Below are positions 1-64,000 of a DNA stretch of 64,000 nucleotides, piece by piece (position 1 is the stretch's first letter; every line of letters starts with the position of its first letter). Both the position numbers and the translations under genes were made by a program. The notes under the pieces are model-generated. The model worked only from the letters and a program-made list of their open reading frames with translations, was not told where the DNA came from and searched no databases. Source of the stretch: Maricaulis maris (lineage in GTDB: Bacteria > Pseudomonadota > Alphaproteobacteria > Caulobacterales > Maricaulaceae); the NCBI RefSeq assembly GCF_003634045.1, contig NZ_RBIM01000007.1:124001-188000 (forward strand). Direction: 5' to 3'.

Positions 1-177
1 CTCCTGCAAACCTCCGGCGCTCTGATCTGGTCCGGCCGGGTCGGTGAACGTCTCGACCAGCTCGAACATGTCAGCGACCGCGCCAGCCCTTTGGCCGAAC
101 GCCTGGCGAGGCTGGAAGCCGAGATGCGCCTGGCCCGCGAGAGCCTGGTGCGGATCGAGCGGCGGATGGAGGAGTGA
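1..177 (+). CDS. C-terminal part of a small GTA protein (gp3.5 position)
   Basis: The frame is open from base 1 and ends with TGA at 175-177, giving 58 residues of a protein that begins before the window. The visible part is a charged helix rich in Leu, Arg and Glu, with heptad-like spacing in the last 40 residues and an ending of ERRMEE, so a short coiled coil is likely. It lies just upstream of the prohead protease. In the Rhodobacter capsulatus GTA that slot, between portal and protease, holds the small gene g3.5. Assignment rests on position only, as I recognise no conserved motif. Confidence 0.5.
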   Translation, partial: LLQTSGALIWSGRVGERLDQLEHVSDRASPLAERLARLEAEMRLARESLVRIERRMEE

Positions 178-218
178 GTTTTTTCGATATTGAAGTGAGG
201 CGCCGCAGCGCCCACCAA

Positions 219-348
219 TCCATTCATCGCTTGCCGAGACGTCGCCGCATCCGGTTTTCCAGGTCAAGGGCGCGAAGCGCCGCTACGCGGTTTTACCCTT
301 GAGCTGGAAAACCGGATGCGGCCTGCTGGCTGACAAGTGATCCATGGA
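219..348. repeat. Palindromic repeat family A, copy 1
   Basis: This is a 130-bp element with a long interrupted palindrome. The arm at about 248-266 (ATCCGGTTTTCCAG, then GTCAAGGG) pairs with CCCTTGAG then CTGGAAAACCGGAT at about 296-318. The loop is GC-rich (cgcgaagcgccgctacgcgg). The outer ends are also inverted relative to each other (TCCATnnATCnCTTG). Similar elements occur at 2413-2543 and 43115-43247, with a remnant at 60534-60562. Together with family B it fills the 178-549 gap between GTA genes, where no coding capacity is evident. Confidence 0.85.
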
Positions 349-403
349 TGATTGCGCGCCGACGGCGCTGAATTTCCAACTCTATTCCAACTCCCATCTA
401 CCC

Positions 404-504
404 ACCGTCATCCCCCGGCTTGTCCGGGGGACCTCAACCATCCCGCCAGCCGGTTAGCCGGGGTCCCCCGGACCGGCGCTGTGCGCCGGCCGTGGGATGA
501 CGGT
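404..504. repeat. Palindromic repeat family B, copy 1
   Basis: The element begins ACCGTCATCCCCCGG and ends CCGTGGGATGACGGT, with internal inverted pieces (cccccggcttgtccggggg). The same termini and core recur at 2269-2369. GTCATCCC...GGGATGAC elements of this sort are a familiar class of intergenic repeat in alphaproteobacteria. An in-frame upstream extension of the protease ORF runs through it, but that is best read as noncoding. Confidence 0.8.
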
Positions 505-549
505 GAGCGAGTGATTTCAATCTTCCCCCCCCAAACCCGGAGTCCTCCC

Positions 550-984
550 ATGCCAGATACCCTCGCCATCGAGGGTCATGCCAGCCTGTTCGGGCTGGCT
601 GACCTTGGCGGCGATGTTGTGGCGCGCGGCGCTTTTGCGGCCTCGCTCGCCACCCGCCGCACCATTCCGATGCTGTTCCAGCACGATCCGTTCGAGCCGG
701 TCGGCGTGTGGACCGCGATCACCGAAGACGCGCGCGGCCTGTTCGTGCGCGGCGAAATCCTCGCCACCGGCGCGCGGGGACGGGCGACAGCGGCGCTGGT
801 CCGGCGCGGCGCGGTGGACGGGCTGTCCATCGGCTTTCGCACCCGCGCGGCCCGGCCTCGCAAGGTCCGGGGCCGTCTGCTGACCGCGATCGATCTCTGG
901 GAAGTCTCCATCGTGACCTTCCCCATGCTGCCCCAGGCGCGCCTGCGTCTTGTGGCTCCGGCGGGCGACCGTGTCGCCGCCTGA
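550..984 (+). CDS. GTA prohead protease (gp4, HK97 family)
   Basis: This 144-residue HK97-type prohead serine protease should cleave the scaffold-like N-terminus of the capsid protein during head maturation. The expected triad is visible: His45 in the FQHD motif, Ser93 in DGLSIGFR and Glu118 in LWEVSIVTFPM. I chose the ATG at 550, preceded by a CCGGAG-like site. The reading frame runs open to 352, but that part lies in repeat B and has no family similarity. The capsid gene follows directly, as is usual. Family assignment is firm, and the GTA assignment comes from the complete downstream cluster. Confidence 0.9.
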   Translation: MPDTLAIEGHASLFGLADLGGDVVARGAFAASLATRRTIPMLFQHDPFEPVGVWTAITEDARGLFVRGEILATGARGRATAALVRRGAVDGLSIGFRTRAARPRKVRGRLLTAIDLWEVSIVTFPMLPQARLRLVAPAGDRVAA

Positions 985-1034
985 CTTTCCACCCTTTGAC
1001 AACTCCCACCCTTTTCCAACCCCAGGAGATTTAT

Positions 1035-2246
1035 GTGAGCAAGGAAACCAAGATGACAGCCGCGACCGGTGACAGCCGCGCGGTGATGGGCGAGCTGCTG
1101 GCTGCCTTCGAACAGTTCAAACAGGCCAATGACCAGCGCCTCGCCGAGATCGAGACGCGGGCCGCTGCCGACGTGTTGCTGGAAGACAAGGTCGCCCGCA
1201 TCGACAAGGCCCTCGACAGCCAGAAATCCGCCCTCGACCGGCTGGTCCATGAGGCCGCCCGTCCGGGCCTCGCCACCGGTGCGGACAGGTCCGCGGCCTC
1301 TCTCGGCTTTGCCGCCTATATGCGCAGTGGCCAGATCGGGGAGGGCAAGTCCGCGACCGCCGGTACGCCCGGCGAGGGCGGTCATGTCGTGCCGGTCGAG
1401 ACCGAGGCGCATATCGACCGCCTGCTGGCCGAAGCCTCGCCGATCCGCTCGATCGCCACCGTGCGCCAGAGCACCATGGGCGTGTTCCGCAAACCGGTCT
1501 CGCGCGGCGGCGCAGCGACCGGTTGGGTGTCGGAGACGGCCGCCCGCCCCGAGACCGATGCGCCGAGCCTCGAACTGATCGAATTTCCCGCTGCCGAGCT
1601 CTACGCCATGCCGGCCGCCACCCAGCAATTGCTCGATGACGCCATGGTCGATGTCGAGGACTGGCTGGCGCAAGAGGTCCGCGATGTCTTCGCCGCCCAG
1701 GAAAGCGCGGCCTTTGTCGCCGGCGACGGCATCAACAAGCCGCGCGGTCTGCTGGACTACACGGCGGTTGCCGAGGGCACACAGGCCTGGGGGGAGCTGG
1801 GCTATGTCGCGACCGGCACGGCGGGCGGCTTCGATGCGGCAGATCCGGCCGATGCGCTGATCGACCTCATCTATGCGCCCAAGACCGCCTATCGCGCCAA
1901 GGGCCGTTTCGTGATGAACCGTCAGACGGTCTCTGCCGTGCGCCGCTTCAAAGATGCCGACGGCAATTATCTCTGGCAGCCGGCGCTGGGCGAGGGCGCA
2001 AGCTCGACCCTGCTCGGCTATCCGGTCACCGAGGCCGAGGACATGCCCGATATCGGCGCTGACAGCCATTCGATTGCTTTTGGCGATTTCGCCCGCGGCT
2101 ATCTCGTCCTCGACCGCCAGGGCGTCGAGGTTCTGCGCGACCCGTTCAGCGCCAAACCCTATGTCCTCTTCTACACCACCAAACGCGTTGGCGGCGGGGT
2201 GCAGGATTTCGAGGCGATCAAGCTGCTGAAGTTCGGCGAGAGCTGA
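1035..2246 (+). CDS. GTA major capsid protein (gp5, HK97 fold)
   Basis: This 403-residue phage capsid family protein forms the GTA head. The first ~80 residues are a charged coiled coil (VMGELLAAFEQFKQ onward), the delta domain that the prohead protease removes. The body has the typical capsid pattern: EGGHVVPVE near the mature N-terminus, then PAATQQLLDDA, and FGDFARGYLVLDRQG near the C-terminus. The start is GTG at 1035, seven bases after AGGAG. The ATG at 1033 is followed at once by a stop in its own frame. The frame is open further upstream but overlaps the protease gene in another frame, so the extension is rejected. Length matches GTA capsids of about 400 residues. Confidence 0.92.
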   Translation: MSKETKMTAATGDSRAVMGELLAAFEQFKQANDQRLAEIETRAAADVLLEDKVARIDKALDSQKSALDRLVHEAARPGLATGADRSAASLGFAAYMRSGQIGEGKSATAGTPGEGGHVVPVETEAHIDRLLAEASPIRSIATVRQSTMGVFRKPVSRGGAATGWVSETAARPETDAPSLELIEFPAAELYAMPAATQQLLDDAMVDVEDWLAQEVRDVFAAQESAAFVAGDGINKPRGLLDYTAVAEGTQAWGELGYVATGTAGGFDAADPADALIDLIYAPKTAYRAKGRFVMNRQTVSAVRRFKDADGNYLWQPALGEGASSTLLGYPVTEAEDMPDIGADSHSIAFGDFARGYLVLDRQGVEVLRDPFSAKPYVLFYTTKRVGGGVQDFEAIKLLKFGES

Positions 2247-2268
2247 GTTCCTGATCCTGTGCAAATTT

Positions 2269-2369
2269 ACCGTCATCCCCCGGCTTGTCCGGGGGACCTC
2301 AGCCAAACCGTCGACGGGCAAGCGCAGGTCCCCCGGATGACCGCTACGCGGCCACCGTGGGATGACGGT
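2269..2369. repeat. Palindromic repeat family B, copy 2
   Basis: It has the same termini as the copy at 404-504 (ACCGTCATCCCCCGG and CCGTGGGATGACGGT) and the same CTTGTCCGGGGGACCTCA core, with a diverged middle. It lies directly after the capsid gene. With repeat A copy 2 it occupies the gap 2247-2563, in which I see no gene. Confidence 0.8.
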
Positions 2370-2412
2370 GTTTTGTGGTGGTCGGTGTGACGCGCCTCCG
2401 GGCGCTCACCCC

Positions 2413-2543
2413 GCCATACACCCCTTGCCGGGACGTCGCCGTATCCGGTTTTCCAGGTCAAGGGCGCCGCAGGCGCCGCTCCGCGGTTTCACCCTTGAGC
2501 TGGAAAACCGGATACGGCCTTTTGGCTGACAAGGGATTTATGG
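2413..2543. repeat. Palindromic repeat family A, copy 2
   Basis: This copy is nearly identical to copy 1. The arms are GTATCCGGTTTTCCAG and CTGGAAAACCGGATAC, so the single arm difference from copy 1 (GCATCC/GGATGC) is matched on the other arm. The loop (ggcgccgcaggcgccgctccgcgg) differs from copy 1 but is the same as in copy 3. It lies just beyond the 3' end of the antisense membrane gene and could act as its terminator, although there is no T-tract. Confidence 0.85.
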
Positions 2544-2563
2544 CTCAGTCCGCGCTGAGGTGC

Positions 2564-3184
2564 TCAGTCATAATGCCATCCGACAAAGGGAAAGCTCGAT
2601 GCCGCGCCGCGCGCTCGCAAGCGCCCCATGCGGTAGATGTTGGCGACCGCGCTCAAAAGCATCAGCAGCGCGAACGGGGCGGTAATAATAGTCAGTGGCG
2701 GAGCGAGGAAATACAGCCAAGCGCCGGCTTGTGGCTCGATCAGGGCCAGGACAATCGCGATGATCAGGCCGCCGACGAACACGCCCGCGCCATGGCCGAG
2801 CACCGGCAGGTGCAGGCGGTCTTCCTCGATATGCCAGGCCGGCGAGACATCACGCGCATGATCGGCTGCCCAGACCACGCCATAAACCTTGAACCACCAG
2901 GGCAGGGGATCGGGGCCGAGTTGTGCCCGGCGGCGCAGGACAGGGCGCAGGATCGCGCGAAAGACTGGCGGCAGCACAACGGCCGGAATGATCGGTGTCA
3001 GCAAGATGGGCATCAACACTATCGGCACCGGGTCTACAACCCACAAACGCAAAAGCACGACCCAGACCACCACACTGGCCAGACCGGCCAGTGTGAAAAC
3101 CCCGACCTCGACCCAGAACGGCTTCACCGCCTCGGGCGGAAAGCGGACCCCATCTTCGTCCTCTGAAACGGAGTTTCCCCCCAT
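2564..3184 (-). CDS. Antisense membrane protein inserted in the GTA cluster
   Basis: This predicted 206-residue protein has four likely membrane segments (about residues 23-45, 53-75, 136-153 and 160-180) and acidic residues near the N-terminus (SEDEDG). I do not recognise the family. It runs against the GTA genes and its ATG lies in the same CATG as the start of the forward adaptor gene, so the two start codons overlap on opposite strands. An AAGGAG site lies about 11 bases upstream on the minus strand. The hydrophobicity pattern supports a real gene; the competing forward frame at 2375-3166 shows no such pattern. The role is unknown, and it looks like a gene carried within the GTA cluster. 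Confidence 0.7.
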   Translation of the reverse strand: MGGNSVSEDEDGVRFPPEAVKPFWVEVGVFTLAGLASVVVWVVLLRLWVVDPVPIVLMPILLTPIIPAVVLPPVFRAILRPVLRRRAQLGPDPLPWWFKVYGVVWAADHARDVSPAWHIEEDRLHLPVLGHGAGVFVGGLIIAIVLALIEPQAGAWLYFLAPPLTIITAPFALLMLLSAVANIYRMGRLRARGAASSFPFVGWHYD

Positions 3185-3761
3185 GTCCCTCACACTCCTT
3201 GACCCGCCCGCCGCGGAGCCTGTCAGCCTGTCCGAAGCCAGGGCCCGCCTGCGGGTGGCGGATGCGTCGCAGGATGACGCGATCAACCACTGGATACAAA
3301 CCGCCCGGGCGCGTGTCGAGCGGGATACCGGGCGGGCGCTTCTCTCCCAGACCTGGCTCGAGCGCCGCGATGTCTGGTGGGGCGAGGGGCGTCTTTCGGC
3401 CTTCGGGACGCGGTTTCGCCTGTTGAAACCGCCCCTGATCGCGCTGGAAGCGGTCACGGTATACGGGCTGGATGATGCGCCGTCGGAGATTGATCCGGCG
3501 GCGTTTTTTGTCGACACGCTGAGCGCTCCGGGGCGGCTGGTCCTGCGACCGGGCATGAGCTGGCCGCAGCCGGGCCGGGCGGCAGCGGGGATCGAGATCC
3601 GCTTTCGCTGCGGCTATGGCGACCAGCCTGATGACGTGCCGGCGCCGCTGCGCGAAGCCATTCTCCAGCTCACCGTGCATCTTGCGGAAACGGGCGGCGC
3701 CAGTGCCCTGCCGCCCGGCGTGGCCGACCTGATCCGGCCTTTCCGTCCGGTGATGTTGTGA
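3183..3761 (+). CDS. GTA head-tail adaptor (gp6, phage gp6/phiE125 gp8 family)
   Basis: This 192-residue head-tail connector-type protein should form the ring joining the portal to the tail. It shows the family layout: PVSLSEARARLRV near residue 15, then DAINHWIQTARARVERDTGR, and a C-terminal region with LREAILQLTVHL. The first methionine (MSLTLLDPP) is preceded by ACGGAG about nine bases away. The stop overlaps the next gene's GTG by four bases, so the two are probably translationally coupled. In the R. capsulatus GTA a gp7 gene follows; here it is absent. Confidence 0.88.
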   Translation: MSLTLLDPPAAEPVSLSEARARLRVADASQDDAINHWIQTARARVERDTGRALLSQTWLERRDVWWGEGRLSAFGTRFRLLKPPLIALEAVTVYGLDDAPSEIDPAAFFVDTLSAPGRLVLRPGMSWPQPGRAAAGIEIRFRCGYGDQPDDVPAPLREAILQLTVHLAETGGASALPPGVADLIRPFRPVML

Positions 3762-4171
3762 GCGGCGTGATTGAGGCTCTGCGCGCGGCCCTGACAGCGC
3801 AGTTTGCCAGCGATCCGGCGGTGATGATCCTGCTGGGCGATCCCTTGCGACTTTATGACGAGCGCGACGGACGTGCAGCCTTCCCGCACGCCAGCTGGGG
3901 CCGCGTGGAGACGCGCGAAAGCGGCGCCGATGATGTCCGCCTGCTGGACATCCGCCTGACACTTGATGTCTGGCATCGCGATGGCGATCCCGACCCGGTG
4001 GTCACGGCCCTGGCCGATGCGGTTGCCAGTGCGTCACCGGATCTGCCTGCCCCCTGGCGCCTGATCAGCCTGACGCCGACCTATCGCGACGTCTTTGCGA
4101 CGCGGGACCGACGCTTGAAACGCGGACTGTTGCGGGTAAGGGCTGTGGCGGGGGCGCAGGTGTCGGCGTGA
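3758..4171 (+). CDS. GTA tail terminator (gp8, DUF3168)
   Basis: This 137-residue DUF3168 protein is expected to cap the tail tube at the head-proximal end. The typical start (VIEALRAALTAQF...), LLDIRLTLDVWHRDGDP in the middle and LRVRAV near the end fit the family. The GTG start overlaps the adaptor stop (GTGA), which favours this start over internal ones. Instead of the tail tube gene, about 980 bases of accessory sequence follow. Confidence 0.88.
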   Translation: MSGVIEALRAALTAQFASDPAVMILLGDPLRLYDERDGRAAFPHASWGRVETRESGADDVRLLDIRLTLDVWHRDGDPDPVVTALADAVASASPDLPAPWRLISLTPTYRDVFATRDRRLKRGLLRVRAVAGAQVSA

Positions 4172-4322
4172 AATCGGCACAATTGCTGCCTATATTGGCG
4201 CTTGCGGGTCAGAAGTGGTGCCGGAAGGGGTGACTGTTTACGGCCCGGTAAGCGCGCCTGCGCTATAGACCAGACAGGCGAAACCGGCTAAAAATTGCCA
4301 CAAGTCGATCAGGAGTTTTGTG

Positions 4323-4400
4323 ATGCATCGTGAAGGTACAAACCGGATTGAGGGTAGCAATCGTGAAGGCACCAACCGGCTCGAGGGCACGAATCGCTGA
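4323..4400 (+). CDS. 25-residue EGTNR-repeat peptide
   Basis: This short ORF of 26 codons has an AGGAG site eight bases before its ATG. After MHR, the peptide is four copies of an EGTNR-like unit at residues 4-8, 10-14 (EGSNR), 15-19 and 21-25. The copies use different codons for the same residues (gaa/gag, ggt/ggc, aca/acc/acg, aac/aat, cgg/cgt/cgc), which suggests selection on the peptide rather than recent DNA duplication. A rho-independent terminator starts 18 bases after the stop, so it looks like a complete minimal gene. The peptide is very hydrophilic with no membrane segment, so it is unlike known type I toxins. I know no family; function unknown. Confidence 0.6.
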   Translation: MHREGTNRIEGSNREGTNRLEGTNR

Positions 4401-4418
4401 TTGGCGGCGCGTTGCACG

Positions 4419-4441
4419 GCCCGGCTTGTCCGGGCTTTTTT
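4419..4441 (+). terminator. Rho-independent terminator after the EGTNR peptide
   Basis: A perfect six-pair stem (GCCCGG/CCGGGC) with a CTTGT loop is followed directly by six T. It would end transcription after the short peptide ORF and is one of two terminators lying between GTA genes. Confidence 0.85.
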
Positions 4442-4526
4442 GTGCCCGCACATGCCCGCTAAGGTGGTGAGTGAGAGTTGTGCGTGATTTCGGCGCCCAA
4501 AGGTCGGCGCGCACAGGAGGGGCATT

Positions 4527-5051
4527 TTGAGCCTGTTGCAAATTCTGCCGGCCATGTCGCCATTTGTCCTGCTCCTGTCGGTCGGGATAGCGTGGCTGGC
4601 CTACCGGGATGCGCGTCGGCGCAACCGCATGGATCATGATGAAGCCCGCAAGCGCGACCAGGTCTCCAAGTCTTTTGACCACATTATCGAGCAGACCCGT
4701 GATCGCGACCTGATCGAGATGAATGAGCAATTCAAGGCCGTGATCGACAGCCTGAAGAAAACCGGGCCGGGTCCCTATGGTTTGGCCGAGGTCGAAGGTC
4801 ATTTCGTCAAACACCGCCAGGCCGCCATTGATGCGGCGGAGGTGATCACCAAGCTGTTCAACTATTATGAGGCGACCGCGATCGGGATCAGCCTGGGTGC
4901 GCTCGACGAGGAAATCATCAAGCAGTGGTGGCGCGCCAGCTATGTTGCGGATTGGCAGGACTTCTCCGCCTATGTCACCGAAAAGCGTGAGCGCGATGGC
5001 CGCGAGGCACTCTACCTGCAATATCAGAGGCAGGCCGAACGCTGGGCCTGA
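4527..5051 (+). CDS. Membrane-anchored hypothetical protein inside the GTA cluster
   Basis: This 174-residue protein has one N-terminal membrane segment (about residues 8-25) followed by a charged stop-transfer stretch (RDARRRNRMDHDEARKRDQ). The rest is a helical cytoplasmic domain with HFVKHRQAAIDAAEVITKLF and WWRASYVADWQDF, which resembles DUF4760-like small membrane proteins; that likeness is uncertain. The start is TTG at 4527, six bases after a perfect AGGAGG. The gene lies between two terminators, so it is probably transcribed separately from the GTA genes. Nothing ties it to particle structure. Confidence 0.75.
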   Translation: MSLLQILPAMSPFVLLLSVGIAWLAYRDARRRNRMDHDEARKRDQVSKSFDHIIEQTRDRDLIEMNEQFKAVIDSLKKTGPGPYGLAEVEGHFVKHRQAAIDAAEVITKLFNYYEATAIGISLGALDEEIIKQWWRASYVADWQDFSAYVTEKRERDGREALYLQYQRQAERWA

Positions 5052-5080
5052 CCGGCCCCCACCTACCCCCACCCCACCCA

Positions 5081-5106
5081 ACCGCCCCCAACCGGGCGGT
5101 TTTTTT
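5081..5106 (+). terminator. Rho-independent terminator before the tail tube gene
   Basis: A seven-pair stem ACCGCCC/GGGCGGT with loop CCAACC is followed by six T. It sits 30 bases after the membrane protein gene and 45 bases before the tail tube gene. A single long GTA transcript would have to read through it, or the tail genes need their own promoter. Confidence 0.9.
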
Positions 5107-5150
5107 GTGCCTGACACCCAGACCTGATCCCCGAATGAAGGAGCCTTGCC

Positions 5151-5567
5151 ATGAGCGTGCAATCCGGCCGCGATATCCTGATCCGTATCGGCGATGGCGG
5201 TGATCCGCCCGTGTTCACCAGTGCCGCCGGGCTGCGGTTGAAGACGATTTCGCTCAATGCGCGCACGGTGGATGTGACGAATGCCGACAGTGCTGAAGGC
5301 TGGCGCGAGCTGTTGGCCGGGGCAGGCGTGAAGACCTGTTCCGTGTCCGGCTCGGGTGTCTTTGTGGATGTCGCCGCAGATGCACAGATCCGGCAGGCGT
5401 TTTTTGATCAGGCGGCGCTGGCCTGGCAGCTCGTCATTCCCGATTTCGGCACGCTGACCGGGCCTTTTCAGGTCGCGGCGCTGGATTATGCCGGCCGCCA
5501 TGATGGCGAGGCGACCTGGTCGATGAGCCTGGCCTCGGCCGGTCCGCTGGTGTTTGCGGCGCTCTGA
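5151..5567 (+). CDS. GTA major tail (tube) protein (gp9)
   Basis: This 138-residue protein of the TP901-1-like major tail family forms the tail tube. Typical features are SGRDILIRIGDGGDP at the start, LNARTVDVTNADSAEGWRELL in the middle and a DGEATWSMSLASAG strand pair near the C-terminus. The ATG follows AAGGAG by eight bases. It opens the contiguous tail block that runs to 12106 with overlapping genes. Confidence 0.9.
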   Translation: MSVQSGRDILIRIGDGGDPPVFTSAAGLRLKTISLNARTVDVTNADSAEGWRELLAGAGVKTCSVSGSGVFVDVAADAQIRQAFFDQAALAWQLVIPDFGTLTGPFQVAALDYAGRHDGEATWSMSLASAGPLVFAAL

Positions 5568-5568
5568 G

Positions 5569-5838
5569 ATGGCCAATCCGCAACGCGGCGAGGTCGAACT
5601 TCTCGCCGGTGAGATGCGGCTGACGTTGTGTCTCACACTGGGCGCGCTGGCCGAGATCGAAGCGCTGAACCGGGACGGCGGGCCGCTGAATGCCGACCGG
5701 CTGTTGCGCCTGGTTGAAATCCTGGCTCGCGGTGGCGGCAGTGCCATCACCTTGGAAGCCCTCAAGGCCGCTCCGCTGTCGCTGACGCAAGCGGCCGATG
5801 CGGTTGCCGCCTGCCTCGCGGCGGGGATGGAGGCATGA
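5569..5838 (+). CDS. GTA gp10-like tail assembly protein
   Basis: This 89-residue protein matches the GTA gp10 / phage tail assembly chaperone type: it begins ANPQRGEVEL, then has LTLGALAEIEAL and LLRLVEILARGG. It should assist tape measure folding or tube assembly and is not expected in the particle. The chosen ATG lies in TGAGATG right after the tube gene stop; an in-frame upstream start would overlap that gene. It overlaps the next gene by four bases. Confidence 0.85.
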   Translation: MANPQRGEVELLAGEMRLTLCLTLGALAEIEALNRDGGPLNADRLLRLVEILARGGGSAITLEALKAAPLSLTQAADAVAACLAAGMEA

Positions 5839-6023
5839 ATTGGGCTGCCATCCTGCGCACCGGGCTGGCGCTCGGCCTGATGCCTGACGCGCTTTGGCGC
5901 CTGTCGCTGGTCGAGTGGCGCGCCCTGACCGCCGCCAGCGGTCCGCCGCCGCTCGACCGGGCCGGGCTGGACGCCCTGCGCGCCCGTTTTCCTGACAATT
6001 CTGGCAAGGAGGCCGAGAGATGA
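5835..6023 (+). CDS. GTA gp10.1-like phage tail assembly chaperone
   Basis: This 62-residue protein starts NWAAILRTGLALGLMPDALWRLSLVEW, with the W-x-LSL-x-EW motif of small alphaproteobacterial phage tail assembly chaperones (gp10.1 slot). It overlaps both neighbours by ATGA, which supports its small size as real. It probably works with the gene before it in tape measure assembly, like lambda gpG/gpGT, although here both are separate genes. Confidence 0.85.
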   Translation: MNWAAILRTGLALGLMPDALWRLSLVEWRALTAASGPPPLDRAGLDALRARFPDNSGKEAER

Positions 6024-6535
6024 GTCCATCCTCTTCCGATAATCCGCTGGACGAATTCGCCGACGGAGCCGGTCAGCGCGCCGCTGAGGCGCTGGAGACG
6101 GCTTTTGAACGCGCCGGCAGCCGGATCGAGCAGGCGCTTGGCCGGGCGGCGCGCTCGGGTGAGGCGGATTTTTCGCGCATGACTGAGGCCATCCTGGCTG
6201 ATCTGGCCCGGCTGGCGGCGCAGCAGGCGATCGAACGCCCATTGGCCGGGCTGATCGACCGGGTGCTGGGGTCGGTGACGCCGTCCGGCGCCCGGGCCGA
6301 GGGCGGGCCGGTGCAGGCAGGCGCGGCCTATCTGGTCGGCGAGCGCGGGCCGGAAGTCTTCGTGCCGGGCACAAGCGGGCAGATCGGCGCACCGGCTGGC
6401 GGCAAGACGGTGCACATCCATCTCACCCTGCCACCCGGTAGTCGTGGCGACAGCGAACGTGCCGTGGCGCAATCGCGCGCCCGCATCGCGCGCAGCCTCG
6501 CCCGGGCGGTTGATGAGGGGCGGCGTTGGTCATGA
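6020..6535 (+). CDS. GTA tape measure protein (gp11)
   Basis: This 171-residue phage tail tape measure protein sets tail length. The N-terminal part is helical and charged (ALETAFERAGSRIEQALGRA). Residues ~95-125 carry the family motif EGGPVQAGAAYLVGERGPEVFVPG, here split as AEGGPV, then AAYLVGERGPE, then VFVPGTSG. It is short compared with phage tape measures, as expected for short GTA tails. ATGA overlaps exist at both ends. Confidence 0.85.
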   Translation: MSPSSSDNPLDEFADGAGQRAAEALETAFERAGSRIEQALGRAARSGEADFSRMTEAILADLARLAAQQAIERPLAGLIDRVLGSVTPSGARAEGGPVQAGAAYLVGERGPEVFVPGTSGQIGAPAGGKTVHIHLTLPPGSRGDSERAVAQSRARIARSLARAVDEGRRWS

Positions 6536-7158
6536 GCGTGTTTCACGAGATCCGCTTTCCCTTCTCCGTATCGATCGGGGCCTCGGGTGGTCCCGAGCGG
6601 CGCACGCAGATCGTGCCGCTCCTGTCCGGCCGCGAGCAACGCAACACGCCCTGGGCCGACAGTCGCCGCCGCTATGATGCCGGGCCGGGTGTGCGGTCCT
6701 TGGCTGATATCCACACCCTGATTGAATTTTTCGAGGCGCGGCGCGGTCCGCTGCACGGGTTTCGCTTCCGCGACCCGTTCGACAATCGCTCGGCCGCCCC
6801 CGACCAGGCGCCATCACCGACCGATCAGATACTGGGCAATGGTGATGGCGCGACAACCATATTCCAGCTGGTCAAATCCTATGCCAGTGGCGGCGAAAGC
6901 TGGACGCGGATCATCGAAAAGCCGGTCGACGGGTCGGTCCTGGTCGCGCTGGACGGGGTGGCGACGAGCGACTTTGTGGTCGATCCGGCGACCGGCCTGG
7001 TCACGCTGGCCAGCCCGCCGGCCAGCGATGTTGTGGTGACAGCCGGTTTTGCCTTTGACGTGCCGGTGCGTTTCGACGCCGACCGGCTCGATCTCGCCCT
7101 GGACGAACCCGGCGCGGCCAGCGCGCTCTCCATCCCCCTCATCGAAATCAGACCCTGA
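6532..7158 (+). CDS. GTA distal tail protein (gp12, DUF2460)
   Basis: This 208-residue DUF2460 protein forms the distal tail/baseplate ring. Recognisable stretches are FHEIRFPFSVSIGASGGPERRTQI, cut here as FPFSVSIGASGG and RRTQIV, then RRRYDAGPGVRSL and LHGFRFRDPFD. I took ATG 6532, which overlaps the tape measure stop, over the in-frame TTG six bases upstream. A small GC hairpin at 7164-7180 separates it from the hub gene. Confidence 0.9.
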   Translation: MSVFHEIRFPFSVSIGASGGPERRTQIVPLLSGREQRNTPWADSRRRYDAGPGVRSLADIHTLIEFFEARRGPLHGFRFRDPFDNRSAAPDQAPSPTDQILGNGDGATTIFQLVKSYASGGESWTRIIEKPVDGSVLVALDGVATSDFVVDPATGLVTLASPPASDVVVTAGFAFDVPVRFDADRLDLALDEPGAASALSIPLIEIRP

Positions 7159-7194
7159 ACCGTCGCCCCCGAGCGGGGCGGCAAGGAGGTGTTC

Positions 7195-7863
7195 ATGCGA
7201 ACCATCCCGACGCCGATACAGGCGGCGCTGGACAGCGGCGTGTCCTGTCTGTGCCAGTGCTGGATCGTGACCCGAACCGATGGCGCCCGTTTTGGCTTCA
7301 CCGATCATGATCGCGATCTCGTCTTTGCCGGTGTGACTTGCCGTGCCGGTACCGGGTTTGGCAGTGGCGACATGGCGTCCGCGACCGGTCTGGCACCGGA
7401 CCAGGCTGGCGTGGTTGGCGCGCTTGATGATGCGGTTTTGCGCGAGGCGGATCTTGAAGCCGGGCTGTGGTCCGGCGCCCGGGTCGAGGTTTGGCGGGTC
7501 GATTGGTCGGCCGATCCACCGCTTGGCGTGAAGACCGGCCAGGGCGAGCTGGGCGAGATCCGGGCCGTTGATGGCCGTTTCGAGGCCGAGCTACTGGGCT
7601 TGTCGCATCGCCTGTCACGGCTGACCGGGCGGGTCTTTGCCCGGCGCTGTGATGCGGAACTGGGCGATGCGCGCTGCGGCGTTGATCCCGGTCATCCCGG
7701 TTTTGCGGGCGGCTGTGACAAGGCCTTTGCCACCTGCCGCGACCGTTTCGCCAACACGCTCAATTTTCGCGGCTTTCCGTGGATGGTCGGCAATGACGTG
7801 CTGCAGGCCTCGCCGGCCGGAGACGCGGTGCGCGACGGCGCCTCGCGGGGGCTGGGCGGATGA
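7195..7863 (+). CDS. GTA tail hub protein (gp13, DUF2163)
   Basis: This 222-residue protein is of the DUF2163 / phage BR0599 type, which makes the hub at the tail tip. The C-terminal region has four spaced cysteines (CDAELGDARC, then GGCDKAFATC) followed by FRGFPWMVGNDV; in the R. capsulatus GTA I recall the hub holds an iron-sulfur cluster through such cysteines. AAGGAGG lies five bases before ATG 7195, so I prefer it to the in-frame GTG inside that site. The stop overlaps the peptidase gene start. Confidence 0.9.
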   Translation: MRTIPTPIQAALDSGVSCLCQCWIVTRTDGARFGFTDHDRDLVFAGVTCRAGTGFGSGDMASATGLAPDQAGVVGALDDAVLREADLEAGLWSGARVEVWRVDWSADPPLGVKTGQGELGEIRAVDGRFEAELLGLSHRLSRLTGRVFARRCDAELGDARCGVDPGHPGFAGGCDKAFATCRDRFANTLNFRGFPWMVGNDVLQASPAGDAVRDGASRGLGG

Positions 7864-8360
7864 GGCGGGCGAAACGGCGCCGCCCGGTTTCGGCGCGCGC
7901 CCTGGCCCTGGCCGAAGCGCGACGCTGGATCGGTACGCCCTATCACCATCGGGCCAGCTGTCGTGGCGCCGGTTGTGATTGTCTCGGCCTGCTGCGCGGC
8001 ATCTGGCGGGCGCTGAATGGCGCCGAGCCGCAAGCCGTGCCGGCCTATGAGCGCGACCTTTCCGATGGCAGCTGGGACGGCGCCTTGCTGGCGGCGGCCC
8101 GGCGCCATTTTTGCGAAATCGACAAACAGGCGGTGCGGCCGGGCGATGTGCTGTTGTTTGCCGTCGAGCCGGGCGGCGCGGCGCGTCATTGCGCCGTGCT
8201 GTCGCAACGCGGCCGCATCATCCACGCCTATTGGCATCGCAGCGTCGTCGAGACGGCGCTGACGCCGTGGTGGCGCCGCCGCCTGGTTGCTGCCTTCGCC
8301 TTTCCCGACCTGCCTGACACCGAACCGAGCGAGGAGGCAATATGGCCGATCTTGTCCTGA
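7860..8360 (+). CDS. GTA NlpC/P60 cell wall peptidase (gp14)
   Basis: This 166-residue NlpC/P60-type cysteine peptidase should cut peptidoglycan during DNA entry into the recipient cell. The catalytic cysteine is Cys41 in GCDCLGLLRGIW and the histidine is His110 in AARHCAVL; W23-IGTPYHH is the usual lead-in. The N-terminus is very basic (MRRAKRRR). It overlaps the hub gene by four bases and the next gene by 19 bases. Confidence 0.9.
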   Translation: MRRAKRRRPVSARALALAEARRWIGTPYHHRASCRGAGCDCLGLLRGIWRALNGAEPQAVPAYERDLSDGSWDGALLAAARRHFCEIDKQAVRPGDVLLFAVEPGGAARHCAVLSQRGRIIHAYWHRSVVETALTPWWRRRLVAAFAFPDLPDTEPSEEAIWPILS

Positions 8361-11300
8361 CAGCCGGTCGCGCGGCCCTGCAAACCGGTCTCGCTTTGGC
8401 CCGTTCGGCCCTGCCCATGCTGGGTCAGGCTGTGGCCGGTGCCGCGGTCAATGCGCTGTTGCCCGGACGTGAGGGGCCGCGCCTGGTTGAGCTGCCGGTC
8501 CAGACTTCGACCGATGGCGCTGCCATGCCACGCTTGTGGGGGCGGGCGCGTCTGGCCGGTCAGGTGATCTGGGCGGCTCGTTTTACTGAACACGCGCAAA
8601 CCTCCGGCGGCGGCAAGGGCGGGCCGAAGGAGACCGGGTTTTCCTATTCCATCTCCTTCGCCGTCGGCCTGTGTGAGGGCGTGGTTTCCGGGATTGGCCG
8701 GATCTGGGCCAATGGGGCACTGCTTGACCAGTCGCGCTTTGCCGTGCGCTGGCATGACGGGGCGGAGGACCAGTCACCGGACCCGCTGATCACCGCGATC
8801 GAGGGCGATACGGCGCCGGGATTTCGCGGCACCGCCTATCTCGTCTTCGAGGATTTGCCGCTGGATGAATTCGGTCACCGCATCCCCAATCTCTCGGTGG
8901 AAGTGTTTCGCGGGGTCGGGGCGGACGGGCTGGAGACGCAGGTCCGCGGCGTCAATCTCATCCCCGGTTGCGGCGAGTTTGCCCTGTCGCCCGAGCCGGT
9001 CATGCGGCTGGACGGACCCGGCGCCGAGACGCCGCTCAATCGCAACAATTCGCGCGGCCTGACTGATGTCATGGCGGCATTGGATGATCTGGAACGCGAT
9101 CTGCCGGCCTGCCGTTCGGTGCAGATCGTGCTGGCCTGGTTCGGCACGGATCTGCGGTGTGGTGCCTGTGAAATCCGTCCCGGCGTCGAGGATCGCGAGA
9201 CCCAGACCCGGCCAACCGCCTGGTCTGTTGCCGGCGCCGATCGCGACAGCGCCTGGTTGATCGGCCGGGTCGACGGGCGGCCGGTCTATGGCGGCACGCC
9301 GGATGATGCCGGCGTGATCGCCCTGATCAAGAGGCTCAAGGCGCGCGGTTTCCGCGTTACCCTCTATCCCTTTATCCTGATGGATATCGCGGATGGCAAT
9401 GATCTGCCCGACCCCGATGGCGGCAGCGGTCAGCCGGCCTATCCCTGGCGCGGCCGCATCCGTCCGGTCGGCGGCGGCGTGGCAGCGCAGATCGCCGATT
9501 TTTTCGGGACGGCCGCCGCGAGCGATTTCAGCGTTGCGGGCGAGATGGTCAGTTATGGCGGCCCGGCGATCTGGCGCTATCGCCGCTTCATCCTGCATTG
9601 CGCCGCCCTCGCCAAGACGGCGGGTGGGGTTGATGGCTTCCTGATCGGCTCGGAAATGGTCGCGCTGACCACCGCCGGTGCCGACGAAGCCTATCCGGCG
9701 GTTGCCGCCCTGTGCGATCTCGCGGTTGAAGCGCGCAGCCTGCTCGGTCCGGCGACCCGGCTGTCCTATGCCGCGGACTGGAGCGAGTATCATGGCCATC
9801 AGAGCGGCGGCGGTGCCAAGATATTCCATCTCGACCCGCTATGGTCGCATCCCCAGATCGACGCCGTGGCGATTGATTTTTATATCCCGCTGGCCGATTG
9901 GCGTGATGGCGACGGGCATCTCGACACAAGCCTCGCCGCGACCCCGCATGACCGCGCCTATCTCGCCAGCCGGCTGACCGGCGGGGAGGGGTATGACTGG
10001 TATTATACCAGCCCGGCCGATCGCGAGGCGCAGCTGCGCACGCCGATCCTGGATGTTGGCCATGGCGAGGACTGGGTCTGGCGTTACAAGGATCTCGTCG
10101 GCTGGTGGTCGAACGCCCATCATGACCGGCCCGGCGGTGTGCGCGATGCCAGTGCGACCGGCTGGGTGCCGATGTCGAAACCGGTCTGGCTGACCGAGCT
10201 GGGCTGTCCGGCGGTCGACAAGGGCGCCAACCAGCCCAATGTCTTCATCGACCCGAAAAGCTCCGAGAGCGCGCCGCCTTGGTATTCCAATGCCAGCCGT
10301 GATGATCTGATCCAGCGCCGCTATCTGGAATGCATGCTGGCGCACTGGCAGGATGTGGCGGCCAACCCGGTCTCACCGGTCTATGGCGGGCCGATGGTCG
10401 AGCCCGACTGGTGCGCGGTCTGGGCCTTTGATGCCCGACCCTGGCCGGACTTCCCGGCGCGCTCGGAGATCTGGTCGGATGGCGGCAATTGGCGGCTCGG
10501 GCATTGGCTCAATGGCCGCGCCGGCCTGGTCCCGGTCGCCCGCATCATCGACGAACTGGCCGACGCCTCGGGCCTGACCGAAATCGACACCAGTGCGGTC
10601 CACGATCTGGTCGCCGGCTATGTCGTCGACCGACCGATCGCGGCGCGCGACGCGTTGGCGCCACTGGTTACGCTGCTGGGGCTGGATGTGATCGAGGGCA
10701 ATGAGGTGGTCGGTTTTCGCTCGGCCGCACCTGTCACCGACGGCCTTACCCTGACCGACCCGGTCGCGGCGGAGGCAGGCAGTGTGACGCGGCATTATCC
10801 GGCGCCGCTTGATCTCATCCGCGATGTCCGCTTGGGCTTTTACGATGACCGATCGGCCTATCGCCTTGGTCACGCCTTTGCCCGCGACACGTTCGGCACG
10901 GTTGAGAGCGCAACTCTGAGCGTGCCGGTCATCGCCGATGCTGACACCGCGCGGCGCTGGTGCACAGACTGGCTGGCAGCGGCGCAGAACGAGGCGGAAC
11001 GGCTCGACCTGATCCTGCCGCCCGCCACGCTGGGGCTGGAGGCTGGTGATGCGATCACCGTGTCGGGCACAGTGTGGCGGATCGCGTCGCTGGACGGCGA
11101 TTTTGGCCGCACGGCGCAGCTGGTCCGTCCCGGCGGGCGTCGGCTGACCGTCGCGACCGGCGAGGCGGGGGTGGACGCGACATTGCCCGGACCGGCGACC
11201 CGGCCGGCGCTGGAGGTTCTCGACCTGCCGCTGCAATCGGGCGAGGCGCGGGACGGGCCGCTGGTCGCCGCCTGGTCCAAACCCTGGCCGGGCGCCATTG

Positions 11301-12106
11301 ATATCTCGCTGGCCGGTCAGACCCGTCTGCGATTGACCCGACCGGCGCGGATGGGCCGGCTGGTTGAGGCGTTGGCGAGTGGACCGGTCGGGCGCTGGGA
11401 CCGCGCCGCCCGTCTCGACATCGCGCTCGATTGGGGGCCGCCCGACAGTCTCGATGAAATGACGGTGCTCGGTGGTGGCAACCGGATTGCCGTCGAAGCC
11501 GAGCCGGGCGTCTGGGAGGTTGTCGCGTTCAGCGACGCCGAACTGGTCGCACCGGGCCAATACCGGCTCACCGGATTGCTGCGCGGTCTGGGCAGCAGTG
11601 TCGCGCGCACCGCCGCGGCCGCGGCGCGGGTGGTGATCCTCGATGCCGCCTGTCAGCCCCTGATGCTGGCACCGCATGAGCGTGGTGTGGCGCTGGACGT
11701 CGCTGCCGTTGCCGCAGGGCGCTCGCCGCTGGACGAGGCCGCAAGCGTGCGCACGATCGCGCCTGTTGTGGCTGACCTGACGCCGCTGCCGCCGGTCCAT
11801 CTTTCCCTGACGCGGACCACCGACGGGGTCGAACTGGACTGGATCCGGCAGACCCGGATCGGTGGTGATGACTGGTCGGCACCGGAGGTGCCGCTTGGTG
11901 AGACGGTTGAGGCCTGGCAGGTCGAACTGGAGGCGGACGGCGAGACAGTCCGCCTGGACGATATCGGTGAGACCCGGTTGACGCTCATGAATGCTGTGCT
12001 GACAGCGTATTTCGGCGCCTTGCCGACGCATTTGACGGTACGGGTGGCGCAGGTGTCGGCGCGGCTTGGCGCCGGGGCGGTCGCGACCGCTGAGGCCGAC
12101 CTGTGA
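8342..12106 (+). CDS. GTA tail fibre/megatron protein (gp15, GTA TIM-barrel)
   Basis: This 1254-residue protein is the largest of the cluster, matching the host-specificity / GTA TIM-barrel family (Rcc01698-like). A hydrophobic start (LALARSALPMLGQAVAGAAV) precedes phage-hub-like domains. The glycosidase-like TIM barrel spans roughly residues 300-720, with IGSEMV at ~435 and YAADWSEYHGH near 475. Phage-tail_3-type sequence follows (VVDRPIAARDAL near 760), then C-terminal beta domains. It should penetrate the cell envelope and bind the recipient surface. It ends the GTA cluster; the next gene is a chaperone 76 bases downstream. Confidence 0.92.
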   Translation: MADLVLTAGRAALQTGLALARSALPMLGQAVAGAAVNALLPGREGPRLVELPVQTSTDGAAMPRLWGRARLAGQVIWAARFTEHAQTSGGGKGGPKETGFSYSISFAVGLCEGVVSGIGRIWANGALLDQSRFAVRWHDGAEDQSPDPLITAIEGDTAPGFRGTAYLVFEDLPLDEFGHRIPNLSVEVFRGVGADGLETQVRGVNLIPGCGEFALSPEPVMRLDGPGAETPLNRNNSRGLTDVMAALDDLERDLPACRSVQIVLAWFGTDLRCGACEIRPGVEDRETQTRPTAWSVAGADRDSAWLIGRVDGRPVYGGTPDDAGVIALIKRLKARGFRVTLYPFILMDIADGNDLPDPDGGSGQPAYPWRGRIRPVGGGVAAQIADFFGTAAASDFSVAGEMVSYGGPAIWRYRRFILHCAALAKTAGGVDGFLIGSEMVALTTAGADEAYPAVAALCDLAVEARSLLGPATRLSYAADWSEYHGHQSGGGAKIFHLDPLWSHPQIDAVAIDFYIPLADWRDGDGHLDTSLAATPHDRAYLASRLTGGEGYDWYYTSPADREAQLRTPILDVGHGEDWVWRYKDLVGWWSNAHHDRPGGVRDASATGWVPMSKPVWLTELGCPAVDKGANQPNVFIDPKSSESAPPWYSNASRDDLIQRRYLECMLAHWQDVAANPVSPVYGGPMVEPDWCAVWAFDARPWPDFPARSEIWSDGGNWRLGHWLNGRAGLVPVARIIDELADASGLTEIDTSAVHDLVAGYVVDRPIAARDALAPLVTLLGLDVIEGNEVVGFRSAAPVTDGLTLTDPVAAEAGSVTRHYPAPLDLIRDVRLGFYDDRSAYRLGHAFARDTFGTVESATLSVPVIADADTARRWCTDWLAAAQNEAERLDLILPPATLGLEAGDAITVSGTVWRIASLDGDFGRTAQLVRPGGRRLTVATGEAGVDATLPGPATRPALEVLDLPLQSGEARDGPLVAAWSKPWPGAIDISLAGQTRLRLTRPARMGRLVEALASGPVGRWDRAARLDIALDWGPPDSLDEMTVLGGGNRIAVEAEPGVWEVVAFSDAELVAPGQYRLTGLLRGLGSSVARTAAAAARVVILDAACQPLMLAPHERGVALDVAAVAAGRSPLDEAASVRTIAPVVADLTPLPPVHLSLTRTTDGVELDWIRQTRIGGDDWSAPEVPLGETVEAWQVELEADGETVRLDDIGETRLTLMNAVLTAYFGALPTHLTVRVAQVSARLGAGAVATAEADL

Positions 12107-12182
12107 GGCCCGCTTTGATATCGTCGGCAAAGCCGCTTACATGATGCCTGACCTTCACAGCCGGAAGGATTGACGGACAGGC

Positions 12183-13100
12183 ATGACGGGCATGGACGAT
12201 CCCTACAAGACGCTTGGCGTTTCCAAAACGGCGACGGCCGACGAGATCCGCAAGGCCTATCGCAAGCTGGCCAAGGAACTCCATCCTGATTCCAATCCCG
12301 GCAATGCCGCCGCTGAGGAACGTTTCAAACACGTCTCGCAAGCCTTCAAATTGCTCTCCGACCCGGACAAGCGGGCTGAGTATGACGCGGCCGCGCGGGC
12401 CGGTTTCCATCCCGGCATGGGTGGCATGGGCGGTGCGGCCGGTGGCAAGCCGTTCAATTTCCGGCAATCACGTCAGGCTGGGCGCGGCGGGTTCGAGGAC
12501 ATCTTCTCGGACCTCTTCACCGATTTCGGTGCCCAGGGCGGCGCGCGTCGCCAGCAGCAGGCGCCGCGCAAGGGGGCCGACATGCGCCAGAGCCTGACCG
12601 TCGATTTCATGGAAGCGGCCCATGGCGGCAAGCATCGTGTCTCCCTGGCCGGCGGCCGGACACTGGATGTCGCCGTGCCGTCCGGTGCTTCGGACGGACA
12701 GGTGCTGCGTTTGCGCGGTCAGGGCGAGCCGTCCGCAAGCGGTGGCCAGCCCGGTGACGCGTTGATCGAGATCCGGGTTGCCGAGCACAAATATTTCTCT
12801 CGCGCCGGCGATGATGTTCGCCTCGAACTGCCGATCAGCGTCAAGGAAGCGGCGCTGGGGGCCAAGGTGCGGGCGCCGACGATTGACGGGCCGGTCGATG
12901 TCCGGGTGCCGCCGGGGTCGTCCACGGGCACACTGTTGCGGCTGCGTGGCAAGGGATTTGCGGGCGCCAAGGGCAAGCGGGGCGACCAGTTGATCCGTTT
13001 GATGGTGGCCCTGCCACCCAGCGATGAGGCGCTCAAGGCCTTTCTCGAGACATGGTCGCCGCCGGACGGTTATGATCCGCGCAAGGGCTTGCGCTCGTGA
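12183..13100 (+). CDS. DnaJ-domain co-chaperone, CbpA-like
   Basis: This 305-residue Hsp40 has a J domain at residues 4-66 with the HPD motif (KELHPDSNPG), which stimulates DnaK. A glycine/methionine-rich linker follows (GMGGMGGAAGG), then two C-terminal DnaJ substrate-binding domains with VAVPSGASDGQVLRLRGQG and VRVPPGSSTGTLLRLRGKG. The Cys-rich zinc domain of DnaJ proper is missing, so it is a type II (CbpA-like) protein. A GGAAGGA site precedes the ATG by about 14 bases; MDDPYKTLG nine bases later is the alternative start. It is separate from the GTA cluster. Confidence 0.9.
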   Translation: MTGMDDPYKTLGVSKTATADEIRKAYRKLAKELHPDSNPGNAAAEERFKHVSQAFKLLSDPDKRAEYDAAARAGFHPGMGGMGGAAGGKPFNFRQSRQAGRGGFEDIFSDLFTDFGAQGGARRQQQAPRKGADMRQSLTVDFMEAAHGGKHRVSLAGGRTLDVAVPSGASDGQVLRLRGQGEPSASGGQPGDALIEIRVAEHKYFSRAGDDVRLELPISVKEAALGAKVRAPTIDGPVDVRVPPGSSTGTLLRLRGKGFAGAKGKRGDQLIRLMVALPPSDEALKAFLETWSPPDGYDPRKGLRS

Positions 13101-13155
13101 CGGTGATGTTTTGGTAGTAAGTTGTTCAGCACGGGTTCAGGGGGATCCCGTCAGT

Positions 13156-13536
13156 GTGAGTGTCATGTTGAGACATTTGATCATCCTTGCCGGCGCCCTG
13201 AGCGTCATCGCGGCCCCCGCCCAAGCCGACGATTCGGTGGCATCGGCGACGCTGTCGTCCGCCGCGTTGTCGGTGGCGCAGCCGGCTGGCTATGCCAGCC
13301 TGCAGGATCGCTATTCTGCTCCGGAGGCCCGCAATGCGCGCCGTCAGGGTGATGTGGTGCCGGCGCTGCGTGTGATCGCGGAAGTGCGTCGTCGCTATCC
13401 CGGCGCCGATGTGCTGGATGCCGAACTCGAGGGCGGTGCGTCACCGCGCTATGTGATCAAGATTCTCACCCAGGATGGTCGCCGCGTTGATGTGGTTGCC
13501 GATGCCCGCACCGGGCAGATACTCTTTGAACGATAG
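13156..13536 (+). CDS. Secreted PepSY-domain protein
   Basis: This 126-residue periplasmic protein has a signal peptide (LRHLIILAGALSVIAAPAQA) and a C-terminal PepSY-like domain (VVPALRVIAEVRRRYPGADV, then DGRRVDVVADARTGQIL). The start is probably GTG 13156 after CAGGGGGA; ATG 13165 is the alternative. It lies 9 bases before a response regulator and forms an operon with it and a sensor kinase. Small PepSY proteins in such operons can restrain the kinase from the periplasm; that role here is inferred from position. Confidence 0.85.
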   Translation: MSVMLRHLIILAGALSVIAAPAQADDSVASATLSSAALSVAQPAGYASLQDRYSAPEARNARRQGDVVPALRVIAEVRRRYPGADVLDAELEGGASPRYVIKILTQDGRRVDVVADARTGQILFER

Positions 13537-13545
13537 GGGGAGTGC

Positions 13546-14223
13546 ATGCGCGCGCTTGTTGTTGAAGACGATCCGGACCTGAACCGCCAGCTTGGCCGGG
13601 CGCTGGAAGATGCAGGCTATGCCGTGGACTCCGCCCTGGATGGCGAAGACGGGCATTTCATGGGGGATACCGAACCCTATGACGTGGTCGTGCTGGATCT
13701 TGGCCTGCCCAAGATGGATGGTGTCACCGTGCTGGAACGCTGGCGCCAGGAAGGCCGGGACTTCCCGGTCCTGATCCTGACCGCGCGCGACCGCTGGTCG
13801 GAAAAGGTCGCAGGCTTTGACGCCGGTGCCGATGACTATCTCACCAAGCCTTTCCATACCGAGGAATTGCTGGCCCGCATGCGCGCGCTGACCCGCCGCG
13901 CCGCCGGTCACACCACTGCGACAATCGAGTGCGGCGGCCTGTCCATCGACACCCGTGGCGCCCGCGTTTTCATCGATGGCGCGCCGGTGAAGGTGACCTC
14001 GCATGAATTCCGCATGCTGTCCTATCTCGCCCACCACCAGGACCGCGTGATTTCGCGCACCGAGCTGGTCGAGCACATCTATGACCAGGATTTTGATCGC
14101 GACAGCAACACGATCGAGGTTTTTGTCGGTCGTTTGCGCAAGAAGATCGGCACTGACCGGATCGAGACCGTGCGCGGTCTGGGTTATCGGCTGGTTGATC
14201 CGGTGGCGCGCCCGGTTTCGTGA
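13546..14223 (+). CDS. OmpR-family response regulator
   Basis: This 225-residue regulator has a receiver domain (acidic pair Asp8/Asp9, phosphoacceptor Asp51, Thr79, Lys101) and a C-terminal winged helix (HEFRMLSYLAHHQDRVISR, ending VRGLGYRL). The stretch GDTEPYDVVVLDLGLP and the ARDRWSEKVAGFDAGADDY loop match the alphaproteobacterial FeuP/PhoP-like subgroup as I remember it. Its stop overlaps the kinase GTG by four bases. With the upstream PepSY gene it forms a three-gene signalling operon. The target genes cannot be read from the sequence. Confidence 0.92.
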   Translation: MRALVVEDDPDLNRQLGRALEDAGYAVDSALDGEDGHFMGDTEPYDVVVLDLGLPKMDGVTVLERWRQEGRDFPVLILTARDRWSEKVAGFDAGADDYLTKPFHTEELLARMRALTRRAAGHTTATIECGGLSIDTRGARVFIDGAPVKVTSHEFRMLSYLAHHQDRVISRTELVEHIYDQDFDRDSNTIEVFVGRLRKKIGTDRIETVRGLGYRLVDPVARPVS

Positions 14224-15605
14224 AACGCCGCGCCTCCCTGGCTTTCAGACTGTTTGCCGGCGCCGCCGCTTGGGCGCTGGTCCTTCTGCTGCTGGGCGCG
14301 GTGGCGCTGACGACCCTCTATCAACGCTCCGTCCTGCGGACGATGGACGACCGGCTGGCCAGCGTCGTCGAGGCGCTGGTTGCGGCTGCCGAGACCGATC
14401 CCGGCGGCGGCATCGTGCTCGCCCGGCGACCGTCCGACCCCGCTTATGACCGGGTTTTCTCCGGTCGATACTGGCAGATCATGGACGGGCCGGAGATGGA
14501 GGGCGGCGGGCATCAGGCACTCGTGGTCTCGCGCTCGCTGTGGGACGAAGTCCTGGCGCCACCGGATGCGCTCCTCGCCTCGGCCCTGGCCACGCCGGGC
14601 CAGATCATTTCCTTTGATACCAAAGGCCCGAGCGGCGAGCCCCTGCGCCTGACCGCGCAGGCGGTGCAATTGCCGGCCCGGGCCGACATGGTGATCATGA
14701 TGGCAGCCGAGGATCGCGAGGCTGCGGACCGCGATGTCCGCAATTTCGCCATCACGTCCGGCATCATGTTTCTTGGTTTTGCGACGGCCATTGCGGCCGG
14801 TGTTTTCTTCCAGGTCCGGATCGGCCTGGCGCCGGTCCTGCGCATGCGCACCAGCGTCGCGGAAGTGCGTGAGGGCAATCAGGAACGTGTCGATGGCGAG
14901 TTTCCGACCGAACTTCAGCCCCTGGCCGACGAACTCAACGCCATGCTCGACCATTCACGCGAATTGGTTGAACGTTCGCGCACCCATGTCGGCAATCTGG
15001 CGCATGCGCTGAAAACCCCGATCGCCGTCTTGACCAATGAGGCGCGAACCTCGGAAGGGGCGCTGGCCGACATGGTCCAGCGCCAGACGGGCGTGATGAC
15101 TGAACAGGTGGAGCACCATCTGCGTCGCGCCCGGGCCGCGGCCCACGCCAAGGCGGTCGGTGCGCGCACCCCGCTCGGCCCGACCGTTGGTGACCTGGCG
15201 CGGACGCTGGAAAAGATCAATGCTTCGCGCGGCATCCGCATCACCACCGAGGTCGAGGACGATCTCCATTTCAAGGGCGAACGCCAGGACCTTGAGGAAA
15301 TGATCGGTAATCTGATGGATAATGCCTGCAAGTGGTCGGGTGGCGAAGTGCGGGTTTCGGCCTGTCGCACGGCGCCGCGTGAGCTGGCGGTCACCATTGA
15401 GGATGATGGTCCCGGACTGGACCCGGACGAGTGCGAAGCCGCGCTGCAGCGGGGTGTTCGGCTCGACGAACAGGCGCCGGGCTCGGGACTTGGGCTGGCA
15501 ATTGTATCTGACCTTGCCAAAGCTTATGATGGAGAACTCAGCCTGTCGAGATCAGAATTGGGAGGCTTGGCGGCCCGTATTGGACTTCCGGCGACTGGGC
15601 GCTAA
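14220..15605 (+). CDS. Sensor histidine kinase, partner of the upstream regulator
   Basis: This 461-residue membrane kinase has a first membrane segment at about residues 12-34 and a second near 177-198, leaving a periplasmic sensor domain of about 140 residues. HAMP-like and HisKA regions follow (NLAHALKTPIAVL, phosphorylated His262), then the ATPase domain with NLMDNACKWS (N box), DDGPGLDP (G1) and GSGLGLAIV (G2). The GTG start overlaps the regulator gene, so stoichiometric coupling is likely. The FeuQ/PhoQ-like label rests on the partner's subgroup. No terminator is visible after it. Confidence 0.92.
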   Translation: MKRRASLAFRLFAGAAAWALVLLLLGAVALTTLYQRSVLRTMDDRLASVVEALVAAAETDPGGGIVLARRPSDPAYDRVFSGRYWQIMDGPEMEGGGHQALVVSRSLWDEVLAPPDALLASALATPGQIISFDTKGPSGEPLRLTAQAVQLPARADMVIMMAAEDREAADRDVRNFAITSGIMFLGFATAIAAGVFFQVRIGLAPVLRMRTSVAEVREGNQERVDGEFPTELQPLADELNAMLDHSRELVERSRTHVGNLAHALKTPIAVLTNEARTSEGALADMVQRQTGVMTEQVEHHLRRARAAAHAKAVGARTPLGPTVGDLARTLEKINASRGIRITTEVEDDLHFKGERQDLEEMIGNLMDNACKWSGGEVRVSACRTAPRELAVTIEDDGPGLDPDECEAALQRGVRLDEQAPGSGLGLAIVSDLAKAYDGELSLSRSELGGLAARIGLPATGR

Positions 15606-15665
15606 ACGCTCATTAACCTAAGTCGTTGAAGACTAGGGTCAGCAAAAAACTGTGTATCCTAGACC

Positions 15666-17027
15666 ATGGCAAAACTCTCGCCTTCCCAGCGAGCCAAACT
15701 CGAAGCGCTCTGGCGCAGCATGCCCGAACATATGCGGGCGACGTTGCGGGCGACAACGAAGGCGGCCGCACCGAGCGACCCCGCTTCGGCCTTGCTCAGC
15801 ACGATATTTGCCGAGCTGGATGAGGCGATGCGCAAGCCGGCCGGTGATCTGGCGAAGGCCTATGTGCTGGCGCCCTTGCGGCCGTTGGTCGGCGAGTCCG
15901 GCATCATCCCGCCATCGCGCTTTCGCTTCACCACCGAAGACCTGTCGAAGATCTGGGGCTGGATGGGGCGACATCTGGCCAAGGACATGGTCGAGACTGC
16001 CAAGAAGTGCAAACGACCGGAGAGTGATCCGATCTGGTTTGAGTTCCGGCGTCAGGCCGGGGCTGCACTGGCTGAAGCCGTGCACAAGGCCGACCGCGTT
16101 CCCAAGGACATGACAGCCCTGCTCAAACGCTTCGGCGGCGAGGGGCGGGCGATGCTCTCGGATGCAATCGTCTTGCTGAATAATTGCGAAGAGATCGCCG
16201 GGGCGATGGCGGAAGTGCCGGAGAAGATCGAGGATTTTGATGACGACCTGTCCCTGACCGTCAAGCGGCTGCACGAGACCATGCATGAGAGCAATGCCGA
16301 GGCGGCCTTGTGGGTGTTGCTGTTGACGATGGGACGGCTGGAAAGCCCGTGGCAGATATTCCGTGTCGTCAAGCGGATCGGTCGCCGGGATGATGATCTG
16401 GTCGTGTCCAAGACCGAACTCGCCGCCGTCGGTGATGCCGTGCTCGGTGATACCGGCTATTTCGCGGCCCGCCTCAAACAACCCCCGCAGACGCTGGAAG
16501 AGGCCAAGGCCTGCTATCTCGTCTTTGACCGCTTTGTCGCCTTCTCGACCGGGATGACCGCCGAATTCGGCATTCGCAAGGATGGCCGCTGGGGCCGGTC
16601 CCTCTTCGGGTTGCGGGCCGAGGCCTCGACCAATGTCGAGAAAATCCTCGCCAAGGTCCCCCTCGCGCTTGACGCCGGCCTGCCGGAACCACGCCGTGGT
16701 CGCAGCGGCCGGGTGATCCCGGCGCAAATCCCGCCCGAGGCGGCGATCGACAAGGCCGAAGGCCTGCTCTACTTCCTCGGCAAATGCCGCGAACACGCGA
16801 CCGCCGCCGCCATCGCTTCGACCCAGAAACGAATCGCGGATGCGGCCGAAAAACGCATGCAGGAAGCCGGCGAGATGCTGGTCGATCTGGTCGCCACCAG
16901 TGAGGGCCAAAACCGCACAACTGCCCAGGACGGGCTGGACATCACCGTGCGCCTGATGCTGGCCGCCGGTTGTGATGAAGCGGCCTCCTTGCTGCGTCGC
17001 CGTGGCGTCGCCGCCGCCGCGGCATAG
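15666..17027 (+). CDS. Conserved hypothetical helical protein
   Basis: This 453-residue protein has no signal peptide or membrane segment and appears all-helical. It begins AKLSPSQRAKLEALWRSMP and ends with an alanine run (GVAAAAA). No catalytic motif is evident. Codon use and GC content match the neighbours, and it stands alone in the same direction as the kinase before and the methyltransferase after. I do not recognise the family, and a long antisense frame across it looks like a shadow. Confidence 0.75.
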   Translation: MAKLSPSQRAKLEALWRSMPEHMRATLRATTKAAAPSDPASALLSTIFAELDEAMRKPAGDLAKAYVLAPLRPLVGESGIIPPSRFRFTTEDLSKIWGWMGRHLAKDMVETAKKCKRPESDPIWFEFRRQAGAALAEAVHKADRVPKDMTALLKRFGGEGRAMLSDAIVLLNNCEEIAGAMAEVPEKIEDFDDDLSLTVKRLHETMHESNAEAALWVLLLTMGRLESPWQIFRVVKRIGRRDDDLVVSKTELAAVGDAVLGDTGYFAARLKQPPQTLEEAKACYLVFDRFVAFSTGMTAEFGIRKDGRWGRSLFGLRAEASTNVEKILAKVPLALDAGLPEPRRGRSGRVIPAQIPPEAAIDKAEGLLYFLGKCREHATAAAIASTQKRIADAAEKRMQEAGEMLVDLVATSEGQNRTTAQDGLDITVRLMLAAGCDEAASLLRRRGVAAAAA

Positions 17028-17086
17028 CGTCCCGCGCCGCGCCTGGCAGCTTGCCTCGAGCCGCGCAGACACGTAATTCCCACCGC

Positions 17087-17743
17087 ATGAGCAAACCACC
17101 CGGATCACCGATCGCGCTGGAACAGCGGACTGCCACTGACGACCGGCTGCATTCGCCCAGTGCGGGCCGCAATCGCGATGCCATCGCCGCCGTCCTAGCC
17201 GATGTCCTGCCGCCGGACGCCGAAGTGCTCGAGATCGGATCGGGGACGGGCGAACATGCCGTGGCGGCTTGTCGGGCGCGTCCCGATATCCGCTGGCAAC
17301 CGTCCGACCCGGACCCGGCCTCCCGGGCCAGCCAGGCGGCGTGGGCCAGCGAAGCCGATGGTGCGATCCGGCCGCCTTTGGCGATCGATCTGCTGGATCC
17401 GCAAACCGTCGCCGACCTTCCCCCGTTCGACGCGTTGGTCTGCATGAATGTCATCCATATCTCGCCTTGGGGTGTGGCCGAGGCGCTGGCCGCGCTTGCC
17501 GGGCGCGCGCTGAGGCCGGGCGGCTGTGTCATGCTCTATGGCCCCTTCATGGAAGGCGAGGCAACCGCGCCGTCCAACCGCCAATTCGATGCGTCGCTGA
17601 AAGCCCGCAACCCGGCCTGGGGCGTGCGGGCGCTGGACGATGTCGTCGCGCTGATGGCGGGCCACGGCCTCGCCCTCAACCAGCAAATCGCCATGCCGGC
17701 CAATAATCTCTCCCTCATTTTCAAACCTTCGGAGCCGCGCTGA
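17087..17743 (+). CDS. DUF938 SAM-dependent methyltransferase-like protein
   Basis: This 218-residue class I methyltransferase fold carries SAM-binding motif I (EVLEIGSGTGEHAV) near residue 45, WQPSDPDP for motif II, and LVCMNVIHISPW, characteristic of DUF938. The terminal NNLSLIFKP also fits that family. The substrate is unknown. I chose the ATG at 17087; a TTG 36 bases upstream is possible but has no ribosome site. Its TGA overlaps the ATG of ccmE (TGATG), so the two are cotranslated. Confidence 0.88.
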   Translation: MSKPPGSPIALEQRTATDDRLHSPSAGRNRDAIAAVLADVLPPDAEVLEIGSGTGEHAVAACRARPDIRWQPSDPDPASRASQAAWASEADGAIRPPLAIDLLDPQTVADLPPFDALVCMNVIHISPWGVAEALAALAGRALRPGGCVMLYGPFMEGEATAPSNRQFDASLKARNPAWGVRALDDVVALMAGHGLALNQQIAMPANNLSLIFKPSEPR

Positions 17744-18213
17744 TGCGTCACCGCAATCGCCGCCTCGCCACCATCGCCGTTGCCGGAATCGTTCTCAGCA
17801 TCGCGGTCGCGCTCGGCTTCCTGGCGGTCGGCAATGCCATCGTCTATTTTTATTCGCCCAGCGAGATCGCCGAGGCCCATCCCGGCACCGAGGCGCGGAT
17901 CCGGGTCGGCGGGCTGGTGCTTGAGGACTCTGTGGGCGAGACCGCCGACGGGGCCGTGCAATTCGTGATCACCGACCGGGTCGAAAATGTTCAGGTCGTC
18001 TATGACGGTCTGCTGCCGGACCTGTTTCGCGAAGGCCAGGGCGTGGTCGTCGAAGGTCAGTTCAACCTGGCAGGCGTGCTGCAGGCCCGCAATGTCCTGG
18101 CCAAGCATGACGAGACCTATATGCCGCCGGAAGTCGCCGAGGCCCTGCGCGAGGCGGGCGTCTGGCAGGGTGAGGGCGAAGACATGACGGCAGGCGCGCC
18201 CGACAGTCGCTGA
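17743..18213 (+). CDS. ccmE: Cytochrome c maturation heme chaperone CcmE
   Basis: This 156-residue CcmE binds heme covalently in the periplasm and hands it to CcmF/CcmH for cytochrome c assembly. One N-terminal membrane anchor (about residues 10-32) precedes the OB-fold domain. The heme-binding His122 and Tyr126 are intact in LAKHDETYMPPEV. Length is normal. The usual partners ccmI, ccmF and ccmH, which flank ccmE in many alphaproteobacteria, are not in this window; a hydrolase gene follows instead. Confidence 0.96.
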   Translation: MRHRNRRLATIAVAGIVLSIAVALGFLAVGNAIVYFYSPSEIAEAHPGTEARIRVGGLVLEDSVGETADGAVQFVITDRVENVQVVYDGLLPDLFREGQGVVVEGQFNLAGVLQARNVLAKHDETYMPPEVAEALREAGVWQGEGEDMTAGAPDSR

Positions 18214-18289
18214 CGGGATTGTCAGCGCCGCGTGTGTTGTGTTCGTCTCCTGATGACTTACCTGATGGGAAAGTCGAAGGAGACACGGC

Positions 18290-19519
18290 ATGGCACGATC
18301 TGAACGCGTGACCTTTACCGGCGCGCTGGGCGAGACGCTGGCGGCGCGGCTTGAACGGCCGGCCGGTCCGCCGCGGGCGCACGCCCTGTTCGCGCATTGC
18401 TTTTCCTGCTCAAAGGACATTCTCGCCGCCAGCCGGATCGCACGCCGTTTGACGGCCGCCGGCTTTGCGGTTCTGCGCTTTGATTTCACTGGGCTGGGTC
18501 AGTCCGAGGGTGATTTCGCCAACACCAATTTTTCCTCCAATATCCAGGACCTGGTCGCGGCGGCGCGTTATCTGGAATCCGAACATGCGGCGCCGGACTT
18601 GCTGATCGGTCATTCCCTGGGCGGCGCGGCGGTGATCGCTGCGGCGGCGCGATTGCCGTCGGTCAAGGCTGTCGCGACGATCGGCGCTCCGGCCGATGCC
18701 GAACATGTCACCCGCCAGTTCGCCGACAAGGTCGAGACCATTGCCCGCGACGGCGTCGCCGAGGTTTCGCTGGCCGGTCGCCCGTTCACGATCAAGAAGC
18801 AGTTCCTTGATGATATTGCCGGCCACAGTCTGGAAGACGCCGCCGCCGACCTGCGGCGACCGCTGCTGATCCTGCATTCGCCGATTGATGAGGAGGTGGG
18901 TGTCGAGAACGCTTCGCGCCTCTTCGGTGCGGCGAAACACCCCAAGAGCTTTGTCAGCCTTGATGATGCCGACCATTTGCTGCGCGACGAGCGTGATGCG
19001 CTCTACGCCGCCGACGTCATTGCCGGTTGGGCGACGCGCTACGTGCTCGCTCCGGCACCGGCAGCGCCGACACCGGGGCCTGCGGGTACGGTGATTGTCC
19101 GCGAGACCGGGCGCGGCAAGTTCGAAAACCATGTCGTCGATGGTGATCATGTCATGATCGCTGACGAGCCGGCTTCGGTCGGCGGTTTCGATGCCGGCCC
19201 GTCGCCCTATGGTTATCTCGCGGCCGCACTGGGCACCTGCACCGCCATGACGCTGCGCATGTATGCCGACCGCAAGGACCTGCCGCTGGAGCGGGTGACG
19301 GTGGGCACGTCCCACGAGAAGGGGCATGCCGAGGATTGCGAGGCCTGTGCCGATGGCCAGGAACGGCATGTCGATATTTTCGAGCGCGAGATCGTTCTGG
19401 AAGGCGCGCTGGACGCGGCGCAGAAGGCCCGCCTCCTGGAGATCGCCGACAAATGCCCGGTCCATCGCACCCTGCACAATCCTGTCGTCGTGAGGACCCG
19501 CCTGAAAGATGACGGGTAA
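18290..19519 (+). CDS. Fused alpha/beta hydrolase - OsmC domain protein
   Basis: This 409-residue protein joins an alpha/beta hydrolase (about residues 1-255; nucleophile Ser109 in IGHSLGGAA, acid/base region DDADHLL) to an OsmC/Ohr domain. The OsmC part keeps both redox cysteines, in LGTCTAMT and [10 protein letters not shown], so it may reduce organic hydroperoxides. A Pro/Ala linker ([13 protein letters not shown]) separates the two. The architecture is known as the bifunctional hydrolase/OsmC family. AAGGAG lies about nine bases before the ATG. The physiological substrate of the hydrolase half is unclear. Confidence 0.93.
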
Positions 19520-19527
19520 ATTACCGG

Positions 19528-19546
19528 TTGTAATGTTATTGTAATG
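19528..19546. promoter_or_regulatory. Direct repeat TTGTAATG spaced 11 bp, probable OmpR-type operator
   Basis: Two perfect TTGTAATG octamers start at 19528 and 19539, exactly one helical turn apart. A third copy occurs at 19612 at the translation start. Tandem half-sites with 11-bp period are the usual binding layout for OmpR/PhoB-family regulators. The operon downstream encodes such a regulator, so autoregulation is plausible. Confidence 0.55.
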
Positions 19547-19616
19547 TTTGAGACACGCCGCGTTTAATCCCGCCGCGTGATGTTCGAGCCGTATTCGCAA
19601 TGAACCCGTACTTGTA

Positions 19617-21152
19617 ATGGAAAGGTCGTCGATACCCATGATTTCGGTTGATCGCATGCGCCGCCTTGGCGGTGTTTCGCTTCTGGCGCTCTCCGCGCTG
19701 GCTGCAGGAAGTCTTCTGGACCGCTCGATGGGCGAGGCCCACGCCTTCCAGTCCGCCGGCCAGCCGCCATTGGCGGCTGCGGTTCCGGCCGGGGCGCCGA
19801 TGTCCTTCGCGGACCTCATTGAAAGCGTCAGCCCGTCCGTGGTCACGGTCCAGGTGAGCGGGACGGTCGACATGGCCCAGTTCGGCGGCGGTGACGGCCC
19901 CGACATGGACAATCTGCCGCCGCAAATGCGCGAGTGGCTGGAGCGCCAGTTCGGTGGCCAGCGGCCGCAGCCGCAGCCGCGGCAATCGCTCGGTTCCGGC
20001 TTTTTCATCAGCGCTGACGGTTATCTGGTCACCAACAACCACGTCGTGGCCAATGCCGACGAGATCACCATCGGCATGTCTGACGGTGAAGAATTCCCGG
20101 CCCGTGTCATCGGTACCGACCCGCAGACCGACCTGGCGCTGCTGAAGGTCGATTCCGACGTCGATTTCCCCTTTGTGCGCCTGGAAGAAGACCCGCAATA
20201 TCGCGTTGGCGACTGGGTTGTCGCGGTCGGCAATCCGTTCGGCCTCGGCGGCACCGCAACCGCCGGCATCATCTCGGCCATTGGCCGGCCGATCGGCAAT
20301 TCGACCTATAACGACTTCATCCAGGTTGATGCCCCGATCAATCGCGGCAATTCCGGTGGCCCGACCTTTGATCTCAACGGCAATGTGATCGGTGTGAACT
20401 CGCAGATATTCTCGCCGACCGGCGGCAATGTCGGCATCGGTTTTGCCATCCCGTCCGACGTCGCCGCCCGCATCATCGCTGACTTGCGTGATGATGGCCG
20501 CGTCGCGCGCGGCTGGCTGGGTGTGTCGATCCAGAACGTCACCGACGATATCGCCGAAGCCTTGGGACTTGAGGGCACGACCGGCGCCATCGTCAGCTCG
20601 ATCGTTGAGGGCGGCCCTGCCGACCAGGCCGGTTTCGAGCGCGAGGATGTGGTGCTGGAAGTCGATGGCGAAACGGTTGACGGATCGCGAGATCTGACCC
20701 GCCGCATCGGCAATATCCAGGCTGGCGAGGAGGTTCGTTTCCTGGTCCTTCGCGATGGCCGTGAACATACGGTCCGCGCCCGTCTCGGTGATCGGCCAGG
20801 CGAGCAGGAATTGGCCAGCATGAGTTCGGTCGACCAGGTGGCGCCGCGCACAGCCGTGTTCGGGATGTCGATGGCGCCCTTGGCCGAAGAGGACCGTGAG
20901 GTCCGGGGGCTGGCGCCGAACGTCACGGGTGTCGTGGTCGATGAGGTTGAACCGGGCAGCGAAGCCGCCCGCAAGGGTGTGCTCACCGGTGACATCATCC
21001 TGGAAGCCGGCGGCGAGCCGGTCGACAGCGCCGACGCCCTGCGTGTCATCGCCGATGAGGCACGTGAAGACGGTCGCAGCGCCATCCTGCTGCTGGTCCA
21101 GGGGCGTGGCGGTCAACGCTATGTCGCCCTGCAACTCGGCGATGCCGACTAG
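19617..21152 (+). CDS. degP: Periplasmic serine protease HtrA/DegP (Do family)
   Basis: This 511-residue protease-chaperone for misfolded envelope proteins has an N-terminal signal segment (LGGVSLLALSALAAGSLL), then a trypsin-like domain with intact triad His142 (TNNHVV), Asp172 (TDLALL) and Ser246 (GNSGGP). Two PDZ domains follow (GWLGVSIQNV near residue 300 and GVVVDEVEPGSEA near 440). ATG 19638, with AAAGG upstream, is an equally good start and gives a shorter leader. It is first in an operon with a response regulator and kinase, pointing to an envelope stress circuit. Confidence 0.95.
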   Translation: MERSSIPMISVDRMRRLGGVSLLALSALAAGSLLDRSMGEAHAFQSAGQPPLAAAVPAGAPMSFADLIESVSPSVVTVQVSGTVDMAQFGGGDGPDMDNLPPQMREWLERQFGGQRPQPQPRQSLGSGFFISADGYLVTNNHVVANADEITIGMSDGEEFPARVIGTDPQTDLALLKVDSDVDFPFVRLEEDPQYRVGDWVVAVGNPFGLGGTATAGIISAIGRPIGNSTYNDFIQVDAPINRGNSGGPTFDLNGNVIGVNSQIFSPTGGNVGIGFAIPSDVAARIIADLRDDGRVARGWLGVSIQNVTDDIAEALGLEGTTGAIVSSIVEGGPADQAGFEREDVVLEVDGETVDGSRDLTRRIGNIQAGEEVRFLVLRDGREHTVRARLGDRPGEQELASMSSVDQVAPRTAVFGMSMAPLAEEDREVRGLAPNVTGVVVDEVEPGSEAARKGVLTGDIILEAGGEPVDSADALRVIADEAREDGRSAILLLVQGRGGQRYVALQLGDAD

Positions 21153-21171
21153 AGAAAAAAAGGAGATCGGG

Positions 21172-21843
21172 GTGCGCATTCTGATCGTTGAAGATGACCG
21201 CGAAGCCGCCAGCTATATCCGCAAGGGGCTTCGCGAAAGCGGCCATGTGGCCGACCATGCCGGCGACGGCGAAGAGGGTCTGGAAATGGCCCGCGCTGCG
21301 GAATATGACGTGCTCGTCGTTGACCGCATGATGCCGCGCATGGACGGGCTTTCGATGGTCGAGGCGCTGCGCGCCGACGATGATCGCACCCCGGTTCTCA
21401 TTCTCTCCGCCCTCGGCGAGGTCGATGACCGTGTCGAAGGTCTCAAGGCCGGCGGCGACGATTATCTGGTCAAGCCCTACGCCTTCGCCGAATTGCTGGC
21501 CCGCGTCGAGGCCCTGGCCCGTCGCCGGGATCCGGACACGGTTCGCACCAAGCTGGTGGTCGGGGATCTGGAAATGGACCTGCTGGCCCGCACCGTGGTG
21601 CGCGAGGGCGAGGAAATCCTGCTTCAACCGCGTGAATTCCGCCTGCTGGAATTCCTCATGAAGCATTCCGGTCAGGTCGTGACCCGCACCATGCTGCTGG
21701 AAAAAGTCTGGGACTATCATTTCGACCCCCAGACCAATGTCATCGACGTCCATATTTCGCGCCTGCGCTCGAAGATCGACAAACCCTTCCCGCGCTCGCT
21801 TCTGCACACGGTGCGCGGAGCCGGCTACCGCCTGCAGGCCTGA
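21172..21843 (+). CDS. OmpR-family response regulator (htrA operon)
   Basis: This 223-residue regulator has receiver residues Asp8/Asp9, phosphoacceptor Asp51 (VVDRMMPRMDG) and Lys in VKPYAF, then a DNA-binding winged helix (PREFRLLEFLMKHSGQVVTR, split here by the text limit, and RGAGYRLQA at the end). The start is GTG, seven bases after AAAAAGGAGA. It lies between htrA and the kinase gene and is the likely binder of the TTGTAATG tandem site upstream. The same order, degP - regulator - kinase - glnE, is known from rhizobia. Confidence 0.93.
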   Translation: MRILIVEDDREAASYIRKGLRESGHVADHAGDGEEGLEMARAAEYDVLVVDRMMPRMDGLSMVEALRADDDRTPVLILSALGEVDDRVEGLKAGGDDYLVKPYAFAELLARVEALARRRDPDTVRTKLVVGDLEMDLLARTVVREGEEILLQPREFRLLEFLMKHSGQVVTRTMLLEKVWDYHFDPQTNVIDVHISRLRSKIDKPFPRSLLHTVRGAGYRLQA

Positions 21844-21849
21844 TCCGGC

Positions 21850-23283
21850 ATGCAGGCGCGTGGGGCTGCCTTCCTGAGAACAACGGCCTTCCGGCAGACC
21901 CTTCTGTCGGCGGCCCTGTTCGCACTCGCGAGTTTTGTCACGCTGGGCTTCGTTTATGCGGCCTCGGCCGGCATGGTGCTGCGCCGTGCCGACGCGGCGA
22001 TCAATGAGGAAGTCGAACAGCTCGATGCCAGCTTCCAGGCCGGCGGCATCCGTACGGTCAATCGCTACATCCTCGAGCGTACGGTCGGCGGCGGGGCGGA
22101 CTATCTCTATCTGCTGGTCCATCCGTCCGGTCGCAGCCTGTCAGGAAACCTGACCTATCTGCCGGATGTACAGCCGGATGATGAAGGTCGCGTGCAGTTC
22201 ACCTATCGCCGGCCTGCTGCCGGTGACCGCGATGATGCCGACGGCAAGGATGATCGCACGGCGCGCGGCCGGATCATCGACCTGCCGTCCGGTTATCAGC
22301 TCTATGTCGGTCTTGATGTCGACGAGGAAACGCGTCTCGTCTCGCGCATGCTCAACACTATCCTGGCGGCTTCGGCGCTGGCTCTGGCGCTGGGCGTGGC
22401 GGCGGGCATTTTCGTCAGTCGCCGTTTCGTGCGCCGCCTCGACCGCATCAACACCGTGGCGCGGCGGGTCAAGGCGGGCGATCTTCAGCCTCGTGCGCCG
22501 CGCAATTTCACCGGCGACGAACTCGACGAGCTGTCCGAGAATTTCAACAACATGCTCGACCGGGTCGAGGCCTTGATGCACCGCATGCGTCATACCGGTG
22601 ACAGTATCGCCCATGACCTGCGCACGCCGCTGACGCGCATGCGAAACCGGCTCGACGAGGCTTTGCGGGAAGACGGTGACCGCCAGTCGCGCGAGCAGGC
22701 GCTCGAGCGGGCCGTCGCCGATACCGACGAGCTCCTGGGGATTTTCAACGCCATCCTGTCCCTGTCGCGCCTGGAAGCCGGTGAGAGCCGGGCCTCGATC
22801 CAGCGCCTCGACCCGGCCGATATCGCCTCCGACCTGGCCGAGCTTTACGAGCCGGTCTGCGAGGATGAGGGCCTGGCCTTTGCGGCCGAGATCCAGACGG
22901 GTCTGATCCTGCTGGGTGATCGCGGCCTGTTGTCACAAGCGCTCGCCAACATTCTCGATAATGCGGTGAAATATACGCCGGCCGGCGGCGCAGTGACCCT
23001 GCGCCTGCGCGAGACCGGCGAGGGCAAGATCGAATTCTCGGTCACCGATACCGGGCCCGGGATTCCCGACAGCGATCGCGGGCGGGTGACCCAGCGTTTC
23101 GTTCGACTCGACAATTCACGCACCAAGCCGGGTTCCGGCTTGGGCCTGTCCCTGGTCCAGGCCATTGCCGACGTCCACAATGGCACGTTCGAACTGGGCG
23201 AGGGACCAGGCGTTGTCGCCGACGGCCATGGCGCCGGCCTGCGCGCCTCGCTCTGCTTCCCCAAGGCGCCAGCGGGAAGCTGA
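21850..23283 (+). CDS. Sensor histidine kinase (htrA operon)
   Basis: This 477-residue membrane kinase has segments at about residues 16-40 and 170-194 around a periplasmic domain. A HAMP domain follows (RRFVRRLDRINTVARRV), then HisKA with phosphoacceptor His255 in DSIAHDLRTPL, and a HATPase with NILDNAVKYTP, DTGPGIP and GSGLGLSLV. Coming directly after the regulator gene, it is the cognate sensor. Linkage to htrA suggests it senses envelope condition, but the periplasmic domain shows no recognisable ligand fold. Confidence 0.93.
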   Translation: MQARGAAFLRTTAFRQTLLSAALFALASFVTLGFVYAASAGMVLRRADAAINEEVEQLDASFQAGGIRTVNRYILERTVGGGADYLYLLVHPSGRSLSGNLTYLPDVQPDDEGRVQFTYRRPAAGDRDDADGKDDRTARGRIIDLPSGYQLYVGLDVDEETRLVSRMLNTILAASALALALGVAAGIFVSRRFVRRLDRINTVARRVKAGDLQPRAPRNFTGDELDELSENFNNMLDRVEALMHRMRHTGDSIAHDLRTPLTRMRNRLDEALREDGDRQSREQALERAVADTDELLGIFNAILSLSRLEAGESRASIQRLDPADIASDLAELYEPVCEDEGLAFAAEIQTGLILLGDRGLLSQALANILDNAVKYTPAGGAVTLRLRETGEGKIEFSVTDTGPGIPDSDRGRVTQRFVRLDNSRTKPGSGLGLSLVQAIADVHNGTFELGEGPGVVADGHGAGLRASLCFPKAPAGS

Positions 23284-23398
23284 TCCGGCGGGCTGTGTGC
23301 TACGGAAAATTATTTCGTGGTGCAGAGGATCAGGAAAATTTGCGATTGGTGGCTTCGCGCCCTTCACCCGAACCGCGGATCGGGCCAACTTGCCCGTC

Positions 23399-26284
23399 AT
23401 GACCGAAGCCGACACGCAATCCAGCCCCACCCTGCCGGCCGGCCTGGCGCCCTTGCCGGGACGGACGCCCGGTGCCGCTGCGCATGTGATCGCGGCGCTT
23501 CCGGAATCTGTGCGCCAGGCGGTTGCGCCGGTCGAGGCCTTTCTTGACACCGTGTTTGCGGCTGCGCCCTATCTCGCCCGGCTGGCCCAGCGGCGACCGG
23601 ACACGCTGGCCGCTTGCGTGATCGAGACGCCGGACCGCCTGATCGGGATGGCCATCGATAATCTTCGCATCGCGGGGGCCGGGGCGCCGGATGTCGGTGA
23701 ACTCGATATCGCCCTGCGCCAGGCCAAGAGCGACGCCCACCTGGTCACCGCGCTGGCGGATTTGGCGGGGGTCTGGGGTGTACGGTCCGTCACCGGGGCC
23801 ATGACCCGGCTGGCGGACGCTGCCCTGCAGGCGGCCCTGCACGCCCATGTCCGCTTTCTCGCCGAACAGGGCCGTGCCCATCCGGTCGATGATCCGGAGA
23901 ATCCGCTTCCCGGTGTGATCCTGCTCGCCCTGGGAAAGATGGGCACGGGTGATCTCAATTATTCCTCAGATATCGATCTGGTCGCCGTCTATGATGCCGA
24001 GGCCTTGTCCCTGCCCGACAGCGAGGAGCCGCGGCGGCGTTTGCCGCGCCTGATCCAGTCCGTGGTCAAATCGCTGCAGGACGTCACGGCAGACGGCTAT
24101 GTCTTCCGGGTTGATCTGCGGCTTCGGCCGGATCCCGGTGCGACCCCGGTCATCATCTCGACCGATGCGGCGCTGAACTACTATGAGAGCCTCGGCCAGA
24201 CCTGGGAGCGGGCGGCCTGGATCAAGGCCCGGGCCAGCGCCGGCGACACCGCCGCCGCAGCGCGCTTTCTTGCGCACATGCAACCCTTCATTTGGCGTCG
24301 CTCGCTGGACTACGCCGCGATCGACGACATCCGGGGCCTGGCGCGGCAGATCCAGACGGTCGGACGACGGGCCGAAATCCGCCCGGCCGGACATGATCTC
24401 AAACTCGGGCGTGGCGGCATTCGCGAGATCGAGTTTTATGCCCAGATCCCGCAATTGGTCTTCGGAGGTCGTGACGAACGGGTGCGGGCGCCGGCGACCC
24501 TGGCAGCGCTTGAGGCGCTGCGCCAAACCGGTGCGGTGGATGCGGACGTCGTCGCTTCGCTGTCGGCCGATTATTGCGACCTGCGCAGCTGGGAACACCG
24601 GGTGCAGATGCGCCAGGACGAACCCAGCCAGACCGTGCCGCTCGATGACGATGATCGTGCCGACCTTGCCGCCCTGGCCGGATTTGTCGACCGGGCTGCC
24701 TTCGAGGCGGCGGTCGAGGCCTGCCTGCAGCGGGTGCACGGGCATTTCTCTGACCAGTTCGAGGATGACGAGGCGCTGGCTTCGGAAGCGGGTTCGCTGA
24801 TCCTGACCGGGGTTGAGCCGACACCGGACACGATTACCACGCTGGAAACGCTGGGTTTTTCCCAACCTGCCTCGGTCTGGGCCACGCTCAATGGCTGGGC
24901 CGCGGGGCGGGTGAGGGCGGTGCGCTCGACCCGGGCGCGGACCCTGTTTGCCCGTATCGCGCCACAACTGGTTGATCGCATGGCGGCGACCGGCGAGCCG
25001 GATGCGGCGATGACGCGCTTTGCCGCCTTCTTCGAAAACCTGCCGATGGGGGTGCAACCGCTCTCCCTGTTGTCCAACGAGCCGGGACTGGCCGCCGACC
25101 TGATCGGTATTCTCACGCTTGCGCCGCGACTGGCTGCCGATCTGGCGCGGCGTCCGGCCTTGCTCGATGCCATGCTGGACGAGCGCTTTTCGGTCCCGCT
25201 CGACCAGGATGCACCGGGCAGTTTTCGCGATGGGTTGGGCGAAGCCCTGGCGCGGGCCGGTGATTATGAGGCGGCGCTCAACGCGGCGCGCCGCCGGGTG
25301 CGTGAGGAGCGCTTCCGCATCGGCACCCAGATCCTCAAGGGGACAGCGAGCGCGCAAAGCGCCGGTGTCGCCTATTCGGCCATGGCCGACGCCACGCTCG
25401 CGGCCATGGCGCGGGCCGCCCAGGACGAGACCGAGCGCCGTTACGGACCGATGCCGGGCGAGGGGGTGATCCTGGGCATGGGAAAGCTGGGCGGCCGCGA
25501 ACTCGCCGCCGACAGCGATCTCGACATCATGATCATCTATGACGGTGACGATACCGCGCCAGCCTGGTTCGGCCGGTTTGCCACCCGCATCATCAGCGCC
25601 CTGTCGGCGCCGACCGAGGAGGGCGAGCTCTACACGGTCGACATGCAATTGCGCCCGTCGGGCAAGGCGGGACCGGTGGCCGTCTCGCTGGCACGTTTTG
25701 ACAGTTACTACCCGCACGAGGCCTGGACCTGGGAGATGATGGCCCTGACCCGGGCCCGCATCATCGCCGGCGACGGACCGCTGGCGCGGGCGGTTGAGGC
25801 GTCGTTCGAGCGGGCGCTGTGCCGACCGCGTGACGCCAAGGGGGTGCGGGACGACGCTTTGGCGATGCGCCGCCGTCTCGCCGAAGCCAAGCCGCCACGG
25901 TCGGACTGGGACCTCAAGGCACGGCCGGGCGGTCTGCAGGACATTGAATTCATCGCCCAGACCCTGCAACTCATCCATGCCGGCAAAGCCGATGTGTTGC
26001 GCGCTTCGACCGCGGACGCGCTGACGGCGCTGGGCGAGGCGGGCATCCTGCCGGCCGGTGAGGTCAAGCTGCTCACCGAAACCCTGCAGCTCGAACTGGG
26101 CGTGTTGCAGATGATCCGCTGTGCGCATGGCTCGGGCTTTGACCCGGCCCAGGCCAGCAGCGGTTTCGCGGCCCGTCTCGCTGAACTGGCCGGCTGTCGC
26201 AAGATCGAGGCCCTGTCGGCGGCCCTCGGGACGCGCATGGCCGAGGTCCGCAAGGTGTTTGGGCGGCGGGTCGGAAAAATGTGA
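23399..26284 (+). CDS. glnE: Bifunctional glutamine synthetase adenylyltransferase/deadenylase
   Basis: This 961-residue GlnE adds and removes AMP on glutamine synthetase in response to PII. It has the two expected nucleotidyltransferase halves: LALGKMGTGDLNYSSDIDL near residue 180 and LGMGKLGGRELAADSDLDI near 690, each with the G-S/D-x-D-x-D metal site, and VDLRLRPD and VDMQLRPSGKAG. Two PII-uridylyl-like helical domains (GRGGIREIEF, PGGLQDIEFIAQ) alternate with them. Length is typical. No clear ribosome site lies before ATG 23399; the frame is open upstream into the kinase gene, which I reject. Confidence 0.95.
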   Translation: MTEADTQSSPTLPAGLAPLPGRTPGAAAHVIAALPESVRQAVAPVEAFLDTVFAAAPYLARLAQRRPDTLAACVIETPDRLIGMAIDNLRIAGAGAPDVGELDIALRQAKSDAHLVTALADLAGVWGVRSVTGAMTRLADAALQAALHAHVRFLAEQGRAHPVDDPENPLPGVILLALGKMGTGDLNYSSDIDLVAVYDAEALSLPDSEEPRRRLPRLIQSVVKSLQDVTADGYVFRVDLRLRPDPGATPVIISTDAALNYYESLGQTWERAAWIKARASAGDTAAAARFLAHMQPFIWRRSLDYAAIDDIRGLARQIQTVGRRAEIRPAGHDLKLGRGGIREIEFYAQIPQLVFGGRDERVRAPATLAALEALRQTGAVDADVVASLSADYCDLRSWEHRVQMRQDEPSQTVPLDDDDRADLAALAGFVDRAAFEAAVEACLQRVHGHFSDQFEDDEALASEAGSLILTGVEPTPDTITTLETLGFSQPASVWATLNGWAAGRVRAVRSTRARTLFARIAPQLVDRMAATGEPDAAMTRFAAFFENLPMGVQPLSLLSNEPGLAADLIGILTLAPRLAADLARRPALLDAMLDERFSVPLDQDAPGSFRDGLGEALARAGDYEAALNAARRRVREERFRIGTQILKGTASAQSAGVAYSAMADATLAAMARAAQDETERRYGPMPGEGVILGMGKLGGRELAADSDLDIMIIYDGDDTAPAWFGRFATRIISALSAPTEEGELYTVDMQLRPSGKAGPVAVSLARFDSYYPHEAWTWEMMALTRARIIAGDGPLARAVEASFERALCRPRDAKGVRDDALAMRRRLAEAKPPRSDWDLKARPGGLQDIEFIAQTLQLIHAGKADVLRASTADALTALGEAGILPAGEVKLLTETLQLELGVLQMIRCAHGSGFDPAQASSGFAARLAELAGCRKIEALSAALGTRMAEVRKVFGRRVGKM

Positions 26285-26356
26285 CGCCGCCGCGACGGAT
26301 ATCCGCCGCTGTCCCGTTCTACTCACAGCGAGGCTTTGAACGACAAGGACGACGTC

Positions 26357-26926
26357 ATGAAAACTTCCAGACTGATTATACTGATGAGCTCGACCTGCCT
26401 GTTGCTGGCCGGTGCCGTGGCCCAGGCCCAGGGTCCGGGCGGACGCCATGGCGGTGACCGCCAGGGTGGTGGCCATGGTGCCGGCGGCGCCCATCGTGCG
26501 ATGAGCATGTTGCGCGCGGCCGATGCCAATGGCGACAACACCATCACCCGGGCCGAGGTCGATGCCTTGCAGGCGGAAATGTTTGCCTGGATGGATCGCA
26601 ATGGCGATGGCTATCTCGATAGCGCCGATGCGTCGCCGGTCCGGCAACGTCTGCGGGCGCAGCGCGAGGCGCGGGCCGATGAGGGCGAAGGCAATGACCG
26701 TCGCCGGCATCGCCGCGGATCGCGCCGCGGCGGCGGTGAAGGTGAAGGCCCCGGCCGCCGTTTCGACACTGATGAGGATGGCCGGATCTCCCGGGCCGAA
26801 TTCCTTGGTGGCGAGAACCGGCTCTTTGCCCGGCTCGACAGCGATGAGAACGGCTCGATCACGCCGGACGAGCTGGACGCGGCTGTGGAACAGCGACAGG
26901 ATCGCCGGCATTGGTGGCGGAACTAG
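26357..26926 (+). CDS. Secreted EF-hand calcium-binding protein
   Basis: This 189-residue exported protein has a signal peptide (LIILMSSTCLLLAGAVAQAQ) and four EF-hand-like loops: DANGDNTITRAE, DRNGDGYLDSAD, DTDEDGRISRAE and DSDENGSITPDE. A basic Gly/Arg-rich linker separates the two pairs (RRRHRRGSRRGG). ATG 26357 has AAGGA seven bases upstream, better than an in-frame ATG 21 bases earlier. It is immediately followed by an ECF sigma factor gene, suggesting it is part of, or a target of, that signalling unit. Confidence 0.85.
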   Translation: MKTSRLIILMSSTCLLLAGAVAQAQGPGGRHGGDRQGGGHGAGGAHRAMSMLRAADANGDNTITRAEVDALQAEMFAWMDRNGDGYLDSADASPVRQRLRAQREARADEGEGNDRRRHRRGSRRGGGEGEGPGRRFDTDEDGRISRAEFLGGENRLFARLDSDENGSITPDELDAAVEQRQDRRHWWRN

Positions 26927-26937
26927 CGGTTTCGCTG

Positions 26938-27633
26938 ATGTTCGACGGACACGGTATGAAGACTGACGAACCGGCTGCTGCCGGAACCCTGTCGGGCCGT
27001 GTCCGCGAACGGTCGCTACCCGTCACCCCGGCTCCGGCCGGGGTGCGGGCGGCGGAGGATCGCCTGATGGCGCGTATCGGCGCTGGCGACCGCGATGCGG
27101 CGCGCGAGCTGATGGCGGCCAACATGTCCCGCATCCTCGGTCTCGCCCGGCGCACGCTGGGTGATCCGATGGAAGCCGAGGATGTGGCGCAGGAAACTTT
27201 CCTGCGGGTGTGGAACGCCGCCGGACGCTGGCAGCCGGGTCAGGCCCGGGTCTCCAGCTGGGTCTGCCGGATCGCGCTGAACCTTTGTTATGACCGGCTG
27301 CGCAAGCGACGCGAGATACTGACGGATGCCGTCCCCGAGCGCGCCGACAGTGCGCCCGGTCAGGATGCCCGGATGGAACAGGCGGAAAGCGGCAATCGCG
27401 TCGCTGCCGCTGTGGCGCAATTGCCGGAGCGCCAGCGCCAGGCACTTGAATTGGTTCATTTCCAGGAAATGAGCAATATCGAGGCGGCGGACATCATGTC
27501 TGTGAGCGTCGATGCCCTCGAATCCCTGCTGGCCCGTGGCCGGCGCAAGCTCAAGGCCGTGCTTCTGGGCGATGCGCCCGATCTGATAGCCAGCTATGCA
27601 CAGGGCGGTAACGCCCGTTACGGTGACGAATGA
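26938..27633 (+). CDS. ECF RNA polymerase sigma factor
   Basis: This ~231-residue sigma-70 family ECF factor has region 2 with ILGLARRTLGDPMEAEDVAQE and FLRVW, and region 4 with LPERQRQALELVHFQEMSN followed by the helix-turn-helix ending in LLARGRRKL. ATG 26938 comes 12 bases after the EF-hand stop; ATG 26956 is also possible, and neither has a clear ribosome site. The stop overlaps the next gene (ATGATGA), a probable anti-sigma factor. The genes it controls are not evident here. Confidence 0.88.
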   Translation: MFDGHGMKTDEPAAAGTLSGRVRERSLPVTPAPAGVRAAEDRLMARIGAGDRDAARELMAANMSRILGLARRTLGDPMEAEDVAQETFLRVWNAAGRWQPGQARVSSWVCRIALNLCYDRLRKRREILTDAVPERADSAPGQDARMEQAESGNRVAAAVAQLPERQRQALELVHFQEMSNIEAADIMSVSVDALESLLARGRRKLKAVLLGDAPDLIASYAQGGNARYGDE

Positions 27634-28043
27634 TGACTGAGGAACGCTTCTTTCGAATTCTCGAGGTCTATGGCGCCGATCCGGCCCGCTGGCCTGATGA
27701 TGAGCGTGCCGCGGCACAAGCCTTCGCGGCGAGCCACCGCGCGGGCGTGCTCGAGGCGACCAGTGATGAAATGGTACTGGATGAGCTGCTCGACCGGTTG
27801 GTTGAACCGGTGATCGAGGCACCGCTGCTGGAGCGCCGTCTGCTGGCACAATTGCCGGTGCCGACCGGCCTGCCGGCCTGGATGGCCCCGTCGGCGATCG
27901 CGGCCGCACTCCTGGTCGGTGTCTTTGCCGGCTTTGCCAGCGGTGCGCTGACCGGAACCGGGGCCGATACCGACATGATCTACGCCGACGCTTTCACCGG
28001 ATACGAGCAGGATTGGGTTGACTGGCTGGGAGAGGACGCATGA
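27630..28043 (+). CDS. Probable membrane anti-sigma factor
   Basis: This 137-residue protein has a cytoplasmic N-terminal domain beginning RFFRILEVYGADPARWPDDER, a pattern seen in alphaproteobacterial anti-sigma proteins, then one membrane segment (about residues 85-107) and a short acidic periplasmic tail. It overlaps the ECF sigma gene upstream and the sensor-like gene downstream by four bases each. By position it should hold the sigma factor at the membrane, like CnrY in CnrYXH; no sequence motif proves this. Confidence 0.75.
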   Translation: MMTEERFFRILEVYGADPARWPDDERAAAQAFAASHRAGVLEATSDEMVLDELLDRLVEPVIEAPLLERRLLAQLPVPTGLPAWMAPSAIAAALLVGVFAGFASGALTGTGADTDMIYADAFTGYEQDWVDWLGEDA

Positions 28044-28588
28044 GACCGGCGCTCCCCTGGATCATTGCCCTGGTTGGGTCCGTCCTGATCAATGGCGCCC
28101 TTGTGGGCTATCTGGTGCATCGAAGCACCGATGGTCCGCGTTGGCAGCTGCGGCAGGAATACGAGCCCGGGACGCCGCCCCGCGGTGGTCCGACCGGCCG
28201 TGGCGGGTTTGACCTGCGCGGTTTTGTCGAAGCCCTCCCTGATGAGGCGCGTGACGAGGCGCGGAGCCGCCTGCGCGACAGCTTTGCCGGGATGCGCGAT
28301 ATCGTCGGTGAGGGCCGGGACGCCCGGCGCGAATTGGATGCCCTGCTGGTTGCCGAGGAATTTGACGCCGATGCGGTCGCTGCGGCCATGGCCCGGATGC
28401 GGGAAAGCCAGCGGACGATGGAGGCGCGCATCGAAGCGGTTGTTCTCGACGTCGTCGCCGGACTTGATGCCGAAACCCGGGCCGCAGCGCTCCAGGCCGG
28501 TCGTGACCGGATCGGGCGTGAGGCACGGGGACGACGCGGACCCCGCCGTGATCGTCGCGACGAACCCCGGCCGCCTGCCGGGCAATAA
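28040..28588 (+). CDS. Periplasmic heavy-metal sensor-like protein (CnrX/Metal_resist type)
   Basis: This 182-residue membrane-anchored protein (segment at residues 6-24) has a helical periplasmic domain. The stretch ALPDEARDEARSRLRDSF, followed by REL-DALLVAEEFDADAVAAAM, resembles the helical hairpin of Metal_resist proteins such as CnrX/ZraP. The C-terminus is rich in Arg and Asp. It is the last gene of the EF-hand, sigma and anti-sigma operon and probably relays a periplasmic signal to the anti-sigma factor. No His/Met metal cluster is obvious, so the ligand is uncertain. Confidence 0.75.
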   Translation: MRPALPWIIALVGSVLINGALVGYLVHRSTDGPRWQLRQEYEPGTPPRGGPTGRGGFDLRGFVEALPDEARDEARSRLRDSFAGMRDIVGEGRDARRELDALLVAEEFDADAVAAAMARMRESQRTMEARIEAVVLDVVAGLDAETRAAALQAGRDRIGREARGRRGPRRDRRDEPRPPAGQ

Positions 28589-28616
28589 CGCCGCGACAGT
28601 CGAAATGGATGGATGA

Positions 28617-31352
28617 TTATTCGCCGGCCGCGAAGCGGGCCGGCGTTTCGCTGTCGACGAACTCATCATCCGCATCAAAGCCGTCATCGCTCTGAAGACC
28701 CGCTGACAGGCCGAGCGGTGCGTGGGTGTCGACATCCGCCTCGGCGCTGACGTCGTCGCCGTCAATGTCGGCATCGGACCCGCCGGTGACCTTGCGGATG
28801 GCGTCGCGCGGGATCGGCTGGTCCTGGCTGATCGGCAGAACGATGGACACCGTCGTGCCTTCACCCAGCGTCGACTCGATCGACAGTGTGCCGCCATGCA
28901 GTTCGATCAGGGACTTCGACAGGGCGAGGCCAAGACCGGAGCCCTGGAAGCTCTTGGAATGCTGGCTCTCGATCTGTTCGAAGGGGCGGCCGAGGCGCGG
29001 CAGGTCGTCCTTGGCAATGCCGATGCCGGTATCGGAGACCTGGAAGGCGACGCCGAGGCCGGACAGGAAGCCGCGTATGGTGACCCGGCCCCCTTCGGGC
29101 GTGAACTTCACAGCGTTCGAAACCAGATTGATCATGACCTGTTTGAAGGCGCGCGGATCGACTTCGATCTCGGGCAGGTCGGAAACATCGGCACGCAGTT
29201 GCAGCCGTTTCTCCTCGGCCCGGCCACGGACAATGCGAATACTCTGCTCGACCAGCTCGCTGGCATCGGTCGGTTCGGGCTGAAGCTGCATCTTGCCGGC
29301 TTCGATCTTCGACATGTCGAGAATGTCGTTGATCAGTTCCAGCAGGTGACGGCCGGAGGACAGGATGTCCTTCATGTAGCCGACATAGCGGTCATCCCCG
29401 AGCGGACCGAACATTTCCTGCATCATAATTTCGGAGAAGCCGTTGATCGCGTTCAGCGGCGTGCGCAGCTCGTGACTCATGTTTGCCAGGAATTCGGACT
29501 TTGACCGGTTGGCTTCCTCGGCGCGGATCTTCTCTTCCTCGTACTTCTTGGCGAGGTCGGCGATGCGGGCCTGCGAGCGTTTGACGTCGTCGACGGTCTT
29601 GCGCAGCTGGGCTTCGTTCTCGGTGAGGGCGGCCTCATGGTGTTTCAGGTCGGTGATGTCGGCACCCACCGAGACCAGGCCGCCATCGGCGGTCGGGCGG
29701 TCGGAATAGTGCAGCCAGCGGCCATTCGACAGCTCGATCTCATAGGCAGCCTTGCCCTCGGTGCCGCCATGAACGGTCTTGATGGCCCGGGCGGCAGCCT
29801 GTTCGACGGCTTCATAGCTCATGCCGGGCTTGAGCATGCCTTCGGCGAAGTCGAACAGGTCACGGAATTTGCGGTTCCACAGCACCAGGCGCTGACGGCT
29901 GTCCCAGAGGACAAAGCTTTCCGACATCGATTCCAGTGCCGCGCGGAGCCGGCTCTCGGCGGCGGCGACGCGGGCCTGGGCGCCCTTGCGCTCGGTGACG
30001 TCGATGGCGACGCCGACGATGCGGGTGTGATTGGCCTCGCCGCCCGGCAGGATGCGACCGCGCATCTGCAGCCAGACCGGTGACCGTGCCGCGAGGACTT
30101 CATGGTCGACTTCGGCACCGGCCGGGGCACCGCGCATGGCCGCGCGCAGCCGCTCGCGGTCCGGCTTGGAAAAGAGTTGCAGGAATTGCTGGCCGCTACA
30201 TTCGATGGCGGCGTCCAGTCCCAGGATCCGGGCCAGGCTGTCCGTGACGAAGACCGTGTCGGCCTCCGGATTCCAGTCCCACACGCCGCAGCGTGCGCCT
30301 TCGATGGCGACGCGGAAGCGTTGTTCATTGTCTTCCAGCTGCTGCCGTGTCGAGCGCAGACGACCCATCTGCATGAAGACCAGCGCACACAGGCCGAGCG
30401 CGACGAAGATCGGGGCGATGAACATCAGCCCGTAAAAGGAGATGGTCCGGTACCAGGCGTTCTGGTTGATGCGCATCGCGCCAAGGGCGTAGACGCGCAA
30501 TTCCGTGCCGGTGATCGGGGCCACGGCGAAGGTCACGCGTTCCTCACCGAAGCGGGCATCGGATGTGGCACCGCCGCCACCCTCGGCCAGGGCGTCGATA
30601 TAGCCCGGTTGCAGCCCGAAGCGTTCGGCCAGCTGGGTGCCGGCGCGAGCGCTGGGCATGCGTGGACGGATGGCCAGCATGCCGCCGCCGGCATCGGCCA
30701 GCGCGACAACGCGGTCATCGCCCCAGTCAGGCAGCGCGGTTTCGGTGCTCAGACGGGCCACGAAAGCGCCGACCGTGCCGTCGCCCAAGGGGGCCGGAAC
30801 GGCCAGCACCAGATAGGCCGCATTGCCGGACACGTCGGACGTCAGGCCAGAGGGCGCATCGAGTGCGGCGCCGGCAATGTCACGCAGGCCATCGACCGGC
30901 GTGCCGTCGGCGATCACCTGGCCACCGGGCAGTAGCAGGGCAATGTCCGCGACGAGTTCGGACCCGCCGATCGCGGCGAGGCGGGCGCGAGCCAGGCCCT
31001 CAACCGCGTCCGGTGCGGCGTCACGCAGGTCGGCGGCGGCAAAGGCGAGGGCGTAGCGGGCTTCGGCAATCCGCGCTGTCACGCGCTCGGCCAGATAGCC
31101 GGCCGCATTGGCCTGCGAGCGCTCGGCCTCGGTGATCAGGATTTCGCGTTCCTGCTGGATCTTGACCAGCAGGATGCCGCCATAGGCCAGGGTGAACAAC
31201 ACCATGGCGAGAATGATCCACATCGCGCCGCTGGCCCGCTTGCTGGCCGGTTTTTCGGGCTTCGGATTGCGGTCGCGCGCCTGCCCTCCCCGGGAAGGGG
31301 ATTTGACCACCCTGTCCAGGGACGGGCGCTGATCGAACCGCATCTGATTCAT
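28617..31352 (-). CDS. PleC/DivJ-type membrane PAS sensor histidine kinase
   Basis: This 911-residue kinase has membrane segments at about residues 43-65 and 305-330 around a large periplasmic domain, then two PAS domains (AIEGARCGVWDWNPEAD near 355, LESMSESFVLWDSRQRLVLW near 485), a coiled coil, HisKA with His627 in NMSHELRTPLNAINGFSEI, and a HATPase with NLVSNAVKFTPEGG and GSGLGLALS. The stretch MFGPLGDDRYVGYMKDI then INDILDMSKIEAGKM is characteristic of PleC/DivJ/PdhS kinases that control cell cycle and polarity through DivK. An acidic tail ends the protein. Orthology to PleC itself is not proven. Confidence 0.85.
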   Translation of the reverse strand: MNQMRFDQRPSLDRVVKSPSRGGQARDRNPKPEKPASKRASGAMWIILAMVLFTLAYGGILLVKIQQEREILITEAERSQANAAGYLAERVTARIAEARYALAFAAADLRDAAPDAVEGLARARLAAIGGSELVADIALLLPGGQVIADGTPVDGLRDIAGAALDAPSGLTSDVSGNAAYLVLAVPAPLGDGTVGAFVARLSTETALPDWGDDRVVALADAGGGMLAIRPRMPSARAGTQLAERFGLQPGYIDALAEGGGGATSDARFGEERVTFAVAPITGTELRVYALGAMRINQNAWYRTISFYGLMFIAPIFVALGLCALVFMQMGRLRSTRQQLEDNEQRFRVAIEGARCGVWDWNPEADTVFVTDSLARILGLDAAIECSGQQFLQLFSKPDRERLRAAMRGAPAGAEVDHEVLAARSPVWLQMRGRILPGGEANHTRIVGVAIDVTERKGAQARVAAAESRLRAALESMSESFVLWDSRQRLVLWNRKFRDLFDFAEGMLKPGMSYEAVEQAAARAIKTVHGGTEGKAAYEIELSNGRWLHYSDRPTADGGLVSVGADITDLKHHEAALTENEAQLRKTVDDVKRSQARIADLAKKYEEEKIRAEEANRSKSEFLANMSHELRTPLNAINGFSEIMMQEMFGPLGDDRYVGYMKDILSSGRHLLELINDILDMSKIEAGKMQLQPEPTDASELVEQSIRIVRGRAEEKRLQLRADVSDLPEIEVDPRAFKQVMINLVSNAVKFTPEGGRVTIRGFLSGLGVAFQVSDTGIGIAKDDLPRLGRPFEQIESQHSKSFQGSGLGLALSKSLIELHGGTLSIESTLGEGTTVSIVLPISQDQPIPRDAIRKVTGGSDADIDGDDVSAEADVDTHAPLGLSAGLQSDDGFDADDEFVDSETPARFAAGE

Positions 31353-31416
31353 TGTCTCAAACTAAGGTGCGTCGGCGGCCCGTGTCGACCGGCCAAGGCG
31401 GGCTTTCAAACGGAAC

Positions 31417-31974
31417 TCATGCCTCACCGGCATCAGCGTCCTGGCTGGTATCGGACGCCTCGATATCGGCGCCCACTTTCTGGCGCGCCTTGCGCCGTTC
31501 CTGACCCTTGTAGGCGCCGCCGTCTTGATTGGCGCGCCGCCGGTCTGGCCCGAAATAATTCTTGTTGCGGATGAAGGGCCGTGGCTCGTTGATCACCGAG
31601 GCGATCTTGGAGAACATTTCCTTTGCGGTGACCGGTTTGCAGCAGAACTCGGTCACGCCGGCATCCCGCGCCGCCATGACCTTGGACTTCTCCGAGTAGG
31701 CGCTCAGCATGATGATCGGCACAAGCGGATTAGGGCTGTCGTCAGCGGTCCGCACGAGGCGTACGAAGTCCAGCCCGTCGAGAATTTCCATCTGGTAGTC
31801 GGTGATGATGATGTCGACGGAATCTGAGCGGACCAGGTCAAACGCGTCGGCGGGGTCTTTCGACTCGAAAATCTGCTTGATGCCGAACCCGTGCAAAATG
31901 GTGCGCAGAATGGTCAGCATATAGCCGTTATCGTCGACGATCAGAACTCGCACACGGCTGAAATCCACGGCCAT
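31417..31974 (-). CDS. Single-domain response regulator (CheY-like)
   Basis: This 185-residue protein has a receiver domain at residues 7-130 with Asp14/Asp15, phosphoacceptor Asp59 (ITDYQME) and Lys in CCKPVT. The C-terminal ~55 residues are basic and probably disordered, starting with RNKNYFGPDRRR, a tail I recall from other alphaproteobacterial receiver proteins; no output domain is present. It lies between the PleC-like kinase and the EAL gene on the same strand, so it may pass phosphate between kinases or to c-di-GMP signalling. Confidence 0.9.
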   Translation of the reverse strand: MAVDFSRVRVLIVDDNGYMLTILRTILHGFGIKQIFESKDPADAFDLVRSDSVDIIITDYQMEILDGLDFVRLVRTADDSPNPLVPIIMLSAYSEKSKVMAARDAGVTEFCCKPVTAKEMFSKIASVINEPRPFIRNKNYFGPDRRRANQDGGAYKGQERRKARQKVGADIEASDTSQDADAGEA

Positions 31975-31995
31975 GGTCTGCCTACCTCGGTTGCG

Positions 31996-33561
31996 TCACG
32001 CCGCGCGCGACGCATTCTTCTTCGGATCCTTGAGCGAGCTTAGCGGCACAGGCTTACCGAAATAGTAACCCTGGCCATAGGTCACGCCAAAACCCTTCAA
32101 TGTGGTTGCCTGGGCTTCTGTCTCGATCATTTCCGCGACCGTGGCGGCGCCAAGGCTGCGGCAGATATTGATCATGCCCTTGAGCAGGGTTGCGTCCCGC
32201 TTGGAGTGTTCGAACTGCTTGATATAGCTGCCGTCGATCTTGACCACATCGGCCGGAAAATCGCGCAGATAGTGGAAGCCGGCCGAGCCGGCCCCGAAAT
32301 CATCGAGGCAGACCTGGTGGCCGCGTTCGCGGATTTTCTGGATCACGGCGTTGGCCGCCTTGATATTGGAGACGGTGGCCGTCTCGGTCAGTTCAAAACT
32401 CAGACGCGAGCGGTCGATCCTGAGATCGGAGAGCAGGGCCAGAAAGCGTTTGCCCCAGGCCATGTTGGTCAGAGACTTGCCGGACAGGTTCACCGCCAGC
32501 GCCGGGCGGTCGTAATCTTCGCGCAGGAAGGCGGCCGCGATTTCGGTCATGGCGAAGTCGATCTCGTAGATCAGGCCGGTGCTTTCGGCAAAGCCGACAC
32601 TGTCCTGCACCGGCTTGCCGTCGGGCAGGCGCAGCAGGAGTTCATAGTGGTGGACCTTGCCGGTCTCCAGCTCCACCACCGGCTGGGCGTGTGGTTCGAT
32701 TACCCGTCCGGCGATGGTGGTGCGCAGCTCGGTCATGCGGCGTTCGTTCTCGCGCATCATCCCTTCGGCGACTTCCTGCAGGCTGACGATGTCCAGCGCC
32801 TTGTCACTCTGCGCGGCTTCATTGATCGCATAGAGGAAGGCCTGGATGGCGATGCCCGGCTCGATGCTGGGGGCATCGGCAACGGACTCGATTACGACTT
32901 CGGCGTCTGGCAGGCCGGCATCGGCGAGGCTGGCTTTCACTTCCGTGCGCAGGTTTTCCAGATCGACATTGCGATCATGGATCAACGCCGTGCGTTCCTC
33001 ATCAACCTGGCGGGCGACCCCGTCATCGCCGACGGCGAGGGTGCAGGAGGCGGCGACAGACTGGTAGACGGCGGCGGCGCGGGCATCGCCGATCAGGCGG
33101 TCGAGCGCGTCGCCAGCGTCAATGCGCAACACCGACATCGCCATGTTGACGCCGGCCGAGCGGGCTTTCTCGATCGCGCGTTCGGCGCAGCGTTCAAAGG
33201 CCTGCGGGTCAAGTTCGTCGGGCGCGTGCATGGCCTCGTAGGACAAGCTCCAGCGGATGCGGTCATCTTCGCCCAGCATCCAGCCGCTGAGACGGCATTC
33301 GCGACCGCCGACAGCGATCCGGACCGGGCCGAGGCGGCGGCCGGGTTTGAGACGATGCATGGTGGCTTGAAAAATCGGGCGCGAGGTCCGGTCGAAGCGC
33401 TTCGCCAGATCCTCGCCGGTACCGTTCAATTGCGGTTCGCCCAGCGCGGCGACAGCGCCGGCCGCATAGGTCACGCGGCCCTTGCCGTCGGTTTCTATCA
33501 GGATGTCGGCGGCGGCGAAGGCAAAGGACAGGAACCGGTTGCGTTGTTCGACCAGGGACAT
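31996..33561 (-). CDS. PAS-EAL c-di-GMP phosphodiesterase
   Basis: This 521-residue cytoplasmic protein has an N-terminal PAS-like domain (AAADILIETDGKGRVTYAAG), a middle region with a degenerate signature, and a C-terminal EAL domain from about residue 275. Catalytic residues appear intact: YELLLRL (Glu of the EAL position), NLSGKSL, ELTET, CLDDFGAG, VKIDG, AEMIETE and GQGYYFGKP, so it probably hydrolyses c-di-GMP. I placed the start at MSLVEQRN; an in-frame ATG 45 bases upstream is less likely. It is the first gene of the minus-strand signalling group. Confidence 0.9.
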   Translation of the reverse strand: MSLVEQRNRFLSFAFAAADILIETDGKGRVTYAAGAVAALGEPQLNGTGEDLAKRFDRTSRPIFQATMHRLKPGRRLGPVRIAVGGRECRLSGWMLGEDDRIRWSLSYEAMHAPDELDPQAFERCAERAIEKARSAGVNMAMSVLRIDAGDALDRLIGDARAAAVYQSVAASCTLAVGDDGVARQVDEERTALIHDRNVDLENLRTEVKASLADAGLPDAEVVIESVADAPSIEPGIAIQAFLYAINEAAQSDKALDIVSLQEVAEGMMRENERRMTELRTTIAGRVIEPHAQPVVELETGKVHHYELLLRLPDGKPVQDSVGFAESTGLIYEIDFAMTEIAAAFLREDYDRPALAVNLSGKSLTNMAWGKRFLALLSDLRIDRSRLSFELTETATVSNIKAANAVIQKIRERGHQVCLDDFGAGSAGFHYLRDFPADVVKIDGSYIKQFEHSKRDATLLKGMINICRSLGAATVAEMIETEAQATTLKGFGVTYGQGYYFGKPVPLSSLKDPKKNASRAA

Positions 33562-33637
33562 GGAGATTCCACTTGTATGCACAGGTCGGACAGTTTCCGT
33601 GCACAAACGTTAGAACGCCCTTAAAATTTTAGGTGAA

Positions 33638-34189
33638 TCAGGCAGCTTGCGGGCGAGCCGCCCCGCCACGCTTGGCAGGCTTGGTGTTGACGTCTTTCAA
33701 AATGCTCTCTGCACGGTGGGAAAGTTCGGCCAGCGCTGGTGGCAATTCACCATCCTCGCCCGCGAGGGCTGCAAGATGTTCGGCAATTTCCAGCAGGCGC
33801 GGACTGTTGGCGAGGAGGCGGGCCTGGGCTTCGATACGGTGCGGATCACGGTCATATTCCGCCGCCGGCACCCGCCAGCCGCCCCAATCCATCGCCTCGG
33901 TGACCACGACGGGGAATGTTCCGGGGAAGGGATGCCCGGCACATTCCTCCATGCTCTGCCACTTGTTGCGGGCGCGCAGGACGCGCCAGTGGCCGGCCTC
34001 GACATGGTCGGCCTGTTCGGCGGCAAGTTCATCGGCGGTGAAGTCGCGCCCAAGCCCGCAATCATAGGCAATGCGGATCGGCTCCTCGACATCCTTCACC
34101 CAGTGCGGCTTGACCTGTTCGATCAGGGCCCAGGTCCCCACCGGTGCGACATAGACACGCTGATGCTTGTGAAAGACTGCCTTGGCCAT
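33638..34189 (-). CDS. Conserved hypothetical protein
   Basis: This 183-residue soluble protein begins AKAVFHKHQRVYVAPVGTW and has an acidic, helical C-terminal half ending with a basic tail (KPAKRGGAARPQAA). No signal peptide, membrane segment or catalytic motif is seen. GGGAG lies eight bases before the ATG on the minus strand. I believe similar proteins occur in other alphaproteobacteria but cannot assign a role. The gene is divergent from dusA. Confidence 0.75.
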   Translation of the reverse strand: MAKAVFHKHQRVYVAPVGTWALIEQVKPHWVKDVEEPIRIAYDCGLGRDFTADELAAEQADHVEAGHWRVLRARNKWQSMEECAGHPFPGTFPVVVTEAMDWGGWRVPAAEYDRDPHRIEAQARLLANSPRLLEIAEHLAALAGEDGELPPALAELSHRAESILKDVNTKPAKRGGAARPQAA

Positions 34190-34346
34190 GCGTCAAACTC
34201 CCTCGCCCGCCTCACACAATCATGTCCACGTTTAAACCCGGTGAACGGAACAGATTGGATTTGAGGGATTGCCGGCGCAGCCCCCATGCTGACCGGTGCG
34301 GGCGTGCCGCGTTGCCCGACAGGCCTGCACAGGCTATGTGGCGCGC

Positions 34347-35342
34347 ATGAAGACGCCTTCGACCTTCTCCCGCCGCCTCTCCGTGGCGCCAATGATGGAC
34401 TGGACGGACCGGCATTGCCGGGCCTTTCACCGTGTCCTGACGCGAAACGCGCTGCTCTATACCGAGATGGCGGTCGACAAGGCGATCATCCATGGCGACA
34501 CGGCGCGTCTGATCGGCTTTGACGCCTCCGAACATCCGGTGGCGATCCAGCTGGGCGGCTCGGATCCGGCCGAGCTCGCGGCTGCCGCTCGCACGGCGCA
34601 GGATTTCGGCTATTGCGAGATCAATCTCAATGTCGGCTGCCCGTCCGACCGGGTCCAGTCGGGCCGGTTTGGCGCCTGCCTCATGCTGGAACCGGAACTG
34701 GTTGCCGATTGCGTCGCGGCGATGCGCGAGGCGGTCACTGTGCCGGTGACGGTGAAATGCCGGATCGGCGTCGATAAGCAGGAGCCGCAAGCCGCGCTGT
34801 TCACCCTGGTCGACGCCTGCGCGGCGCGCGGCGTGACAAGCTTTGCCGTACATGCCCGCAAGGCCTGGCTCAACGGGCTGAGTCCGAAGGAAAACCGCAC
34901 CGTCCCGCCGCTTGATTATGATCTGGTGCGCCGGCTCAAGGCCGAACGTCCGGAGCTGGAAATCATCCTCAATGGCGGGCTGGAAGACCTCGACCATGCG
35001 GTCCGTGAGAGCACCGATTTAGACGGCGCCATGATCGGCCGCGCCGCTTATCACACGCCGTGGATACTCGCCCGCATCGACTCGACCCTGTTTGGCGACA
35101 CCGACCCGGTGGCGACCCGGTCGCAGGCGCTGGACGCCTACCGACCCTATATCGCGGCCCATCTGGAAAATGGCGGCCGCCTGCATGACATCACCCGGCA
35201 CATGCTCGGCCTTTACGCCGGCGAGCCGGGCGCGCGCCAGTGGCGGCGCATCCTGTCGGAAAAGGCGCCGCGCGCGGGTGCCGGTCTCGATGTTCTCGAG
35301 GAAGCGCAGGCGGCCGTGTCGCCGCGCGATGAGGCGGCCTGA
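34347..35342 (+). CDS. dusA: tRNA-dihydrouridine synthase A
   Basis: This 331-residue FMN enzyme reduces uridines in the tRNA D-loop. The DusA signature is clear: LSVAPMMDWTDRHCR at the start, TEMAVDKAIIHGD, the catalytic Cys in INLNVGCPSDRVQSGRFG, and the DusA-specific VHARKAWLNGLSPKENR. I chose MKTPSTFS; an upstream in-frame ATG adds 17 residues with no family similarity. A transporter gene begins at the base after its stop. Confidence 0.94.
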   Translation: MKTPSTFSRRLSVAPMMDWTDRHCRAFHRVLTRNALLYTEMAVDKAIIHGDTARLIGFDASEHPVAIQLGGSDPAELAAAARTAQDFGYCEINLNVGCPSDRVQSGRFGACLMLEPELVADCVAAMREAVTVPVTVKCRIGVDKQEPQAALFTLVDACAARGVTSFAVHARKAWLNGLSPKENRTVPPLDYDLVRRLKAERPELEIILNGGLEDLDHAVRESTDLDGAMIGRAAYHTPWILARIDSTLFGDTDPVATRSQALDAYRPYIAAHLENGGRLHDITRHMLGLYAGEPGARQWRRILSEKAPRAGAGLDVLEEAQAAVSPRDEAA

Positions 35343-36161
35343 ATGACTGATATCTGGATTCTGGTCCTGGCGATGGCGGCGACGGGCGCCTTTGCCGGAC
35401 TGATCGCCGGCCTGTTCGGCATTGGCGGCGGCGTCGTTATGGTCCCGGCCATGTTCTATGCCTTTCAATTTCTCGGCTATGACGATCCGCGCATCATGCA
35501 GGTCGCGGTCGGCACCTCGCTGGCGGTGATCATTGCCACTTCGGCCCGCTCGGTTGCCGCTCATGCCAAGCGCGGGGCGGTTGATTTCGCGGTCCTGCGC
35601 GCCTGGGGGCCGTGGATCGTGATCGGTACACTGATCGGCTCGCGTATTGCGCACATGCTGCCCGGCAATTTCCTGACCGGCCTGTTCGGGGCCATGGCGG
35701 TCCTGCTGTCAGCGCAATTCTTTTTCGGGCGTCCGGATTGGCGTTTGGCCGAAGACATGCCCGGTGGTCCCCTGCGTTGGGGGCTGGGCGGCGCAATCGG
35801 CATTCTTTCGGCGTTGATGGGGATTGGCGGCGGCGTGCTCGGCGTCACCCTGATGACATTGTGCGGCAAGTCGATCCACAAGGCGGTCGCAACCGCTGCC
35901 GGTTTTGGCGTTGCCATCGGCTTTCCCGGCGCTGTCGGCTTCGTCGTCAATGGCTGGGGCCAGGACGCGGTGCCGTATTCGCTCGGCTATGTGAACCTGC
36001 CCGGCTTCGCCTTGCTGGCCGGCGCCGCTTTCTTCGTTGCCCCGCTCGGCGCCAGGCTGGCGCATTCGCTGCCGGAAAAGACCCTCAAGCGCTGTTTCGC
36101 GGTTGGCCTGGTGATTGTCGGCGTCATGCTGGTGCGTGAGGCCTGGCTGGCGGCGGGCTGA
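35343..36161 (+). CDS. TauE/SafE family membrane transporter
   Basis: This 272-residue protein with about eight membrane segments has two internal repeats marked by AGLIAGLFGIGGGVVMVP and ILSALMGIGGGVLGV, typical of the TauE/SafE (DUF81) sulfite/anion exporter family. It starts right after the dusA stop codon and is probably in the same transcript. The substrate is unknown; candidates for the family are sulfite, sulfoacetate and similar anions. It converges on the protease gene downstream. Confidence 0.9.
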   Translation: MTDIWILVLAMAATGAFAGLIAGLFGIGGGVVMVPAMFYAFQFLGYDDPRIMQVAVGTSLAVIIATSARSVAAHAKRGAVDFAVLRAWGPWIVIGTLIGSRIAHMLPGNFLTGLFGAMAVLLSAQFFFGRPDWRLAEDMPGGPLRWGLGGAIGILSALMGIGGGVLGVTLMTLCGKSIHKAVATAAGFGVAIGFPGAVGFVVNGWGQDAVPYSLGYVNLPGFALLAGAAFFVAPLGARLAHSLPEKTLKRCFAVGLVIVGVMLVREAWLAAG

Positions 36162-36171
36162 CCGCGACCGG

Positions 36172-36894
36172 TTACTCCGACCGCAGGATCAGCTGGTTGC
36201 GGCGGATCTCGATGACATCGAAGCGTTCCAGCACAGTCATGCCGAGCAGGGATCGGTCACCACCACGCATCACATGCGCCGATACCCGCTCGAACGTGCG
36301 GCCGGGCAGCGCCAGCGAGCGGATCTCGACGGCCGCGGCCATTGACCGGCCGGCAGCGGTCGAGGTCGGGATGGTGAAGTCGAGCCGGTCAGTGCGAATG
36401 CCGACACGTCGGGCATCGTCCAGCGAGAGGGCGACACCCGTGGCGCCGGTATCGACCAGAAAGGTGACCTCGGTCCCGTTGATCTCGGTATCGATGTAGA
36501 AATGCCCGTCGAACTGACGCTCCAGCACGATGGCACCGTCGCGCAGCTGCACGCCGCCCTGGCTGCGACGGGCACTGCCGGCGTCGACCGGTGCGGCGCC
36601 CCACAGGTCCTCGTATTGCCAGTCCGAATAGTCACGATCGAGAATGGCGACGCTGCATGCCGCGACGCTGATTGACACCCAGGCGATGAGATTGCGGTGA
36701 CGGGTGCGGTCCGCAGCGAGGGCAGAGCCGAGCAGGGCAAGGCCCAAAAGCGTCAGGACGACCGCCATGAAGACGCTTCGGAGCAGTGGCTCGACTTCGG
36801 TCCACAAGGGCCAGCTGAGCACACGCAGGACGACCAGCGCGATGGCAAGGACCAGCGCGGGCAGGGCGAAGCGGACGATCAGCTGACGCATCAT
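36172..36894 (-). CDS. Membrane-anchored retropepsin-like aspartic protease
   Basis: This 240-residue protein has two N-terminal membrane segments (about 7-25 and 35-60), then a third short hydrophobic stretch, then a single retropepsin-type domain. The active-site motif is TFLVDTGATGVALS, with the hydrophobic flap region and SLLGMTVLERFDVIEI at the end, as in the TIGR02281 clan AA family. Single-domain proteases of this kind act as homodimers, here facing the periplasm. It overlaps or abuts the DUF1289 gene upstream on the same strand. Confidence 0.9.
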   Translation of the reverse strand: MMRQLIVRFALPALVLAIALVVLRVLSWPLWTEVEPLLRSVFMAVVLTLLGLALLGSALAADRTRHRNLIAWVSISVAACSVAILDRDYSDWQYEDLWGAAPVDAGSARRSQGGVQLRDGAIVLERQFDGHFYIDTEINGTEVTFLVDTGATGVALSLDDARRVGIRTDRLDFTIPTSTAAGRSMAAAVEIRSLALPGRTFERVSAHVMRGGDRSLLGMTVLERFDVIEIRRNQLILRSE

Positions 36895-36895
36895 C

Positions 36896-37111
36896 TCAAT
36901 CCCGTGCAGTCTTGCGCGCTGCGGCATAGGCCGCCTCACGCTGCGGCAAAGCCGCCATCACCGCCTCGCGTTCATCATCGCTGTAACGCGTCCAGCGACC
37001 CAGCTCCTCCAGGGTCCGGAAACAGCCGACACATAATTGTGCTTTGGGATCAACGAAGCAGACCTGAACACAGGGCGTCTTGATCGGGGTCGGGACGGGC
37101 ATTTGTGTCAT
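36896..37111 (-). CDS. DUF1289 small cysteine protein
   Basis: This 71-residue DUF1289 protein has four conserved cysteines, Cys14-x3-Cys18 and Cys27-x2-Cys30 (TPCVQVCFVDPKAQLCVGC), suggesting a metal or iron-sulfur site, followed by R-TLEELGRWTRYSDDE. Function is unknown. ATG 37111 or 37102 could be the start. It ends one base before the protease start, so the two form an operon. A much longer in-frame extension toward 37966 runs antisense to the nucleoside transporter and is rejected. Confidence 0.88.
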   Translation of the reverse strand: MTQMPVPTPIKTPCVQVCFVDPKAQLCVGCFRTLEELGRWTRYSDDEREAVMAALPQREAAYAAARKTARD

Positions 37112-37207
37112 GCGCTGCAGCATTCCGCCTGTGACCGGTTGAGGCAAGAGCTTGCCGCCGCAGGGGTGGGCAGAATATGGTCCCGTTTTGACCGGCCGGG
37201 GACATTC

Positions 37208-38485
37208 ATGGACGATCTTCTCCTGCAGGGACGCAGCTTTGCGGGCCTGTTTCTTCTTGCAGGCATTGCCTGGCTCCTGGGACCGCGCAAACGCTTTCCT
37301 GTCATCTTGCTCGTCGGGGCCATCGGCCTGCAGCTGGTCATCGCGACCCTGCTCTACACGGTCGCGCCCTTCCGCGCCTTCCTGCAATCGCTGACCGGTG
37401 TCGTCGCCGTGCTGCAGGAGGTGACCAATGAGGGGGCGCAATTCGTCTTTGGCTATCTCGCTGGCGCCGAAGCCCCGTGGGTGACCGATCCGGCCGGCGG
37501 CTCCGGCTTCCTCTTTGCCTTCCAGGCCCTGCCCATGGTCATCGTGCTCTCGGCCCTGTCGGCGCTGTTGTGGCGGTGGCGTATTCTTGAAGTCCTGGTG
37601 CGGGCATTTGCCTTCGCTTTTCAGCGTCTGCTCAACCTGTCCGGCTCGGCCAGCCTCGGCGCCGCCGCCAACATCTTCCTGGGCATGACGGAAAGCCCGG
37701 TCCTCATCCGGCCGCGCCTGCCTGATATGAGCCGCTCCGACCTCTTTTTGATCATGACGGTCGGCTTTTCCACCGTCGCCGGCTCGGTGATGGCGCTCTA
37801 TGTCTCCCAGCTTTCCGGCATCATTGACGGCGCGGCCGGCCATATCTTCACCGCCTCGCTGATCTCGGTGCCTGCTGCGGTTCTGCTGTCGCGCCTGATG
37901 ATGCCGGCCGAAGCCATGACGCCCGAGGCCGAGGCCAAGGAAAAAGTGCCGACCCAGATCTATCACTCCTCGATGGATGCGCTGACAACCGGCGTGTCGG
38001 ACGGGATGCGGCTCTATTTCAACATCATCTTCATGCTGCTGGTCTTCACCGCTCTGGTCGCCCTGCTCAACGTCATGCTGGGGCTCTTCCCGGACGTGTT
38101 CGGCGCCGCCCTGTCGGTCGACCGCATACTGGGCTGGCTGTTCGCGCCCATCGTCTGGCTGGCCGGCGTGCCGTGGTCGGAAGCAACCCAGGCTGGCTCC
38201 CTGATGGGTCTCAAGACGGCCCTGAACGAAGTCTATGCCTATGACCGCCTGGCCCAGATCGGCGGCGAGCTTTCCCCGCGCACCGGTCTGATCATGACCT
38301 ATGCCCTGTGCGGCTTCGCCAATTTCTCCAGCGTCGGCATCCTGACCGGCGGCCTGGTCGCGATTGCCCCCTCACGCCGTGAGGACATCCTCCAGCTGGC
38401 CCCGAAAGCGTTGATATCGGGCACGCTGGCGACGCTGATGACCGGGGCCGCGATTGGTGTGCTGCCGCAGGGATTGTTCGGGTAG
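37208..38485 (+). CDS. Concentrative nucleoside transporter (NupC/CNT family)
   Basis: This 425-residue transporter imports nucleosides with protons or sodium. It has about ten hydrophobic segments, and both CNT signatures: GMTESPVLIRPRLPDMSRSD, where ESP aligns with the substrate-binding EAP/ESP of NupC, and YALCGFANFSSVGI near the C-terminus. LKTALNEVYAYD matches the second half-repeat. Length is normal for the family. It is transcribed alone, followed by repeats D and C. Confidence 0.93.
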   Translation: MDDLLLQGRSFAGLFLLAGIAWLLGPRKRFPVILLVGAIGLQLVIATLLYTVAPFRAFLQSLTGVVAVLQEVTNEGAQFVFGYLAGAEAPWVTDPAGGSGFLFAFQALPMVIVLSALSALLWRWRILEVLVRAFAFAFQRLLNLSGSASLGAAANIFLGMTESPVLIRPRLPDMSRSDLFLIMTVGFSTVAGSVMALYVSQLSGIIDGAAGHIFTASLISVPAAVLLSRLMMPAEAMTPEAEAKEKVPTQIYHSSMDALTTGVSDGMRLYFNIIFMLLVFTALVALLNVMLGLFPDVFGAALSVDRILGWLFAPIVWLAGVPWSEATQAGSLMGLKTALNEVYAYDRLAQIGGELSPRTGLIMTYALCGFANFSSVGILTGGLVAIAPSRREDILQLAPKALISGTLATLMTGAAIGVLPQGLFG

Positions 38486-38497
38486 TCGGAAACCCAT

Positions 38498-38639
38498 TTG
38501 TCGTCCCTGCCACCCGCCTATGCGGGCGCAGGTTCCCGCCCGGCGAAGGCCGGGCGAAAGTCAGGGACCTGGCTGGTTGCAACCACATAGATCCCTGTCC
38601 TGCGTCCGGCCTACGCCGGACATCCGACAGGGATGACAA
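38498..38639. repeat. Palindromic repeat family D, copy 1
   Basis: Inverted termini TTGTCGTCCCTG and CAGGGATGACAA bound an element with several nested hairpins (cccgcccggcgaaggccgggcg and gtccggcctacgccggac). The segment CCCGGCGAAGGCCGGGCG plus AAGTCAGGGACCT recurs at 43031-43086. It fills the first part of the gap 38486-38983. Confidence 0.75.
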
Positions 38640-38662
38640 TCGAAGACCGCACCGAACACAGA

Positions 38663-38786
38663 CTCATTTTTCCCGACCGCAGCCCCGCAAAAGCGGGGCG
38701 GAGAGCCGGGACCAACCAATCTGTCCTGCAAGCGATGAGTCTCCCGTCGGTCCCGGATGGCGCTGCGCGCCTCCGGGAAAAATGAG
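38663..38786. repeat. Palindromic repeat family C, copy 1
   Basis: It has perfect 13-bp inverted ends, CTCATTTTTCCCG and CGGGAAAAATGAG. The interior includes GCAAGCGATGAGTCTC then CGTCGGTCCCGGAT, also present at 60373-60474. The remainder of this gap, 38787-38983, shows no further repeat or gene, only the upstream region of a lipoprotein gene. Confidence 0.8.
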
Positions 38787-38983
38787 TTGGGATTGGCGCG
38801 GAAGCGGCATGCGCCAGGCCGTCGGTACTGCACCGTGATGGCCGGCTAACTGCAGAGTGGTCGCCAGAGGCGGCCGGTCCGTGAGGCGCGCGAGGGAAAC
38901 AAAGGTTCAATTTTGGGTTGTCTATTGCTGCGGTTTGCAACAAGCTTGCATTCATTCCCTGATCTGGTGGAAAGGGCTGCGCC

Positions 38984-39577
38984 GTGCGAAATCTTGTGGC
39001 ACCGACCTTGATCGCCGCCGGCCTTGCCGCGTGCGCGAGCTCTCCCGACGTCGAACAAGACATGATGACGCTTGATTGGGCGCGGACAGTAATCGTCTGC
39101 GATGGCCCGGCCATTGATCCGCAGTCGCCGGGTCGGTTCTCCATGCGGACATCTGTTCCCGCGAATTTGCGCGGGCAAATGGAGCTTCCACTCGGCCGTG
39201 CAGGCCGCTTGGCGCTGCAGCGTCAGGTGGAAGCAACAGAAAACGTTGACGTCGGCGAGGTGGAGCTTCACCTGAGCCGGTATGATGACGATGGTGACGC
39301 AGTTTTTGAGGTCAGCCTCTCCGCCACCACGCCAGGAGGTCGTAAAAGCTGGCTGATGCGTTTTGACGCCCTGTCTATGAACACAGACGAGGCGTATGCG
39401 GAGCGGAGCATGACGGCCTTGGATGCACCCTATGTGCTGTCCACCGAAGGGGTTCTCACCCGTCCGGACAATGGTCTGGCACACGAGTGGCCAGATGCGG
39501 AGGAGATGTTGGTTTCATTCGGAGAAATCTGCGCGACGCTGTCCCGGAGCCAGGCGGGGTCAGTGGATGCTTCCTAG
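38984..39577 (+). CDS. Putative lipoprotein of unknown function
   Basis: This 197-residue protein starts with GTG and has a lipoprotein signal: LVAPTLIAAGLAAC with lipidation Cys17, followed by Ala and Ser residues. The mature part is soluble and acidic, without a recognised domain. GGAAAGG precedes the start by about nine bases. Base composition is lower in GC than its neighbours, and it sits between palindromic repeats and a gene on the other strand, so it may be a recent arrival. Confidence 0.7.
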   Translation: MRNLVAPTLIAAGLAACASSPDVEQDMMTLDWARTVIVCDGPAIDPQSPGRFSMRTSVPANLRGQMELPLGRAGRLALQRQVEATENVDVGEVELHLSRYDDDGDAVFEVSLSATTPGGRKSWLMRFDALSMNTDEAYAERSMTALDAPYVLSTEGVLTRPDNGLAHEWPDAEEMLVSFGEICATLSRSQAGSVDAS

Positions 39578-39582
39578 CTGAT

Positions 39583-40305
39583 CTAATCCCCCCGCGCCGG
39601 CCACAGCCGGCTTCTCAGCCACCCCGCTGTCGAATTCCCCGCCAGGGACTGCCGGTAGGCCGTGTCCATGAATCGGTCGAGGCCTTCCGCGTCGGCGAAC
39701 AGGTCGGAGCGGGTTTTCATCGGGGCGTCGGGGTCGATGCGTTTGATGACCTTTGCCGGATTGCCGGCGACGATGGTCCAGGGTTCGACATCCTTGGTCA
39801 CCACCGAGCGGGCACCGACGACAGAATGATCGCCAATGGTGACGCCCTTGCCGACAAAGGCGCCATCGCCGATCCAGACATTCTTGCCCAGCCTGACCGG
39901 TCTGAATTCCGGCTGCGGGTCGACGCGGTCATGGATGGAATGCCAGTCGCAATCGGTGATGGTGACCTTGTTGGCGATCAGGCAGGCATCGCCGATCTCG
40001 ATCTCGCCGGCGGCGAGGATACGCGTACCCGGTGCCAGGAAGACATGATCGCCCAGGCTGATCCGTCCGGCCTGGGTCTGCGGGGCCCAGACCGTGAGGC
40101 GGACCTGGTCGGCCTTGTTGGCGATGACGTGGAGATAATCGCCGACGGTGATATTGGGGCCGAAGACTTCCAGCGCCCAGGGCTGGACGATCTTCGGTTC
40201 CCTGCCGACTTCAGCAAAGTGCGGCCAGACGTAATGGCGTGCCCAGGCGTTCTCGAAACGCTCCCAGGCCTGGTGCATCCAATAGGGGCGATGGTCGCGG
40301 CGCAT
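39583..40305 (-). CDS. Hexapeptide-repeat (LbH) acyltransferase
   Basis: This 240-residue left-handed beta-helix acyltransferase has hexapeptide repeats from ITVGDYLHV through LGKNVWIGDGAFVGKGVTI to GARSVVTKDVEPWTIVAGNPA, the typical WcaF/maltose acetyltransferase ending. It probably transfers an acetyl group to a sugar or glycan. I placed the start at MRRDHRPYW; the frame is open 93 bases further upstream into the next gene's leader, which has no similarity. It converges with the lipoprotein gene. Confidence 0.85.
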   Translation of the reverse strand: MRRDHRPYWMHQAWERFENAWARHYVWPHFAEVGREPKIVQPWALEVFGPNITVGDYLHVIANKADQVRLTVWAPQTQAGRISLGDHVFLAPGTRILAAGEIEIGDACLIANKVTITDCDWHSIHDRVDPQPEFRPVRLGKNVWIGDGAFVGKGVTIGDHSVVGARSVVTKDVEPWTIVAGNPAKVIKRIDPDAPMKTRSDLFADAEGLDRFMDTAYRQSLAGNSTAGWLRSRLWPARGD

Positions 40306-40457
40306 GGCGGTGTCCCGGTTGGGTGGGTCGGAGGCGGGCTGGCATTGCGGCTTGCCGCGCGCGCCCGCGAAGGCAAGTGTTTCACCGACATGAGACAATA
40401 AGGGACCGGCCCTGTCTTGCCTGCGATGCAGGTCGGGCGCCAGGCCGGAGCGTTGCG

Positions 40458-40895
40458 GTGGCTTACAAGGTTGAATTGGATGCGGCGGCGGTCACCGCCT
40501 ATCTCGACGCGGTCTTCCCGCAATGGAACCAGGGCGGGATCCGGTTCGGCATTGATGTCATCGAGCCGGGACGGGCGCGGGTGTCGGCCGAGGCCCGGGC
40601 CGAGCATTTGCGGCCGGGCGGAACCGTGTCGGGGCCGACCCTCTTCACCCTCGCCGATTTTGCCGCCTACGCCGTCATTCTCGGCCATGTCGGCAAGCAG
40701 GCGCTGGCGGTGACGACCAATCTCAATATCAACTTCCTGCGCAAGGCACCGCCGGGTCCGGTGGTGGGCGAGTGTCGCCTGCTCAAACTGGGTTCGCGAC
40801 TGGCGGTGACCGAATGTGATATCAAGGTCGACGGCACAGACGACTTGATCGCACATGCCAGTGCGACCTATTCCCTGCCGCCCAAGACCAGCTGA
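40458..40895 (+). CDS. PaaI-type hotdog thioesterase
   Basis: This 145-residue hotdog-fold thioesterase likely hydrolyses an acyl-CoA. It has the family pattern LRPGGTVSGPTLFTLADFAAYAV and TTNLNINFLRKAPPG, and the strand TECDIKV. The start is GTG, eight bases after GGAG; the longer in-frame extension overlaps the divergent gene and is rejected. Two small genes follow in the same direction. Confidence 0.88.
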   Translation: MAYKVELDAAAVTAYLDAVFPQWNQGGIRFGIDVIEPGRARVSAEARAEHLRPGGTVSGPTLFTLADFAAYAVILGHVGKQALAVTTNLNINFLRKAPPGPVVGECRLLKLGSRLAVTECDIKVDGTDDLIAHASATYSLPPKTS

Positions 40896-40907
40896 GGCCG
40901 ACCCCGC

Positions 40908-41180
40908 ATGACCGAAACGCCTGAAACCGAATTGACCGGCCCCGATCCGATCGAGGATATCATCCTGGCACTGGTCGCAGCAGCGCCGGAAAATCGCTCG
41001 ATCTCGCCCGCCGATGTCGCCAAGGCGGTCGATCCGGAGCGTTTCAATCGCAAATTCGGCCATGTCCGCCAGGCCGCCATTCGTCTGGCCAAGGCTGGCA
41101 AGGTGACGATCCTGCGCAAGGGCAAGCCGGTCGAGGATCCGGAAACTTTCAAGGGTGTCTGGCGGATTGGCCGCGCCTGA
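40908..41180 (+). CDS. DUF3253 winged-helix-like protein
   Basis: This 90-residue DUF3253 protein has IEDIILALVAAAPENRSISPADVAKAV at its core (written here as DPIEDIILAL and SISPADVAKAV) and FGHVRQAAIRLAKAGKVTILRKG, a short winged-helix-like layout. DNA binding is plausible but unproven. The gene overlaps the next one by 26 bases and lies 12 bases after the thioesterase gene. Confidence 0.85.
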   Translation: MTETPETELTGPDPIEDIILALVAAAPENRSISPADVAKAVDPERFNRKFGHVRQAAIRLAKAGKVTILRKGKPVEDPETFKGVWRIGRA

Positions 41181-41757
41181 TTTCGACACGCTGCTGGCGG
41201 ATATCCGCGCCTGTCGGGTCTGCGCCGATGCCATGCCGCACGAACCACGTCCGGTCATCCAGGCCCATCCGGACGCCCGCATCATGCTGGTCGGGCAAGC
41301 GCCGGGCACGCGTGTGCATGCGTCCGGAAAACCCTTCACCGACCCCTCCGGCGACCGTCTTCGTGACTGGCTGCAGATGGACGAGACGACCTTCTACGAC
41401 CCGACAAAACTCGCCATCATACCGATGGGCTTTTGCTTCCCCGGTCTTGACGCCAAGGGCGGTGACCTGCCGCCGCGCCGCGAATGCGCGCCGCTGTGGC
41501 AAAAGCGGGTGCGCGAGCAACTCCCCAATATCGGGCTGACGCTGCTTGTGGGGCAGTACGCCCAGCGCTTCTGGCTGGGTTCGCAGGCGCACAAGACGCT
41601 GACCGAAACTGTGCGTCATGCCGCCGATTATGCGCCCGAATTCCTGCCGCTTCCGCACCCGTCTTGGCGAAATAGTGCCTGGTTGCGCAAAAACCCCTGG
41701 TTTGGAGAAATAATTCTCCCGATGCTGCGATGCCGCATAAAAGATTTGTTACCGTGA
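41155..41757 (+). CDS. Uracil-DNA glycosylase superfamily protein (4-Cys type)
   Basis: This 200-residue protein of the UDG superfamily has motif 1 VGQAPGTRVHASGKPF and motif 2 LPLPHPSWRN. Four cysteines are placed as in iron-sulfur family 4/5 enzymes: Cys20-x2-Cys23 and CFPGLDAKGGDLPPRREC. It should remove damaged bases such as uracil, although many members of this subgroup are uncharacterised. The start is GTG overlapping DUF3253; TTG 41167 is an alternative. Confidence 0.87.
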   Translation: MSGGLAAPDFDTLLADIRACRVCADAMPHEPRPVIQAHPDARIMLVGQAPGTRVHASGKPFTDPSGDRLRDWLQMDETTFYDPTKLAIIPMGFCFPGLDAKGGDLPPRRECAPLWQKRVREQLPNIGLTLLVGQYAQRFWLGSQAHKTLTETVRHAADYAPEFLPLPHPSWRNSAWLRKNPWFGEIILPMLRCRIKDLLP

Positions 41758-41825
41758 CCACGTTTCGGGGTGTTTTCGAGCGCTTGTATCATGCCGTCTG
41801 AAAGGGTATTCCGGCGCCCGAAATC

Positions 41826-41838
41826 GTGACCCCGTCAC
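41826..41838. promoter_or_regulatory. Inverted repeat GTGAC-CCC-GTCAC, possible operator
   Basis: A perfect 5-3-5 inverted repeat lies 39 bases before the start of the leucine-dehydrogenase-like gene. Spacing suits a dimeric regulator. It could arise by chance, and no regulator is identified. Confidence 0.25.
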
Positions 41839-41876
41839 AGGTGGTCGCTACAGCTGAATAAAAGGGTTTGCTGCTT

Positions 41877-42950
41877 ATGAGCGTTCTCGAGCATCCGTCT
41901 TTCGACAATCACGAGAAAATTCTCTTCGCGACCGACGAAGTGACCGGGCTGAAAGCCGTCATCGGTGTCCATTCCACGGTCAGCGGTCCGGCCTGCGGTG
42001 GTTGCCGCATGTGGTCCTATCCCAGCTCCGACGCCGCCCTCCAGGACGTGCTGCGCCTGTCCCAGGGCATGAGCTACAAGAATATCATGGCCGATCTGCC
42101 GATCGGTGGTGGCAAATCCGTGATCATGAAGCCGGAAGGCTCGTTTGACCGCCGCGCCCTGTTCGAAGCCTTTGGTCGCGCCGTGGAAAGCCTCAACGGC
42201 CAGTACATCACGGCCGAGGATGTTGGTGTTTCACCCGACGACATGATGGCGGTTCGCGCCTCGACGGCGCATGTTGTTGGCCTGCCGGAAGGCAAGGCCG
42301 CCTCGGGTGACCCGTCGCCGGTGACCGCTGAGGGCGTGTTCCGCGGCATGAAGGTCTGCATCGAGCGCGGACTGGGCAAGTCCGACCTCTCCGGCGTCAA
42401 GGTCGCCATCCAGGGCGCTTCGGGCCATGTCGGTACCTATCTCGCCGGTCATCTCGCCAAGGCGGGTGCCGAGCTCTTCATCACCGATATCAACCAGGAC
42501 GGTCTTGAGCGTTTGAAGGCGGAATACGGGGCCACGATTGTCGGTCTCGAAGAGATCTACGACCAGGATGTCGACGTTTTCGCCCCGTGTGCGCTGGGCG
42601 CGATCATCAATCCGGACACGATCGACCGCATCAAGGCGAAGATCATCGCCGGCGCTGCCAACAATCAGCTCGCCACACGCGAGATGGGCGCCGAACTGCT
42701 CAAGCGCGGCATGATCTACGCACCGGATTATGTCCTCAATGCCGGTGGCATCATCAATGTGATGGGCGAAATTGCCGGTGACTTCAATCCGGAATGGGTC
42801 AAGGGCAAGCTGATCGGTCTGGAAAAGACCCTCGGCGAAATCCTCGACCAGTCGGACCGCGAAGGCCGCCCCTCCAACCTCATCGCCGACGAAATCGCCC
42901 GTCAGCGCATCGAGGAAAAGCGCGCCGCCAAGCTGGGTAAAGCCGCTTAA
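41877..42950 (+). CDS. Glu/Leu/Phe/Val dehydrogenase, leucine-dehydrogenase type
   Basis: This 357-residue NAD-dependent amino acid dehydrogenase deaminates branched-chain amino acids reversibly. The catalytic region has GGCRMWSYPS and LPIGGGKSVIMKP with the substrate Lys, and the Rossmann domain has VKVAIQGASGHVGTYLAGHL then ELFITDINQDGLERL. The NAD loop reads GASGHVG instead of the usual GxGxVG. The start at MSVLEHPSF is preferred over an in-frame TTG nine bases upstream. A terminator follows 27 bases after the stop. Confidence 0.9.
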   Translation: MSVLEHPSFDNHEKILFATDEVTGLKAVIGVHSTVSGPACGGCRMWSYPSSDAALQDVLRLSQGMSYKNIMADLPIGGGKSVIMKPEGSFDRRALFEAFGRAVESLNGQYITAEDVGVSPDDMMAVRASTAHVVGLPEGKAASGDPSPVTAEGVFRGMKVCIERGLGKSDLSGVKVAIQGASGHVGTYLAGHLAKAGAELFITDINQDGLERLKAEYGATIVGLEEIYDQDVDVFAPCALGAIINPDTIDRIKAKIIAGAANNQLATREMGAELLKRGMIYAPDYVLNAGGIINVMGEIAGDFNPEWVKGKLIGLEKTLGEILDQSDREGRPSNLIADEIARQRIEEKRAAKLGKAA

Positions 42951-42976
42951 GTCACACCGTATGACGCTTGCACTGA

Positions 42977-43006
42977 AACGCCCCTGCCGGAAGGTGGGGG
43001 CGTTTT
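42977..43006 (+). terminator. Rho-independent terminator
   Basis: Stem AACGCCCC/GGGGCGTT with loop tgccggaaggtg, ending in TTTT, lies just after the dehydrogenase gene. Confidence 0.8.
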
Positions 43007-43030
43007 GCTGTGTGGGAGTATACGCCCCCT

Positions 43031-43086
43031 TTGTCATCCCTGATTGATGCCCGGCGAAGGCCGGGCGCAAGTCAGGGACCTATGTG
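43031..43086. repeat. Palindromic repeat family D, partial copy 2
   Basis: It begins TTGTCATCCCTG and contains CCCGGCGAAGGCCGGGCG followed by AAGTCAGGGACCTATGTGG. It matches half of the element at 38498-38639 and has the GTC..CAGGGA inversion. It directly precedes repeat A copy 3; together they fill the gap 42951-43258, where no gene is seen. Confidence 0.7.
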
Positions 43087-43114
43087 GTGCTAAATCGCGC
43101 CTTGCGCGGATTGA

Positions 43115-43247
43115 TTCATAGATCACTTGTCAGCCAGCGGGCCGTATCCGCTTCTTGAGGTCAAGGGCGCCGCAGGCGCCGCTCCGCGGGCATGCCCCTT
43201 GAGCTCAAGAAGCGGATACGGCGTTCTCTCGGCAAGTGATGTATGGA
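43115..43247. repeat. Palindromic repeat family A, copy 3 (ends inverted, loop not)
   Basis: The ends are those of copies 1 and 2 in reverse orientation (TCACTTGTCAGCCAGC on the left, CTCTCGGCAAGTGATG on the right). The loop GGCGCCGCAGGCGCCGCTCCGCGG, however, is in the same orientation as in copy 2. The arms are GTATCCGCTTCTTGAG and CTCAAGAAGCGGATAC, differing from copy 2 at four positions per arm, all compensated. Confidence 0.85.
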
Positions 43248-43258
43248 CAGGTCTGCGC

Positions 43259-44296
43259 CTACGCGCTCGTCGCCACAACCCGCACATAAGCCGGATCCAG
43301 CTCGACATTCACCCGATCGCCTTCGCGGATCGGAGAGGGGGCTGGTGTCTGTGCGGTCCATTCGCCGGCATCGCTGGCAAAGCGATGCGTCAGGTGAGGT
43401 CCGGCGGAGCGGCGGCGGGTGATGGTGCAGGCACCTTCGGCGTCGAGGCTCAGCGTGAAGGCGCGGGGGCGGATCAGCACGGCGACGGGCTGGCCGTCTT
43501 CAAAGCCATGGGCATCGACGGGACCAAAGGGTGTTTCAGCCTGACCACTTGTGACGCGTGCCTCAATGATTTCGACATCACCCAGCAGCTTCGCAGCCGT
43601 AGCGCTGACCGGGCTCATCCAGACCTCGTCCGGCGGGCCGGTCTGGATGATGCGGCCGCCATCCATCAAGGCCAGCTCGTCGGCGACGGCCATCGCCTCT
43701 TCAGCGTCATGGGTGACGATCAGGGCGGTGGTGCCGGCCGCGCGCAGCGTGTCGACCGTGCGTTCACGCAACTCGCCGCGCAGGCGCCGGTCGAGGCCGG
43801 AGAAGGGTTCGTCCAGCAGTACGACAGCCGGTTGCGGCGCGAGGGCGCGGGCCAGGGCGACACGTTGCTGTTCGCCGCCCGAAAGCTCGTGCGGATAGGC
43901 CTTGGCCTTGTGGCCGAGCTCGGCGGCCTCCAGCTGGGCCAGGGCTCGCGCCGTCTTGCCCGGTCCTGTCAGGCCGAAGGCGACATTGGCCAGCGCCGTC
44001 ATGTGCGGGAAAAGGGCATAGTCCTGGAACACCATGCCGACCCGGCGCGCCTCTGGCGCGACATGGGTGGCCGCGTCATTCCAGATCGTGTCGCCGAGGC
44101 AGATCGAACCCGCCTCCAGGCGTTCCAGTCCGGCGATGGCGCGCAGAAGGGTGGATTTGCCGCTGCCTGAGGGACCCAGCAGCGCCGTGATGCGTCCGGC
44201 ATGCAGGTCGAGGTCGGCGCCAGCCAAAGCGGCGTGGTCGGCCCGGTAGCGGCGTTCTGCGCCGCGAATGCTCAAAACTGTCGGGGCGTCCGTCAT
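43259..44296 (-). CDS. Ferric iron ABC transporter ATP-binding protein (FbpC-like)
   Basis: This 345-residue ABC ATPase powers import through the inner membrane. Walker A is GPSGSGKST, signature LSGGEQQRVALARALA, Walker B VVLLDEPFSGLD, switch His in LIVTHDAEEA. The C-terminal ~110 residues form a TOBE/MOI-type regulatory domain (DGQPVAVLIRPRAF). I chose MTDAPTVLS; the in-frame ATG seven codons upstream overlaps the permease spacer. It is the last of three genes encoding permease and substrate-binding protein. Confidence 0.92.
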   Translation of the reverse strand: MTDAPTVLSIRGAERRYRADHAALAGADLDLHAGRITALLGPSGSGKSTLLRAIAGLERLEAGSICLGDTIWNDAATHVAPEARRVGMVFQDYALFPHMTALANVAFGLTGPGKTARALAQLEAAELGHKAKAYPHELSGGEQQRVALARALAPQPAVVLLDEPFSGLDRRLRGELRERTVDTLRAAGTTALIVTHDAEEAMAVADELALMDGGRIIQTGPPDEVWMSPVSATAAKLLGDVEIIEARVTSGQAETPFGPVDAHGFEDGQPVAVLIRPRAFTLSLDAEGACTITRRRSAGPHLTHRFASDAGEWTAQTPAPSPIREGDRVNVELDPAYVRVVATSA

Positions 44297-44318
44297 GCAG
44301 TTTCCCTCGGGCGGCACC

Positions 44319-45941
44319 CTACCGCGCCTGTCGGGATAGGTAGCGGGCCACGAAGATCATGGGAAGCAGGGCGACCAGCGGGATCAGGAGCGAGGGCAGG
44401 GCCGCCTCGCCCAGACGCTCATCGCTGGCGAAATTATGGGCGATGATGGCCAGTGTGTCGTAGTTGAACGGGCGCAGGATCATGGTCGCCGGCAATTCCT
44501 TGAGCACTTCGACGAAGACCAGCAGGCCGGCGGATGTGACCCCGGCCGCGATCAGCGGCCAGTGCACGGTGCGCACCCGGCGGCCGCGACTGGCGCCCAG
44601 AGTCCGTGCCGCGCCGTCCAGTGACGGTGTGACACGGGCGAGGGCGGTTTCGGCCGGGCTGATGGCGGCGGCGGCAAAGCGCGAAAGATAGGCAAAGACC
44701 AGCGCGCCGCCGGTGGCGGTCAGCAGGATCGGGAAGACCTCGCCGGTCAGGGCGCGCCAGGCCGGGTCGAGCAGGGCTTGTGTACCCGACAGGAGCGCGA
44801 TCACGCCGACGGCTGCGACGGCACCGGGCACGGCATAGCCGAGGCCGGCGGCGCGCGCGGCCAGTGTGGCGATGGCGGTGCGGCTGCGCAGGGCGTAGGC
44901 GGTGGCCAGTCCGAGCGCGGCGGCGATCACGGCGGTGATCAAGGCCAGTGTGAGCGAGTGCAGGCTGGCGGCGGCGAGGCCGGGCGCCGTATCGGTGTGC
45001 AGGGCCAGCCAGACGAGACGGCCGAGCGGAACGACCATGCCCAGCGCCAGCGGGGTCAGGCAGGCGAGCAGCGCCAGCAGGCCGTGACCGGCACCCAGTT
45101 GCAGGCGCGGTGCCGGCTTGTGGCGGCCGGCGGCATTGACGCTGCGGGCGCGGCGACGCTGGGCGCGCTCCAGCCCGAACACGAAAATCGCGATGACCAC
45201 GAGGACCAGCGACAGGCGGGCCGCGTCGACCAGCGAGCCGGCGCCGCTCCAGGCCCGGATCAGCCCGATCGACAGTGTCGGGGCGCCGAGATGCGAAACA
45301 GTGCCGTAGTCTGCCAGGCTTTCCATCACCACCAGCGCCAGGCCGGCGGCAATGGCCGGCCGTGCCATGGGCAGGGAGGTGCGCCAGAAGGCGGTCAGCG
45401 GCCCGGCTCCGAGCGTGCGGGCGGCGTGATAGGCGTCGGCGGACTGGCCGGCGAAGGTGTCGCGCGCCAGCAGGAAGACATAGGGGTAGAGCACGAGGGC
45501 AAACATCAGCCCGGCGCCCCAGCTGCCACGAATGGTCGGGAAGAGGCCACCGGTCATCGCCTGTAGCGGGCCACCGGCATGGCTGAGATCGAGCCAGGCA
45601 TAGGCGGCGACATAGGCGGGCACGGCGAGCGGCAGGATCAACACCCAGGCCAGTGTCCGGCGGCCGACAAATTCGGTGCGGGCGATCAGCCAGCCCAGCC
45701 CCGTCCCGATCAGCCCGGCCCCGCCGGCCGCGATCAGGGCGACAATGGCGGAGGTGGCCAGATAGGTCGGCAGGCGGGTGCCGGCGAGGTGTTGGAGATA
45801 GTCCCCGGTCTCACCGCTCAACGCGATCCAGGCGACCGCCAGGACCGGCGCCGCGCAGATCGCAGCCGCCAGCACTGCCAGGCCGATCGTGCGGCCTGGC
45901 AGGCGGACATGACTGCGCAGGAAATGCGCCGGTGCCGGCAT
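44319..45941 (-). CDS. Ferric iron ABC transporter permease (FbpB-like)
   Basis: This 540-residue permease is a fused double unit with about twelve membrane segments, as usual for FbpB/SfuB. Two EAA-type loops contact the ATPase: AARTLGAGPLTAFWRTSLPMARP near residue 190 and AARTLGASRGRRVRTVHWPLI near 450 (each given in part). It lies between the binding-protein and ATPase genes, with 2- to 22-base spacing, so the three form an operon. Confidence 0.92.
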   Translation of the reverse strand: MPAPAHFLRSHVRLPGRTIGLAVLAAAICAAPVLAVAWIALSGETGDYLQHLAGTRLPTYLATSAIVALIAAGGAGLIGTGLGWLIARTEFVGRRTLAWVLILPLAVPAYVAAYAWLDLSHAGGPLQAMTGGLFPTIRGSWGAGLMFALVLYPYVFLLARDTFAGQSADAYHAARTLGAGPLTAFWRTSLPMARPAIAAGLALVVMESLADYGTVSHLGAPTLSIGLIRAWSGAGSLVDAARLSLVLVVIAIFVFGLERAQRRRARSVNAAGRHKPAPRLQLGAGHGLLALLACLTPLALGMVVPLGRLVWLALHTDTAPGLAAASLHSLTLALITAVIAAALGLATAYALRSRTAIATLAARAAGLGYAVPGAVAAVGVIALLSGTQALLDPAWRALTGEVFPILLTATGGALVFAYLSRFAAAAISPAETALARVTPSLDGAARTLGASRGRRVRTVHWPLIAAGVTSAGLLVFVEVLKELPATMILRPFNYDTLAIIAHNFASDERLGEAALPSLLIPLVALLPMIFVARYLSRQAR

Positions 45942-45943
45942 GC

Positions 45944-46984
45944 TTATTGCCAGCCGACCCGGTCGAAAATGCGTTGGGCGGTCTCGTTATTGTCGCCCAG
46001 TTCGGAGACGTTCAGGCTGTCTTCGTTGAAGGGCAGCATGGCGGCCAGCGTCGGATTGTCCCAGCTCACATCGGTGCGCACCGGGATTTCATTCGTCATC
46101 TCGGCAAAGGCGCGCTGGGCGTCATCGCTGAAGAAGAACTCGATCAGCGTCCGGGCTTCTTCCGGGTGCGGCGCGTTGACCGCAATGCCGGCGCCGGAAA
46201 CATTGACGTGGGCGCCGGTTGTTTCCTGGTTGGGGAAGAACAGGGTCACCGCGGCGGCGGCGGCCTGGGCGGCCGGATCGTCGGAATTGACCATCATCGC
46301 GTAGTAATAATGGTTCAGGATGGCGACGTCGCACTCACCGGCGGCAATGCCGTTGATCTGGGTGCGGTCACCGCCCTGCGGCTCGCGGGCCATGTTGTCG
46401 ACAATGCCCTGGGCCCAGGCCTGGGCGTCCTCTTCACCCAGATGGGCAACGAGCGAGGCGAGCAGGGACTGGTTGTAGGCATTGCCGCTCTCGCGGACGC
46501 AGATACGGCCTTCCCAGCGCGGATCGGCGAGGTCTTCATAGGTCGCGATCTCGCCCGGCTGAACGCGGTCGTTCGAGTAGGCGATCACGCGGGAGCGCTT
46601 GGCAAAGCTGACCCAATAACCTTCCGGATCGATCAGGTTGGTCGGGATGTCGATGTCCAGATCAGAGAAGTCGGAGGCGGCGAACAGGCCGGCCTGCTCG
46701 GCCCGGTGCAGGCGGGCAGCGTCGACGGTGATGATGACATCGGCCGGGCTGCGCTCGCCATCGGCACGAACCCGTTCAATCAGTTGATCGCCACTGGCGG
46801 CGACCAGATTGACCTCGATGCCGGTCTGTTCGGTGAATGCGGCATAGATTGCGGCGTCGCTGGAATAATGGCGCGCGCTGTAGACATTGACGACACGGGC
46901 CGTGTCGCCGTCTTCAGTGGCCGGTTGGGAACAGGCTGCCAGCGCGGCGCTCGCCGCCAATGCGAGGAATTTCACGGATTTCAT
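45944..46984 (-). CDS. Ferric iron ABC transporter substrate-binding lipoprotein (FbpA/FutA-like)
   Basis: This 346-residue binding protein captures ferric iron in the periplasm. It has a lipoprotein signal (LALAASAALAAC, Cys18), then VNVYSARHYSSDAAIYAAF, typical of the FutA/FbpA group. Iron-ligand tyrosines are likely in NHYYYAMMV. It should be tethered to the inner membrane by the lipid, unlike the soluble FbpA of pathogens. It is the first gene of the operon, and a possible Fur site lies upstream. Confidence 0.92.
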   Translation of the reverse strand: MKSVKFLALAASAALAACSQPATEDGDTARVVNVYSARHYSSDAAIYAAFTEQTGIEVNLVAASGDQLIERVRADGERSPADVIITVDAARLHRAEQAGLFAASDFSDLDIDIPTNLIDPEGYWVSFAKRSRVIAYSNDRVQPGEIATYEDLADPRWEGRICVRESGNAYNQSLLASLVAHLGEEDAQAWAQGIVDNMAREPQGGDRTQINGIAAGECDVAILNHYYYAMMVNSDDPAAQAAAAAVTLFFPNQETTGAHVNVSGAGIAVNAPHPEEARTLIEFFFSDDAQRAFAEMTNEIPVRTDVSWDNPTLAAMLPFNEDSLNVSELGDNNETAQRIFDRVGWQ

Positions 46985-47017
46985 ATCACACCCATTCTGC
47001 TTGGTTGCCGACAGTCA

Positions 47018-47041
47018 TCTCATCAATGAGAATGCTTCGCA
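47018..47041. promoter_or_regulatory. Possible Fur/iron-regulator site
   Basis: Two overlapping inverted repeats, TCTCATcaATGAGA (47018-47031) and TGAGAAtgcTTCGCA (47027-47041, one mismatch), lie 34-57 bases before the ferric transporter operon. The TGAGAAT core resembles Fur-box half sites. The match is partial, and Irr or another regulator is possible. Confidence 0.4.
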
Positions 47042-47176
47042 AGAAATCCGTGCAGGCCGGGGCAGTGCCAAGGCGGCGCACCCCCTCCGCAGCGGCGGGA
47101 ATGGACAGAATCGCACTGCCGCAGTGGCGATCACAAGCGCGATTCTGGAGATCGTGACGGTAGGGAAGGTAGGAAA

Positions 47177-47251
47177 TGGTGGGCGATACTGGGATTGAAC
47201 CAGTGACCCCCTCGGTGTGAACGAGGTGCTCTCCCGCTGAGCTAATCGCCC
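47177..47251 (-). tRNA. tRNA-Val(CAC)
   Basis: The minus strand reads GGGCGATTAGCTCAGCGG from 47251, with acceptor stem GGGCGAT/ATCGCCC and T arm GGTTCAATCC. The anticodon stem CCTCG/CGAGG encloses TTCACAC, so the anticodon is CAC, decoding GUG valine. The CCA end is encoded at 47179-47177. No introns or gaps; all arms pair normally. Confidence 0.95.
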
Positions 47252-47502
47252 GGTGTTTCCGGAAAGCGACCGTATAAGCAGGCACTTCTAACCGGTCAAC
47301 TACGCGAGGAAGTTGAAGTGCAGATGTGTCTCGCCTCATGTGCGACAACTTGCCACACCGTCATGCTCTCGTCATATGGCCGTCCTGCCTATATCAGCCT
47401 CCCCCAAGCTGGAACGCGGCCGCAACGGCCCGTCCCGTCAATCACCAGATTGGACGCAATTCCCGGCCGAGGGAAGCTTCGGTCGAGTAGGAGGTTTTGT
47501 TC

Positions 47503-47721
47503 ATGAGTAATGATCTGTGCACGCCTGAAGGTGCGCGTCGTCTCAAAGCGCGTATTGAAGCCTATTGGGCCGAGCGCGGCTATGATGTTTCCGTGGATCT
47601 CGTGGAAGCCGGCTTCATGCCTGCCATGCGCTCTGCCCGCACGGATGTGCGCTCCAACCTCGTCAACGGCATGCCGACCCGCGCTGCCAATGATGCCGGT
47701 CGCGAGCGCCGCACGGCCTGA
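47503..47721 (+). CDS. Small conserved protein of unknown function
   Basis: This 72-residue protein begins SNDLCTPEGARRLKARIEAYW and has the core AERGYDVSVDLVEAGFMPA, then DVRSNLVNGMP. A perfect TAGGAGG site lies eight bases before the ATG, so it is probably well translated. I recall similar small alphaproteobacterial proteins, but no function. The 250 bases before it (47252-47502) hold no other gene, so it may have a long leader. It converges on the phosphatase gene, whose last base is adjacent to its stop. Confidence 0.8.
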   Translation: MSNDLCTPEGARRLKARIEAYWAERGYDVSVDLVEAGFMPAMRSARTDVRSNLVNGMPTRAANDAGRERRTA

Positions 47722-48411
47722 TCAGGTCGTGGTTCGCCACAGATCGGCGAGCGCCAGCGGTACATCGCTGAAGACATGAATGACCCGGCCGGCTCCCAAG
47801 GAGTCGGCCGGTCTTTCACTGTAGCCATAACTCATGACCACGCTGGGCAGGCCGGCTGCCTGCGCTGCCGCGACATCCGGCTCGCTGTCACCTATGAGTG
47901 CCGCGCGGCTGTATCCGGCGCCCAGCGCGTCCAGAACATGGTCGGCTGCCGGTTTCTTGGCGCTTGTCCGTTCCGGTCCGATGATGCGGTCGAAATAGCC
48001 GCTCAGACCCATCTCCCCGATCAGCATGTCCGACAGGGCTGAAGGTTTGTTGGTGCAGACCGACAGGCGGCTGCCTTGCGTCTTCAACCAGGCCAGCGTT
48101 TCCTCAACCCCGTCGAAGACCTTGCTGTGGGCGGCCACGTCCTGGCCGTAGATCTCGATCAACCGGGCGGTTGCGGCATCTGCATCCTCCAGCACCCGGC
48201 CCTGACGCGCATGGGCGCGCTCCAGCAGCGCGCGCGCGCCACGTCCCACCATGGCGCGGACTTCGTCCAGGGCCACGGCCTGCAGGCCCAGCGGACGGAT
48301 GACCGCATTGAGGGCGCGCAGCAGGTCGGGCGCGGTGTCGACCAGGGTGCCGTCCAGGTCAAAGGCGATCGCAGCGTCGGCAAACAGGGCGGCGTCACGG
48401 GAGTCGAGCAT
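47722..48411 (-). CDS. gph: Phosphoglycolate phosphatase
   Basis: This 229-residue HAD hydrolase dephosphorylates 2-phosphoglycolate. HAD motif I is AFDLDGTLVDTAPDLL (Asp18 nucleophile, Asp20), motif II is CTNKPS, Lys in SAKKPAAD, and motif III LIGDSEPDVAAAQAAG. The Gph-like cap between them fits the length. The start MLDSRDAALF is the first plausible ATG; the in-frame region upstream overlaps glmU antisense. The gene is divergent from glmU by 115 bases. Confidence 0.9.
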   Translation of the reverse strand: MLDSRDAALFADAAIAFDLDGTLVDTAPDLLRALNAVIRPLGLQAVALDEVRAMVGRGARALLERAHARQGRVLEDADAATARLIEIYGQDVAAHSKVFDGVEETLAWLKTQGSRLSVCTNKPSALSDMLIGEMGLSGYFDRIIGPERTSAKKPAADHVLDALGAGYSRAALIGDSEPDVAAAQAAGLPSVVMSYGYSERPADSLGAGRVIHVFSDVPLALADLWRTTT

Positions 48412-48526
48412 GATTTCAGGCCTTTGAGCGAGCAAAGCAGGAGAAGCTAGGTTACGCGCGCCGGAGCGATAGGCTATAGCGCTCGACAGGTCGAAACCGT
48501 CGATTCCACAGGACAAGGAAGCCGCA

Positions 48527-49885
48527 ATGTCCCGATCCCGCGCCGCCATCATCCTCGCCGCCGGCCAAGGCACGCGGATGAAGTCGAAAACGGTCAAGGT
48601 CCTGCACAAGGTCGGCGGTCGACCGATGCTGGACTGGGCCGTGGCCTTGGCCGCCGATTGCGGCGCCTCCGAGATTGTCACGGTCTGGGGTGCCCATTCG
48701 CCGGCCGTGCGGGATGCCGCCGAGGCACTGGGGACGCGCACCGCGCTGCAGGATCCACCCAAGGGCACCGGCCATGCCGTGCAGGCCGCGCGCGCCGCCC
48801 TGACCGACCTGACCGGCGATGCCATTGTCCTGTACGCCGACACGCCCCTGATCACCGCCGCGACCGTGGCGCGGGTCTTTGAGGCACTCGAGGGCGGCGC
48901 GTCGGTTGCCGTTCTGGGCTTCGAGCCGGAGGACCCGGCGGCCTATGGCCGGCTGATCACCAATGCCGATGGCGATCTCGACCGGATCGTCGAATACAAG
49001 GACGCCAATGAGGCCGAACGCGCCGTCGGCCTGGTCAATTCCGGCGTTCTGGCGGCGCCGGCGGACCTCCTGTTCGACCTGTTGGGCGAGGTCACCAATG
49101 ACAATGCCAATGGGGAATACTATCTCACCGACGTTGTCGGCCTGGCCCGCAAGCGCAGTCTGCGCGCCGCGGTGGTGGTCGCCGATGCCGACGAGGTGTT
49201 GGGCGTGAATTCCCGCGCCGACCTGGCTGAAGCGGAAGCAGCCTTCCAGGCGCGCATGCGTGCGCAGATGATGGCCGACGGCGTGACCCTGATCGCGCCG
49301 GAGACGGTTTTCTTCGCCCATGACACAAAGATCGAACGCGATGTGGTGATCGAACCCAATGTTGTGTTCGGCCCCGGCGTGGTGATCGAGGAGGACGTGG
49401 TCATCCACGCTCATTCCCATGTCGAAGGTGCGCATCTGAAACGTGGCGCCCATGCCGGACCCTTTGCACGGCTGCGCCCCGGCGCCGAGCTCGGCGAGGG
49501 CTCGAAAGTCGGCAATTTCGTCGAGATCAAGAAATCGCAGCTCGCAGAGGGCGCAAAAGTCTCCCACCTTACCTATATCGGCGATGCGTCGATCGGCGCG
49601 AACGCGAATATCGGAGCCGGCACCATCACCTGTAATTACGACGGATATGACAAGCATCGAACCGTGATCGGCGAGAATGCCTTCATCGGGTCGAACACCT
49701 GTCTCGTCGCGCCGGTCACGGTCGGGGCGGGCGCTTTCACGGCGACCGGAACCATTGTGACCGAGGATGTGCCCGCTGATGCGCTTGCGCTCGCCCGCAC
49801 GCCGCAAACCCACAAGCCGGGCTGGGCGGCCCGCTTCCACACCGCCAAGCAAGCCCGCAAGGCCAGAAAGGACAGCCAGACATGA
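48527..49885 (+). CDS. glmU: Bifunctional UDP-GlcNAc pyrophosphorylase/GlcN-1-P acetyltransferase
   Basis: This 452-residue enzyme makes UDP-GlcNAc for peptidoglycan and LPS. The uridylyltransferase half has ILAAGQGTRMKSKTVKVLHK and LYADTPLI, with NANGEYYLTDVV. The acetyltransferase half is a left-handed beta-helix with GPFARLRPGAELGEGSKVGN, CNYDGYDKHRTVIGENAFIG and GTIVTEDVP. AAGGA lies seven bases before the ATG. It heads a run of metabolic genes, and its stop overlaps gabD by four bases. Confidence 0.96.
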   Translation: MSRSRAAIILAAGQGTRMKSKTVKVLHKVGGRPMLDWAVALAADCGASEIVTVWGAHSPAVRDAAEALGTRTALQDPPKGTGHAVQAARAALTDLTGDAIVLYADTPLITAATVARVFEALEGGASVAVLGFEPEDPAAYGRLITNADGDLDRIVEYKDANEAERAVGLVNSGVLAAPADLLFDLLGEVTNDNANGEYYLTDVVGLARKRSLRAAVVVADADEVLGVNSRADLAEAEAAFQARMRAQMMADGVTLIAPETVFFAHDTKIERDVVIEPNVVFGPGVVIEEDVVIHAHSHVEGAHLKRGAHAGPFARLRPGAELGEGSKVGNFVEIKKSQLAEGAKVSHLTYIGDASIGANANIGAGTITCNYDGYDKHRTVIGENAFIGSNTCLVAPVTVGAGAFTATGTIVTEDVPADALALARTPQTHKPGWAARFHTAKQARKARKDSQT

Positions 49886-51351
49886 GTGTTACGGACCGTT
49901 TGAGCGACAAGAGCCTGTATCGCACCGACAGCTTCATTGATGGCCAATGGGTCAGCGGTGAGGGTGGTGTCGATGTGCTCAACCCGGCCAATAACGAGGT
50001 CATCGCGACGGTCGGTGATGTCGGCGAGGCTGGCGCGCGCAACGCGGTTGCGGCCGCGACGCGGGCCTTCGAGACCTGGAAGAAGGTCTCACCCTTCCAG
50101 CGCGCTGCCCTGTTGATGAAATGGCACAAGCTGATCCTGGAAAACGCCCAGGACCTGGCGACCCTGATCACCCTGGAAATGGGCAAGGTGAACAAGGAAG
50201 CGCAGGGCGAAGTCGTCTATGGTGCTTCATTCGTCGAATGGTCGGCCGAGGAAGCCAAGCGCGTCCATGGCGAAACCCTGTCGACGCCTTTCCCGGGCTC
50301 GCGCGGCTGGACTATCCGCCAGCCGATCGGCGTGGTCGGCTGTATTACGCCGTGGAATTTTCCGGTCGCCATGATCACCCGTAAATGTGCGCCGGCCCTG
50401 GCGGCGGGCTGCACCATGGTGATCAAGCCGGCACCGGAAACCCCGCTCTCGGCCCTGGCCCTGGCCGAGCTGGCCAAGCGCGCCGGCATTCCCGATGGCG
50501 TCTTCAACGTGGTCTGCGGCGATGCACCGGCGATCGGCGGCGTGCTGACCGGTTCCAGCGATGTTCGCATGGTCGGTTTCACCGGCTCGACGGCGGTCGG
50601 CAAATTGCTGATGAGCCAGGCCGCGTCGACGGTGAAACGCGTCGCGCTGGAACTGGGCGGCAATGCGCCCTTCATCGTGATGGATGATGCCGATATCGAG
50701 AAGGCGGCCGACGGCGTCATCGCCTCGAAATTCCGCGTCTCCGGCCAGACCTGCGTCTCGGCCAACCGCATCATCGCCCAGCCGGCCATTGCCGACAAAC
50801 TCGTCGCGGCGCTGGAAGCGCGCGTGTCCAGGCTGAAGGCTGGCGACGGCTTCGACAGCGAGACCACGGTCGGCCCGTTGATCCACATGACCGCCGTCGC
50901 CCGCGTCGACAAGCTGGTGCAACAGGCCCGCGAGGCGGGGGCCCGCATCGTCACCGGCGGCAAGCCGCTGACCGAGGAGCTGGGCGGCTCCTTCTACGCC
51001 CCGACCCTGATTGACGGCGGCGACCCGTCGATGGATGTGTCGTGCTCGGAAATTTTCGGACCGGTGGCCTCGGTCTACCGCGCCGAAACCGAGGCCGACA
51101 TCATCAAGCTGGCCAATGACACGCCCTTTGGTCTGGCCGCCTATATCTACACGCAGGATGTCGGCCGGGTGCACCGTCTGACCGAAGGCATCGAATACGG
51201 CATGATCGGCGTCAACGCGCCGATGGTCGGGGCCGCCTCAACACCCTTTGGCGGGGTCAAGGAAAGCGGTATTGGTCGCGAAGGCGGCAAATGGGGTGTC
51301 GAGGAGTTCACCGAACTCAAATATGTGCTGCTGGGTGGTGTCGACCAATGA
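49882..51351 (+). CDS. gabD: NAD(P)-dependent succinate-semialdehyde dehydrogenase
   Basis: This 489-residue aldehyde dehydrogenase of the GabD type oxidises succinate semialdehyde to succinate. Catalytic Cys is in SGQTCVSANRI, Glu in ALELGGNAPF, and the cofactor site has GCITPWNFP and GFTGSTAVGK. The ending FGGVKESGIGREGG is typical of GabD. The ATGA overlap with glmU and with rpiA places it in one transcript, although the pathways are unrelated. Confidence 0.92.
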   Translation: MSVTDRLSDKSLYRTDSFIDGQWVSGEGGVDVLNPANNEVIATVGDVGEAGARNAVAAATRAFETWKKVSPFQRAALLMKWHKLILENAQDLATLITLEMGKVNKEAQGEVVYGASFVEWSAEEAKRVHGETLSTPFPGSRGWTIRQPIGVVGCITPWNFPVAMITRKCAPALAAGCTMVIKPAPETPLSALALAELAKRAGIPDGVFNVVCGDAPAIGGVLTGSSDVRMVGFTGSTAVGKLLMSQAASTVKRVALELGGNAPFIVMDDADIEKAADGVIASKFRVSGQTCVSANRIIAQPAIADKLVAALEARVSRLKAGDGFDSETTVGPLIHMTAVARVDKLVQQAREAGARIVTGGKPLTEELGGSFYAPTLIDGGDPSMDVSCSEIFGPVASVYRAETEADIIKLANDTPFGLAAYIYTQDVGRVHRLTEGIEYGMIGVNAPMVGAASTPFGGVKESGIGREGGKWGVEEFTELKYVLLGGVDQ

Positions 51352-52049
51352 GCGCCGAACGCCAGAAGGCCCGCGCCGCAGCGGCTGCTCTCAACTATGT
51401 CGAAGACGGCATGACGCTGGGACTCGGTTCGGGCTCGACGGCAGAGATTTTCCTGCGCCTGCTCGGCGAGAAGGTGAAGGACGGCCTCAAGGTGCGCGGT
51501 GTTCCGACCTCGCAGCGCACGGCCGAGGTGGCGGTCGAGAATGGCGTGCCGCTGATCGATGTCGACCATGTCAATCAAATCTCGATCACCATTGACGGTG
51601 CCGATGAGGTTGATGGCCGTTTCCAGCTGATCAAGGGTGGCGGCGCCTGCCTGTTGCGCGAGAAGATCATCGCCAATGCCTCCGACCTGATGATTGTCAT
51701 GGTCGACGAGACCAAGCTGGTCTCGACCCTCGGCAAATTCCCGCTGCCGGTGGAGGTGGACCGTTTCGGGTTCTCGCTGACCGCCAAGCAGGTCTATGAG
51801 GCGCTGCGCAAGGTCGGCATCAAGTCACCGGATGTGCAGCTGCGCCGCAAGGGTGACGGGCTTGAGCCGCTGGTCACCGATGGCGGCAATTACATTCTTG
51901 ATTGTGCCTGCGAGGCTATCCCGGACGCTGGTGCCGTTGACCTGGCCCTGAAAGCGATCCCCGGTGTGGTCGAGCACGGCCTGTTCATCAATCTGGCTCG
52001 TGTCGTCATCGTCGGTGAGGACGGTGACGCCCGGGTGATGGAGCTTTAG
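51348..52049 (+). CDS. rpiA: Ribose-5-phosphate isomerase A
   Basis: This 233-residue RpiA interconverts ribose 5-phosphate and ribulose 5-phosphate. Conserved motifs are GMTLGLGSGSTAE, TIDGADEVDGRFQLIKGGG with the catalytic Asp/Lys region, and VTDGGNYILDC. ATG 51348 overlaps the gabD stop; the in-frame extension upstream is not needed. Glutathione reductase follows after 29 bases. Confidence 0.95.
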   Translation: MSAERQKARAAAAALNYVEDGMTLGLGSGSTAEIFLRLLGEKVKDGLKVRGVPTSQRTAEVAVENGVPLIDVDHVNQISITIDGADEVDGRFQLIKGGGACLLREKIIANASDLMIVMVDETKLVSTLGKFPLPVEVDRFGFSLTAKQVYEALRKVGIKSPDVQLRRKGDGLEPLVTDGGNYILDCACEAIPDAGAVDLALKAIPGVVEHGLFINLARVVIVGEDGDARVMEL

Positions 52050-52078
52050 GCTCTGTTGCACGCAACAAGGCAATTTGA

Positions 52079-53467
52079 ATGACCCAGTACGACTACGACC
52101 TCTTCGTCATCGGCGCCGGTTCCGGCGGTGTACGCGCGGCCCGGATGGCGAAACAGCATGGCGCGGCGCGGGTCGCCGTGGCCGAGGAATATCGGGTCGG
52201 CGGGACCTGTGTGATCCGCGGCTGCGTGCCGAAGAAACTGCTGGTCTATGCCAGCGAATTCGCCAAGACGTTCAAACTGGCGGAGAGCTATGGCTGGTCG
52301 GTCGGCGAGACCTCCTTCAGCTGGGAAAAGCTGATCGCTGCCAAGGATGCCGAGATCGATCGTCTGTCCGGCATCTACATGCGCAATCTCAACAATTCCG
52401 GTGTCGAGGTCATCGAGGACCGGGCGGTGTTCGAGGATGCCCACACCATCCGCCTGGTGAAGTCCGGCAAGACGATGACTGCCGACAAGATCCTGATCGC
52501 GGTTGGCGGCACACCCTATGTGCCGGAGATCGAGGGCGCCGAGCTGGGCATCACTTCGAACGAGGCTTTCCATCTGGAAGACCTGCCCAAACATGTCGTG
52601 ATCGCCGGCGGCGGCTATATCGCCTGTGAGTTCGCGCAGATCTTTGCCGGCATGGGCGCGGAGGTCTGTCAGGTCTATCGCGGCGATACCGTGTTGCGCG
52701 GCTTTGACGATGATGTGCGCAGCCATGTTCATGAGGAGCTGGTGCGCTCGGGCGTGCGGGTGGTCACCCACACGGTGTTCTCCAAGATTGAACAGCTGGA
52801 GGATGGCCGCAAGCGGGTCCATCTCGACAATGGCAATCATGTCGATACTGACGTCGTGATGTATGCGATCGGCCGCAATCCGCATGTCGACGGGTTGGGC
52901 GTGGACAAGGCCGGCGTGGCGCTCGATCCGAAGGGTGCGATCAAGGTCGATGCTTATTCCAAGACGTCGGCAGCCAATATCTACGCCGTCGGAGACGTCA
53001 CAAACCGGGTCAATCTGACGCCCGTGGCGATCCGCGAGGGCGCGGCCTTTGCGGCGACGGTGTTCGGTGACAAGCCGACGGCCTATGATCACGAAGACAT
53101 TGCGTCAGCGGTGTTTACACAGCCTCCTGTTGGCTCTGTCGGCCTCTCGGAGGCCGATGCGCGCAAAAAATTTGCACAAGTGGATGTTTACAAGACCTCG
53201 TTCCGGCCTATGAAACTATCCCTGACGCCCGATGCCTCGCGGATGTTGATGAAACTCGTCGTCGACGGGGAGACAGAGCGGGTGCTGGGCGTGCATATTG
53301 TCGGGCCGGATGCGCCTGAGATGATCCAGCTGGCCGGGATCGCCGTGAAGGCGGGCCTGACCAAGGATCAATACGATGCGGCCTGTGCCGTGCATCCGAC
53401 CAGTGCGGAAGAGCTGGTGACCATGAAGGAAAAATGGACACCGCCGGAGTTGAAAGCAGCTGAGTGA
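52079..53467 (+). CDS. gor: Glutathione-disulfide reductase
   Basis: This 462-residue flavoenzyme reduces oxidised glutathione with NADPH. The FAD site is [14 protein letters not shown], redox-active Cys44 and Cys49 in [18 protein letters not shown] site [23 protein letters not shown]-binding [14 protein letters not shown], and the C-terminal catalytic His in [10 protein letters not shown]. Compared with lipoamide dehydrogenases, the [10 protein letters not shown] form identifies it as glutathione reductase. It sits one base from the DAHP synthase gene. Confidence 0.94.
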
Positions 53468-53468
53468 T

Positions 53469-54839
53469 ATGACCTGGTCTCCCCAATCCTGGCGCGCAAA
53501 GCCCGTCAGCCAGATGCCCACCTACAAGGATCAAGCGAAGCTGGAGGCGGTGCTCGACGAGCTGTCCGCCCGTCCGGCGCTGGTCTTTGCCGGTGAAGCG
53601 CGGCGCTTGCGTCGCCAGCTGGCAGACGTCAGCGCGGGCCGGGCCTTCCTGTTGCAGGGCGGTGATTGCGCGGAGAGTTTCAAGGAATTCTCCACCGAGG
53701 GCGTGCGCGACACCTTCCGGGTGCTGTTGCAGATGGCGGTGGTGATGACCTTCGCCGCCTCCAAGCCGATCGTGAAAGTCGGCCGGATTGCCGGCCAGTT
53801 CGCCAAGCCGCGCTCCTCCGACACCGAGACCATCGACGGCGTGACCCTGCCCAGCTATCGCGGCGACAGCGTCAATGGTCCCGAATTCACTGCCGAGGCC
53901 CGCGAGCCGGATCCGCAACGCCTGATCCGCTCCTATGACCAGTCGGCGTCGACACTGAACCTGCTGCGGGCCTTTGCGTCCGGCGGTTATGCCGATCTGC
54001 ACAATGTCCACCAATGGACCCAGGACTTCGTCAGCGACAGTCCGGCTGCCGAACGTTATGCCGAGACCGCGACCCGTATCTCCGAAGCCCTGGCCTTCAT
54101 GAAGGCCTGTGGCATCGGCCGTGACAGTGCGCCATCGCTGGAAGCGGTCGACTTCTTCACCAGCCACGAAGCGCTGCACCTGCCTTTCGAGCAGGCGCTG
54201 ACCCGCCGCGATCCCAATACCGGGCAATGGTATGCCACGTCGGCGCACATGATCTGGACCGGGGAGCGCACCCGTCAGCTTGACGGCGCCCATGTCGAAT
54301 ATGCCCGCGGCATTTCAAATCCGGTCGGCGTCAAATGCGGTCCGACCATGCAGCCCGACGATCTGCTGCCGCTGATTGATGCCCTCAATCCGGACAATGA
54401 GGCCGGGCGCCTTGTTCTGATCGTGCGCATGGGCGCGGACAATGTCCGCAACAACCTGCCCAAACTGGCGGCAGCGGTGACCAAGGCCGGCCGCAATGTG
54501 GTCTGGTCGTCCGATCCGATGCACGGCAATACCCACAAGACCGGCAATGGCTACAAGACGCGCGATTTCGATCGTATCCTGCTGGAGCTCGAGAGCTTCA
54601 TGGATGTGCTCTACGCCGAGGGGGCTTATCCCGGTGGCGTGCATTTCGAGATGACCGGCCGTGACGTCACCGAGTGCGTCGGCGGCGCCAAGACGGTCAC
54701 CGAGGCCGATCTGGCGGCGCGCTATCACACCCATTGCGATCCGCGCCTCAATGCCGACCAGGCCCTCGACATGGCCTTCCGCATCGCCGAGAGCCTCAAG
54801 CGCGTGCGCGGCAATAACTCCGCCGCCAACGCGGCCTGA
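53469..54839 (+). CDS. Class II 3-deoxy-7-phosphoheptulonate (DAHP) synthase
   Basis: This 456-residue enzyme condenses PEP and erythrose 4-phosphate at the start of the shikimate pathway. It is of the plant-like class [30 protein letters not shown] with a metal-binding Cys, [26 protein letters not shown], and [15 protein letters not shown] near the end. Length and motifs are complete. A strong hairpin follows, shared with the convergent HU gene. Confidence 0.95.
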
Positions 54840-54886
54840 GACGCGTCTTTCCTCCCCACCGGCGTGGGGAAGAAACCCCAAAGAAA

Positions 54887-54916
54887 AACGCCGCCCGGAG
54901 ATATCCGGGCGGCGTT
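54887..54916 (-). terminator. Strong shared hairpin terminator, best read for HU
   Basis: The stem AACGCCGCCCGGA pairs with TCCGGGCGGCGTT over 13 bases with loop GATA. On the minus strand it is followed by five T, so it should end HU transcription. On the plus strand the tail is weaker (TTTCGCTT), but it may also stop the DAHP synthase transcript. Confidence 0.85.
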
Positions 54917-54943
54917 TCGCTTAATCAGGACCCGATGGACTGA

Positions 54944-55210
54944 TTAGATGTCTTTCAGGGCAGCCGCCGGACGGAAAGCCGCCTGGGTGCGAGCCTTGGA
55001 CATCATCGTTTCGCCGGTGCGCGGATTGCGCACTTCACGGGCTTCACGGTGCTTCGCATAGAAGGTGCCGAAGCCAGCGATCTGGACGCTGTCGTTTTCC
55101 TTGACCGAGCCGACGATGGCTTCGATGGCGGAATCCACAGCTTCACCCGCTTGGGCGCGGGACAGGCCGGTCTTCTCGGAGACGGCTTTGGCGAGATCAG
55201 ACTTGTTCAT
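54944..55210 (-). CDS. HU-family DNA-binding protein
   Basis: This 88-residue HU protein bends and compacts DNA. It starts NKSDLAKAVSEKTGLSRAQAG and has the DNA-contacting arm (FGTFYAKHREAREVRNPRTG) with the Pro and Arg residues of the beta arm, then SKARTQAAFRPA. GGGGGA lies six bases before the ATG on the minus strand. The 204-bp region upstream (55211-55414) shows no other gene and presumably contains its promoter. Confidence 0.93.
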   Translation of the reverse strand: MNKSDLAKAVSEKTGLSRAQAGEAVDSAIEAIVGSVKENDSVQIAGFGTFYAKHREAREVRNPRTGETMMSKARTQAAFRPAAALKDI

Positions 55211-55414
55211 AGGGTTCCCCCCAGTTGTTCGCGGTCCGGCAAGCACGGTCATCGTATCCGTCCGGTTGCCGCGTGTTCGTTGACGGTCCATCAAGGCCAA
55301 GAACTGCCCATGATTGCAAGCTGCAACAGGCGAATCCGGGCCAAATCGCTGCAATTTCCCCGGTAAATCACGGTTTTTCACAGCTCGGCCCCCAAATTGC
55401 GTACATTCCACAGC

Positions 55415-55603
55415 ATGTATCAGGGTGAACCGCATCATAACGCGCCGGTCGCGAATCGTCCGATTCGCATGCTCCCGTTCGCACTTGCAGCAGGTTTGGG
55501 CGCGTATGTGCTCGCGCTTCTCGCAGGTGCGGGGGAGACGTGGGCGCCGGTCCTTGCCGCAATTGCCGCCGGTTGGACACTGGGCCGACTGACCCGGCGC
55601 TAG
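55415..55603 (+). CDS. Possible small membrane protein
   Basis: This 62-residue ORF starts at ATG 55415 (MYQGEPHHN) and has two hydrophobic stretches (MLPFALAAGLGAYVLALLAG and APVLAAIAAGWTLG). No ribosome binding site is obvious and the family is not recognised. The hydrophobic pattern and codon use make it plausible, but it could be chance. Confidence 0.4.
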   Translation: MYQGEPHHNAPVANRPIRMLPFALAAGLGAYVLALLAGAGETWAPVLAAIAAGWTLGRLTRR

Positions 55604-55673
55604 CGATCACAAGAGCGCCGGGGTCGGGCAGGGGCACGGTTCCGGAATCCCGGACACCGCGCCCCGTCCGTCA

Positions 55674-56669
55674 TCAGATCTTGACCAGCATCTTGCCGGT
55701 GTTCTGACCGGTGAAGAGGCCCGAGAAGGCAGCGGGGGCCTGGTCGATACCCTCCATCACGGTCTCGGCCGGCTTGATCTTGCCGGCGGCCATCCAGGCT
55801 CCGAGATCCTTCACGAAGTCGCCGAACATGTCGGCATGGTCGGAGACGATGAAGCCGCGAATGGTCAGCGACTTGCCGACGATCTGGGTGAGATTGTCGG
55901 GCAGGGTCGCGGCGCCGGTATCATTATAGCGCTGGATCATGCCGCAGGCGGCCATGCGGCCTTTCGGACGCAGGGAGTTGAGCGCTGCGGTGAAATGCGT
56001 GCCGCCGATATTCTCGAAATAGCCATCAACCCCATTGGGGGCGACTTCGGCGATGGCAGCGGTGAGATTGTCGGTCGCCTTGTAGTCGACGACATGATCG
56101 GCGCCGAGCGATTTGACGAAGGCGCATTTCTCCGCCCCGCCGGCCGTGGCAATGACGGTGGCGCCTATCGCCTTGGCGAACTGCACGCCCGAGGTGCCGA
56201 CCGCGCCGGCGCCGCCGGACATCCACAGGGTCTCGCCGGCCTGCAGGTCAATCATCCGCTTGATCCCGACATAGGCGGTCAGGCCCGGCATGCCGGCAAT
56301 GCCCAGGAAGGCCTGCGGCGGCAGCACCGAGGTGTCGATCTTGGTCAGCGCCTGGCCGGGCGCAACATAGCCCTCGCGCCAGCCGAACATGGAGGAGACA
56401 TGATCGCCCGGCTTCAGCCCGTCGAAATTGCTCTCGATGACTTCGCCGACGGCCCCGCCTTCCATCACCTTGCCGAGTTCGAACGGCCCGATATAGGTGC
56501 GCACGCCGCTCATGCGGCCGCGCATATACGGATCGACCGAGATGAAGAGATTGCGGACCAGGACTTCGCCCGGGCCCGGCGCGGGGATGTCTGTCTCCAC
56601 GACGTCGTAGTATTTCGGATCCGGTGCGCCTTTGAGATAGGCATTCAGGTGGATTTCACGCGATTTCAT
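55674..56669 (-). CDS. NADP-dependent medium-chain oxidoreductase (zinc-free)
   Basis: This 331-residue MDR-family enzyme, of the 2-alkenal/prostaglandin reductase-like group, has no zinc ligands. ISVDPYMRGRM near the N-terminus, GMPGLTAYVGIK and the Rossmann site MSGGAGAVGTSGVQFAKAIG, then FENIGGTHF are diagnostic. It probably reduces the double bond of alpha,beta-unsaturated carbonyls. The start is ATG 56669. The membrane protein gene upstream on the same strand ends 21 bases away. Confidence 0.9.
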   Translation of the reverse strand: MKSREIHLNAYLKGAPDPKYYDVVETDIPAPGPGEVLVRNLFISVDPYMRGRMSGVRTYIGPFELGKVMEGGAVGEVIESNFDGLKPGDHVSSMFGWREGYVAPGQALTKIDTSVLPPQAFLGIAGMPGLTAYVGIKRMIDLQAGETLWMSGGAGAVGTSGVQFAKAIGATVIATAGGAEKCAFVKSLGADHVVDYKATDNLTAAIAEVAPNGVDGYFENIGGTHFTAALNSLRPKGRMAACGMIQRYNDTGAATLPDNLTQIVGKSLTIRGFIVSDHADMFGDFVKDLGAWMAAGKIKPAETVMEGIDQAPAAFSGLFTGQNTGKMLVKI

Positions 56670-56690
56670 CAACCAACTCCCGTTTCTTTC

Positions 56691-57533
56691 TTATGATGTG
56701 GACATTTCTGCAAAAACTTCCGGCGAAATGAGCGCCATGAAATGCAGGCCGAACTCGTTCTCCAACACCCAGTCGATGGTGATGAAGGTGCCGATCATGG
56801 TGATCAACATCGTGATCGGCAAAAGCGCAACCAGCCCGGCGAGGCGCAGGCCCAGTGCGATCATCGACCGGCCGTAGAAATGGGCCAGCATGACACCCGC
56901 GATGATGAAGAAGGCGAGCAGCGCGATCAACATGCCGCCCGCAATGCCGAAGGCGCCCAAAGTGTGCAGGGGGATGAGCGCGATCATCACGATGAAGCTG
57001 GCATTGGTCGCGACCAGGTAGATTTGCAAATGGCCCCAGAGCGGCGTCGACGGCCGGTAGAGTTTGAGCGCGATCAGGTAGGGCAGGGATGACAGGGCGG
57101 TGATGGGCCACAGCGTGATCGACTGGATGGCCTGAAGCTTGTCTTCAACCCGTTGAAAGGTCAGCGGCGTTTCGAAGTCGACGCGGGCCGAGGCGAGCCA
57201 GGCCGCAATGTCGAGATCGGCGTCCGACGCCGTCATCGATTCCAGCGTCGCCGTGAGTGGGGTTCCGAACAGGGCGGCGACGACAAACTGGAAAGAGAAG
57301 AGGGCGATGAAAACCCGGATCGGCGACAGGTAAAGCGCATAGTCACGTGACATGCCGGCCGTCGCGACCGCGACGGGTTTGAGAAAACAGTCGCGCATGG
57401 TCCGGAAAATCCGGGCATCGACGTCAAAGACCGCGATGGACAGGGAATCGAGCGGCGTATCGCTGTCTTTTGCGCGCTTGGCGCCGTCAATCTCTTGTCT
57501 GTCTGGCACGCGCATCCCCCATATTCGCGTCAT
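56691..57533 (-). CDS. Multi-pass membrane protein of unknown function
   Basis: This 280-residue protein has a soluble N-terminal ~90 residues (FDVDARIFRTMRDCFLKP) and about five membrane segments, including FIVMIALIPLHTLGAFGIAG and LVALLPITMLITMIGTFITI. I do not recognise the family; Yip1- or DUF3667-like proteins look broadly similar. ATG 57533 (MTRIWGMRV) is preceded by GAGG and preferred over ATG 57515. It may be co-transcribed with the oxidoreductase. Confidence 0.75.
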   Translation of the reverse strand: MTRIWGMRVPDRQEIDGAKRAKDSDTPLDSLSIAVFDVDARIFRTMRDCFLKPVAVATAGMSRDYALYLSPIRVFIALFSFQFVVAALFGTPLTATLESMTASDADLDIAAWLASARVDFETPLTFQRVEDKLQAIQSITLWPITALSSLPYLIALKLYRPSTPLWGHLQIYLVATNASFIVMIALIPLHTLGAFGIAGGMLIALLAFFIIAGVMLAHFYGRSMIALGLRLAGLVALLPITMLITMIGTFITIDWVLENEFGLHFMALISPEVFAEMSTS

Positions 57534-57693
57534 CCTAGGCCTCGCGCCGGTCGGTGCAAGCCGGGATTGCCGGACCTGATCGGCTTGTCGGCAGTGCCTG
57601 CCCTGCAATTGCCCGAAACAAGTGGTGATGCATGTCCCGCTTGATCGTGGCGGCGGCAACGCTATTCACGGCGCCATCAAAAGAGGTGAGTTC

Positions 57694-58623
57694 ATGGCTT
57701 CCAAATCCCGCATCCTTCGGACCGGCGTTGTCGGCGCCGGCGTGTTCGGCGGCTTCCACGCGTCGAAATACGCCGCCAATGAGCGGGTCGAGCTGGTTGG
57801 GGTCTACGAGCCTGATCTCGAGCGCGCCAAGGCGCTGGCTGAAAAACATGGCGCAAAGGGCTTCGACAATTTTGCCGCCTTTCTGGCCGGGGTTGATGCC
57901 ATCACGGTCGCCAGCCCGGCCGTGCACCATTTCGAGGCCGCCGCCACCGCGCTTGCCATGGGCAAGCATGTCCTCGTGGAAAAGCCGATTGCCTCCTCGG
58001 TGGAAGAGGCGCGCGAGCTGATCTCGCTGGCCGCCAAACATGGCTGCGTGCTCCAGGTCGGTCACCAGGAGCGCTTCGTGTTTAACGCCATGGGGCTGTT
58101 TGCAGTTGACGCGACGCCGACGAAGATCACCGCCAGCCGCATGGGTCCGGCTTCGGATCGCTGTCTCGATGTCTCGGTCACGCTGGATCTGATGGTGCAT
58201 GATCTCGATCTGGTGATTGCGCTGTCCGGTAGCGCTGTGAAATCGGTCACCGGCGAAGTGGACAAGGGGCGGTTTGACCATCCCGACATCGCCAAGGCGC
58301 ATCTGGTGTTCGACAATGGCTGTGAGGCGGAACTCGTCGCGAGCCGTGTCCACCACGAGCGCGACCGCAAGATGAAGGTCGAGTATGAGGCCGGCGTCCT
58401 GGAGATCGATTTCGTGGCCAAGACCTTCAGCAACACGACGCCCTACGCGCTCAATCCGGACTTCGCCGAGAGCGCGACCGCGAAGGACAGTCTGGGCGCC
58501 AATGTGAACGCTTTCATCGCGTCAGTGCTCGACGGGGCGCCGGTTGCGGTGCCGGGTATTGCCGGCCTGCGGGCGCTGGATGCAGCGCGGGCGATCGATG
58601 GCGCGCGCACTTACGGCTCCTGA
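57694..58623 (+). CDS. Gfo/Idh/MocA family oxidoreductase
   Basis: This 309-residue NAD(P)-dependent dehydrogenase has the Rossmann start TGVVGAGVFGGFHASKYAAN and the catalytic EKP motif in HVLVEKPIASSVEEA, with VGHQERFVF nearby. The C-terminal part is the usual alpha/beta sheet. A role in UDP-sugar or other sugar dehydrogenation is possible, but the substrate is unknown. ATG 57694 follows AAGAGGTGAG. The nadE gene follows 52 bases later. Confidence 0.9.
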   Translation: MASKSRILRTGVVGAGVFGGFHASKYAANERVELVGVYEPDLERAKALAEKHGAKGFDNFAAFLAGVDAITVASPAVHHFEAAATALAMGKHVLVEKPIASSVEEARELISLAAKHGCVLQVGHQERFVFNAMGLFAVDATPTKITASRMGPASDRCLDVSVTLDLMVHDLDLVIALSGSAVKSVTGEVDKGRFDHPDIAKAHLVFDNGCEAELVASRVHHERDRKMKVEYEAGVLEIDFVAKTFSNTTPYALNPDFAESATAKDSLGANVNAFIASVLDGAPVAVPGIAGLRALDAARAIDGARTYGS

Positions 58624-58675
58624 TCCTGTTGCGCGACGACTTGCAGAGGCCCGCGGCGCGGTCTAAATCGCGGCC

Positions 58676-60334
58676 ATGACAGATCGCATCATTCTCGTCA
58701 CCGCCCAGCTCAACCCGGTTGTCGGGGATGTTGCGGGCAATCTGGCCAAGGCCCGCGCGGCCCACGCCGAGGCGCGGACGCGTCGCGGCGACATGGTGAT
58801 CTTTCCCGAGATGTTCCTGATGGGTTATCCGCCCGAGGACCTCGTGCTCAAACCCTCCGCCGTCGAAGCCTGCCGCGAGGCGCTGGAGATGCTGGCCGCT
58901 GCGACGCGCGACGGCCCGGCCATCCTGATCGGTCTGCCCTGGCGCCAGAACAAGCGTCTGCACAACGCGGTGGCGTTGTTGGACAAGGGCCAGCTGGTGG
59001 CCCTGCGTTTCAAGCATGAGCTGCCGAATTACGCCGTGTTCGACGAAAAGCGTGTCTTCGAGCCCGGGCCGCTGCCCGACATCGTCAAATGGCGCGGCAT
59101 CAGGCTCGGCCTGCCGATCTGCGAGGATTTGTGGTTGGACGCCGTGCCACAGGCGCTGATCGACAAGGGCGCCGAGATGATCATCACGATCAATGGCTCG
59201 CCCTGGCGCCGCACCATTGAACGTGAGCGCAAGCACGCCTTTGCGACCTGGTTTGATCGTTGGCCCGGACCCAAAGCCATGGTTTTTGTCAACCAGATCG
59301 GCGGCCAGGACGAGCTGGTCTTCGACGGCGCCTCCTTCTCGCGTGACAGTGAGGGCCGAGAGGTCCAGCGCCTGCCGGCCTTCGAGGAATGTCTCGATGC
59401 CGTAGAATGGGTGAAAACCGACAAGGGCTGGTTCGGCGCCGGAGGCCAGATCGTGTCCGTCAAGTCGGGCCTCGAGGCGGACTGGAAAGCGATGACCCGT
59501 GCCCTGCGGGATTATATCGACAAGAACGGCTTTCCGGGTGTCGTGCTGGGCATGTCCGGCGGGATCGACAGTGCCATTTCGGCGGCGATCGCGGTTGACG
59601 CGCTCGGACCGGACAAGGTGTGGGCGGTGATGATGCCGTCGAAATATACCAGCCAGGAAAGCTTCGAGGACGCCAAGGCCTGCGCCGAGGCGCTGGGCAT
59701 CCGCTATGACATCATCGATGTTGAGCCGACCATTGCCTCCTTCAACGCCATCCTGTCGACGCCCTTCAAGGGCACCCAGCCGGACACGACCGAGGAAAAC
59801 CTGCAATCGCGTGCCCGCGGCGTGGTGCTGATGGCGCTGTCCAACAAGTTCGGCCCGATGGTGCTGTCGACCGGCAACAAGTCGGAAATGGCGGTTGGCT
59901 ATGCCACCCTCTATGGCGACATGAATGGCGGCTATAACGCCCTCAAGGACATCTACAAGACGGAAGTCTTCGAACTCGCCTGGTGGCGCAATTCGGCCAA
60001 TCACCAGGTCGGTCTCGGTCCGGTCGGCCAGGTCATTCCCGAGCGTATCATCACCAAGCCGCCCTCGGCCGAACTCGCCGAAGACCAGACCGACCAGGAC
60101 AGCCTGCCGCCCTATGACGTGCTCGACGCCATTCTCTACGGTCTCGTCGAGGAAGAGCGCTCGGTCCGCGAGCTGGTCGCCGACGGCCATGACGAAGCCG
60201 AAGTCAAACGCATCGAAAACCTGCTCTACCGCGCCGAATACAAACGCCGCCAGGCCCCGCCGGGCGTCAAGATCGGCCCCAAGAATTTCGGGCGAGATCG
60301 GCGTTATCCGATTACGAACCACTTTCGGAATTAG
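58676..60334 (+). CDS. nadE: Glutamine-dependent NAD+ synthetase
   Basis: This 552-residue enzyme makes NAD from nicotinate adenine dinucleotide, using ammonia from glutamine. The N-terminal nitrilase-like glutaminase has the triad Glu45, Lys113 and Cys149 (FPEMFLMG, FKHELPN, LPICEDLW). The synthetase domain has the ATP motif GMSGGIDSA and STGNKSEMAVGY. Length fits the short bacterial form. The region after it is filled with repeats. Confidence 0.96.
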   Translation: MTDRIILVTAQLNPVVGDVAGNLAKARAAHAEARTRRGDMVIFPEMFLMGYPPEDLVLKPSAVEACREALEMLAAATRDGPAILIGLPWRQNKRLHNAVALLDKGQLVALRFKHELPNYAVFDEKRVFEPGPLPDIVKWRGIRLGLPICEDLWLDAVPQALIDKGAEMIITINGSPWRRTIERERKHAFATWFDRWPGPKAMVFVNQIGGQDELVFDGASFSRDSEGREVQRLPAFEECLDAVEWVKTDKGWFGAGGQIVSVKSGLEADWKAMTRALRDYIDKNGFPGVVLGMSGGIDSAISAAIAVDALGPDKVWAVMMPSKYTSQESFEDAKACAEALGIRYDIIDVEPTIASFNAILSTPFKGTQPDTTEENLQSRARGVVLMALSNKFGPMVLSTGNKSEMAVGYATLYGDMNGGYNALKDIYKTEVFELAWWRNSANHQVGLGPVGQVIPERIITKPPSAELAEDQTDQDSLPPYDVLDAILYGLVEEERSVRELVADGHDEAEVKRIENLLYRAEYKRRQAPPGVKIGPKNFGRDRRYPITNHFRN

Positions 60335-60372
60335 GGGCGAGACCCGCCGGCGCGCGCTGGCGCGTACTCGAG

Positions 60373-60474
60373 CCATTTTTCCCGGGCGCAGACCCGGGAC
60401 CCACAGATGCTTCCGGCAAGCGATGAGTCTCACGTCGGTCCCGGATCGCGCTGACGCGCGTCCGGGAAAAATGT
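60373..60474. repeat. Palindromic repeat family C, copy 2
   Basis: Ends CATTTTTCCCGG and CCGGGAAAAATG are inverted repeats. The core GCAAGCGATGAGTCTCACG followed by TCGGTCCCGGATCGCGCTG matches the element at 38663-38786. It follows nadE within the gap 60335-60654. Confidence 0.8.
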
Positions 60475-60533
60475 ACTGTAGTTTCGCGCCCGGCGCGTCC
60501 GGTGCCCGCCACCCCATAATCCGCGTGAGAAGC

Positions 60534-60562
60534 CGCCTGCTGGCTGACAAGCGACGTGTGGA
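60534..60562. repeat. Remnant of repeat family A (right end)
   Basis: GCCTGCTGGCTGACAAGCGA followed by CGTGTGGA matches only the right end of the family A elements. The rest of the element is absent, so this is a decayed or partially deleted copy. Confidence 0.65.
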
Positions 60563-60599
60563 TAAGGCGCCCAGCGCCACCCCCTGCGTCACCCCGTCA

Positions 60600-60645
60600 C
60601 ATTCGTTGAGTCAGTTATTTCTGTCAAAACAGAAATCAACGAATG
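60600..60645 (+). promoter_or_regulatory. Long hairpin abutting a ribosome binding site
   Basis: CATTCGTTGA (60600-60609) pairs with TCAACGAATG (60636-60645), and TTTCTGT (60618-60624) with ACAGAAA (60629-60635) around a CAAA loop; an eight-base bulge lies on the left arm. The lower stem ends on the first G of GGAGG (60645-60649), the ribosome site of the next gene, so folding would affect translation. It is AT-rich compared with its surroundings. Confidence 0.6.
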
Positions 60646-60654
60646 GAGGTGGAC

Positions 60655-61266
60655 ATGAAGACGCATGGCAGGCTCCCCCCAGCGCTGGCCCACAATGCCG
60701 CCCGGATGGCGCGGCGGGATGCCGCCCTTGACCGGAAGTCGGGCCGCGGGGCGCCGGGCGCTGGAATCGTCAAGGCCGTGGCCGGGCATGTGACCTGCCC
60801 CGACGCGCCCAACCCGGTGGTCGCCTGGCTCACCGGTTGCGCCGCGACGGCGCTGACGGGGTATTGGGCGATCGGTGTCGCCAGTCTCGCCGGCGGAGAG
60901 ACTGAAGCCGTTCGCTTTCTGGCGGTCTTGGCCGGCGCGCTGCCAGGGGCCTTGGCTTCTGCCGCGCTGATCGCATTCCTGACCGCCATTCCCATGCCGC
61001 TCCTTGTCCTTGCCGAACGCGCCGCGCACTGGCGTCGCGGCGCGTCGGATTTTCTCACGGCGGCCCTGATGGGCGCGATACTGGCCCAGCTGTTCGGCTG
61101 GCCAATGCTGGACGGTCCGCGCGGCATCGGTCTGACATTGTTCGCGGCTTTCAGCGGCGGTGTTGGCGGTCTGGCTTATTGGCTGGCGGCCGGGAGACCG
61201 GGTCACGAACCAAGTATCAACCGGCCCGATCAGGGCCATGTCGAAGTCCTCGCACGGGGGGATTGA
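60655..61266 (+). CDS. Tandem membrane protein family, member 1
   Basis: This 203-residue protein has about four membrane segments (from AWLTGCAATALTGYWAIGVA to GIGLTLFAAFSGGVGGLAYW). It ends in SGGVGGLAYWLAAGRPGHEP, a tail shared with the three genes that follow (YW-x-xAGRP). ATG 60655 is preceded by GGAGG five bases away; the in-frame ATG 60643 lies inside that site. The N-terminal ~45 residues are basic and differ from the other members. Function unknown. Confidence 0.75.
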   Translation: MKTHGRLPPALAHNAARMARRDAALDRKSGRGAPGAGIVKAVAGHVTCPDAPNPVVAWLTGCAATALTGYWAIGVASLAGGETEAVRFLAVLAGALPGALASAALIAFLTAIPMPLLVLAERAAHWRRGASDFLTAALMGAILAQLFGWPMLDGPRGIGLTLFAAFSGGVGGLAYWLAAGRPGHEPSINRPDQGHVEVLARGD

Positions 61267-61301
61267 GCGGCGCGCTGCCGATATCACCGGATATGGAGAC
61301 G

Positions 61302-61807
61302 ATGATGGGTTTGTTCAGACGAGCGGTTGGAAAAGCCCCCTGGCGGGCGTTCGCGGCCTGGTTCCTAGCTTGCTATGTCGCGGGCATGGTCCTCAGTGCG
61401 GGCTTCTGGATTGCCACGATGATCTTCGATTGGGAAGTTTTCGAGGTCGTCGTGACCGCGGTAATTGCCGCGCCGCTGGTCGGCGCCTATCTCGGGGTTT
61501 TGTCGCCGCGCTGACAGCCGCGCCGATGCTGGTCCTGACCAGTCTCGTTCGTTGCGTGAAGGCGGGGCGGCCCTGGGCGGACGTCTTGGTCGGCGGTCTG
61601 ATGGGCGCAGCGCTGGTCCAGATCTTTGCCGGCGCCATGATGTTCGGCGCGGGCGAGGCGGAGATGCGCAGCACCGGCCTCGTCCTGACAGCTGGTTTCA
61701 GTCTCGCTGGCGCTATCAGTGGCTGGGTCTACTGGCAGATCGCCGGGCGCCCGCGCCCGCACAACCCGCTGCCGCAGAAAATCGTTCAAGCTCATGTCTT
61801 TGGTTGA
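61302..61807 (+). pseudogene. Tandem membrane protein family, member 2, frameshifted
   Basis: The first frame (MGLFRRAVGKAPWRAFAAWF, hydrophobic, ending at TGA 61512-61514) matches the N-terminal half of the gene at 62330. The continuation lies one frame over: GFVAALTAAPMLVLTSLVRC through GWVYWQIAGRPRPHN, ending at 61807. The two join at a run of four G (61494-61497) in CTCGGGGTTTTG; one more G restores LGGFVAAL, aligned with the paralogue. It is either a disrupted gene, a sequencing error or a slippage site. GGAG precedes ATG 61302/61305. Confidence 0.75.
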
Positions 61808-61834
61808 TAAGACAAGTCCGGGAAGGGGATCATC

Positions 61835-62272
61835 ATGACCACACCGACACGCCCGCCACTGAGCCTTGCCGGCTCGATGCGCAATGTCCTGGCCTGGCTC
61901 GCCGCCGCTGTCGCGTCCGGCCTGACGGTCGTCATCGGCTTGGCTTTGCTGGCAGTCATCGAGGCGGAAGGCGGTGTCGAGGCCGAGGCCGAATTCCTGC
62001 AGGCCCTGGTCCCGGGGAGCCTGTTCATCGGCGGCTATATCGCGGTCCTGACCGCCCTCCCGACGGTGATCCTGACCTGGGTCCGGCGCTGGCGCGGCTG
62101 GTACGGCCTGCCCGTTCACCTCGTCATGGGCGCCCTGACCGGCGGCGCCGCCATCCAGCTTTTCGGATTTCCGCTCTCCTACGGGCTGGAAGGCCTGCCG
62201 ATGACCGGTTTCTTCGCAGCGACCGGACTGGTCGGCGGCGCGGTTTACTGGCGGCTGTCGGTGCGGCCATAA
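61835..62272 (+). CDS. Tandem membrane protein family, member 3
   Basis: This 145-residue protein has four membrane segments, among them AVASGLTVVIGLALLAVIEA and FFAATGLVGGAVYWRL. It ends GGAVYWRLSVRP, the family tail in shortened form. GGAAGGGG lies about seven bases before the ATG. It is shorter at the C-terminus than its neighbours. Function unknown; probably cotranscribed with the other members. Confidence 0.75.
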   Translation: MTTPTRPPLSLAGSMRNVLAWLAAAVASGLTVVIGLALLAVIEAEGGVEAEAEFLQALVPGSLFIGGYIAVLTALPTVILTWVRRWRGWYGLPVHLVMGALTGGAAIQLFGFPLSYGLEGLPMTGFFAATGLVGGAVYWRLSVRP

Positions 62273-62329
62273 TTCGGGCGTGGGCGGTCGCTTGAGTGTG
62301 GTCCGTCGCCCTGCAGGAGATCGTCCGCC

Positions 62330-62839
62330 ATGCCCACCGCGCTCAAACGCCTCTTCGGACGCAATCCTTGGCGCGCCATCGGGGCGTGGCTTCTGACCTG
62401 TTACCTGGTCTCGGTGGTGGTGATCGCCGGTTTCGCCCTTCTCGCGGTGTTCGATGCCGGGAGTGATGCAGGACGGCAAAACTACTGGGTCACCGTGACC
62501 ATGGCGCCGGTGTGGGGCCTGTTCGGCGGTGTTGTCACCGCACTGGTTTCCGCCCTGCCGGTCTGGGGGCTGGTCAGCCTGTTCCGGGGCCTGAAATGGC
62601 CGCGGCCGCTGAGCGAATTGATCGCCGGTTCGCTGCTCTCCCTTGTCCTGCTGCAGCTCCTCGTCGGCACCCTGAACTTCGGTGCAGCTGAGGGACCAAG
62701 CCCCTTTCCGCTCTGGCTCTACCTTGTCTTCCTCGCCGTCGGCGCGGCCGCCGGCTGGTGCTATTGGCGCCTCGCCGGGCGTCCCGGACGCCCGACCGAT
62801 GAAGCAGCGGATGCGGTGAAGGCGCGGGTGTTTGACTAG
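62330..62839 (+). CDS. Tandem membrane protein family, member 4
   Basis: This 169-residue protein has four predicted segments, from AWLLTCYLVSVVVIAGFALL to WLYLVFLAVGAAAGWCYWRL, and ends WRLAGRPGRPTDEAADAVKA plus RVFD. The C-terminal HVFG/RVFD ending and RNPWRAIGAWLLTCY/KAPWRAFAAWFLACY show it is closest to member 2. AGGAG precedes the ATG by nine bases. It converges on the pentapeptide protein gene with three bases of overlap at the ends. Confidence 0.75.
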   Translation: MPTALKRLFGRNPWRAIGAWLLTCYLVSVVVIAGFALLAVFDAGSDAGRQNYWVTVTMAPVWGLFGGVVTALVSALPVWGLVSLFRGLKWPRPLSELIAGSLLSLVLLQLLVGTLNFGAAEGPSPFPLWLYLVFLAVGAAAGWCYWRLAGRPGRPTDEAADAVKARVFD

Positions 62840-64000
62840 CTGATCTGGAAACGCCGGCGCAGGGTCAACAGGAAGAGAAAGGCCAGCGGCAGGGCGAGCA
62901 GACGGTGAATGAGGCGCACCAGGGCGAACCAGTAGGCGTGTCCGTCAGCATTGGGGCCTTCAAGGCGCCGCGTCCAGGGATGGTGTCCGCCGGGATTGAC
63001 CACGGGCACGACAGTCATCTCCAGCCCGTAAAGCGCCGGGCCGAGCAAGCCGGTGCGGCCTTCCTGGCGCCAATAGGCGGTCCAGCGATCGTCCGTCGGT
63101 GACGCGTCCTCCTGCGCCCCGATCAGGCGGGGCGTTTGATGCAGGGCGACAGGGGTTTGCGGTGCAGGCAGGGGCGGCGCGGTGACGGCGAGGGCGAGAT
63201 AGCTGGCCGCACTCGCAAGCCAGACCACACCCATCCATCCCAGAACCCGGGTCAGGCTCTGGCCGTAATCGGTGACGGCGCCGTAAAGCCGCGCGAAGAC
63301 AGCCTCCCAGGCTGTGACGTCGGTATCGCGGCCTTCGTCGTCGCTTCGCCCGGTCAAGCGCCGGGCCTGGCGGGCCTTCAGCTCGAGGGCGAAAAAGCGC
63401 TGTTCCTCCGCACTCGCCCCGATCTTCGCTGAAAGGCGTTTCAGGGTGCGATAATCGGACTCGTAAAGGTTCGCCTCCAAGCCACGATCATCGAAGCGGG
63501 CCTTGGCCGCGTCGTAGGTCTCATTGAACTGCGCTCGGGCTTTATCCGGCAGGCCGCCGTCACCAGCCCGACGCTCGATTTCGTCCCATAACTCTTCGCG
63601 TGACGGGAAGGGGATGTAGTCGGGCGCGTGCGGGGCTTTTCGTCCCAGCCATGACCTGACGGTGGCATCGACTTGGCGCCAGGCCCTGTCCCAGCCGGGA
63701 AAGCGGCGCGGACGCATCGGCGTGCCAAAGCGAAAGCGGGCCATTTTCCAGCGCACGCCTTCATGCAGGCTGACGCCGTGAAAGCTCGACCGCCCGAAGA
63801 ATTTGACTCCCTCGAAATCGGGCTCAGAGGAAAACACCCGATCCGAAAAATCCGCAGTCCCGAAAATGCGGGCATTGCCGAGTTTGAAACTGGCAAGCGC
63901 GCCCGCTTCGGCCCGGGCCCCGGGTGTGGTCAGCCAAATCTGCGAGACATCGCGACCGGATTGCGTTGTCCCTTCGGAGGCGCGGGCAGAGGTGTCGCCA
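62836..64000 (-). CDS. Pentapeptide-repeat membrane protein (N-terminus beyond window)
   Basis: On the minus strand the frame is open to the window edge, so the gene is partial; the in-frame GTG at 63837 is internal. The first visible part, with NARIFGTADFSDRVF and PDFEGVKFFGRSSFHGVSL, shows a five-residue periodicity with F/L at the centre, as in pentapeptide repeats. Next come DYRTLKRLSAKIGASAEEQR and FFALELKARQ, a module common at the end of such proteins, and two membrane segments (LGWMGVVWLASAASYLALAV and the extreme C-terminus). Function unknown. Confidence 0.75.
   Translation of the reverse strand, partial: GDTSARASEGTTQSGRDVSQIWLTTPGARAEAGALASFKLGNARIFGTADFSDRVFSSEPDFEGVKFFGRSSFHGVSLHEGVRWKMARFRFGTPMRPRRFPGWDRAWRQVDATVRSWLGRKAPHAPDYIPFPSREELWDEIERRAGDGGLPDKARAQFNETYDAAKARFDDRGLEANLYESDYRTLKRLSAKIGASAEEQRFFALELKARQARRLTGRSDDEGRDTDVTAWEAVFARLYGAVTDYGQSLTRVLGWMGVVWLASAASYLALAVTAPPLPAPQTPVALHQTPRLIGAQEDASPTDDRWTAYWRQEGRTGLLGPALYGLEMTVVPVVNPGGHHPWTRRLEGPNADGHAYWFALVRLIHRLLALPLAFLFLLTLRRRFQIS

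What the first reader, a model, noticed from the sequence alone, without database searches (positions are those of the whole stretch)
4323..4441. Minimal gene for a four-fold EGTNR repeat peptide inside the GTA cluster
A 26-codon ORF with a proper AGGAG site and its own terminator encodes four EGTNR-like units. Synonymous codon differences among the units point to selection for the peptide sequence. I know of no family like it, and it sits between two GTA structural genes. It could be a signalling peptide, a binding tag or a translational regulator.
Basis: partly seen in the sequence, partly recalled or inferred. Interest (0 to 1): 0.75.

Follow-up and report, generated by a model that had tools for sequence, protein, structure and literature searches.

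The report
Repeat micropeptide paired with DUF4760 protein
The 25-residue EGTNR repeat peptide looks like a real gene and belongs to a little-noticed family of tiny peptides encoded just upstream of a membrane protein of unknown function (DUF4760); some phages carry the same peptide motifs without that protein, which suggests a defence or toxin switch and a viral decoy for it.

Summary
The ORF is real: SD at 4311, ATG 4323, stop 4398-4400, MHREGTNRIEGSNREGTNRLEGTNR, terminator-like hairpin 4418-4436. Residues are conserved, codons are not: against relative L036, 8 of 10 changed codons are synonymous.

It is not a GTA structural gene. It heads a moron-like cassette (micropeptide, terminator, DUF4760 protein 4527-5051) in a slot between tail-completion and tail-tube genes that is empty, with the genes overlapping by 4 nt, in 7 of 27 relatives' clusters.

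The peptide belongs to a wider family. SD-led micro-ORFs ending [DE]G-x(1-5)-stop precede 21 of 35 well-scoring DUF4760 genes; in sets examined after the rule was fixed, 3 of 5 and 10 of 12; among other ORFs 1 of 159. Peptide class follows the DUF4760 tree (11 changes, shuffled minimum 16). Acinetobacter phages encode fused two- and three-unit versions without detectable DUF4760 (0 of 9 records), with a hypervariable last unit.

Best guess: the peptide restrains DUF4760, antitoxin-like, and phages carry mimics. Function is inferred.

The parts
3758..4171 (+). tail-completion gp17-like protein, left border of the cargo slot
   Evidence: PF11367 E 1.5e-25
4168..4196 (+). promoter-like site (GTGAAA, 17 nt, TATATT), possible own promoter of the cassette
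   Evidence: consensus scan only: 1 found, 0.3 expected; the CCTATAT part is kept in L036
4311..4315 (+). Shine-Dalgarno AGGAG of the micropeptide
   Evidence: read directly
4323..4400 (+). micropeptide ORF MHREGTNRIEGSNREGTNRLEGTNR-stop
   Evidence: codon evidence
4332..4346 (+). unit 1 EGTNR
4350..4364 (+). unit 2 EGSNR
4365..4379 (+). unit 3 EGTNR
4383..4397 (+). unit 4 EGTNR, flush with the stop codon
4418..4441 (+). intrinsic-terminator-like hairpin and T-run between micropeptide and DUF4760
   Evidence: aligned and kept in L036
4527..5051 (+). DUF4760 protein, TTG start (ATG at the same place in L036), predicted N-terminal helix 7-47 and helical domain
   Evidence: PF15956 E 9.8e-23; model mean pLDDT 78.9, pTM 0.63; helix taken as membrane-spanning by inference
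5080..5101 (+). terminator-like hairpin after DUF4760
5151..5567 (+). tail tube protein, right border of the cargo slot
   Evidence: PF06199 E 1.2e-46, TIGR02126 E 5.3e-27

Best explanation
A two-gene moron-like cassette sits in the GTA cluster. Shown: the first gene encodes a micropeptide of [DE]G units under selection at the peptide level; the second encodes DUF4760; the pair recurs across Pseudomonadota; the peptide class follows the DUF4760 lineage; and Acinetobacter phages without a detectable DUF4760 encode fused and varied versions of the same kind of unit. Inferred: the peptide is a cytosolic ligand that holds a membrane-anchored DUF4760 effector in check, antitoxin-like. The terminator between the genes (or overlap of the two ORFs where there is none) would set the ratio of peptide to effector. 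Repeating the unit would raise dose or avidity. If infection stops peptide synthesis, the effector would be freed and abort the infection. Phages would survive by bringing their own multi-unit mimic. In Maricaulaceae the pair is cargo of the gene transfer agent cluster.
For: Peptide-level selection. Same order and place in three relatives. Association with DUF4760: 21 of 35 strong loci, 0 of 24 weak, 0 of 59 reverse strand; after fixing the rule 3 of 5 strong and 0 of 9 weak and 10 of 12; control 1 of 159 other ORFs. Peptide class against DUF4760 tree: 11 changes, 300 shuffles mean 21, minimum 16. Terminator-like hairpin between the genes in 18 of 21 picked loci (no shuffle control). Phage peptides join two or three units, five of which (DGYGIG, DGYGIS, EGYGLG, EGWDF, EGWDG) are identical to units beside bacterial or prophage DUF4760 genes; the last unit has ten variants among 17 two-unit peptides; 0 of 9 such phage records hold DUF4760.
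Against: No toxicity, binding or defence data. 14 of 35 strong DUF4760 genes have no peptide by the rule, among them the GTA-slot L015; two further GTA-slot copies, L198 and L199, have none that I could recognise, so an obligate antitoxin is unlikely for the whole family. No PADLOC match for the two DUF4760 proteins tested except a Csm2 hit at E 0.031 taken as noise; no fold match. Most phage unit variants (for example DGYGLS, EGWSG, EGYDS) were not seen beside any DUF4760 gene in my sample. Where the ORFs overlap (L183, L191) the EG codons could also act as the Shine-Dalgarno of DUF4760.
Confidence: 0.45

Rival explanations
1. Cis-acting leader peptide. The ribosome pauses at the C-terminal EG unit and stop codon, and this decides whether RNA polymerase passes the terminator or the downstream start is exposed, so that DUF4760 is made only under some condition. 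The peptide has no role in trans.
For: Short upstream ORF; motif flush with the stop codon in most loci; terminator-like hairpin starting 10-54 nt after the stop in 18 of 21 picked loci; overlap or near-overlap with DUF4760 in others.
Against: Acinetobacter phages keep the peptides without DUF4760, in Friunavirus directly before the terminase gene; tandem units, where only the last meets the stop; loci without room for a terminator; hypervariable last unit in phages.
Confidence: 0.2
2. The peptide is itself the active agent or a co-factor: DUF4760 and the peptide act together against the host or a rival phage, or DUF4760 gives immunity against the peptide. Phages use the peptide alone as a weapon or host modifier.
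For: Phages keep the peptide without DUF4760; the peptide lies in late-gene regions; DUF4760 also occurs without the peptide.
Against: Peptide class follows the DUF4760 lineage closely, which fits a ligand-receptor pair better; no target known.
Confidence: 0.15
3. RNA antitoxin of type III kind: the repeat acts as RNA, the terminator sets dose, DUF4760 is the toxin.
For: Order repeat, terminator, protein gene.
Against: Repeat differs at silent positions (20 of 23 codon differences); ordinary RNA fold; units of many loci are single; DUF4760 has no match to a solved nuclease fold.
Confidence: 0.04
4. Chance or relic ORF without function.
For: Short; SD-led ORFs ending EGT[NS]R-stop occur by chance (18 loci; no DUF4760 recognised among the next ORFs printed).
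Against: Frame, repeat and place kept in relatives; codon pattern p 3e-4; association statistics.
Confidence: 0.03

Closest known systems
ToxIN type III toxin-antitoxin and the pseudo-ToxI mimic of phage PhiTE (PMC3475682; abstract and outline seen)
   Same: Repeat element upstream of a protein gene, terminator between; a phage carries repeats of the antitoxin kind without the toxin and, there, escapes by mimicry.
   Different: There the antitoxin is a non-coding RNA and the toxin an endoribonuclease; here the conserved thing is a peptide and the partner is DUF4760. No toxicity or escape is shown here.
Type II toxin-antitoxin modules (recalled)
   Same: Small gene before a larger partner gene, often coupled or overlapping; partner-specific pairs.
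   Different: The small product is 8-36 residues with a short C-terminal motif and, in the loci seen, no fold or DNA-binding domain; neutralisation untested.
Arrest leader peptides such as TnaC (recalled)
   Same: Short ORF, conserved residues next to the stop codon, terminator downstream.
   Different: Copies act, or at least persist, away from the regulated gene in phages; units are tandem.
Phage morons (recalled)
   Same: Self-contained cassette with a promoter-like site and terminators between structural genes.
   Different: Sits in a gene transfer agent cluster; one gene encodes a 25-residue repeat peptide.

Membership tests
DUF4760 (PF15956), downstream gene | match over Pfam's curated cut-off | tested here: met
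   81.3 bits against cut-off 25
type III toxin-antitoxin | order repeat, terminator, protein gene | tested here: met
type III toxin-antitoxin | repeat conserved as RNA sequence | tested here: not met
   20 of 23 codon differences between units are synonymous; RNA fold z 0.19
type III toxin-antitoxin | ToxN/CptN/TenpN-like endoribonuclease partner | tested here: not met
   only DUF4760 in Pfam; no solved-structure match over E 0.1 by sequence or 3.8 by fold
type II-like toxin-antitoxin | small protein gene before partner, recurring as a pair | tested here: met
type II-like toxin-antitoxin | partner is toxic and the small product neutralises it | not testable with these tools
   needs expression in cells
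arrest leader peptide / attenuator | short ORF with motif at the stop, followed by a terminator | tested here: met
   18 of 21 picked loci; not in overlapping loci
arrest leader peptide / attenuator | found only in cis to the regulated gene | tested here: not met
   phage peptides without DUF4760, 0 of 9 records
known anti-phage defence system | match to a PADLOC model | tested here: not met
   two DUF4760 proteins scanned; only a Csm2 hit at E 0.031
RcGTA-type gene transfer agent core gene | present at this place in relatives' GTA clusters | tested here: not met
   slot of -4 nt in 7 of 27 clusters and under 50 nt in 10 more; peptide found in 4 of 61 relatives at E up to 1, of which only the window and W. 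maritima are in a short ORF (M. salignorans is missed by that search)

The most novel reading that the evidence does not exclude
A class of immune or toxin switches whose restraining factor is an 8-36 residue peptide made of [DE]G units, read by a membrane-anchored DUF4760 effector with lineage-specific units, and defeated by phages that encode concatenated, rapidly changing peptide mimics covering several effector types at once; in Maricaulaceae the switch has become cargo of a gene transfer agent cluster.
Probability: 0.4. Interest if true: 0.92.

Novelty: categorically new. Interest (0 to 1): 0.8.

Why it matters
A gene of about 25 codons, of a kind that annotation passes over (12 of 13 phage records left their version unannotated), is half of a recurring two-gene module. 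If the restraint-and-mimic model holds, it adds a peptide counterpart to RNA antitoxin mimicry, gives DUF4760 a role, explains hypervariable micro-ORFs in Acinetobacter phages, and shows a gene transfer agent cluster carrying moron-like cargo. The pairing can be tested with very small genes. 'Categorically new' rests on finding no matching family or paper in the libraries searched here; if the antitoxin model proves right, it would count as a new type within toxin-antitoxin systems.

Tried and rejected
Led nowhere: Rfam near the ORF; RNA fold; blastn of the window DNA against phages and tblastn of two peptides against phages, no match, too short for BLAST; PHROGs for the peptide, none; single EGT[NS]R-stop scan, 18 loci, chance-like; EGYG-stop scan, 11 loci, only L099 relevant; fold searches of DUF4760 (PDB best E 3.8, viral models best E 0.037, unnamed) and PDB sequence search (best E 0.1).

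Considered and set aside: EG codons as Shine-Dalgarno of DUF4760 as the whole explanation (not possible where a terminator and 48 nt or more intervene, as in the window); type III RNA antitoxin; a modified-peptide precursor (no modifying enzyme beside it in the window; not tested further).

Rows dropped or not independent: L184 is the same genome place as L071; L228 and L235 are two copies in one genome; L109 repeats L009; of the 32 places two had no locus (one came later as L111 and was counted). In one search, L119 (MYKFSEGWDG) and L117 (internal SEGWYG) count as negatives, and L013, L068 and L069, whose motifs are weak, count as positives. The rule was shaped by examples in that set. In one search my exclusion of DUF4760 failed, so one search replaced it. 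The Friunavirus codon table was anchored on the first 14 bases and mixes in two truncated peptides; for invariance and variants I rely on the sequences printed. Searches used picked loci.

Full report
What is there. The ORF at 4323 is real: AGGAG 4311-4315, ATG 4323, stop 4398-4400, MHREGTNRIEGSNREGTNRLEGTNR, then a terminator-like hairpin 4418-4436. The genome (12 contigs, 3.57 Mb) has one match. The four units differ mainly at silent positions (20 synonymous and 3 other codon differences over six unit pairs). Against the closest relative found, an IMG/VR contig L036 with MRIEGTNRIEGTNREGTNRVEGTNR, 8 of 10 changed codons among 22 compared are synonymous (p 3e-4). So selection acts on the peptide. 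Translation itself was not shown. The window's genus is that of Maricaulis salignorans: the genome behind L042 and the same-genus genome G003 show the same DUF4760 place.

Its partner. The next gene, 4527-5051, is DUF4760, with a predicted long N-terminal helix and a helical domain. Neither DUF4760 protein scanned has a convincing PADLOC match, and no solved structure resembles it. M. salignorans, Woodsholea maritima and L036 have the same order in the same GTA place: tail completion, peptide (2, 4 and 4 units), terminator, DUF4760, tail tube. The tail tube gene was found in 47 of 61 genomes; of the best 30 clusters fetched, both borders were found in 27. In 7 of these the two GTA genes overlap by 4 nt, in 10 more the gap is under 50 nt, in 6 it is 70-205 nt without a recognised gene, and in 4 it is filled: the window 979 nt, M. 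salignorans 1206, and L198 and L199 670 and 691. L198 and L199 hold DUF4760 without a recognisable peptide, as does L015 in the same place. The cassette is therefore moron-like cargo, and the GTA copies group together on the DUF4760 tree (support 87, quick method).

A wider family. Acinetobacter phage BUCTT20, which has an integrase, and a Kingella plasmid with phage genes showed DUF4760 preceded by MKKTTNIILPTYPAMNEGWDF and MGKIYLEGWDF. Two loci in the window's own order had MREGYGLPIRHEGYGLP and MFILIGGAEGDCIEFGAEGDC. In 199 genomes of the family of a Moraxellaceae MAG, 17 DUF4760 places were found in 16 genomes, ten with an obvious peptide. A rule was then fixed: ATG with SD, 8-40 codons, ending [DE]G-x(1-5)-stop, starting within 300 nt before DUF4760. 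Result: 21 of 35 loci with at least 65 bits, 0 of 24 weaker ones, 0 of 59 on the other strand (this set includes the examples that shaped the rule). Examined after fixing: 3 of 5 strong and 0 of 9 weak loci in a class sample of 321 genomes (one of the five, L184, repeats L071 and has two SD-led copies of MREVVGGF instead); 10 of 12 in a genus set of 175 genomes (two of the ten are copies in one genome). Reverse strand: 0 of 14 and 0 of 12. Control: 1 of 159 other ORFs in the same loci. The residue after [DE]G follows the DUF4760 tree: 11 changes against a mean of 21 and a minimum of 16 in 300 shuffles. One further prophage found by DUF4760 profile has MVNYVTLKLITTDEGWEL.

Phages without the partner. 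A scan of viral contigs for SD-ATG-...-EGW[DN]F-stop gave 18 loci: 11 have DUF4760 next (eight of one Acinetobacter prophage type, one of these broken, and three others), 5 are Acinetobacter phages without it, and 2 look like chance. Friunavirus genomes such as Abp1 and WCHABP5 carry MDGYGIGVEGWDF between endolysin and small terminase. In 17 viral loci with that terminase gene, 6 have the peptide, 7 another 33-residue ORF and 4 neither. Thirteen further records, picked because they align across the slot, all begin MDGYG: eleven have two full units, one stops after MDGYGLSVEG, one is MDGYGIG alone. Among the 17 two-unit peptides the last five residues come in ten forms (EGWDF, EGWGF, EGWSG, EGWEG, EGWDL, EGWEF, EGYDS, EGYDG, EGYDV, EAWDG), while the DGYG codons are the same in all. 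Obolenskvirus phages carry MKEGYGLGKDGYGLGSEGWDF or ..GWGF, and one carries MKDGYGISLEGWDL; 3 of 8 Obolenskvirus regions fetched have the free micropeptide, and phage Scipio ends a 48-residue protein with KDGYGLGSEGWDG. None of 9 such phage records has a DUF4760 match. Five units occur both in phages and beside DUF4760 genes: DGYGIG, DGYGIS, EGYGLG, EGWDF, EGWDG. Others, such as DGYGLS, EGWSG or EGYDS, I saw only in phages, and the DUF4760 genomes are mostly not the phages' own hosts. A last scan for MDGYG..EG.. found five loci; three were already known as Friunavirus, and the other two contigs are those of L135 and L139. That these genera are strictly lytic is recalled, not tested.

How it most likely works. 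Shown: module, peptide-level conservation, covariation, phage copies. Inferred: the peptide restrains DUF4760; infection that stops its synthesis frees DUF4760; phages bring mimics. Terminator-like hairpins lie between the genes in 18 of 21 picked loci (L005, L007 and L181 not convincing; no shuffle control), which would favour peptide over effector. The nearest precedent is pseudo-ToxI of phage PhiTE, an RNA mimic of an antitoxin that expands its repeats (PMC3475682, abstract and outline). Against the model: 14 of 35 strong DUF4760 genes lack a peptide by the rule, including clades beside glyS-like genes (L121, L122, L233) and a tRNA-like sequence (L113, L114) (identity of these neighbours judged by eye). 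A cis-acting leader peptide is the main rival; the stand-alone, multi-unit phage peptides speak against it.

Literature. 'EGTNR' occurs in one unrelated paper; 'EGWDF', 'DGYGIG' or 'EGYGLG' in two unrelated ones; 'DUF4760' in one, a table line (PMC9964261, one passage). Searches on micropeptide antitoxins, Friunavirus and anti-defence, GTA morons, and GTA with Maricaulis (listings only) showed nothing on this module in the rows listed. The library lacks most subscription papers, so an earlier description cannot be excluded.

Noticed in passing
L198 (G006), L199 (G010), L015 (G091): GTA slot: DUF4760 in the same GTA slot but without a recognisable EG micropeptide.
   Followed up: partly
L131, L133, L137, L140, L141, L142, L144, upstream of the small terminase gene: A different, hydrophobic 33-residue ORF (such as MHWYDTKCLGGSVIPIIILICLLLQGAYCGWFS) takes the micropeptide's slot in 7 of 17 Friunavirus loci.
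   Followed up: no
L184 (= L071) 1123-1245: Two SD-led micro-ORFs MREVVGGF-stop, differing at one silent base and the stop codon, then a hairpin, then DUF4760: a variant without the [DE]G motif.
   Followed up: partly
L121, L122, L233 and L113, L114: Clades of DUF4760 genes without micropeptide at fixed chromosomal places, beside a glyS-like gene end and a tRNA-like sequence.
   Followed up: no
L161 151-297 (phage Scipio) and L054: The peptide units occur as the C-terminal end of a longer phage protein.
   Followed up: no
window 49330-49389: 18-bp tandem repeat, 3.3 copies, 71% matches.
   Followed up: no
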